Positions 1 through 33,100 of a stretch of DNA of 33,100 nt are shown here, in pieces (position 1 is the first letter of the stretch; each line of letters starts with the position of its first letter). The notes beneath the pieces are model-generated. The model made no database searches. It saw only the letters and a list, made by a program, of their open reading frames with translations, and was not told where the DNA came from. A program made the translations under genes and the position numbers. Source of the DNA: Verrucomicrobiota bacterium (GTDB lineage Bacteria; Verrucomicrobiota; Verrucomicrobiia; Limisphaerales; UBA9464); contig JANYCC010000456.1 of NCBI GenBank assembly GCA_025360495.1, forward strand, positions 1-33,100. The letters are read 5' to 3'.

Positions 1-1
1 G

Positions 2-193
2 CTGTTGCCGGACTCGACCCGGTTCGCCGTCCAGGCCCGGTATTTCAACCTGGGCCGGTCGGCGGGTGGGTCGGGGGTGTTCAGTGTGTATCGGACGAAC
101 GGGAAGTTGGTGCGGGTGATCCTCGCGCGGGAATTCACCGCGGCTGAGGAATACTTCTACCAACGTCGGCTCAACCAGGCGTTGTCGGCTTGA
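2..193 (+). CDS. BrnT-like toxin (DUF497), C-terminal part, cut by window edge
   Basis: The reading frame is open from the first bases of the window and ends at 193. The TTG at position 5 in the ORF track is only the first possible start inside the window, so the true start lies outside. The visible 63 residues contain a GG-x-FSVYRTNGKLVRVILAR strand pattern followed by a basic, aromatic helix (AAEEYFYQRRL). This is the layout of the C-terminal half of BrnT/DUF497 ribonuclease toxins, where an R-V-I-x-AR strand precedes an E-x-x-x-Y helix. A CopG-type gene follows 28 bases downstream, as expected of a brnT-brnA pair. In that family BrnT cleaves RNA to arrest growth and BrnA neutralises it and represses the operon. 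The identification rests on this short tail plus the neighbour, so it is moderate. Confidence 0.6.
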   Translation: MLPDSTRFAVQARYFNLGRSAGGSGVFSVYRTNGKLVRVILAREFTAAEEYFYQRRLNQALSA

Positions 194-221
194 TCGCTGC
201 GGGCTTGATCGGAAAGCAGCC

Positions 222-497
222 ATGGAAACTGTGATCGCATGGGATGATGTCCCCCTGTTCGACAGCGAACAGGCGGAGGCGGCATTTTGGTCCGAGCACG
301 ACGTGGACCTGCGGTTGATGGATGCGGCGGCGACAGCGACGGGTGAGATGTCGGATTCGGTGAGCATCACCCTGCGGATGGATCCGCGGATGTTGGCACG
401 GATCAAGCGACTCGCCCGGTCCCGGTTCCTCAATTACCAGAGCATGATCAAGCAATGGCTCAGTGAACGGATGGAAAAAGAAGTGCGTGATCGTTAA
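222..497 (+). CDS. CopG/BrnA-like ribbon-helix-helix antitoxin
   Basis: This is a 91-residue protein starting at ATG 222, preceded by a purine run (GGAAAG) at a plausible ribosome-binding distance. The N-terminal half is acidic (DSEQAEAAFWSEHD), a pattern common in BrnA/CopG antitoxins for the toxin-binding segment. The C-terminal half (SVSITLRMDPRMLARIKRLA, then YQSMIKQWLSERMEKE) matches a ribbon-helix-helix DNA-binding fold: a short beta strand, then two helices, with the typical Y-Q-S-x-I-K-x-W-L-x-E-R helix. It lies directly behind the toxin fragment, so the two probably form an autoregulated toxin-antitoxin operon. Its last codons and stop fall inside the first copies of a 15-base tandem repeat. 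The family call is firm; the exact subfamily is inferred. Confidence 0.82.
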   Translation: METVIAWDDVPLFDSEQAEAAFWSEHDVDLRLMDAAATATGEMSDSVSITLRMDPRMLARIKRLARSRFLNYQSMIKQWLSERMEKEVRDR

Positions 498-540
498 GTG
501 CGTGATCGTTAAGTGGCCGATTGTTCAGTGCGTGACCGTT
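481..540 (+). repeat. Four 15-bp tandem repeats after the antitoxin
   Basis: Units run 481-495 and 496-510 (both AAGTGCGTGATCGTT), 511-525 (AAGTGGCCGATTGTT) and 526-540 (CAGTGCGTGACCGTT). The first two are identical; the third and fourth have diverged. The first unit encodes the last antitoxin residues, and the second supplies the final A-A of the TAA stop, so repeat expansion happened across the gene end. Because 15 is a multiple of three, the repeat does not shift any frame. The adjacent ORF-track start at 463 reads through it (CVIVKCVIVKWPIVQCVTV), but that is not a credible protein start. Confidence 0.9.
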
Positions 541-576
541 GATTTTCAAATTACACCCACCCGCCCTTCCGCCAGC

Positions 577-1320
577 ATGAATCCGCTGCCGTCAACCCCC
601 CTCCCACCCGCCGCCCGCCGCGGTGCGGGTTTCACGCTGATCGAATTGCTGGTGGTCATCTCGATCATTGCCGTGCTGGCCGGCATGCTCGTCGGTCTCG
701 CGCCCCAGGTTACCGTCCGCATGAAGGAGGCCCGCACCCGGGCGGAATTGGAGAAACTGGTCACCGCCATCGAGACTTATCGCGGACGGCACGGCGTGTA
801 TCCTCCCGACAATGTGATGGGTCGCGGATCGGATGGGACGCCGATCGTGAATTCGGTCACCAATGCCCTGTTTTATGAGCTGACCGGACTCATGGTGGTC
901 CGGACCAAAGGGGGCGGCTATTTCGTCCCGGTGGGGGATGGCGACCGGGCCCAGACGCGGTTGGATCCGACGCTGGTGCTGCAGTATTTCAACCGCGATG
1001 GGTTCGTGAACGCCGCGACGACGAACAACCTGCGGCGTCTCTATCATCACGACTTCAAGGACTCCCAGCACGCCTCGATCACCCGCGCGCCGACCCAGGC
1101 GCCCACCACGGCACCGAATGTCGAGGTTCTGACCGCGCCGATCCCCTGGCCTTTCAAGGACGCCCGGTTTCCCTCGCCGGTGGCCAAGCCCGGGTTCGAG
1201 ACCGTGAACCCGTGGCGCTATGTTTCCAGCAATCCGACCAACAACCCGGCCACCTTCGATCTGTGGGCGGAAGTGATCATCCGCGGCCAGCGGCGCGTCA
1301 TCGGCAACTGGAAGAACTGA
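577..1320 (+). CDS. GspG-like pseudopilin, type II secretion/pilus family
   Basis: This encodes a prepilin of about 247 residues. The ORF track starts at 463, but that adds a translated repeat. ATG 577 gives a normal short leader with the prepilin peptidase site RGAG/FTLIELLVV, where Gly is at -1, Phe at +1 and Glu at +5. A hydrophobic helix and a charged amphipathic helix (EARTRAELEKLVTAIETYRG) follow. The next segment (HGVYPPDN) resembles the GspG pattern in which a residue loop after the helix precedes the globular domain. The body is longer than classical GspG (about 140 residues). The product would be cleaved, N-methylated and assembled into an inner-membrane pseudopilus or secretion fibre. 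The gene opens a long same-strand block of pilin-like genes and sits 37 bases before the next one. No assembly ATPase or secretin lies in the window. Confidence 0.85.
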   Translation: MNPLPSTPLPPAARRGAGFTLIELLVVISIIAVLAGMLVGLAPQVTVRMKEARTRAELEKLVTAIETYRGRHGVYPPDNVMGRGSDGTPIVNSVTNALFYELTGLMVVRTKGGGYFVPVGDGDRAQTRLDPTLVLQYFNRDGFVNAATTNNLRRLYHHDFKDSQHASITRAPTQAPTTAPNVEVLTAPIPWPFKDARFPSPVAKPGFETVNPWRYVSSNPTNNPATFDLWAEVIIRGQRRVIGNWKN

Positions 1321-1357
1321 ATCCGAACCTTTCACATCACCCGTACCCGAAACCCGC

Positions 1358-2104
<747 letters not shown>

Positions 2105-2138
2105 AGTGACATAAACCCGGCCCCACCCCACCCCCCCC

Positions 2139-3026
2139 CTGTTCGACCCACACCATCTTCCGCCCCGTTCCGCCCGGCGTGCCTTCACGCTGATCGAGTT
2201 GCTGGTGGTGCTGGCGATCATCGGTGCGCTGGCGGCGGTCACCGTCCCGGCGTTCAAGGGATTCGGCCAGTCCAACTCCTTTACCACGGGGCAACGGCAG
2301 ATGATCGATGACCTCGGGTTCGCCCGGCAGGTGGCGATCAAGAGCCGTTCGACCGTCTATGTGCTGTTTGCGCCGACCAATGCCCACCTGCAGCAGCCGT
2401 TGTTTCTCAGCCTGAATGCCACGACGTACGGGAGCTTCCCGCGCGAGGCGCTGTCCACCCTGACGAATGTTGTGCTCGGCCAGTATGCCTCCTATGCCCT
2501 CTATGCGCAGCGCAAGGTGGGGGAACAGCCGGGCGTGGACCGGCCGCGGTACATCACCGAATGGAAGACGCTGCCGCAAGGGGTGATCTTCCCGAAGGAG
2601 ATGTTCCTCGGCGCGGACCCGGCGGTGAAGCTCCCAGTCGAAAAGCGCGTGCAACACCTCGCACAGCGCGGTTTCCCTTTCCCGGTCGTCCTCAAGGATC
2701 AGTTGCTCACCGAACAGATGACCCTGTGGGGTGGTCCCGACAAACTCCCCCAACTGCCCTTCATCGCCTTCGATCCGACGGGACGAATCTCCGACCAGAC
2801 CTACGCCGGCCTGCAGGGACCGAAGGGCGAGGCGATCCTGCCCGGGGCCGACGTGGTGATCGGGGTGGCGCCGGGCAGTGTCCTGATGCAACGCGACACC
2901 AACAGCGTGGTGATGCTGGGGGGCGGTGACGTGGTCGAGGCACCCCGGTTCGGCTATACCAACGGTCTCATCCGCATTTCCTACTACACCGGCCGGGCGC
3001 GGCTGGTGAAAAACCAACCCAAGTGA
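2139..3026 (+). CDS. Verru_Chthon cassette protein D-like prepilin, probable CTG start
   Basis: The ORF track begins at TTG 2199, which removes half of the prepilin signal. The frame is open back to a TAA at 2112 and encodes RRA/FTLIELLVVLAIIGALAA just before that TTG, so the true start is upstream. No ATG or GTG exists in that frame; the only reasonable codon is CTG 2139, directly after a run of nine C, giving a leader of about 15 residues. The body begins with a GQRQMIDDLGFARQVAIKSRSTVYVLF segment. This matches what is known of Verru_Chthon cassette protein D and GspH-like pseudopilins, where a helix is followed by an R-x-x-V-x-V-x-F strand. Ala rather than Gly sits at -1 of the cleavage site. 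The stop overlaps the next ATG (TGATG). Family call by motif and gene order; the start is uncertain. Confidence 0.78.
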   Translation: MFDPHHLPPRSARRAFTLIELLVVLAIIGALAAVTVPAFKGFGQSNSFTTGQRQMIDDLGFARQVAIKSRSTVYVLFAPTNAHLQQPLFLSLNATTYGSFPREALSTLTNVVLGQYASYALYAQRKVGEQPGVDRPRYITEWKTLPQGVIFPKEMFLGADPAVKLPVEKRVQHLAQRGFPFPVVLKDQLLTEQMTLWGGPDKLPQLPFIAFDPTGRISDQTYAGLQGPKGEAILPGADVVIGVAPGSVLMQRDTNSVVMLGGGDVVEAPRFGYTNGLIRISYYTGRARLVKNQPK

Positions 3027-3886
3027 TGCACGCCGCCCTTCCAGCACGGAACCGTCGCCAGTCGGCCTTCACCATGACGGAGATCGCCCTGTGCATCGCC
3101 GTCATCGGCATCGCCTTGGTCGCGATCATCGGGGTGCTCCCCAGCGGTCTCACCGTCCAGAAGCAGAACCGTGAGGACACCCTGGTCGCCCAGGATTCCC
3201 AGTTCCTGACCGAGTCGATCCGGAGTGGCAGCATCGGGATTTCCGACCTGACCAACCGCGTCGATTTCATCCATTGGCGACGCATGAGTGCGACGCCGGC
3301 GGAGCAGGGGGACGAGTATTATCGCGGACCGAATTTCACCGACGCCCTGCCGGGGACATCGATCCCCATCACGGATGCCTGGCAGATCCTCGCGCTGCTG
3401 AGCGTGCCCCGCTTTGAAAGCAAGTTGGTGGGCCGGAACGTGGTGTTGATCGAGAACGAAATCACCGCCCAATTCCGGTCCCTGAACAGTCCGTTCACGG
3501 AGAAAAGCTACCGGGATGGCGCCGGCAATCTGCCCGACCCGACCCGGTTCACGACCGCCCTGCGTTACTTGGTCAACGTGGAAGCGGTCTCGGCGGTGAC
3601 CCGACCGACACCGACCACCAATGCCTTCCCGAACCCCGTGGACTATGCGGTGGCGTTCAATCAACAACTCCAGTTGGACCAATCACTCAGCGACCTGAGG
3701 CTGACCTTCCAGTGGCCCGTTTACCGCGTGGGCACTGAATTCCGGGTGGGCGGCAGCCGGCGCACTTTCCGGACCCAGGTGTTTGGCAACCGTCAGATAT
3801 TGACCACCAATTTCATGGGCACCGGCCGGATCGTCTCCCGGTTCAACGGCAGTCCCGCCGTCACCAACCTTCTCCAGCGTTTCTGA
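3026..3886 (+). CDS. Verru_Chthon cassette protein B-like prepilin
   Basis: This is a 286-residue protein. ATG 3026 overlaps the upstream TGA by one base; the track's GTG 3023 adds one residue. A basic leader (ARNRRQSA) precedes FTMTEIALCIAVIGIALVAI, a divergent prepilin helix keeping Glu+5 but with Ala at -1 and Met at +3. The following IGVLPSGLTVQKQNREDT is close to the pattern I recall for Verru_Chthon cassette protein B, where a hydrophobic helix ends in G-L-L-P-x-G-L and a helix with RE follows. The rest is a beta-rich body with no recognisable enzyme motif. Position between the D-like and C-like genes supports the assignment. Its expected role is a minor pseudopilin, exported and anchored by its helix. 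It is coupled by a TGATG overlap to the next gene as well. Confidence 0.78.
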   Translation: MHAALPARNRRQSAFTMTEIALCIAVIGIALVAIIGVLPSGLTVQKQNREDTLVAQDSQFLTESIRSGSIGISDLTNRVDFIHWRRMSATPAEQGDEYYRGPNFTDALPGTSIPITDAWQILALLSVPRFESKLVGRNVVLIENEITAQFRSLNSPFTEKSYRDGAGNLPDPTRFTTALRYLVNVEAVSAVTRPTPTTNAFPNPVDYAVAFNQQLQLDQSLSDLRLTFQWPVYRVGTEFRVGGSRRTFRTQVFGNRQILTTNFMGTGRIVSRFNGSPAVTNLLQRF

Positions 3887-4860
3887 TGACCATGAAACCA
3901 AGCCGTACCCATCCCTTGCCGGCCCGCGGATTCTCGCTCATCGAACTGATGGTCGCCGTCGGACTCCTCGGGGTCATCGTCCTCGCCCTGTACGCGATGT
4001 TCGACCAGACCCAGAAGGCGTTGCGCGGTGCCTCCGGCCAGGCCGATGTCATGGAAGGGGCCCGGGCCGCGCTCGGATTGGTGACCCGCGACATCGAGGA
4101 GGCGGGGGCGGCGGGCGTGCCGAACGGCCCGAATTTCCTGACCCACGTGAGCGCAAAGGCCAACCTCATCGAGAACCAGACGCTCCTTTTCCAAGAGCAT
4201 CAACCGGTGTTGCAGGACGTCTTCGGCATCAAGAATGTCGGGGACCATCGGTGGCAGGTCTTCGGTTACTTCATCGCCAGCGAGGATTCGGCGGTCGTGG
4301 CGGTCAAGCCGCCCGTCGGCACCCTCTACCGGTATGAGGACCGCGATTATAGGAGCATGGTCAACGGGGACCTCCGGACCTCGTCCAGCAACACGCCGAT
4401 CCAATTCGTGACCCGGGGTTCCCTCGGCTCCTCGGTCCTGCAGCGTAACCTGATCACCAAGCCGGGCGCCCTCGGTTCCGACCCCACCCATCGCCTGAAC
4501 AACTCCGCCCGGGTCCTCGACGGGGTCGTCAACTTCCGCGTGACCGCCTACGACACGATCGGCCGGCCGATCGACCTGGTCTATCCCACGAATTCCCTCC
4601 CGGCACCGGACGGGGCCACGCGCTATCCACCGCTCACCCGGACCAGGATCCTGAAGGGACTGGTGACGGATGTGATCTATGCCGACACCGCGATGCCGGC
4701 CTATGTCGAGGTTGAGCTCGACACGCTGGAACCCCGGTTGCTGGAACAATTCCGGGCCCTGCCACCGGACATAAAGATCCGGAACCGCTACCTCACGAAC
4801 CATCTGGGCCAGATCCAGAGCTTCCGCCAACGCATTCCGATCCGCTCCTCCTTCCGATGA
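3886..4860 (+). CDS. Verru_Chthon cassette protein C-like / GspJ-like prepilin
   Basis: This is a 324-residue protein starting at ATG 3886 in a TGATG overlap; an ATG at 3892 is an alternative. The leader PARG/FSLIELMVAVGLLGVIVLAL is a canonical class III signal with Gly-1 and Glu+5. It continues as YAMFDQTQKALRGASGQADVMEGARAALGLVTRDIEEA. The long amphipathic helix ending in a RDI-E-A segment is typical of GspJ/PulJ minor pseudopilins and of Verru_Chthon protein C. The body includes strands with VVNFRVTAYDTIGRPIDL and a late YVEVELDTLEPRLLEQF helix, again GspJ-like. It is longer than GspJ (about 200 residues). It lies directly before the giant protein A-like gene, with a four-base ATGA overlap. 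The class is well supported; cassette naming is inferred from order and length. Confidence 0.8.
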   Translation: MTMKPSRTHPLPARGFSLIELMVAVGLLGVIVLALYAMFDQTQKALRGASGQADVMEGARAALGLVTRDIEEAGAAGVPNGPNFLTHVSAKANLIENQTLLFQEHQPVLQDVFGIKNVGDHRWQVFGYFIASEDSAVVAVKPPVGTLYRYEDRDYRSMVNGDLRTSSSNTPIQFVTRGSLGSSVLQRNLITKPGALGSDPTHRLNNSARVLDGVVNFRVTAYDTIGRPIDLVYPTNSLPAPDGATRYPPLTRTRILKGLVTDVIYADTAMPAYVEVELDTLEPRLLEQFRALPPDIKIRNRYLTNHLGQIQSFRQRIPIRSSFR

Positions 4861-7800
4861 ACCGCTCCTCCCAACGTGGTGTCGCGCTCGTCATCACCCT
4901 GATCATGCTGTCGGTGGTGACGATCACCGCCGTCGCTTTCCTGGCCGTCGCCCGGCGCGAGCGCGGTTCCGTGGGTGCGGCCGCCGAACTGGTGGATGCG
5001 CGATCGGCGTCGGAATCGGCCCTCGCGCGGGCGGAGGCCGAGGTGGCGGCGCGCATCCTCGGCACCGGCAACCGCATGGACATCCGGTTGCAGGTCTCCA
5101 CCAATTACGTCAACACGCAGGTCAACCTGGCGCAGCTCGACCAGATGGTCACCGAGACCCTGCCGACGGTTGATTACCGGATTTTCACGAATTCCAGCCC
5201 CCAGGTGCGGGCGGATGGATCCCCGTGGTTCAACCAGAACACCACGGCCGGCCTCCAGCATTCCCGGGCCGCGTTGGCGAACCTTTATTATGATCCGCGG
5301 CCCCCGGTTTATGCCGCCATCAGCCGCTCCCCGAATGTGCGGGCGGAGTTCCGATATTATCTCGACCTGAACCGGAACGGGATCTGTGACACCAACGGGG
5401 TGCAACTGATGTATGACCAGTCCCGCAAGGTGATCGGGACCAACACCCTGGTCGGGGATCCCGAGTGGGTCGGGGAGACGGAGTACCCGGGAGTCCCGCA
5501 TTCGGGCACCAACCGGTTCCAGAAACGCTGGGCTTTCGTGATCCTGCCCGCCGGCCGGACCCTGGACCTGAATTATCTCCACAATGACGTCAAGGATCGG
5601 CGGACGGTCCCCGGCGGATACGCACGCAACCAGGGGGTCGGGACGTTCGAGGACAATGGCGCGGCGTTCCTGGTGGATCTCAACACCAACGTCTGGCCGA
5701 CCACGTCCTACACCTATCGCCCCGCTTCCGGCGCGCTCAGCAGCGGCCTGGCGTTTGAGGACGCTTACCGCCTGTTTCTCGCCCGCCGTGGTGACCCGCA
5801 GCAGACCGTCCAACGCGGGGCCCCGGACTTCTTCGAGATGTCGCCGAAGCTAATGCCGTTCGGCAACAATCACATCGACGATTATGCGGACGGGCCGATC
5901 CCGGCGACGCTCGCGGAGTTCCGGCGCCCGCAGGATTATATCAACTCCAATCAGGGCGAGGACAGCCTCAAGGGCCGGTGGGCGGGCACGGACAACCAAC
6001 GGCAGATCCTCAACCTCTCGGGACTCCTGGACGGTTCGGTGGGGACGGACCTGGCGGCACGCCTCGCCGGTCGCACGAATTTTGCCGGGAACAAGCTGGT
6101 CAGCACGTACGACCAGAACACGTTTTACCGGATGCTCGGCAGCCTCGGCACGGACACCGGGGACGGCCGGTATGAATCGGGGACGAATTATTCCGGCGCA
6201 TTCTACCGTCGGGCCAAGCTGAACATCAATTATGCACCGGACAACAACGACCCGACCGTGGACCTGGCTTCGAGTGCGGACATCTCTTTTTTCAACGACT
6301 GGAAGCCCATCGCCTGGTTCACGAACGCCGTGCACCGGTTGTTGCTGACGGAGTTCACCAACGGCCTGCCCGACCGGCAATTGCTCACCAATTCCCGGAC
6401 CGCCCATCTCGGGCACGGGTTGGCCATCCACGGGACCAACGTCATCCGCGGCGTGACCAACATCTATCGGTATGATGCCGAGGTGCACCGGTTGCTACAG
6501 GTGGCGGCCAACATTTACGACGCCACCCATTACGTCTCGACCGCCCGTCCCGGGAATCCCCGCGGCGACATCCCGTCGGTGTTCCGCCCGATCTTATACC
6601 AGCAGCAGACCAATGGCGGGCTGCTCGTGCGCATCGCCGGTTTCCAGGAAGTCACCAATGCCGTCCCGCTGGGCCGGCCGTGGGTGGACTTGGACGACAA
6701 CCGCCAGGCGGCCCGTCTCTCGTCCAACCCGGACGTCGCGGCGATCCTGGCGGCCGGGCTGGATTTCAATGCGGCCGGGATCCCGTGGGTGGTCGGTGCG
6801 AAGCGCGGCCTGCCGAATTTCCAAGAGGGTTATTGGCAGAGCCGGTTGGATATCACGCGCCGGTTGAATATCACCAAGGCGCTGCCGACCGATGCCTTGG
6901 CAAAGACCAACGGCCGGCCATGGGAAGACGGTCGATTCGGTGCCTTTGCGCAGTATCGCTATGACGTGGCGAACACCTTCGGAATGGAGGCGTGGAATTC
7001 GTACTTCACCCTCTCCAACCCGACCGCCGTCACGCTGCGGGCGACCAATTATTTCGGGTTCGCCATCCGCGATGAAGCCAGCGGCCTCTACGGGCAGGCC
7101 ATCTACCAGACGAATGGCTTCAAAACCGCGTTCGCCACCATCGCGGCCGGAAAGTGGTCCCCTCAGGAATACCTGGCGCCCTTGAACGTCGGGTTCGGCA
7201 CCAACTTCGTCTATGACCACATCAAAAAGCAGATCTGGCCTGCTGGCTCGACCAACGGCGGTTATGTCGATATCCGGGCGCCGGCGCCGCGGTTGACGAT
7301 CGCGTTCACCAACCACCTGGTCTATGCGCTCATCGACCAAAGCGGCCGGTTGCTGGACATGGTGAATCTCAAGAGCGTGATGTACCAGACCAACGCCCTG
7401 GGGGTGCTCTCCAAACCCGCCGGCACCCCGTCGACCGGGCACCACATGAGCGAGTTCTGGAACACCAATCTCTATGCAGGCGTTGGACTCTATCTGAGCC
7501 AGGGCATCGCGCTCCAGTTCGACGGTTCCCTGGGCTCCAACCAAAAGGGCGGGGTGGTGGACATCCAGAATTCGCTGTGGAAGGAAGCCCCCGGGGTCCG
7601 GCCGGCGGGTCAGCAAAAGGATTATGAGAAGGACGGCCTGTATTATTTCCTGTTCCGGCTACCACGGCGCGCCGGTGAAAAGGTCGCGTCGGACGTGCTG
7701 GCCCATTTCGGGGGGACCGCCACCCAGGTGGGTTACACCCCGACGGCCACGGTGCTGCTGACCGACCGCCGCCAGGCCAACGATCCGCTGGTCCATTACA

Positions 7801-8948
7801 CCCCTGAGGACCTGGCCCCGGGACTCCTGCTGCACACCGCGCCGGAAGGCTACACCGAGGTCCAGGTGCCCGGCCAATTCACGCTGCGGTCCACTGCCGG
7901 TTCCAGCTTTACGGTCGAGGAACGGTCCCTCACCAACCATCTCGGCAACCAGGCCAAGGTCGTGCGCGCCTATGCCCCGTGGGGGGTGAACAGCGACCTC
8001 GGTTCGGGCGTCCCCGTCCCCGTCAACGACATCAAGTCCACCGCCTTCGACGTGGCGTATAAGGATTCGTTGGTGAAACGTTCGGACGACTGGAATTTCC
8101 CGACCAACAAGGTGCCCGGAATCGGCTGGCTCGGACGAATCCATCGGGGGACACCGTGGCAGACGATCTATTTGAAGGGGCTCAGGCCGGAGTTGGGCTC
8201 GACGCTGGTCGCGGACCGTTATTTGGGCGCCAAGAGTTGGGCGGGATGGTCGGGCAACGGGCGCACGATGCCCAACAACGACTGGGCCATCCTGGACCTG
8301 TTCACGGCGGCGGTGAATGACAACAGCGCGCGGGGTGTGCTTGGGGTCAACCAGACCAACCTCGCCGCCTGGTCCGCGGTGTTGTCCGGCATGCCCGTCC
8401 TGACGAACGTGACGGGGAAGCCCAATGGTGCCCTTAGCACGCGGTTCATCGAGCCCGCCACGCCGCAACTCCGGCGGATCGTGGAGAACATCAACAGCTC
8501 GCGGACGGGATTTGCCGGCGGGGTTTTCAGCCGGTTGGGCCAGGTGCTCTCCGCTTCCGCCCTCAGCGTGGGCCCGTTGGGCACCAACCAGGCATCCCCG
8601 GTTTTCTCGCCCTTCCTCACGCCGTTTGACCGTTACCAGATCCCGGGTTCCGCCACCTTCGTCCCGGCCGCCGTTCCCGACGAGGTGATCGAACAGATCC
8701 CGCAACAGGTGTTGTCCCTGCTCCGCACCGACGAAGCGCGCGTCGTGATTTACGCCTACGGCCAGGCCCTGAAGCCCGCGCCCAATTCCATCGTGACCCG
8801 ACCGGGGCCCTTCTTCGGATTGTGCACCAATTATGTCGTCACCAGCGAATTTGCCACCCGCACCGTCGTACGTTTTGACGGTGCCCCCCGTCCGGGACAA
8901 CTCCGGGCGGTGATCGAGGATCATCGCGTCCTGCCACCGGAAAACTGA
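4857..8948 (+). CDS. Verru_Chthon cassette protein A-like giant protein with pilin-type N-terminus
   Basis: This 1363-residue protein starts at ATG 4857, overlapping the previous stop by four bases. The N-terminus QRGVALVITLIMLSVVTITA is followed by a helix rich in Arg and Glu (RRERGSVGAAAELVDARSAS). This resembles PilX/GspK-type pseudopilins, which start G-x-A-L-V and have no strict Glu+5; here too Glu+5 is absent. The remainder is a large exported domain, rich in Asn, Tyr and Thr, with no catalytic signature I recognise. Large size, this N-terminus, and its place after D-, B- and C-like genes fit Verru_Chthon cassette protein A. By analogy with GspK it could cap the pseudopilus tip, but with a domain several times larger than GspK (about 330 residues). 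The C-terminal IYAYGQALKPAPNS stretch is probably a conserved family segment. Confidence 0.78.
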   Translation: MNRSSQRGVALVITLIMLSVVTITAVAFLAVARRERGSVGAAAELVDARSASESALARAEAEVAARILGTGNRMDIRLQVSTNYVNTQVNLAQLDQMVTETLPTVDYRIFTNSSPQVRADGSPWFNQNTTAGLQHSRAALANLYYDPRPPVYAAISRSPNVRAEFRYYLDLNRNGICDTNGVQLMYDQSRKVIGTNTLVGDPEWVGETEYPGVPHSGTNRFQKRWAFVILPAGRTLDLNYLHNDVKDRRTVPGGYARNQGVGTFEDNGAAFLVDLNTNVWPTTSYTYRPASGALSSGLAFEDAYRLFLARRGDPQQTVQRGAPDFFEMSPKLMPFGNNHIDDYADGPIPATLAEFRRPQDYINSNQGEDSLKGRWAGTDNQRQILNLSGLLDGSVGTDLAARLAGRTNFAGNKLVSTYDQNTFYRMLGSLGTDTGDGRYESGTNYSGAFYRRAKLNINYAPDNNDPTVDLASSADISFFNDWKPIAWFTNAVHRLLLTEFTNGLPDRQLLTNSRTAHLGHGLAIHGTNVIRGVTNIYRYDAEVHRLLQVAANIYDATHYVSTARPGNPRGDIPSVFRPILYQQQTNGGLLVRIAGFQEVTNAVPLGRPWVDLDDNRQAARLSSNPDVAAILAAGLDFNAAGIPWVVGAKRGLPNFQEGYWQSRLDITRRLNITKALPTDALAKTNGRPWEDGRFGAFAQYRYDVANTFGMEAWNSYFTLSNPTAVTLRATNYFGFAIRDEASGLYGQAIYQTNGFKTAFATIAAGKWSPQEYLAPLNVGFGTNFVYDHIKKQIWPAGSTNGGYVDIRAPAPRLTIAFTNHLVYALIDQSGRLLDMVNLKSVMYQTNALGVLSKPAGTPSTGHHMSEFWNTNLYAGVGLYLSQGIALQFDGSLGSNQKGGVVDIQNSLWKEAPGVRPAGQQKDYEKDGLYYFLFRLPRRAGEKVASDVLAHFGGTATQVGYTPTATVLLTDRRQANDPLVHYTPEDLAPGLLLHTAPEGYTEVQVPGQFTLRSTAGSSFTVEERSLTNHLGNQAKVVRAYAPWGVNSDLGSGVPVPVNDIKSTAFDVAYKDSLVKRSDDWNFPTNKVPGIGWLGRIHRGTPWQTIYLKGLRPELGSTLVADRYLGAKSWAGWSGNGRTMPNNDWAILDLFTAAVNDNSARGVLGVNQTNLAAWSAVLSGMPVLTNVTGKPNGALSTRFIEPATPQLRRIVENINSSRTGFAGGVFSRLGQVLSASALSVGPLGTNQASPVFSPFLTPFDRYQIPGSATFVPAAVPDEVIEQIPQQVLSLLRTDEARVVIYAYGQALKPAPNSIVTRPGPFFGLCTNYVVTSEFATRTVVRFDGAPRPGQLRAVIEDHRVLPPEN

Positions 8949-8979
8949 ACCCCAGCGCGAACCCCTTTTTTGACCGTCC

Positions 8980-11900
8980 ATGCGCCCCTCCCGTCGCCCT
9001 CTGCTGCTTCTCGCCCTGGTCGCCTTTGTCGCGGCCCTGCTGTGCTTCCGTGCCGGTCGCACCCCCGCTCCCGGACGTCCCGTCCCGGGCGCCACCCCGG
9101 CCCCGGTGGCCACGGTGGGCTCCACCCCATCGGCGGCCCCGGGATCACCGGTGCGCCTTCGGTTGGCCGCCGCCACGCCTGCCAAATGGGTCAGCGTCAT
9201 CTCGCTGCCGGCCGGGCAACCGTTGGCGCATCCCGACCCGAAGTTCCCGCACCGGTTGCGCAACACGTCCGCGACCATCGGCCAGCTCAGCCGCAATGAG
9301 CGGGCGATCCTGCTCCGCAATGCCTTTGTGGACACCCAGGCCGGCGAGTCCCTGGCGGTTCCTGAATCGCTCCGGGCCGGTCCTGAGCCCGGCACTTATA
9401 TCGTGCAGGCGCGCGACACCCTGGATGACGCGTTCCGGCGCCGGCTTCAGCTCACCGGTGCCCGGATCATCTCTTATATCCCGAACAACGCGGTCTTGGT
9501 TCAGGCCACTGCGGACGTTGCGGAAGAACTCGCCAATGCGCCGGAAACCGGTGCGATCCTGGCCAACGAACCCCACTTCAAACTGGAGCCGGGCCTCGCG
9601 CTTCAGGCCCTCCAATCCCGCGGCACACCGGCCGAACTGCTCCTGACGGTCCTCGACGCCGACCGCACGCTGCCCCAGGTGGAAGCCCTCGGGGCCCATG
9701 CCGTGGCGCGTCAGCGCGGTCCGTTCGGGGAACTGATCGTCGTGGAGACCGGCGGCCGGGATATTCTGGTGCCATTGGCCCGGCTCCCAGGCATCACGTT
9801 GCTCGAGGCCGTGCAACATCGGCAGCCCGCCAACGACCGCGCCGGTTACATCCTCGGATCCAGCACCGACTTCACGAACAATGTCCCGACCCTCGGCCTC
9901 ACCGGGGCCGGGTTGGTCGTCAACATCAACGACACGGGCATTGACTCCACGCATCCCGACCTCGCGGGACGGGTGATTGCGGCCGACCCGGCGCAACTCC
10001 AGGACCTGAACGGCCACGGCACGCATGTGGCCGCCTCGATCGCCGGCAGCGGTGCGCAATCCGCCCTGGTGGTCACGGCGCAAGGCTCGGTCCCCAATGC
10101 CGATTTCCGGGGCAAGGCTCCGCGGGCACGGCTGTTCATCCTGCCGATCGACCTCCAGACGGGTCCGACGATCTCCGATGTTTTCCTGCAGGAAACCTTT
10201 GCCCGCACCAATCTGTTGCTGACCGGACGCACCAATGCGCCGATCTCGAACAACAGTTGGGGTTATCCCGCGGCCCTCGAATACACCAGTTTTTCCGCCA
10301 GTTACGACGCCGCGGTCCGGGATGCCCTCCCGGATGTGCCGGGGGATCAGCCGGTCATGTATGTCTTCGCGGCGGGGAATGCCGGCGACGGTGGGGCCAA
10401 CGGACTGGGAGGCGGCGCCGACACGGTCTCCGCGCCGGGCAATGCCAAGAATGTGATCACCGTGGGCGCCCTCGAATCGGCCCGCAACCTCACCAACATC
10501 GCGGTCTTCGACCAGAATGGCGTGATCGTCCGCTCGGGGAACACCGTCATCCCGGGCCGGGGCTATGATCCCAATGACCCGACTTATGTCACGAATGCCG
10601 TGTTCGGGGTCGAGACCGACTCCGATTATGAGGTCGCGAATTTTTCCAGCCGGGGCAATGTCGGCATCGGCACCGAGGGCGATTCCGGGCGGTTCAAACC
10701 CGATGTCGTCGCCCCCGGAACCTATATCCTTTCCGCCCGTTCCTCGCTCTGGCGGTTGGAAAACCAATTGCCCCCGGATGACGACCGGTTCCCGGTGACG
10801 CAGGAACTGATGGACGAGGTGGGTCCGTGGTACCGGTATGAATCGGGGACCAGCCAGGCCACGCCGTCCATCTCCGGGCTGCTGGCCCAGTTGGAGGAAT
10901 TCTATGAGATCCAGCAGGGGAACAAGATCCCGCCGGAAGGTTATAAGGCCATCCTCATCAATGGCGCGCGGGTCAACACGGAACGGTACCAGCCGGATCC
11001 CCACGACACGCTCAATTATGCCGGTTGGGGCGAACCCCATCTCCTGCGGTCCTTGAACAGCGGGTTCACCGCCGACGGCCAGACCCTGAACGGTTTCCTC
11101 AACGGACCCTCGGGCGGAACCAACAACCAGATCATCGGGTTTCCCATCGTCGGCCGTTCGAATGAGCTCGGGTTGGCGACGGGCGATGCGCGATCGTTCC
11201 GGATCAAGCTGGCCCTCCCTGAGGCCACCAATTATCCGGTCCGTTTCACGCTGGTCTGGACCGATCCGGCCGGCAACCCGGCGGCGGCGATCAAGTTGGT
11301 CAACGACCTCGACCTGGTGGTCACCAACGAGACGACCGGCGAGTTTTATCTCGGCAATGATTTCGAGGTGGGCACGGGCTTCAGCCGGTTGCTGACCCAG
11401 ACCAATCTCCTGGCCTCCACCGGGACCGGGACCGGCCAGGGCGGCACCGATCCGTTCGGGAACCCGATCACCTCGACCAACGTGGTCGCGGCCCAATTCG
11501 ACAACGTCAACAACGTCGAACGCGTCGTCCTGCCGCCGGGCGCCGGCACCGATTTTGTGGTGATCGTCCGGGCCCGCCGGGTGAATGTGAATGCCGTCCA
11601 ATTGCACCCGAACGGGATCGTGCAGGATGGCGCGCTGGTGTTCAGCAGCGATGCCCCGGACACCCTCGGCCTGGTGGGGACGATCTCCGATGCCTATGCC
11701 GTGCCGGCCAAGGATATCCTGACCGTGCGCCCGCCGATCAGCCCGGTCACCAACGGCCTGCCGATGTTCAACCAGCGGGTCGGTGCCAATTCACCGTTGG
11801 TCGGGACCGCGATCGGGACGACCAACCAGTGGCATTTCTACGTCTTCACCAACACGCCGGGCGGCACCAGCTATGGCGGGGCCCTCACCAACGGGAAGAA

Positions 11901-14900
11901 CGTCGCGTTCGTCACCTTCTTCCCCCCCAACCTTGCGTCGCCCCGCAACGAGGACGCGGACATCGATCTTTATGTGTCCTATGACCCGGGGTTGACCAAC
12001 CTCGTCCCGAGCGCGGTCACCAACGCCTTCAAGTCCACGGGTCGCGGTGGCACGGAATTCGTCGTGTTCACCAACGCCCCGGTCAACGGTGAGATTTATT
12101 ATATAGGGATCAAGTCCGAGGACATGCAGTCGGCGGACTACTCCTTTGTCGGGGTCAGCAGCACCGTTCCCTTCGGCGGGACCCGGCCGGATGGCAACGA
12201 TGCGGTCCATGGATTCCCGCTGGTCCAACCGATCCCCGACGGCACGCCGGCCAAGCCGGGCATCGGCTATTTCATGGGGTTGGGACTCAACCCGGGGGAG
12301 ATCCGGCGCGTCTGGGTCCAGGAAACCCTCAGTCACGGGAATTTCCCCGACCTGTTGGGCAATCTTTATAAGGACCGCATCAGCATCGTCCTGAACAACC
12401 ACGGCCAGATCGCCGACACCGTACGTGGCCGCGTCCAATTCGGGACGAATATCACGACCATCTATGATGATTTCGGGAGCCGCGCCTTCAAGGGCTCGGT
12501 GCCCACCGACGGGCCCGGGCGATTGATCAGTTTCCTGGGTCGTCCGACTTCCGGCGTCTGGCTCCTGCAGACCATCGATGACGCCCAGGGCAACACCGGG
12601 CGGATCAATGCCCTGGAGCTGATCGTCCAGCCCAATGACTTCGGGACCCGTCTGGTGCACCGGACGGTCCAGCCCGGGGAATGCGAAACCGAGGTGGTGA
12701 ACGTGCCGCCGAACGGGAGCAAGCTGACCGTAATCGTCACCAACATGCAGCCGTCGCTGCCCTTGGAGGTCCTGATCCAGCGTGATGACGGGGGATTCCC
12801 GGATCCGACCCAGCCGGGAGCTTCGCAGAAGTCCGCCACGATCATACCCCCGGGGGGGACCGTGTCATTGGGGATCGGGGACGAACCGCCGCTGATTCCG
12901 GGCCGATACTTTGTCAGCGTGTGCAACCCGAACACGGTGGCGGTGAGCTACGACACGGCCCGGTTCATCGAGCAGAACCTGCCCGATTCCTTCAACCGCA
13001 CCCTGAACTCGGATCCGGCCAACAATATCGCCCTCCAGGATGTGGCCGAAAGCGAGTCCCGCATTGTCGTGACGGACACCCGCCCGGTGAGTTCGGTCGA
13101 GGTGGGTCTGCGCATCATCGACCCCCGGGAATCCGATCTCGCAATCCACCTGGTGAATCCGCAGGGGGACCGGGTTTTGGTGACCGAAAACCGCGGGCTC
13201 CGGGACGCCAACGGTTATGGCGGGAGCCAGCGTCTCACCAATTTCCAGCACCTTGCCGCGACGTTTGATGCGGCGAGCAGCCGGGCCGCGATCCTCGTGG
13301 ACGGCCGGCCCATCACCAACGCGCTCATGGGCTCCGTGAAGCTGCCGGTGGACCGCCGGTTGAGCCTCGCCCGGGATCCGACCCGGGGGTTCACCACCGA
13401 CCATGCCTCGGTGACGCTCGATGACGTCGGCTTCTGGCGGCGGCCGTTGGGAACGGACGAGGTGCTGTCCATTTATAAGGATGGTTTTGACGGCTTTGGG
13501 AAACGGTCAGGGCTGTCGACCGCGGGATTGGCGGCCTTATGGAGGATGGACCTGACCGGCGATGACGCCTTGGGTGCGAATAATCTCTCGTTGTTGGGCC
13601 CGGTGGTCAGCACGGCCGGACAGATCGACACGGCGTTGGCGTTCATCGGGGTGACCTCGGAAGGGCGCACACCGCGGCTGCCGCTGGATGTCGGGATCGG
13701 CTTCAGCTTGGAAGGCTGGATCCAGTTGCTGCGCGACAACCGACGGGTGGTGTTCGGGGCCTGGGGTCCGGAAGCGGGTCTCTCGATGCCCGCGGTGTTG
13801 GTCGGGTTCGACGCGCCCTGGGGCAACGGAGCCGGCTCGGTTTCGTTCGTGTTCGAAGGGGCGGACGGCACGCCCAAGATGCTGGTGAGCGATCCCGGCC
13901 TGATCCTGGCCGACAATTTCACCACCAATAAGACTTATGCGGTGTTCGGCGAGCTCACCAACCACACGGCCGGTCCCATCAAGTTTGTCCTCCCGCCGTT
14001 CAATGGGACCAACACCTCCACCGTCGTGCTGGAAACCAATGGTTTCGAATCCGTCACCGCCGGGATCTTCCTGCCGGGAACCGCCGTGGAGGGCTGGCAG
14101 ATCCGGACCAACCCCGCCGCCGTCCGGTTGTTTGTTCCCGGGGCGCATGATGGCAACCAGGTGCTGGCGATGGGTGCGGCGACACTGGTGAAAGCGATCA
14201 CGGTCACGCCGGGCGAGCGTTATCGGGCGTCATTCTATGGACGACAGGCCGACGACGCGACGAACCGGGTGCAATTCAACGTCGTGCTGGACGGCCAGGT
14301 GGACCAGACCGTGGATGTCAGCACGGAATGGGTGCGCACCGAGGTGCGGTTCCGGGCGAAGACCAACCTGCTGGTCCTCACGCTGGTGCCGACTTCAGTG
14401 GGCAACCTGAACACGGACGGGGCGCCCTCGGGTCTGCTCTTGGATTCCTTCCAATTCGAGGAGATCGGCTCGGCGGTCACGTACCTGCCCGAGGAGGATT
14501 TCACTCCGTTGCTCGGCAAGTCCGGGGCGGGGGAATGGCGACTCGAGGTCACCGACGACCGGGGCACCGTCACCGGGATCATCGATGGGTGGCAATTGCA
14601 CCTGACCTTCGCCCAGACCAACCGGCCGATTGTGATCCTCACGAACGGCGTGCCCTATCAGGCCGGGATTCCGGGCGGTGGGATCGCCTACTTCCGGATG
14701 GACGTCCCGTTGGAGGCCCGGGCCGCCACCAACACCCTCTTTATCTCGGACCCTGGCGATCCCCTGTTGCTTCTTTACAGCGACACCGGCCTCCCCGACG
14801 GCAGCCAGCCGAACGATGTCGTCGCCAATGCCAATCCGTACATCGTGGGAACCAACCTGCCCCCGATCCTGCCACGCGGGCAGCGCTATTATCTGTCGGT

Positions 14901-16245
14901 CCTCAACCCGGATCCCACCCGCACCAACCTGTTCACGATCCGCGCCGATCTCGACCTCGGATTGATCGTGCTGACCAACGGGATCCCCTATGCCCGCACC
15001 AACATCGGGCCCGGCCGGTTGGATTTTTATGCCTTCGATGTCCCCTCCGACGCGACGGTGGCCAACTTCGAGATCCCGTCGATGACCTCCGACATGAACC
15101 TGTTTGTGTCGAGATTCCCGACCCTTCCGCGGCAATTTGTCTATGATTACGCGGGGACGAACACGGGCACGACGCCCGAGTTGATCTCCATTGATGGACA
15201 ATCCGTCCCGGTCCCGCTGACGCCCGGCCGGTGGTTTCTCGGGGTGGCGGCCGGGGGCACCAATTCCGGGAATTATTCGATCCTGGCGTCGGCTTTCACC
15301 GGCAGTCTGACGGTCATCACCAACGACACGTCGGTGTTGGTGACCAACACCGTGGTCGGGTCGACCCAGTATTATGCGGTGGATGTCCCGGACAGCGCGA
15401 CGGCACTGGTGGTGACGGCGGCGCCCTTGGTGGGGCAATTGGGGATTTATATGAAGGACAGCCTGCCGCTGCCCAGCCCCACCTCTTATGATGTCCGCTC
15501 AACCCATCTGGTGGGCGGCATCGAGTTGATCCAGTTGACCGCCGCCACCAAGCCGCTCGCGCTCGCGCCGGGCCGCTATTACATGGCGGTGCATGACGAG
15601 GGCGCGACGCCGGCAATCTACGCGCTGAACGTCATCATTCTCTTCGATCGGACGGACGTCATCAGCCTCTTCGATGACGTGCCGCTGGCCGCGGTGCTGG
15701 TCGGGTCCACGAGCACGATTTACCGGTTCGACGTGGATCCCGGGGTGCCGATGGTCCTGTTCGAGATCTATGGTTTGGATGGGCCGGTGGACCTGGTGGC
15801 CGCGAAGGGCGCCGTGCCGTCGGCATTCACCCGTAATTTCAGCAATATCCGACCCGCCAATGCCCCGGAACTGGTGCTCGTGACGACCAATGATTTCACC
15901 GATCTTTCGGGCCCTTGGTATCTGAGCGTCAGTGGATCCACGCCCGGGCCGGTGAATTATACCGTCCGGGCGGCGATGGTCCGGGACGGCAATCCCTTCA
16001 GTCGCGCACCGCTGACCCTCGTGTTGATCCCGGGTTTGGGAACCACCATCAAGGGACGGATCGAATTCAACTCGGTGCCCGGGCTGACGTATCAGGTCCA
16101 GTTCGCGACCGACTTCGGTTTGATCGATCCCTGGCAGGATCTCGGGTCGGCGGTTGTGGCGACCGGCTATGACACCTCGGTGCCGATCGACATGACCTCG
16201 GAGGATGCCCGTTACTATCGGGTGGTCCAGATCACCAACCCGTGA
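8980..16245 (+). CDS. Giant secreted subtilase (S8, KP-43-like) with P, LamG, DUF642 and PPC domains
   Basis: This 2421-residue protein starts at ATG 8980 with a signal peptide (RRPLLLLALVAFVAALLCF). A propeptide-like region (about 130-200) precedes an S8 domain. Its triad is Asp318 (NDTGID), His346 (GHGTHVA) and Ser625 (SGTSQATP, where GTSMATP is usual), with oxyanion Asn467 (AAGNAG). At about 737-893 a beta-sandwich with TLVWTDPAG and LVNDLDLVV matches the KP-43-type S8 tail. A first P/Homo-B-like domain lies near 1100-1222. A second begins near 1350 and appears interrupted by LamG-like sequence (1418-1640) and a DUF642-like domain (1687-1830), finishing as GEWRLEVTDDRGTVTG near 1850. Four PPC-like repeats span about 1887-2337, and a C-terminal module ends in ARYYRVVQ. 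It probably acts outside the cell or at the surface. Its target is unknown. It follows the cassette by 31 bases. Confidence 0.88.
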   Translation: MRPSRRPLLLLALVAFVAALLCFRAGRTPAPGRPVPGATPAPVATVGSTPSAAPGSPVRLRLAAATPAKWVSVISLPAGQPLAHPDPKFPHRLRNTSATIGQLSRNERAILLRNAFVDTQAGESLAVPESLRAGPEPGTYIVQARDTLDDAFRRRLQLTGARIISYIPNNAVLVQATADVAEELANAPETGAILANEPHFKLEPGLALQALQSRGTPAELLLTVLDADRTLPQVEALGAHAVARQRGPFGELIVVETGGRDILVPLARLPGITLLEAVQHRQPANDRAGYILGSSTDFTNNVPTLGLTGAGLVVNINDTGIDSTHPDLAGRVIAADPAQLQDLNGHGTHVAASIAGSGAQSALVVTAQGSVPNADFRGKAPRARLFILPIDLQTGPTISDVFLQETFARTNLLLTGRTNAPISNNSWGYPAALEYTSFSASYDAAVRDALPDVPGDQPVMYVFAAGNAGDGGANGLGGGADTVSAPGNAKNVITVGALESARNLTNIAVFDQNGVIVRSGNTVIPGRGYDPNDPTYVTNAVFGVETDSDYEVANFSSRGNVGIGTEGDSGRFKPDVVAPGTYILSARSSLWRLENQLPPDDDRFPVTQELMDEVGPWYRYESGTSQATPSISGLLAQLEEFYEIQQGNKIPPEGYKAILINGARVNTERYQPDPHDTLNYAGWGEPHLLRSLNSGFTADGQTLNGFLNGPSGGTNNQIIGFPIVGRSNELGLATGDARSFRIKLALPEATNYPVRFTLVWTDPAGNPAAAIKLVNDLDLVVTNETTGEFYLGNDFEVGTGFSRLLTQTNLLASTGTGTGQGGTDPFGNPITSTNVVAAQFDNVNNVERVVLPPGAGTDFVVIVRARRVNVNAVQLHPNGIVQDGALVFSSDAPDTLGLVGTISDAYAVPAKDILTVRPPISPVTNGLPMFNQRVGANSPLVGTAIGTTNQWHFYVFTNTPGGTSYGGALTNGKNVAFVTFFPPNLASPRNEDADIDLYVSYDPGLTNLVPSAVTNAFKSTGRGGTEFVVFTNAPVNGEIYYIGIKSEDMQSADYSFVGVSSTVPFGGTRPDGNDAVHGFPLVQPIPDGTPAKPGIGYFMGLGLNPGEIRRVWVQETLSHGNFPDLLGNLYKDRISIVLNNHGQIADTVRGRVQFGTNITTIYDDFGSRAFKGSVPTDGPGRLISFLGRPTSGVWLLQTIDDAQGNTGRINALELIVQPNDFGTRLVHRTVQPGECETEVVNVPPNGSKLTVIVTNMQPSLPLEVLIQRDDGGFPDPTQPGASQKSATIIPPGGTVSLGIGDEPPLIPGRYFVSVCNPNTVAVSYDTARFIEQNLPDSFNRTLNSDPANNIALQDVAESESRIVVTDTRPVSSVEVGLRIIDPRESDLAIHLVNPQGDRVLVTENRGLRDANGYGGSQRLTNFQHLAATFDAASSRAAILVDGRPITNALMGSVKLPVDRRLSLARDPTRGFTTDHASVTLDDVGFWRRPLGTDEVLSIYKDGFDGFGKRSGLSTAGLAALWRMDLTGDDALGANNLSLLGPVVSTAGQIDTALAFIGVTSEGRTPRLPLDVGIGFSLEGWIQLLRDNRRVVFGAWGPEAGLSMPAVLVGFDAPWGNGAGSVSFVFEGADGTPKMLVSDPGLILADNFTTNKTYAVFGELTNHTAGPIKFVLPPFNGTNTSTVVLETNGFESVTAGIFLPGTAVEGWQIRTNPAAVRLFVPGAHDGNQVLAMGAATLVKAITVTPGERYRASFYGRQADDATNRVQFNVVLDGQVDQTVDVSTEWVRTEVRFRAKTNLLVLTLVPTSVGNLNTDGAPSGLLLDSFQFEEIGSAVTYLPEEDFTPLLGKSGAGEWRLEVTDDRGTVTGIIDGWQLHLTFAQTNRPIVILTNGVPYQAGIPGGGIAYFRMDVPLEARAATNTLFISDPGDPLLLLYSDTGLPDGSQPNDVVANANPYIVGTNLPPILPRGQRYYLSVLNPDPTRTNLFTIRADLDLGLIVLTNGIPYARTNIGPGRLDFYAFDVPSDATVANFEIPSMTSDMNLFVSRFPTLPRQFVYDYAGTNTGTTPELISIDGQSVPVPLTPGRWFLGVAAGGTNSGNYSILASAFTGSLTVITNDTSVLVTNTVVGSTQYYAVDVPDSATALVVTAAPLVGQLGIYMKDSLPLPSPTSYDVRSTHLVGGIELIQLTAATKPLALAPGRYYMAVHDEGATPAIYALNVIILFDRTDVISLFDDVPLAAVLVGSTSTIYRFDVDPGVPMVLFEIYGLDGPVDLVAAKGAVPSAFTRNFSNIRPANAPELVLVTTNDFTDLSGPWYLSVSGSTPGPVNYTVRAAMVRDGNPFSRAPLTLVLIPGLGTTIKGRIEFNSVPGLTYQVQFATDFGLIDPWQDLGSAVVATGYDTSVPIDMTSEDARYYRVVQITNP

Positions 16246-17159
16246 ACCGGGATCCGGTCCTGGTCGTCGCCACCAATCCCGCCGTCGATGTCGAATGGCG
16301 GGTGCGGGAACTCCGGCCCGAAGAAAAGAACGAGGTCCGGTCCGAGCGACGGTGGCCCGGGGGCAAAGGGGTCAATGTGGCGCGTTGGCTCGGCTGGTGC
16401 GGGGTGCAGGCGCGGCTTCTTCTCCCCTTGGGCGGGGCCACCGGTGCGGAGTTGGAGGCCGGGCTCCGCCGCGAAAAGATCGATTATCATGCGGTCCCGA
16501 TCGCCGGGGCGACGCGCGCCAATGTGGTGGTCACGACGGATTCCGGCCCGCAATACCGCCTCAACCCGGCCTGGCCGATCCTGACCCGTGCGGAGATGGG
16601 CCGGTTTGAGGAGGTGCTGGCCGCGGAGTTGGCCCGGCACCGCTGGGTGGTTTTCAGCGGGGCGTTGGTGCGGGGTGCCCCGCCCACGTTTTATGCGCGA
16701 TGGGTGAAGCGTGCGGCGGCGGCAGGGGCGAAGGTCATCGTGGACTGCGATGGCGAACCCTTCCGGAGTGCGGTCCGCGCACGGCCATTCCTGGTGAAAC
16801 CCAATGAATTTGAATTGGCCCAGTGGGCCGGCGCACCGCTGGTGACCGAGGCGGACCAACGACGGGCCGCACGTCTTTTGGCGGACGCCACCGGGGGATG
16901 GGTGCTCGTTTCGAGAGGGGCCGCCGGTGCGTGGCTGGCCGGGCCCGACGGGCATGAAGTGCGGGTCGCCACGGCACCTCGGACACGGGTTCACAACACG
17001 GTCGGTGCGGGGGATGCGTTATTGGCGGCGGCCGTGGCGGCGGCGCAACGGGAACCAGATCGTCCGGAGGCTTGGTTGCGTTCGGGGGTGAAGACGGGTT
17101 CGTTGGCGACCCGACAGGATCCGGGGACGCTGCCAGCGCGGCGTCCGGCGGGTCGTTGA
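16242..17159 (+). CDS. PfkB-family sugar kinase, 1-phosphofructokinase/tagatose-6-P kinase type
   Basis: This 305-residue protein starts at GTG 16242, overlapping the protease stop in GTGA. The N-terminus VLVVATNPAVDVEWRV and the GGKGVNVARWLGWCG motif are hallmarks of the FruK/LacC branch of PfkB kinases, which phosphorylate fructose 1-phosphate or tagatose 6-phosphate with ATP. The C-terminal signature NTVGAGDALLAAAVAA supplies the catalytic Asp258 and the anion hole. KPNEFELAQ in the middle is also typical. Length is near the family norm of about 310, and the last 25 residues are rich in Arg and Pro with little family likeness. The substrate cannot be settled from sequence alone. Its place at the end of a pilin/protease operon is unusual: a metabolic kinase has no obvious link to secretion and may simply share the transcript. 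Confidence 0.88.
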   Translation: MNRDPVLVVATNPAVDVEWRVRELRPEEKNEVRSERRWPGGKGVNVARWLGWCGVQARLLLPLGGATGAELEAGLRREKIDYHAVPIAGATRANVVVTTDSGPQYRLNPAWPILTRAEMGRFEEVLAAELARHRWVVFSGALVRGAPPTFYARWVKRAAAAGAKVIVDCDGEPFRSAVRARPFLVKPNEFELAQWAGAPLVTEADQRRAARLLADATGGWVLVSRGAAGAWLAGPDGHEVRVATAPRTRVHNTVGAGDALLAAAVAAAQREPDRPEAWLRSGVKTGSLATRQDPGTLPARRPAGR

Positions 17160-17167
17160 GAGGCGGG

Positions 17168-17965
17168 TCAGGCTTTCTTGGGCTGGGGAGAGTGGAGGAT
17201 TTCGTCGCCCTTGAGTCCCGTCAGGCGTTCGACTCCCTTGAGCAGTTGAAACAGGGCAAAGAGCAGGACGCCGAGCATGGGGATGAACACGACGGGCCAA
17301 CTGATCCAGTGCATGCGGCCGAGTTGGGCGTTGAACTGCTCGGTGCCGAGTTGGGCCGTCAGGAGCCAGCGGGCGAGGATGAAATTCATGAGGCCGCTGC
17401 CGAAGAAGGAGAGCGCCAGGATCCAGGAACTCCGGGCCAGGAGCCGTTCGAAATCAGGCGTAGTCTGGCGGGCTTCCAAGGCGGCATGAATGCGATCGGT
17501 GTCCATCATCTGGTCATTATAAAGGAGCAGACGGACCAGGGGTTGACGGGTGCGCAGTGAAAGTGGGATCGCCAGGCCGAGGATCAAAGGGATGGCGGCC
17601 TCCTTGACGGCAAACCAAAAGGCATCGGTTTTCAAGAGGCCGAGCACGCCGGTGAGGACGACGGAGACCAGGCCCAGGATGGAGAACACATTGCAGATGC
17701 GCCGTTTCACATAATCCCAGATCCCATATCCGAGCGGGACGGCCAGCGCGACCACGAGGCCCCAGACCGGGCCGAGACTGAGGGCGTTTCGCAGCGGATC
17801 CAGCAGGGCGTGGAGGCCGGTGGCGGACGCGGCACCCAAGGCATGGGGTTCTTTGCTCAATTGGCTCAGGAGGAAGCCGGGCAGCACCACGTTGCACAAC
17901 AAATTGAGCCAGACATTCTCGCGGGGGGGCGAGGGGCGGCGGCCGGGGGTCGCGGATTCACTCAT
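17168..17965 (-). CDS. VC0807-family multipass membrane protein
   Basis: This is a 265-residue minus-strand gene ending nine bases from the converging kinase gene. It has about six hydrophobic segments. The N-terminus (PRENVWLNLLCNVVLPGFLL), the segment LAVPLGYGIWDYVKRR, then NVFSILGLVSVVLTGVLGLL, WFAVKEAAIPLILGLAIP and the LVRLLLYNDQMMDTDRI stretch match my recollection of the VC0807 family, a group related to intracellular septation A-like proteins. Molecular function is not established for the family. The start is ATG 17965; nothing else upstream is better placed. Nothing in the neighbourhood indicates a role. The region between it and fmdB (281 bases) separates two divergent genes and probably carries both promoters. 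Confidence 0.75.
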   Translation of the reverse strand: MSESATPGRRPSPPRENVWLNLLCNVVLPGFLLSQLSKEPHALGAASATGLHALLDPLRNALSLGPVWGLVVALAVPLGYGIWDYVKRRICNVFSILGLVSVVLTGVLGLLKTDAFWFAVKEAAIPLILGLAIPLSLRTRQPLVRLLLYNDQMMDTDRIHAALEARQTTPDFERLLARSSWILALSFFGSGLMNFILARWLLTAQLGTEQFNAQLGRMHWISWPVVFIPMLGVLLFALFQLLKGVERLTGLKGDEILHSPQPKKA

Positions 17966-18202
17966 GCTTAAGATCGGGACCGCGGGAGGCTTCGGTTTTG
18001 GCGGCCTTCCCGCAACGCCAAACCTCGCCCAATGCGCAATTCGATCCCCGCATAAGGCCCGGACAAGTCCTGCGGAACAATCTTCCGGGACTGGTGTCTT
18101 ATGGGCGGGTATTGGAGTACCCTACGCATAGAGATGTGAGCGGGTCGTCGCCCCGAGGCCGGAACGGACCGGGAGATTGGTTCCGGATCAGGACTTGCCG
18201 GA

Positions 18203-18236
18203 CGGGCGGCGGCCCGCCACTTTGCGTGTGCGCAAA
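18203..18236 (+). promoter_or_regulatory. Two adjacent short inverted repeats just before the fmdB-like gene
   Basis: CGGGC-ggcg-GCCCG (18203-18216) and TTTGCG-tgtg-CGCAAA (18221-18236) are perfect inverted repeats, each with a four-base loop, ending ten bases before ATG 18247. They could be operators or hairpins in the mRNA leader affecting ribosome access. No clear -35/-10 pair was found between 17966 and 18246. In GC-rich DNA short repeats of this kind can occur by chance, more easily the first than the second. Confidence 0.35.
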
Positions 18237-18246
18237 TCCGCGTCCC

Positions 18247-18492
18247 ATGCCCCTTTACGAGTACGAACTTTCGGATGGCAAGTGTGCCGCTTGCGGGGGG
18301 CGTTTCACCCTGCGCCGTCCGCTCTCCGCCCCCGAGCTTCGCCAATGTCCCGCCTGCCGACGCCCGGTCTGCAAGGTCTTCTCGAATTTCAACACCCCGC
18401 ACCTGACCAAACCCCTCTCGATTTCCGACGCCAAGAAGGCCGGTTTCACGGTTTTGAAACGGGTCAACAAGGGTGAGTACGAACGCCAGTGA
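18247..18492 (+). CDS. FmdB-type zinc-ribbon protein
   Basis: This 81-residue protein starts at ATG 18247. The ORF track extends it to 17998, but only the part from MPLYEYELSDGKCAACGGRF onward is protein-like. FmdB/CxxC-CxxC regulators begin M-P-x-Y-E-Y and then bind zinc through two CxxC pairs, here Cys13/Cys16 and Cys34/Cys37. The C-terminal half (KPLSISDAKKAGFTVLKRVNKGEYER) is an extension resembling other verrucomicrobial FmdB-like proteins. The family is linked loosely to transcriptional regulation, with little direct evidence. It lies 12 bases before a coiled-coil membrane protein gene and may be co-transcribed with it. Confidence 0.82.
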   Translation: MPLYEYELSDGKCAACGGRFTLRRPLSAPELRQCPACRRPVCKVFSNFNTPHLTKPLSISDAKKAGFTVLKRVNKGEYERQ

Positions 18493-18504
18493 CCCTCCCC
18501 GACC

Positions 18505-20442
18505 ATGAGCGAACTCCAGGCCCTCCGACAAACCCTTGATCACACCGCTTCCCGGGTCCGGTGGCTCCGCGCCTGGCAGGGGATGTGGCGCGGCCTGCTC
18601 GCCGGCGGACTGGTCTATCTGGCCGTCCTCACCGTTTATAAACTCGCCCCCATTCCCCGGTCGGCTGTCGATGGCTCGATTGCGGCGGGTGCGGTCGCCG
18701 TGTTGGCCGGGTTCGCCTGGGGTTGGACCCGGCGCATGTCCGCCGCCGATGCCGCGCGTTTCCTGGACCGTCGCGCGGGGCTCAAGGAACGCCTGAGCAC
18801 CGCCCTCGAGGTGGCGGCGGCCCCGAAGCAGGATCGTTGGTCCGAGTTGCTCCTGGCGGACGCGTCCGCCGCGGCGGGCACCGTCGATCCCCGCCGCGTG
18901 CTCCCGCTGGCGTTGCCCGGTTTCACCCGTTGGATCGTGATGCTGCTCGTCGTGGCCGCCGGGGTCGGGTTCGCACCGGAATACCGGACCAAGCCCCAGG
19001 TCCAGAAGCAGCAGGAATCGGCTGTGATCAAGGACGTCGGCCGCAACCTCGTGCAGGTGGCCAAGCGCGAGGTGGCGCAGCACAAACCCGCACTCGAGGA
19101 GACGCGCAAGGCCATCGAAGAGGTCAACCAACTCGGTGAGAAACTCCAGAGTGCCCGGTTGACCCGCGACGACGCCCTCAAGGATCTGGCCAAGTCCACC
19201 GAATCCCTCAAACAACAGACACTGGACCTGGCGAAAAACCCCTCGGTCCGCCGGCTGGAACAGGCCGCCCGGAATTCGGGCAGCAATCCCAACCAGACCC
19301 CCGAGGCACTCCAAAAACAGCTCGACAGCCTCCAGAAATCGCTGGGTGACAAGGAAGGGCGGCAGGACGCGATGAAGGATCTGAAGCAGGATTTGCAGAA
19401 GCTGCAGGAAGCGGCCAAGGGGATGGCCGACAAGGACGGCAAGGCTGGCGAACAGGCCCGGCAACAGATGGCCCAATCGCTCGCCGAGTTGTCCCGGAAG
19501 GCGGAGTCGATGGGAATCCCGATGGCCGACCTCAAGGATGCGGCGCAGGCCTTGCGCAAGGCCGACGTCGAACAGTTCCTCAAGGATTTGCAACTGAGCG
19601 AGCGCGACCTCGACAAGATGGCGGACATGGCCAAGACGCTCGCGCAGATGCAGCAGCAGGCGGACAAGATGGGCAAGGACCTGGCGGAGCAATTGCAGAA
19701 CGGACAGGCGGAGGCGGCGGTTGCGACCCTGCGCAAGATGATCGACCAGTTGAAGCAGGGGAACCTGACTCCGGAACAGCTCCGCAAGATCGCGCAGGAG
19801 GCCGGCAAAGCGTCGAAGGCCGGTGAACAGTACGGGAAAGTGGGGGATTTCCTCAAAAAAGCCGCCGGGCAATGTGAAGGCGGCGACAAAGAGGGAGGAG
19901 CCCAGAGCCTGGCCAGTGCCGAGAAGGAGTTGAACGACCTGCTGAAGCAATTGGGGGATGCCCAGTCCCTGATGGCTGCCATGGACGGCCTGCAGAAGGC
20001 CCAGATGTGCGTCGCCAACGGACAATGTTGGGGCCAGGGCAAAACGGGTCCGCCCCGCTCCGGTAACAAGCCGTCCAAGGGCGGCAAGGGCGTCGGTACG
20101 TGGTCCGACAACGATGCCTGGGCGATGCCCGACAGCATCCAGGACCTGTGGGACAACAGCGGGATCAACCGGCCGGACATGGCGGGTCGGGGCAACACCG
20201 ACCGGGATGCCTCGACCCCCGAAGGACTGACCCCGACCAAGATCAAGGGCCAGATGCAGCCGGGCGGACCGATGCCCAGCATCACGCTCCGCGGGGTCAG
20301 CATCAAGGGGGACAGCAAAGTCCAATTCACCGAGGCCGTCGCCGCCGCGCAATCGGATGCGCAGGCCGCCCTGAACCAGGAACAGGTGCCCAAAGCCTAC
20401 CGGAATTCGGTCCGTGATTATTTCGACGATCTGAAAAAGTGA
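18505..20442 (+). CDS. Membrane-anchored long coiled-coil protein (DUF4175-like)
   Basis: This 645-residue protein starts at ATG 18505. Two N-terminal hydrophobic segments lie near residues 28-46 and 55-75, with another near 138-156. The segment AARFLDRRAGLKERLSTALE between them is a pattern found in VWA/MoxR-operon membrane proteins of Planctomycetota and Verrucomicrobiota. Roughly residues 165-480 are almost entirely helical and charged, with heptad-rich Gln/Leu/Lys/Asp runs (KDLKQDLQKLQEAAKG), so a long periplasmic coiled coil is likely. The C-terminus is a Gly/Pro/Asn-rich linker, then a final conserved-looking PKAYRNSVRDYFDDLKK. That ending resembles the P-x-x-Y-R-x-x-V-x-x-Y-F tail of DUF4175-like proteins. 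No catalytic motif was seen. Function unknown. The MDR gene starts directly after its stop. Confidence 0.62.
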   Translation: MSELQALRQTLDHTASRVRWLRAWQGMWRGLLAGGLVYLAVLTVYKLAPIPRSAVDGSIAAGAVAVLAGFAWGWTRRMSAADAARFLDRRAGLKERLSTALEVAAAPKQDRWSELLLADASAAAGTVDPRRVLPLALPGFTRWIVMLLVVAAGVGFAPEYRTKPQVQKQQESAVIKDVGRNLVQVAKREVAQHKPALEETRKAIEEVNQLGEKLQSARLTRDDALKDLAKSTESLKQQTLDLAKNPSVRRLEQAARNSGSNPNQTPEALQKQLDSLQKSLGDKEGRQDAMKDLKQDLQKLQEAAKGMADKDGKAGEQARQQMAQSLAELSRKAESMGIPMADLKDAAQALRKADVEQFLKDLQLSERDLDKMADMAKTLAQMQQQADKMGKDLAEQLQNGQAEAAVATLRKMIDQLKQGNLTPEQLRKIAQEAGKASKAGEQYGKVGDFLKKAAGQCEGGDKEGGAQSLASAEKELNDLLKQLGDAQSLMAAMDGLQKAQMCVANGQCWGQGKTGPPRSGNKPSKGGKGVGTWSDNDAWAMPDSIQDLWDNSGINRPDMAGRGNTDRDASTPEGLTPTKIKGQMQPGGPMPSITLRGVSIKGDSKVQFTEAVAAAQSDAQAALNQEQVPKAYRNSVRDYFDDLKK

Positions 20443-21447
20443 ATGAAAGCCGTTGTTCTCCGTGGGATCCAAGACCTGGTCGTTGACACCGTGCCCCGCC
20501 CGTTCCCGGCTCCCGGGGAGGTGCTGGTCCGGTTGTATGCCGCCGCGCTGAACCATCGCGACGTCTGGATCCGGCAGGGTCAGTATGCGGGTTTGAAGTT
20601 CCCGATCATTCCCGGATCCGACGGGGCCGGGGTGGTCTGTGAGGTCGGGCCGGGTGTCGAGACCTCCTGGCTGGACCGTCCGGTGATCATCAACCCCTCC
20701 TTTGATTGGGGGCACGATCCGCGGGCGCAGGAGCCCCGGTTTTCGATTCTCGGATTGCCCCACGACGGGACACTCGCGGAATTCATCCGGGTGCCGGTGA
20801 CGCAGTTGGCTCCGAAGCCGACCAACCTTTCGTGGGTGGAAGCCGCCGCCTTGCCGCTGGCCGGCCTCACGGCGTTCCGGGCCGTGTTCACCCGCGCCCA
20901 ATTGCGGGCGCATGAAAAGGTCCTGGTTTCGGGCATTGGCGCCGGCACCGCGGTTTTCGCACTCCAATTCGCGGTGGCGGCCGGTGCCATGCCCTGCGTG
21001 ACCTCGAGTTCCGACGAGAAGCTCCGTCGGGCCCAGGAATTGGGTGCGAAGGCCGGCACCCTTTATATTCACGACGGTTGGGCCCGGGAATTCGGCCAAC
21101 ACCACGGCCCCTTCGACGTGATCGTTGACAGTGCGGGCGGTGCGGGTTTTGCCGATCTCGTTGAGCTTGCGGCGCCGGGAGGGCGGGTGGTCTTTTTTGG
21201 GGCAACCCGCGGTAACGTGCCCGATCTGCCGCTCCGGAAAGTCTTTTGGAAACAACTTTCCCTGCTCGGCTCCACCATGGGCAGCCCCGCCGATTTTCAA
21301 ATGATGACCGACTTCGTGGCCCGCCATGCCATCCGACCGGTCGTGGGTTCCGTGTTTCCGATCGAAGCGGCCGCCGAGGCGTTCAGCCTGATGGAACGTG
21401 GCGGGCAGTTCGGGAAGATCGTCGTCCAGATCAGTCCCGAGGTCTGA
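20443..21447 (+). CDS. MDR-superfamily oxidoreductase (quinone-reductase/alcohol dehydrogenase-like)
   Basis: This 334-residue protein starts at ATG 20443, immediately after the preceding stop, so translation is probably coupled. The N-terminal GroES-like domain shows PAPGEVLVRLYAAALNHRDV and IIPGSDGAGVVCEVG. The nucleotide-binding domain has VLVSGIGAGTAVFALQFA, the usual dinucleotide-binding motif, then DVIVDSAGG and GGRVVFFGAT. The four-Cys structural zinc loop of classical alcohol dehydrogenases is absent. His38 in NHRDV is at the usual position but no zinc-binding Cys accompanies it. This points to an NADPH-dependent, zinc-independent reductase of the quinone/enoyl type. Its substrate is unknown, and the neighbours give no clue. 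Length is normal for the family. Confidence 0.85.
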   Translation: MKAVVLRGIQDLVVDTVPRPFPAPGEVLVRLYAAALNHRDVWIRQGQYAGLKFPIIPGSDGAGVVCEVGPGVETSWLDRPVIINPSFDWGHDPRAQEPRFSILGLPHDGTLAEFIRVPVTQLAPKPTNLSWVEAAALPLAGLTAFRAVFTRAQLRAHEKVLVSGIGAGTAVFALQFAVAAGAMPCVTSSSDEKLRRAQELGAKAGTLYIHDGWAREFGQHHGPFDVIVDSAGGAGFADLVELAAPGGRVVFFGATRGNVPDLPLRKVFWKQLSLLGSTMGSPADFQMMTDFVARHAIRPVVGSVFPIEAAAEAFSLMERGGQFGKIVVQISPEV

Positions 21448-21472
21448 CCTCCACTCCCTGCCCGGGCTCCGC

Positions 21473-22411
21473 TCAATAGGTCGCCCGCACCCGGTAGAAG
21501 CGGTCCGAATCCGCCACCGGATCCACCACCACCCCCGCCGTCAGATCCGCGGGCGGCACATTGGACAACACCTGCCATTGCGGCGGGAAGGTGGTGGTGA
21601 ACTCGACAATGTTGGTCCGACCCGCCAGCGGCGCCCAATGGATCTCCGCCCTGCCGTCGGCCCGGTGATCCACCCGCACCTGAAGCAGGGAGATGTCCAC
21701 GTAGACCAGGTCGGAAAAGGAGATGAAAAACCCGCCCGTGGAATTGGTTTGCAGCTGGTACACGGGCAGTTCGTTGAACACCGATCCACCGTTGACGATG
21801 ATATTGTGGTTCGTCGGCGGCCCGGCCGTGAACGAATTCCAACGGGCCAGGGTGTCCGTTCCGGAAACCGCCCGTCCGAACACCGTGAAGCCACCGGAAT
21901 TGTTCGTGTCGTCCAGGGACTTGTTGTCCTTCAGGTTGAAAAAGAATTCGCTCGTCGCCGAGTTGGGATCGGAAGTCTTGGCCATCGCGATCGTCCCGGC
22001 GACATTCGAAAGAAACGGCCCGACCCCGTACTCGTTGGTGATCGCCGCCCGCACCGGAAAAGTCACCACGCGGGAATTGGTCGCGCCCCGGTTCGTGATC
22101 CCGTAGCCCCCGCCTTGGATCACGAAATTGTTCACCGCCCGGTGGAAGAAACCGTCCCTATAGGTGCCGTCCACCACGTAACGCAGGAAATTGTCCACGG
22201 TGACCGGCTTTTCCTGGTCATATAATTCGACATCGACGTCCCCCATGGCGGAACGGAATTGCACGATGGTGCCGGCGTGGACGAACCCAAAGGAGACCCC
22301 GAAGAGGAGCCCGAAGAAGAGCGCGAGGGCGCGGCTGAGACCTTGAACGGTGGGACCGCCGGGGAACGGATTGAAGGGGAGCCGGGAAAGGACTTTCCGG
22401 AATGATCTCAT
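21473..22411 (-). CDS. Secreted cyclophilin-type peptidyl-prolyl isomerase with C-terminal module
   Basis: This is a 312-residue minus-strand gene. A long N-region and a hydrophobic stretch (LALFFGLLFGVSFGFVHA) form a signal peptide or anchor. The cyclophilin domain covers about residues 47-205, with GDVDVELYDQEKPVTVDNFL, GFFHRAVNNFVIQGGGY and AMAKTSDPNSATSEFFFNL. These contain the active-site FHR and the F-x-x-Q-GG motif. The enzyme would isomerise prolyl bonds of exported proteins in the periplasm or outside. An additional tail of about 70 residues ends DSDRFYRVRATY, and resembles the tails of the subtilase and kelch proteins in this window. The start ATG overlaps the stop of the inositol-phosphatase gene by four bases (ATGA), so it is the downstream gene of a coupled pair. 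Confidence 0.9.
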   Translation of the reverse strand: MRSFRKVLSRLPFNPFPGGPTVQGLSRALALFFGLLFGVSFGFVHAGTIVQFRSAMGDVDVELYDQEKPVTVDNFLRYVVDGTYRDGFFHRAVNNFVIQGGGYGITNRGATNSRVVTFPVRAAITNEYGVGPFLSNVAGTIAMAKTSDPNSATSEFFFNLKDNKSLDDTNNSGGFTVFGRAVSGTDTLARWNSFTAGPPTNHNIIVNGGSVFNELPVYQLQTNSTGGFFISFSDLVYVDISLLQVRVDHRADGRAEIHWAPLAGRTNIVEFTTTFPPQWQVLSNVPPADLTAGVVVDPVADSDRFYRVRATY

Positions 22412-23241
22412 GGTTTGTAAAGGGGAGTCGGACCCATGCCGCGCTTCAGTCCGGCCCGCACGGCCCGGCGAAGTTCACGGTCAATATGCCCATTGTTGCA
22501 AACGAGGGAAAACTGGAATTCCTCACCCGTGGGTTTGGGTTCGAACACGCCGCCGGCACATTCGACGATCAACCCGCCGGCGGCGATGTCCCACAACCGG
22601 ATCCCGGCCTCGACATAACCGTCGAAACGCCCGTCGGCCACGTAGGTCAACGCCAGCGCCGCCGCCCCCATCAGCCGGATCTTGCGCACGCGATGCACCA
22701 GTTCGTTGAACACCGGCAGCATGTGGTCGAGTGACGCCGTGCTCTTGGCGAAGCCCAGGGAAACAATCGATTCGTCGAGGCGGAGCCGGCGGCTGACATG
22801 GATGCGTCGGCCATTGAGGAGCGCGGGCCGTCCGGCAATCGCCGTCCACAACTCGTCCATGAACGGATCGAGGACCACCCCCACGCGGGTGTGGAACCCG
22901 GTGCCGTCCTGCACCTGCAACGCGATGCTCACGCAGGCATGGGGAATCCCGTGGGCATAATTCACCGTCCCATCGATCGGATCCACCACCCAACGGGCCT
23001 CGGCACCTTTCACGCGCTCGTCAATGCCCTCCTCACCGAGGACCGGAATGTCCGGGAAATCCTTGGCCAACGTCCGGGTGATCAGCCGCTGGCAACGGAC
23101 GTCGAGGTCGAGCTTGATGTCATGGTGGCAGGCTTCGCTGACCTTCTTGGTGCGGCGCAGGTGCCGGCGCATCAGGTCGCCGGCCGCGCGGGCGGCGGCC
23201 ATGGCAGAGCCTTGTGCGGCGATCAGACGGGAGGAATTCAT
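22408..23241 (-). CDS. Inositol-monophosphatase-family phosphatase
   Basis: This is a 277-residue protein. Motifs of the Mg2+-dependent, Li+-sensitive family are in order: Glu70-Glu71 in GEEG, Asp87 and Asp90 in WVVDPIDGTVNYAHG, and the C-terminal IRLWDIAAGGLIVECAGG, which supplies the third metal-binding Asp. The N-terminal KLDLDVRCQRLI replaces the more common D-x-VT-x-x-D pattern, a variation seen in some members. Likely substrates are inositol or other sugar monophosphates, or phosphonucleotides; sequence alone does not decide. Its stop overlaps the start of the cyclophilin gene by four bases. The upstream gene (antiporter) ends 53 bases before, on the same strand. Confidence 0.9.
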   Translation of the reverse strand: MNSSRLIAAQGSAMAAARAAGDLMRRHLRRTKKVSEACHHDIKLDLDVRCQRLITRTLAKDFPDIPVLGEEGIDERVKGAEARWVVDPIDGTVNYAHGIPHACVSIALQVQDGTGFHTRVGVVLDPFMDELWTAIAGRPALLNGRRIHVSRRLRLDESIVSLGFAKSTASLDHMLPVFNELVHRVRKIRLMGAAALALTYVADGRFDGYVEAGIRLWDIAAGGLIVECAGGVFEPKPTGEEFQFSLVCNNGHIDRELRRAVRAGLKRGMGPTPLYKP

Positions 23242-23294
23242 GGCTTCGACGGCGGATACTCTAGGGTTCGGACGGCAAAGCCCAAGCCCGCAAA

Positions 23295-25040
23295 TCAGGG
23301 GAGGACTTCCCGACGATCCTTGAGCCGGGTCATCAAGTCCTCCCGCAGGTCATCCAAGAGGCCCTGCTCGGCGGCCCGCACCGCTTCCATGAGGTCGCGT
23401 CCCTCGTGCAGGCGGCCCAGGCACACATAACTGGCGCCGGCCGCGACCAGATGCCGGGCGGTCTCCAGCACCTCTGCCGGCGCGATGATCCGCGCGGTCG
23501 GGTTGAGCTCGCGCAGGCTGCGCACCAGACGCTCGTTGGTGATGCCCTTGAGCAGGCTGTCCGGGACCGTGCAGACCAACACCTCCGCCTGCGCCACCCC
23601 GGCATGGACCAACGTGTCCCGCTGGCTGATGTCCCCATAGATCACCGGGATCCCGCGTTTCTTGAGTTCGCGATGCACGACCGGGTTGAAATCAACCACG
23701 GCCACCTGTTTGAGCAGGTCGGGCGCGTGTTCCTCCAATTCCTCCAGCAACGAACTGGCCGCGCGAAAGAATCCGAGCAACAGGATCTTCGAACCACCGT
23801 GACCATGGCCGCCGGCTCCCGATCCCGTCGCTCCCAGGGCTGGATGCGATTGGTCCAGGTCGCGAAGGCCGAGCCGTTTCAACTGCGGGATCAGCCAACG
23901 GGTCAGGCTGTCAGAGCGGGCCATGCCGAAAGTGGACAGGGTGGCGAGGATGACGAACGAGAGGGAGACGAGGTCCTTGGCGAGCGGCCCGACCTGGTGG
24001 AATTTGTCGGAGGCGCCGAGTTCGAGCAGGACCAGGGAAAACTCGGAGATCTGGGCGAGGTTGATGGCGGGCAGCAGGCTGGCGCGCAATCCCGAGCCCA
24101 ACCGGTAGAGCGGGGTGAAGGTGGTGGCAAAACGGCTCGCGACCGTGAACACCCCGAACACCAGCGCCCAGAGGAACACGATGAGATCCGGGCGATGGAT
24201 CTTCATGCCGAGCCCCACGAAGAAGAGCGTCACGAAAAAATCCCGCAGGCTGGTCACCTTGGCGGTCACGTCCAGGGCATAGGGGAATGTCGAAAGCGCC
24301 ACGCCCGCGACCAAGGCCCCCATTTCGCGGGAGAGTTGCAGGCGTTCCCCAAATTCACCGACCAGGAAACACCAGCCGATCGCACCGACCAGCACCAGTT
24401 CGGGAAGCCGGGCGATCTTGTGGAAGAAGGGTGGCAGGACGTATTTGCTCACCAACATCGCGGTGCCCACCAGGACGAACACCCGGAGCAGCGAGCCGAC
24501 GAGCATGGAGACGTCGAGCTCGTTCAGGTTGGGTTGGATGGCCAGGAACAGGATCGCGAACAGATCCTGCAGAACCAGGATGCCCAAGGTCACCCGGCCG
24601 GGCAGGGTGTCGAGTTCCCGCTTGTCATACAGGACCTTGACGATGATGACGGTGCTGCTCAGGGCCGCCGCCGCCCCGAGGTACAGGGCGTCCCAATTCC
24701 CGCCGCCCAACTTGAACCCCAGCAGGCGGAAGAACACCGTGCCCAGCGCGAATCCCCCAATGATCTGGGCCGCCGCCGTCACCGTGATCGCCTTGCCCGC
24801 GCTCACGATTTTCTTCAGGTCGATTTCCAACCCGATCATGAACAGCAGAAAGATCAGCCCCAGTTCCGAGATGGTGGCGATGGATTCCTGGTTGGTCACC
24901 CAGCCCAACACCGACGGCCCGAGCAGGAAGCCGGCGGCCAGATAGGCGAGGATGATCGGTTGGCGGGCCAGTTGTGAGGCCACACCCAGCAGCCATGCGG
25001 CGGCGAGGCAGAGGGCGATATCGCGGAGGAGATCGTGCAC
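23295..25040 (-). CDS. CPA2-family cation/proton antiporter with C-terminal TrkA-N-like domain
   Basis: This 581-residue protein starts at ATG 25040. Around 12 hydrophobic segments fill residues 1-395, including QPIILAYLAAGFLLGPSVLG, FMIGLEIDLKKI and AALSSTVIIVKVL. These fit the KefB/KefC-like Na+/H+ exchanger fold, where a transmembrane acidic residue in the LQDLFA helix is conserved. A His/Gly-rich linker (GAGGHGHGG) leads to a TrkA-N/RCK-like Rossmann domain from about residue 417. Its first strand reads KILLLGFFRAASSLLEEL, where G-x-G-x-x-G is normally found; later strands (VAVVDFNP, VIYGDISQRDTL, VLVCTVPD) look typical. Substrate is probably K+ or Na+ in exchange for protons. The gene diverges from the histidine kinase; 106 bases separate them. 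Confidence 0.9.
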   Translation of the reverse strand: MHDLLRDIALCLAAAWLLGVASQLARQPIILAYLAAGFLLGPSVLGWVTNQESIATISELGLIFLLFMIGLEIDLKKIVSAGKAITVTAAAQIIGGFALGTVFFRLLGFKLGGGNWDALYLGAAAALSSTVIIVKVLYDKRELDTLPGRVTLGILVLQDLFAILFLAIQPNLNELDVSMLVGSLLRVFVLVGTAMLVSKYVLPPFFHKIARLPELVLVGAIGWCFLVGEFGERLQLSREMGALVAGVALSTFPYALDVTAKVTSLRDFFVTLFFVGLGMKIHRPDLIVFLWALVFGVFTVASRFATTFTPLYRLGSGLRASLLPAINLAQISEFSLVLLELGASDKFHQVGPLAKDLVSLSFVILATLSTFGMARSDSLTRWLIPQLKRLGLRDLDQSHPALGATGSGAGGHGHGGSKILLLGFFRAASSLLEELEEHAPDLLKQVAVVDFNPVVHRELKKRGIPVIYGDISQRDTLVHAGVAQAEVLVCTVPDSLLKGITNERLVRSLRELNPTARIIAPAEVLETARHLVAAGASYVCLGRLHEGRDLMEAVRAAEQGLLDDLREDLMTRLKDRREVLP

Positions 25041-25058
25041 GGATGGGTTCGGAAACCC

Positions 25059-25125
25059 GGGTCAGTCTGGCGTGCCGCACCAAACCGGGTCAACCGACAG
25101 GTCGCGAAACTTCCCCGCGTGACCC
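25059..25125 (+). promoter_or_regulatory. GGGTCA half-sites in the antiporter/kinase divergent promoter region
   Basis: GGGTCA occurs at 25059-25064 and 25087-25092, and its reverse complement TGACCC at 25120-25125, all in the 106-base gap between divergent genes. The second and third copies face each other with 27 bases between. A GGGTT-cgga-AACCC hairpin (25045-25058) lies immediately before the antiporter start. The arrangement suggests a shared operator, but no -35/-10 elements are clear and the half-site is short. Confidence 0.35.
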
Positions 25126-25146
25126 GTTGCTGACAGAGTCGCGGCC

Positions 25147-26232
25147 ATGGCCGACCAGCGAACGTTGCGGAACCTCGGATGGCAGGTGCCGGCCTATGTG
25201 GGGCTTTGGACGTTGGTGGGACTGGCCTTCGCGGGGCAGCATTACCTGACGTCGGCGAAGGTGGGCGCACCAGTGGGGTGGGGCGGGGCGGTCGCCGGGG
25301 CGCTCGCCGACTGGTATGGGTTCGGCCTTCTGGCCTTGCCGGCCGCGGCCCTGGCCTCGCGTTTCAACCTGGGCGGACGTCACTGGCGCTTGCGACTCGC
25401 GGTGCATGGGGTGGCCGGGACCTTGTTCTCCCTGCTCTGGATTCTCGGGCGTTCGGTGTTGGCGCAGGTGTCCGGGCCGCTGTTGGGCACCGAGAAACCG
25501 TTCAGCGAAGTGCTCCGTTACGTGTTGGTGGCCACGTTCTTCTTCAACATGCTGGTGTATTGGGTGGTGGTGACCGGAGCCCATGCCCTGGCGTATTACC
25601 GGAGCTTCCGCGAACGGGAACGTCGCGTCCTGGAACTCGAGGCCCGCCTCACCGCCGCCCGTCTGCATGCCCTCCAGATGCAGCTCAATCCCCACTTCCT
25701 GTTCAACGCCCTCAATGGCATCAGCACCCTCATGTATCGCGATGTCGATGCCGCGGACTCGATGCTGGTGAAACTCGCCGAACTGTTGCGCCATGCCCTC
25801 GACCGGTCCCAGCAACAGACCGTTCCCCTGCGGGAGGAACTCGCGTTTCTCGACCGTTACCTGGCCTTGGAACAGATGCGGTTCAGCGATCGCCTGGAGA
25901 TCCGCCGCGAGATCGATCCCGGGACCCTTTCGGCCTCCGTCCCCAACCTGATCCTGCAACCATTGGTCGAAAACGCCATCAAACACGGGCTGGAACCGCA
26001 GTCCCGTCCCGGCCTGATCACCCTGCGGGCGTCGCGGCCGGCACCGGGAAGGCTGCGGTTGGAGATCGAGGACAATGGGCGCGGTCTGCCGACGGAATCC
26101 CCCGCGCGGATCGGCATCGGCACGGCCAATTGTCGGGCGCGCCTGGTCCAATTATATGGCCGGGCAGCCACTTTCGAATTGGAACCGGGCGGGGCGGGCG
26201 GGGTCCGTGCGGTGATGGAAATCCCGGGCTGA
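25147..26232 (+). CDS. LytS/YehU-type sensor histidine kinase
   Basis: This 361-residue protein starts at ATG 25147. Four hydrophobic segments in the first 145 residues form the membrane domain, and a short coiled coil (ERERRVLELEARLTAARLHA) connects to the kinase. The His_kinase motif LQMQLNPHFLFNALNGIS carries the phospho-accepting His183. The ATPase domain has LVENAIKHGLE (Asn276), DNGRGL and IGIGTANCRARL. This is the LytS family layout, whose partner is usually a LytTR-domain response regulator encoded next door. None is present here: downstream are only gene remnants, then genes on the other strand. The regulator may be elsewhere or lost. The signal it senses is unknown. The start is backed by the fit of the first hydrophobic segment, though no Shine-Dalgarno is visible. 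Confidence 0.92.
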   Translation: MADQRTLRNLGWQVPAYVGLWTLVGLAFAGQHYLTSAKVGAPVGWGGAVAGALADWYGFGLLALPAAALASRFNLGGRHWRLRLAVHGVAGTLFSLLWILGRSVLAQVSGPLLGTEKPFSEVLRYVLVATFFFNMLVYWVVVTGAHALAYYRSFRERERRVLELEARLTAARLHALQMQLNPHFLFNALNGISTLMYRDVDAADSMLVKLAELLRHALDRSQQQTVPLREELAFLDRYLALEQMRFSDRLEIRREIDPGTLSASVPNLILQPLVENAIKHGLEPQSRPGLITLRASRPAPGRLRLEIEDNGRGLPTESPARIGIGTANCRARLVQLYGRAATFELEPGGAGGVRAVMEIPG

Positions 26233-26412
26233 TCGGGTGCTCCGTTGAGCCTCTCCGCGCTGGTGCGGATGAAACTCACTTCGTTCCGAGACAAGGACCG
26301 GACCCATCTTCGGGACCTGCTGGAACTCGGGTTGGTCGACGCCGGGTGGCTCGAGGTCCTGCCCGGGGAACTGCGTCCCCGGTTGCGCCAGTTGCTGGAG
26401 AACCCGGAATAA
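26233..26412 (+). pseudogene. C-terminal remnant of a nucleotidyltransferase-like protein
   Basis: Right after the kinase stop, and in the same frame, the sequence encodes LSLSALVRMKLTSFRDKDRT followed by HLRDLLELGLVDAGW and LPGELRPRLRQLLENPE, then TAA at 26410. The ORF track omits it because it is too short. The pattern M-K-L-x-x-x-R-x-K-D-x-x-H-L-x-D-L/M is typical of the C-terminus of nucleotidyltransferase/AbiEii-like or DUF6036-type proteins, often antitoxin-like components. The N-terminal catalytic part is missing. An ATG at 26269 could give a 47-residue peptide, but nothing suggests it is functional. I read it as debris left by a deletion or recombination. Confidence 0.55.
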
Positions 26413-26413
26413 G

Positions 26414-26518
26414 GCGGCCGAGAATCATCGCGCCGCCCGCCACCTACAGCAGCGCGAGACTGCCGGGTTCCGGCACCTGGCCCACATCCACCACAGTCAC
26501 CCCGGTGAGCCCGAAATC
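26414..26518 (-). pseudogene. Decayed PEP-CTERM sorting tail interrupted by an in-frame TAG
   Basis: On the minus strand the frame ending at TAG 26446-26444 encodes DFGLTGVTVVDVGQVPEPGS then LALL. Past the stop, the same frame continues VAGGAMILGR. VPEPGSLALL-x-VAGGAMILGR is a typical PEP-CTERM signal: a PEP motif, a hydrophobic helix, and then Arg. One nonsense change within the helix breaks it. No body of the parent protein remains, because the reading frame upstream enters a heptanucleotide repeat at once and then the antisense of the sixA-like gene. PEP-CTERM tails direct exosortase-dependent sorting, so the lineage probably has or had that system. Confidence 0.6.
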
Positions 26519-26519
26519 A

Positions 26520-26554
26520 TGGGTGTTGGATGCTGGGTATTGGGTGTCGGGTGT
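26520..26554 (+). repeat. Five imperfect 7-bp tandem repeats
   Basis: Units are TGGGTGT, TGGATGC, TGGGTAT, TGGGTGT and CGGGTGT, from 26520 to 26554. The block sits between the sixA-like stop and the PEP-CTERM remnant. It looks like a junction or slippage sequence and codes for nothing convincing on either strand. Confidence 0.8.
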
Positions 26555-26571
26555 TCTCTCCGGACGGGGTG

Positions 26572-27066
26572 TTAAGTTGAGGCTTCGTACGGGCATTCGA
26601 GCCTCGACCGCCTCGCCTTGGTTTCGCCGACATCGGCCCACGACTTGGCATCGAAGGTGAACTCGGCGATGGCGCACGGTGGGAGGTGGCCGATGTCGCC
26701 GCAGAGTTGCTGCGCCAGTTGGGTGAGATGCGGGTTGTGAGCCACCAGGAACACGCGATGAACGTCGTCGCCCACCCCGTGGAGGACGTCGAGCAGATCC
26801 CGGACATGCCCGGAATAAAGCCGTTCCTCGACCCGGATTTCCTGCTTCGGGTAGTCGAGTTTTCGGGCGAATCCCTGGGCCGTCGTGAGGGCGCGGGTCG
26901 CCGGGCTCGACAGGATCAGCTGCGGTTTCACGCCCCGTTCCGCCAACCGGCCAGCCATCTTCACCAGGTCCTTTTTCCCGCAAGGATCCAAGGGACGATC
27001 CCGGTCGGGCAAGGCAGGGTCGCCGTGGCCCGACTTGGCGTGGCGGATGAGGAACAGCGTTTTCAA
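26572..27066 (-). CDS. sixA: SixA-like phosphohistidine phosphatase, TTG start
   Basis: This encodes a protein of about 164 residues, LKTLFLIRHAKSGHGDPALP onward. The ORF track extends it upstream to 27285, but that part is antisense to nothing recognisable and lies inside the kelch gene in another frame. The family normally starts M-x-x-L-x-L-x-RHA-K-S, so TTG 27066 is the fitting start; no ATG or GTG is close. Catalytic histidines are His9 in RHAK and the later His in VFLVAHNPHL. Arg in SSPATRALTTA belongs to the phosphate pocket. Family members are histidine-phosphatase-superfamily enzymes that remove phosphate from phosphohistidine, for example on HPt domains. The TTG overlaps the TGA of the upstream kelch gene (TTGA), suggesting coupled translation. 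Confidence 0.85.
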   Translation of the reverse strand: MKTLFLIRHAKSGHGDPALPDRDRPLDPCGKKDLVKMAGRLAERGVKPQLILSSPATRALTTAQGFARKLDYPKQEIRVEERLYSGHVRDLLDVLHGVGDDVHRVFLVAHNPHLTQLAQQLCGDIGHLPPCAIAEFTFDAKSWADVGETKARRSRLECPYEAST

Positions 27067-30000
27067 TGTACCAGCCGGAAGAAGCCTCCGGATGTGGTGG
27101 GGACGACGAGGTAGGGGTTCGTGGCGGCGGGCACCGCTGTCCAGGGACCCGCGGGGTTGATGGCGGTCTGAAGGGTCGCCGCGGGGTCGCTCCAGCCGAG
27201 GGTGAAATTCTTGCCGGAGGGCGCGATCGACACCGGACCGGTGGTCACGCGGAGTTCGATCGGTTGACTGATCGTCACCCCGCAAAGATTGCTCAGCACC
27301 AGGCGGTAAATCCCGTCATCACCCGCCTGGGTCGTGGCGAGTTGAAGTGTATTGGTGGTTGAACCCGTGAGGCGGCCGTCGTCGGTGACATCAATGCCGT
27401 CCTTCTGCCACCGATAGCTGATGGGGGGCGCACCCGCCGCGACCACCGGGATCTGCCCCGGGTGGCCCAGCACAACCGTCTGGAGAGTGGGTTGCCGGAG
27501 CACCGCCGGAACATCCTGATAAACCATCGCGTAGGTGTAATTGGTCGCATAGGTCTGGCCACCATCATTGCCCCCGAAGAGGACCATGGCATTGCGGGCA
27601 CTGTCGAAACACATCGTGTGGTAGGTTTCGGAGGCAACCCCAAGGGTGGGTGTGGGAGGGTCGGCCTGCCATTGCTGCCCATTCCAGCGCCAGACATAGC
27701 GGTCGAAATCCGGCTTGGGATAAAGGAACTGCGTTTCCTGGCCGTCGACCACACCTCCCGCCTGTCCGAACAGGACGCACTCCTGCCGGAACGTGTCGTA
27801 GGTCAGTACATTGCCGCTCACATAGAGCCACGGCTCCTGCCCAGATTGCGCACGCTCCTGCCAGGCCTTGCCGTCCCATTCCCACAGCGCCAGAACCGGA
27901 TAATGGGACAGGGAACCACCCGTCCCGCCCGTCAACACCGCCACGCCCCGGTTGCTGTCGAACGCCAGGAGGGAGCTTACGGTGTAACCAGGCCCCGTTC
28001 CCCCGGGGTTCCTGACGCTCCAGTCCGTCCCATCATACGCCCACAGGGGATCCGACAGGATGCCAAACAGCAACATCTCCTTGCGGGCGCTGTCGTAGCA
28101 GGCGGCATAGGCATAAAGCCACTCCCTCCAAGGCGGCAGGTGGGCGGTCACAATCTGTTTCCAGTCGGTGCCATCCCACTCCCAGGTCTCCGGACTGAAC
28201 CTGACTCCGTACGTCCCGTCGTAGCGCTGGCCGCCGAAGAGGACCGTGCGATGCCGGTGACTGTCGTAAACCATATTGGCCTGGTAGCGCCCCACGGGCG
28301 AAGTGGCGGGCAGGCGTTGGGTCCAGTTGGTGCCGTCAAACTCCCAGGTGTCACCCAGGAATCCGCCCGCACCAGGATATCCACCACTCAATGGGCCTGT
28401 GCTTCCCCCGAACAACACCGTCACATGGCGATCCGAATCATAACACATGGCGGCACTGGCGCGCGAAGGCGGTCCCTCGGTCGCAATCCGCACCCAGGGC
28501 GGGTTGGGAACGACCCGAAGCGTGAAGGGCAGCGTGCTTCCCTGGCCGCAATCACCGTCAACCAGCACGGTATAAGTGGCGTCGTCCCCGTATTCCGTTT
28601 GGGATATGTTGATTGAAAACACCGTTTCACCCGGGTCGCCGGGCCCGCGGGTGAGGCTGACTCTGGAATCGGCCGCCATCTTATTGCCGTTGTGGAACCA
28701 TTGGGCCGTGAGCGTGCCCTTGCCACGCGCGTGAACGGACATCGAGTAGGGTTGGCAAATCGCCGCGGAATTGGTCGCCGGCGGTTGGCTGACCACCCAC
28801 ACCCCGACGGCGACGGGCACGAGTGGGCTGACAACAACGTCATTTCCGACGATCCAGCCCAGATCGTAATAGCCGGATTGATTGGTCTGGGCGGAGACGA
28901 TGTTCAGCTCGGGATTGGTTTCGCCCGGAATGGCGTGCCCGTTGAATTGCCACTGGTAAACGACACCGGGGTCGGGTGCGGTGATCAGCTTCAAGGTGGT
29001 GCTTTCCCCGGGACACAAGGCGATGAATGCCGGGGTGACATAAGAAAACCTGACCGGGTCGGAGATGATGCCATTGACGCTGACCGAGACCTCATAGAGT
29101 TGGGGGATCAAACCCGCGGGCAGCGTGAAGTCCGCCGTCTCGGGTGCGTATCCGGGCATCACGCCCGTGCTGCTCCAGTTGTAGGTCCGGCCGTAATCCA
29201 CGTGTCCGGTGAGCGGATCCGTGAACCGGATGATCGGGTAATTGCTGTCCATCTGGGCGTCGTCCCCGAAGGCGGCCCCTTCCGAGATGCCGCTGAACCC
29301 GGTGCCCGTCAGATGAAACGACCCATCCGGGTTGGGTGTGATGCTGGAAACATACGGCTTGCCGGCAGCCACCGGGACTCCATCCGAAGGGACATAAACA
29401 TAGAGCTGGCTGCCAAAGGATGAATAGAACAGGTCGTTTTGCCGGATATGGCAGTAAAGCACACTTCCGTCGGGCAAAACCAGCATGCTGCAGTCTTGGG
29501 AGCGGATGTCATCGGTTATGCCGGTGGGGCCGTCAACCCGGGTGAACGCGCCGACCGGTCCGGCGGCGTAGTCGTATTCATAGAAACTGGTGGGCGTGGT
29601 GAACTGGGGTTGCCCATCATTGCCGAGCGTGGACAAAGGGGGGCCGGAAACCGCGCAAAGTATCTTCCCGTTGGGCATCATGGCGGCGGGCGCGTCCGCA
29701 GCAACCTGCCCGCCGGGAATATCGGGCCCGATCACCCAGGAACCTGGGTTCGTGTCGCCCGATGGGGTGTAAATCGCGGTCTTTCCGCTGCCGCCCAGGA
29801 AGAATGCCCTCCCGTTTGGCAACAGAAAGGCCGGCCCCGTTTCACTGACAAATCCCCCCGGAAGACCGGCCCACAGGCTGACCGGGGCAATCGAGTCCGG
29901 GATCCATTGATCCAGGGCCGGAATGTAGCGCTCGGTGGTGTTGGTGCCTTTATCAACCGTCAAAACACTGCGGTCGGGCAGCTTCACCCAACTGGTCTCA

Positions 30001-30725
30001 GCCTGACGGACGCGCGTGGGCCCGCCATTGGTCCAGGAATTGGCCTTTGGATTATAAATCAAGGTGCCGTTGGCGGTGGCCGGGGCGACGGGGGCGATCA
30101 ACACTCTTCCGTCCGGCAAAAGGGTCGAATTGCAGTCAATGAAGCCCTGGGCCTGGGGTGGGCTGAGCCCGGGTGCATTCTTGGTTCCATCGATGAGTGA
30201 ACTCGGGGGATTGACCAAGGCCCAGAAGTTGCCTTTCGGATCGTATATTTCGGCACTGGCGTTGCCCGCCCCTCCCACCGGATGCTCCCCTCCAATCACC
30301 AGGACGCGACCATCCGGCAGCACTTGCGACCCGAAGGCGTGCCGTTCGTAGTGCATCGACGCGATCCGGCTCCACTCGCCATTGACGTAGTGCCCGTTGG
30401 GGTCGGGGCTGAGTCGGTACCAGTCGGTGCCGACACCGACTGAGAGGGAGGTCGGGAAATTGAGGGCCATCACCGTGCCATCGGAGAGCAGCAGCATGAA
30501 TCCGACAGAATCCGGCGCGCTGAACCCGCACTGGAGCCAGTTCCCGTTGGCAAAGACCCCGCTGGAAGGGAGCAGGGCCAGGATCAGGAGCCAGAGCCTG
30601 GGGCCATGTGGGAGGAGAGTCGCCATCGACTTCCGCACCCTGGCCCAACGGACCAACAGGCGAAGCCGATGGTGCAGAGCGGCGGACGGTGAGCGGAGCC
30701 ATCCAGGATTCAGATCCTCATTCAT
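27063..30725 (-). CDS. Large secreted kelch/Ig-domain protein (galactose-oxidase-like propeller)
   Basis: This is a minus-strand gene of 1220 residues if ATG 30725 is used. ATG 30626 is an attractive alternative, giving an immediate signal peptide (MATLLPHGPRLWLLILALLP). A first beta propeller of kelch-type repeats (HAFGSQVLPDGRVLVIGGEH, then repeated LLPDGRV/LLPNGRAF) is followed by an early-set/DUF1929-like domain (FSGISEGAAFGDDAQMDSNY). Two Ig-like regions come next. A second kelch set shows CYDSDRHVTVLFGG, VYDSHRHRTVLFGG and CFDSARNAMVLFGG. A last Ig-like domain has WQKDGIDVTDDGRLTG, and the tail ends GGFFRLVH. No copper-site set typical of active galactose oxidase was confirmed. It is probably an extracellular binding or structural protein. 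The TGA overlaps the downstream sixA-like start. Confidence 0.85.
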   Translation of the reverse strand: MNEDLNPGWLRSPSAALHHRLRLLVRWARVRKSMATLLPHGPRLWLLILALLPSSGVFANGNWLQCGFSAPDSVGFMLLLSDGTVMALNFPTSLSVGVGTDWYRLSPDPNGHYVNGEWSRIASMHYERHAFGSQVLPDGRVLVIGGEHPVGGAGNASAEIYDPKGNFWALVNPPSSLIDGTKNAPGLSPPQAQGFIDCNSTLLPDGRVLIAPVAPATANGTLIYNPKANSWTNGGPTRVRQAETSWVKLPDRSVLTVDKGTNTTERYIPALDQWIPDSIAPVSLWAGLPGGFVSETGPAFLLPNGRAFFLGGSGKTAIYTPSGDTNPGSWVIGPDIPGGQVAADAPAAMMPNGKILCAVSGPPLSTLGNDGQPQFTTPTSFYEYDYAAGPVGAFTRVDGPTGITDDIRSQDCSMLVLPDGSVLYCHIRQNDLFYSSFGSQLYVYVPSDGVPVAAGKPYVSSITPNPDGSFHLTGTGFSGISEGAAFGDDAQMDSNYPIIRFTDPLTGHVDYGRTYNWSSTGVMPGYAPETADFTLPAGLIPQLYEVSVSVNGIISDPVRFSYVTPAFIALCPGESTTLKLITAPDPGVVYQWQFNGHAIPGETNPELNIVSAQTNQSGYYDLGWIVGNDVVVSPLVPVAVGVWVVSQPPATNSAAICQPYSMSVHARGKGTLTAQWFHNGNKMAADSRVSLTRGPGDPGETVFSINISQTEYGDDATYTVLVDGDCGQGSTLPFTLRVVPNPPWVRIATEGPPSRASAAMCYDSDRHVTVLFGGSTGPLSGGYPGAGGFLGDTWEFDGTNWTQRLPATSPVGRYQANMVYDSHRHRTVLFGGQRYDGTYGVRFSPETWEWDGTDWKQIVTAHLPPWREWLYAYAACYDSARKEMLLFGILSDPLWAYDGTDWSVRNPGGTGPGYTVSSLLAFDSNRGVAVLTGGTGGSLSHYPVLALWEWDGKAWQERAQSGQEPWLYVSGNVLTYDTFRQECVLFGQAGGVVDGQETQFLYPKPDFDRYVWRWNGQQWQADPPTPTLGVASETYHTMCFDSARNAMVLFGGNDGGQTYATNYTYAMVYQDVPAVLRQPTLQTVVLGHPGQIPVVAAGAPPISYRWQKDGIDVTDDGRLTGSTTNTLQLATTQAGDDGIYRLVLSNLCGVTISQPIELRVTTGPVSIAPSGKNFTLGWSDPAATLQTAINPAGPWTAVPAATNPYLVVPTTSGGFFRLVH

Positions 30726-31036
30726 ACAGAATCTTTCAAATGCGAGCCCTGCGTTGCCTCAGGACCGTTTCCGCGATCGTGCCCAGCCACTTTCGGCCGG
30801 CACCCTCGTTGGATGTATCCTTGGGATGGGGTATCGGCAGGTCCTCCGAGGCGGCTTTTTGGGCCTTGCTGCGATGGGTCGGCTTGGTCGATCGTTCGAC
30901 CTGTCTTCCATCCCGGTCAGTGTGGCAGGCGGTCCAGAACTGTGACTTGGGAGGTTTCCAGTCGGGTTCACCGGTCTTTGTTCAGTTTCGTCCGCCCCTG
31001 CCCGGTGGGAACAAAAGTGAGAACAGGCAAAGCCCC
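30726..31036. other. Gene-free divergent intergenic region
   Basis: These 311 bases separate the kelch gene (minus strand) and the fumarase alpha gene (plus strand), so both promoters should lie here. No convincing -35/-10 pair, riboswitch or terminator was found. A plus-strand frame passes through from 30608 and joins the fumarase frame without a stop, but its residues (for example FWALLRWVGLVDRSTC) do not look like a conserved fumarase extension. A GAACA direct repeat (12-base period) lies near 31013-31029. Confidence 0.5.
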
Positions 31037-31972
31037 ATGAATCGAGATCTGCCAGGAAATAATAGCGAAAACACGGGAGTTTCCGATGGGTCATCGAACC
31101 CCCTGTTCGATTCGCTCGTGGAGTTGATCCGCCGCACCTCCGCGGAGATCCCGGACGATGTCCGGAATGCCTTGGTTGCCGCCCTGGAATCCGAGAAGAA
31201 GGGCACGATTGCCGCCAGCGCCCTCACCATCATCGAACGCAACATCGAACTCGCCCGGCAGAAATCCCAGCCGATCTGCCAGGACACCGGCACCATCATC
31301 TTCTATGTCACCGGACCGGTTGGACAGGACCAGGTCACTTTCGAGGAAACCGCCCGTGAAGCGGTCCGTTTCGCCACCAAGAAAGGGTATCTCCGGCAGA
31401 ATTCGGTCGATTCCATCACGGGCGTGAATGACGGCACCAATGTCGGACCGGGCGCGCCGACGATCCATTTCCACCAGCACCGTTCCCCCACGGTCGAAGT
31501 GCGTCTGATCCTCAAGGGCGGTGGCTGCGAAAATGTCGGGGCCCAATATTCGTTGCCGATCGAGAAACTCCACGCGATGCGGGACCTGGACGGCTGTCGG
31601 CGCGTGATCCTGGATGCCGTCCTCCAGGCCCAGGGCAAGGGTTGCGGCCCGGGCATTCTGGGCGTGTGCATCGGCGGCGATCGCGCCTCCGGCTACGAAC
31701 TCAGCAAGCAACAATTCCTCCGTCGTCTGGACGATCGAAATCCCGAGGCCCGATTGGACGCGTTGGAGCAGGACGTGCTGAAGACGGCCAATGAACTGGG
31801 GATCGGGCCCATGGGCTTCGGGGGTCGTACCACGCTGCTCGGGGTGAAGATCTGCGCGGCGAACCGCGTCCCCGCCTCGTATTTCGTGTCGGTCAGTTAC
31901 ATGTGCTGGGCGTACCGTCGGCAGGGCGTGACCCTCGACGCCTCCCAAGCCATTGCCGGCTGGCTTTTCTGA
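31037..31972 (+). CDS. Class I fumarase/tartrate-dehydratase-type alpha subunit (Fe-S)
   Basis: This encodes 311 residues from ATG 31037. The track extends to 30608, but that part lacks family likeness. The protein starts with a short unstructured stretch and then LFDSLVELIRRTSAEIPDDVRNALVAALESE, typical of the fumarase alpha/TtdA N-terminus. CQDTGTIIFYV holds Cys81, KGCGPGILGVCIGGDR holds Cys203 and SVSYMCWAYRR holds Cys290. Three conserved Cys bind the labile 4Fe-4S cluster of class I hydro-lyases, and these are the likely ligands. The reaction is reversible hydration of fumarate to malate, or a related dehydration of tartrate. The beta gene follows 45 bases downstream. Alternative start codons inside the early stretch cannot be excluded. 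Confidence 0.88.
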   Translation: MNRDLPGNNSENTGVSDGSSNPLFDSLVELIRRTSAEIPDDVRNALVAALESEKKGTIAASALTIIERNIELARQKSQPICQDTGTIIFYVTGPVGQDQVTFEETAREAVRFATKKGYLRQNSVDSITGVNDGTNVGPGAPTIHFHQHRSPTVEVRLILKGGGCENVGAQYSLPIEKLHAMRDLDGCRRVILDAVLQAQGKGCGPGILGVCIGGDRASGYELSKQQFLRRLDDRNPEARLDALEQDVLKTANELGIGPMGFGGRTTLLGVKICAANRVPASYFVSVSYMCWAYRRQGVTLDASQAIAGWLF

Positions 31973-32017
31973 TCCTCCCACCACGCCCCTTTCCGTCGTT
32001 TTCATCCCATTTCCGCC

Positions 32018-32593
32018 ATGATTCCGCTCCAAGCCCCGTTCACTGAGGACAAGATCCGCGCCCTGCATGTCGGTGATGAAGTCCTGATCTCCGGCGTTGT
32101 TTTCACCGGACGCGACGCCGTCCACAAGTACCTGCACGAAGGCGGCGCGTTGCCACCCGGGGTCAACCTGCGGGATGGGATCCTTTACCATTGTGGACCC
32201 GTCGTTTTGAAGGATGAGCGGGGGGAGTGGAAAGTCACGGCGGCCGGTCCGACCACCTCAATCCGGGAGGAACCTTATCAGGGGCAGATCATCGGTGCGT
32301 TCGGGGTGCGTGGGGTGATTGGCAAAGGAGGCATGGGCGAAAGGACTTTGGCGGCCTGTCGCGAGCATGGGTGTGTGTATCTGCATGCGATCGGGGGGGC
32401 GGCCCAGGTGCTGGCCGAGTGCGTGAAAAAGGTGCGCGGGGTCTATCTGCTGGAGGAGTTTGGGTCCCCGGAGGCAATCTGGGAGCTGGAAGTGAAGGAT
32501 TTCCCGGTGGTGGTGACGATGGACGCCCACGGGCAGAGCCTCCACCGGGAAGTGAGGGAAGCGAGCGAAGCCGCCCTGCGCGAACGCCTTTGA
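32018..32593 (+). CDS. Class I fumarase/tartrate-dehydratase-type beta subunit
   Basis: This 191-residue protein starts at ATG 32018. Features of the C-terminal domain of class I fumarases are GDEVLISGVVFTGRDAVHKY, AAGPTTSIREEPYQG, the GVIGKGGMGERT loop and YLHAIGGAA. This subunit contributes substrate-binding residues of the bipartite active site formed with the alpha subunit. Single-chain relatives such as FumA contain both parts; here they are separate, as in many anaerobes and archaea. The C-terminal half shows EEFGSPEAIWELEVKDFPVVVTMDAHG, also family-typical. The two genes together would encode one complete hydro-lyase. An antisense frame from the neighbouring SWIM gene runs into its last 305 bases. 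Confidence 0.9.
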   Translation: MIPLQAPFTEDKIRALHVGDEVLISGVVFTGRDAVHKYLHEGGALPPGVNLRDGILYHCGPVVLKDERGEWKVTAAGPTTSIREEPYQGQIIGAFGVRGVIGKGGMGERTLAACREHGCVYLHAIGGAAQVLAECVKKVRGVYLLEEFGSPEAIWELEVKDFPVVVTMDAHGQSLHREVREASEAALRERL

Positions 32594-33100
32594 GCGGGGT
32601 CGTCGGGCGGGGAGGTTCTTCACGCCAGGGGCGAGGGGCAACGCCAGGAAGAGCCGGACCGGCTCCATTTGCAGATCTCTTGGCGACCTTGGCGACCTTG
32701 GCGACCTTGGTGACCTTGGTGACCTTGGTGACCTTGATCTCCTCGACGTCGATCCCGAACAGCTCTGACAGGCTGGCGTCGTCGCCGAGTCGCCGCTCAG
32801 CCGCGACCGTGGCGGCGGTGAGCGCGCCACCGCGTGCGGCGTGTGCCACGAGCTCGGCCTGGTCGACCTGGCGGAGCGTGAAGAACAGCTCGGGCTCGGC
32901 GTCGAGGCGCGCGCCCACGCCGTAGAGCGTGGCTGCGACGTGCTTGCACATCTCCGCCCAGTCAGGGCACGAGCACTCGAGCGTGATCTCCTTGGGCGAC
33001 GGGAACAGACCCTCCCTGGGGCGCGCCAGCACCTCCATCACGGGCGCCGAGAGCTGCCCGCGCAGCAGGTCCACCAGCGAGCCCACACGGCCGGCGCACT
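32289..33100 (-). CDS. SWIM zinc-finger protein, C-terminal part, cut by window edge, end uncertain
   Basis: The frame is open to the right edge. The track's GTG 33086 is not the start, because CAGRVGSLVDLLRGQLS fits a known internal segment of this family. The SWIM motif CSCPDWAEMCKHVAATLYGVG gives the C-x-C...C-x-H zinc ligands, followed by GARLDAEPELFFTLRQVD, also typical. SWIM domains bind DNA or protein; the role here is unknown. After about 32736 the frame meets six copies of a nine-base repeat giving KVT/KVA triplets, then Pro/Arg-rich sequence with no family likeness. No stop comes until 32289, inside the fumarase beta gene on the other strand. The credible protein is only about 32680-33100; the rest may be a frame run-on after a rearrangement. 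Confidence 0.65.
   Translation of the reverse strand, partial: CAGRVGSLVDLLRGQLSAPVMEVLARPREGLFPSPKEITLECSCPDWAEMCKHVAATLYGVGARLDAEPELFFTLRQVDQAELVAHAARGGALTAATVAAERRLGDDASLSELFGIDVEEIKVTKVTKVTKVAKVAKVAKRSANGAGPALPGVAPRPWREEPPRPTTPLKGVRAGRLRSLPSLPGGGSARGRPSSPPPGNPSLPAPRLPPGTQTPPADRPRAPFSRTRPAPGPPPRSHADTHTHARDRPPKSFRPCLLCQSPHAPRTHR
32682..32735 (+). repeat. Six 9-bp tandem repeats
   Basis: Three copies of GGCGACCTT (32682-32708) are followed by three of GGTGACCTT (32709-32735). On the minus strand they lie in frame and encode three KVT then three KVA triplets in the C-terminal part of the SWIM protein. The block pattern suggests expansion of two related units by slippage. Lys/Ala tails are common in such proteins, so the repeat may be tolerated or useful. 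Confidence 0.92.

Follow-up and report, generated by a model that had tools for sequence, protein, structure and literature searches.

The protease gene and its P-domain

The window (the whole 33,100-nt stretch that was analysed) belongs to a fragmented MAG of 482 contigs, and carries on its forward strand a gene for a large S8 (subtilisin-like) protease, directly preceded by a pseudopilin-type cassette. The protease has 2,421 residues and is encoded by one open reading frame (8980–16245, forward strand), as read from the ORF list and its translation; the assignment is based on a Peptidase_S8 match of 126.4 bits and on a homologue, L015, that is collinear over the full length. Its N-terminus contains a hydrophobic segment resembling an export signal. 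The catalytic domain (residues 309–684; 9904–11031, forward strand) is entire, matching positions 1–288 of PF00082, and has the Asp, His and Ser motifs (NDTGID, GHGTHVA and GTSQATP); these were picked out by eye, and the proteolytic activity is predicted. Many beta-rich modules follow downstream of the catalytic domain. At 12300–12640, N-terminal to the split P-domain described below and in the same protein, there is an earlier P-like segment that is apparently uninterrupted (GEIRRVWVQETL...VWLLQTIDDAQGNTGRINALELIV).

The cassette occupies 463–8948 of the forward strand and comprises six genes (463–1320, 1358–2104, 2199–3026, 3023–3886, 3886–4860 and 4857–8948), which were recognised by prepilin N-terminal motifs and by N-termini like those of GspG, GspJ and Verru_Chthon proteins. 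Two of the products are GspG-like, three resemble minor pseudopilins, and the last is a 1363-residue Verru_Chthon-A-like protein. Every full-length NCBIfam score for these proteins lies under its cut-off.

The stabilising P-domain that concerns us here is present as three segments, all on the forward strand. The first (13090–13224) matches positions 2–45 of P_proprotein (PF01483) with 23.8 bits, and the last (14506–14604) matches positions 54–86 with 27.3 bits, so that both ends of the profile score above the cut-off, with two interruptions between them. The middle segment, of approximately 26 residues (KTYAVFGELTNHTAGPIKFVLPPF; 13930–14007), corresponds to a conserved block, P2, that scores 50 bits in the family scan. 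The first-pass annotation had described a P-domain interrupted twice, and the two-piece profile match bears this out. The motifs that it quoted all lie in the one reading frame where it had placed them (VSSVEVG at 13090, FQHLAATF at 13243, GLAALWRMD at 13525, FSLEGWIQ at about 13702, KTYAVFGELTN at 13930, GKSGAGEW at 14515, and WQLHLTF ending at about 14610).

We refer to the sites of the two interruptions as loops A and B. The content of loop B (approximately 14026–14478, forward strand), to which the earlier annotation had given no name, is a CBM_4_9/choice-of-anchor-C-like module. Its profile scores are below the cut-offs, both for PF02018 (20.5 bits; cut-off 25.9) and for TIGR04362 (21.2 bits), and its best Foldseek matches are to CBM4-2 of a Rhodothermus xylanase, with a probability of 1.0.

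The insert in loop A

Loop A holds an insert of residues 1416–1650 (13225–13929, forward strand), which had been proposed to be a circularly permuted LamG; the proposal is supported by rotation of the sequence against a profile, by the predicted fold of the insert, and by 40 other loci. The profile is a LamG HMM trained on 40 normal-order LamGs, nearly all from the same bacterial order as the window and none of them permuted. Against it, the part of the insert that is encoded first (13231–13494, forward strand) matches the C-terminal half of the domain (positions 127–216, 35.1 bits, i-E 2e-11), and the part that is encoded second (13525–13920, forward strand) matches the N-terminal half (positions 3–131, 25.6 bits, i-E 1.6e-8), where the i-E values refer to the small set of sequences searched. 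The reversed order of halves that had been read by eye thus reappears in the profile coordinates. The two halves are complementary, meeting at a single place in the profile (approximately 127–131) with nothing missing between them. The gap between the two matches (13495–13524, forward strand) encodes a linker of about 10 residues, which would connect what were the C- and N-termini of the ancestral LamG. Of the two halves, Pfam recognises the C-terminal one alone, as Laminin_G_3 (29.9 bits against a cut-off of 27.6, positions 55–150). Compared with this family (PF13385), nearly all profile positions are present over the two halves but their order is swapped, and in the canonical order just 76–150 of the 151 positions are matched, by the N-terminal side of the insert.

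When the window insert is rotated in silico, it gives a single continuous match to the LamG HMM (positions 3–216, 68.5 bits). Rotation raises the score of all 38 inserts that could be scored (median gain 35 bits, median coverage 98%), whereas the same operation lowers the score of every one of the 36 normal LamGs in which the corresponding cut was possible (median change −98.6 bits). Judged by these profile scores, the swapped-order signal is far beyond chance, and the pair of matches, the gain on rotation and the loss in the control together indicate a complete and circularly permuted domain rather than unrelated fragments. A profile search of the PDB aligns insert positions 4–87 with residues 160–241 of the ConA-like part of 6hox, and positions 116–182 with residues 38–106; by this alignment, the insert has the two parts of a solved ConA-like domain in exchanged order.

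The insert was also modelled by itself (241 residues, 1414–1654) with AlphaFold2, from an input of 40 inserts, giving a mean pLDDT of 92.1 and a pTM of 0.91. In the model it is one compact domain, with the two halves confidently packed together. For the whole P-domain the values are lower (pLDDT 83, pTM 0.59), and the arrangement of the modules within it is therefore unsure. The structure prediction that had been suggested as a check is thus positive for the insert, which is predicted to fold as one domain, and uncertain for its placement in the P-domain. In a sequential Foldseek search, the top matches of the insert are an engineered permuted beta-glucanase (1ajo) and concanavalin A, but these are weak (TM 0.37, E 0.003 and above); since all E-values exceed 0.001, they are suggestive of permutation and do not prove it. 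A normal sandwich would be possible for such a sequence, as in the ConA-like fold the old termini would be adjacent and the new ones would fall at a turn from strand to strand.

Distribution and origin of the permuted copies

We searched 320 genomes of the order and extracted the P-domains. Permuted inserts are found at 41 loci, including that of the window, in five families (f1, f83, f91, f97 and f99), and always in loop A. The window belongs to f1, which carries the permuted insert in its sampled genera. The other 40 inserts are 24–64% identical to that of the window, and in L015 (from the Verrucomicrobia MAG Pedos-303) the whole 7.3-kb gene is collinear with that of the window and the LamG insert is 63% identical. 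Homologues with the same order, which had been named as a check, thus occur in five families of one Verrucomicrobia order. A class-wide search places the permuted insert in P-domains of this order exclusively. The same search produced many matches in which a C-terminal half precedes an N-terminal half outside the P-domain, and these were rejected as permuted LamGs, all 13 of the loci that were fetched (L110–L122) being tandem normal LamGs. In eight closely related pairs the dN/dS of the insert is 0.05–0.29, and the insert is therefore under purifying selection.

In orthologous proteases of other families, loop A is empty or contains a small beta insert, a CBM, or a CBM with a nested normal-order LamG. 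Loop B contains a CBM in almost all orthologues, often with a nested normal-order LamG. The proteases of f97, f99, f91 and f83 have a permuted LamG in loop A plus a normal LamG in loop B; a scan of P-domain blocks finds no loop B LamG in f1 proteases, including that of the window. The small beta insert (loop A of L083, L091, L094, L096, L097 and L104) spans approximately 128 residues between the flanking blocks, has the motif TSGTxxIxYDFYxxPDTMxVYY, and is found in many families. Nesting reaches three levels (P-domain, CBM, LamG) in loop A of L089, L093 and L101 and in loop B of L099 and L104, and in these loci the nested LamG sits at the same place in the CBM, at about 77–83 of the CBM profile.

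For the phylogeny of the domain, a maximum-likelihood tree was built from 75 LamGs, with the permuted copies rewritten in canonical order and the root placed at LamGs from other proteins. The 38 permuted copies all fall in a single clade (bootstrap 100, SH-aLRT 92), within which there is no normal-order LamG of this set. The clade is nested among CBM-borne LamGs of orthologous proteases (those in loop B of L104, L088, L099 and L102 and in loop A of L089), with the loop B LamGs of L104 and L088 being nearest. Trees of the separate halves each contain a single permuted group with the same nearest normal-order rows, though less well supported (SH-aLRT 51 and 92); the agreement between them argues against a chimera whose halves are unrelated. 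In a tree of the host proteins without their inserts, the permuted trait requires two changes, and these can be read as a single gain and a single replacement in f83. Independent origins in f1 and f97/f99 were also considered, and were rejected on the single clade in the LamG tree. According to these trees, the permuted LamG arose once, from a lineage of LamGs nested in the CBM of orthologous proteases, mostly in loop B.

The two halves might alternatively be incomplete and unpaired remnants of two LamGs, left by a deletion in a tandem pair. Tandem LamGs are common, such a deletion would be easy, and of the two halves in the window the N-terminal one scores lower (25.6 bits); however, in the members the halves join at one and the same place in the profile and jointly amount to 98% of one LamG, the insert alone is predicted to fold as one domain, and purifying selection and conservation extend across the five families. 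We regard these remnants, which had been raised as an alternative at the outset, as very unlikely. Still less probable is an independent ConA-like family that has this strand order by chance and is no rearranged LamG. The window copy is divergent and Pfam recognises only one of its halves, but the halves of the f83, f97 and f99 inserts match normal LamGs strongly (in L066, 73 and 84 bits, and 165.5 bits after rotation), and the permuted clade nests inside the normal-order LamGs. As for an artefact of assembly or binning, which would be a natural suspicion in a genome of 482 contigs and had been considered as a possible refutation, we can practically dismiss it: the same order recurs at the 40 other loci, in many genomes and at the identities given above, the gene is collinear over its whole length in L015, and its neighbours are conserved.

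A complete permuted LamG of single origin has still to be derived from one of normal order, and the material for this exists in the lineage. Tandem arrays of two to six LamGs, joined by linkers of 7–12 residues, are found in at least ten proteins, including other large proteins of the class (L110–L122), and the insert's linker of about 10 residues is similar in length. One protease (L066, genome G399) has two tandem normal-order LamGs in its loop B CBM (residues 1046–1468) and a permuted LamG in loop A as well, and tandem normal-order copies are thus present in the lineage, as for the swaposins discussed below. In a history of this type, a unit that begins halfway through the first LamG of a tandem pair and ends halfway through the second would consist of a C-terminal half, a linker and an N-terminal half, and this unit would have been copied into loop A. 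Permutation by duplication is the simplest and likeliest history, of which we infer the last step, the copying into loop A; no intermediate (a LamG pair or a half-trimmed pair) was found in loop A among the 75 P-domains in which that loop was scored, a limited sample.

The same gene order could be reached with no tandem pair if a circular LamG DNA had been integrated, or if copying had switched templates at short repeats coding for TN. Of the 41 inserts, 37 have residues of the TN/SN type at the 5' junction and 39 have them at the 3' junction, and the empty loops of L092, L099 and L102 also have TN ahead of the next strand. TN is very common in these proteins, however, is found before the WxHVA strand of normal LamGs too, and may be a mere signature of the fold; moreover, tandem pairs account for the linker without circles. 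We consider this route rather improbable, and prefer duplication. Microhomology was likewise rejected as a proof of crossover: both junctions carry TN, but there are 41 occurrences of TN in the 2421 residues.

Possible role and comparison with known systems

Permutation would tether the LamG by a different edge and could turn another face outward, and we infer that it may have changed the orientation of the domain in this way. Going by the families to which they belong, the permuted LamG and the CBM of loop B probably form an arm that binds glycans or surfaces and places the protease on its substrate. The explanation as a whole, namely a complete LamG, permuted at the level of the gene, set in loop A, with a single origin by way of duplication and a probable role as a binding arm, seems to us very probable.

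Upstream of the orthologous protease, most or all of the cassette genes recur with their order unchanged in 16 of the 17 neighbourhoods examined across the bacterial order, whatever the content of loop A; in the seventeenth (G399) no cassette gene was detected in the short stretch before the end of the contig. From this neighbourhood, it is plausible that the protease is the cargo of a dedicated type II-like system of export or display. A broader reading would make the P-domain an evolutionary socket whose two loops swap lectin-type modules (the contents being nothing, the small beta insert, a CBM, a CBM with a nested LamG, or the permuted LamG), the protease a conserved enzyme and the dedicated cargo of a pseudopilin export system throughout the order, and the permutation a change retained because it presents another lectin face to the substrate; we offer this as a tentative possibility, on the doubtful side. 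The literature searched contained nothing relevant on P-domain insertions in these bacteria or on Verru_Chthon cassettes. Nor did it include any previous description of a permuted LamG, most subscription papers being outside the reach of the search.

Among known systems, the lectin insertion of the Vibrio sialidase type (PF09264) is similar in that a ConA-like lectin is set into a secreted enzyme, but it has the normal order, and this profile matched only one of 40 members, weakly. Plant aspartic proteases provide a closer parallel in the swaposin, or plant-specific insert, which is a permuted saposin; there, the existence of saposins in tandem points to permutation by duplication (PMC3320104). 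As in our case, a permuted domain lies within a protease, the normal-order relatives occur in tandem, and duplication is the proposed origin; the swaposin differs in having the helical saposin fold, in belonging to another protease clan and in being eukaryotic, whereas the host protease of the LamG insert has orthologues in which the normal-order donor lineage is present. Concanavalin A shares with the insert its general fold and a circular permutation, but there the permutation is post-translational (PMC3320104), while that of the insert is in the gene, and the insert lies nested within a second domain. The 1,3-1,4-beta-glucanase of Fibrobacter is a natural permuted jelly roll (cited in PMC2395249). 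This enzyme and the engineered 1ajo resemble the insert in being ConA-like jelly rolls permuted at the level of the gene, and differ in being stand-alone glucanases rather than inserted LamGs, with 1ajo only a weak structural match.

Circular permutations are often recognised by comparison of distant structures alone, the donor and the empty host having been lost. For the LamG insert, the permuted domain, the normal-order donor lineage, the empty loop and the alternative occupants are all extant in orthologues of one protease within one order, and the direction of the change, its single origin and its host context can therefore be read directly. Annotation of the Pfam type displays a permuted LamG as half a LamG, and partial matches of this kind may conceal further permuted lectin domains. 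The insert is an unusually well-documented case of a protein domain that has been re-cut in the course of evolution.
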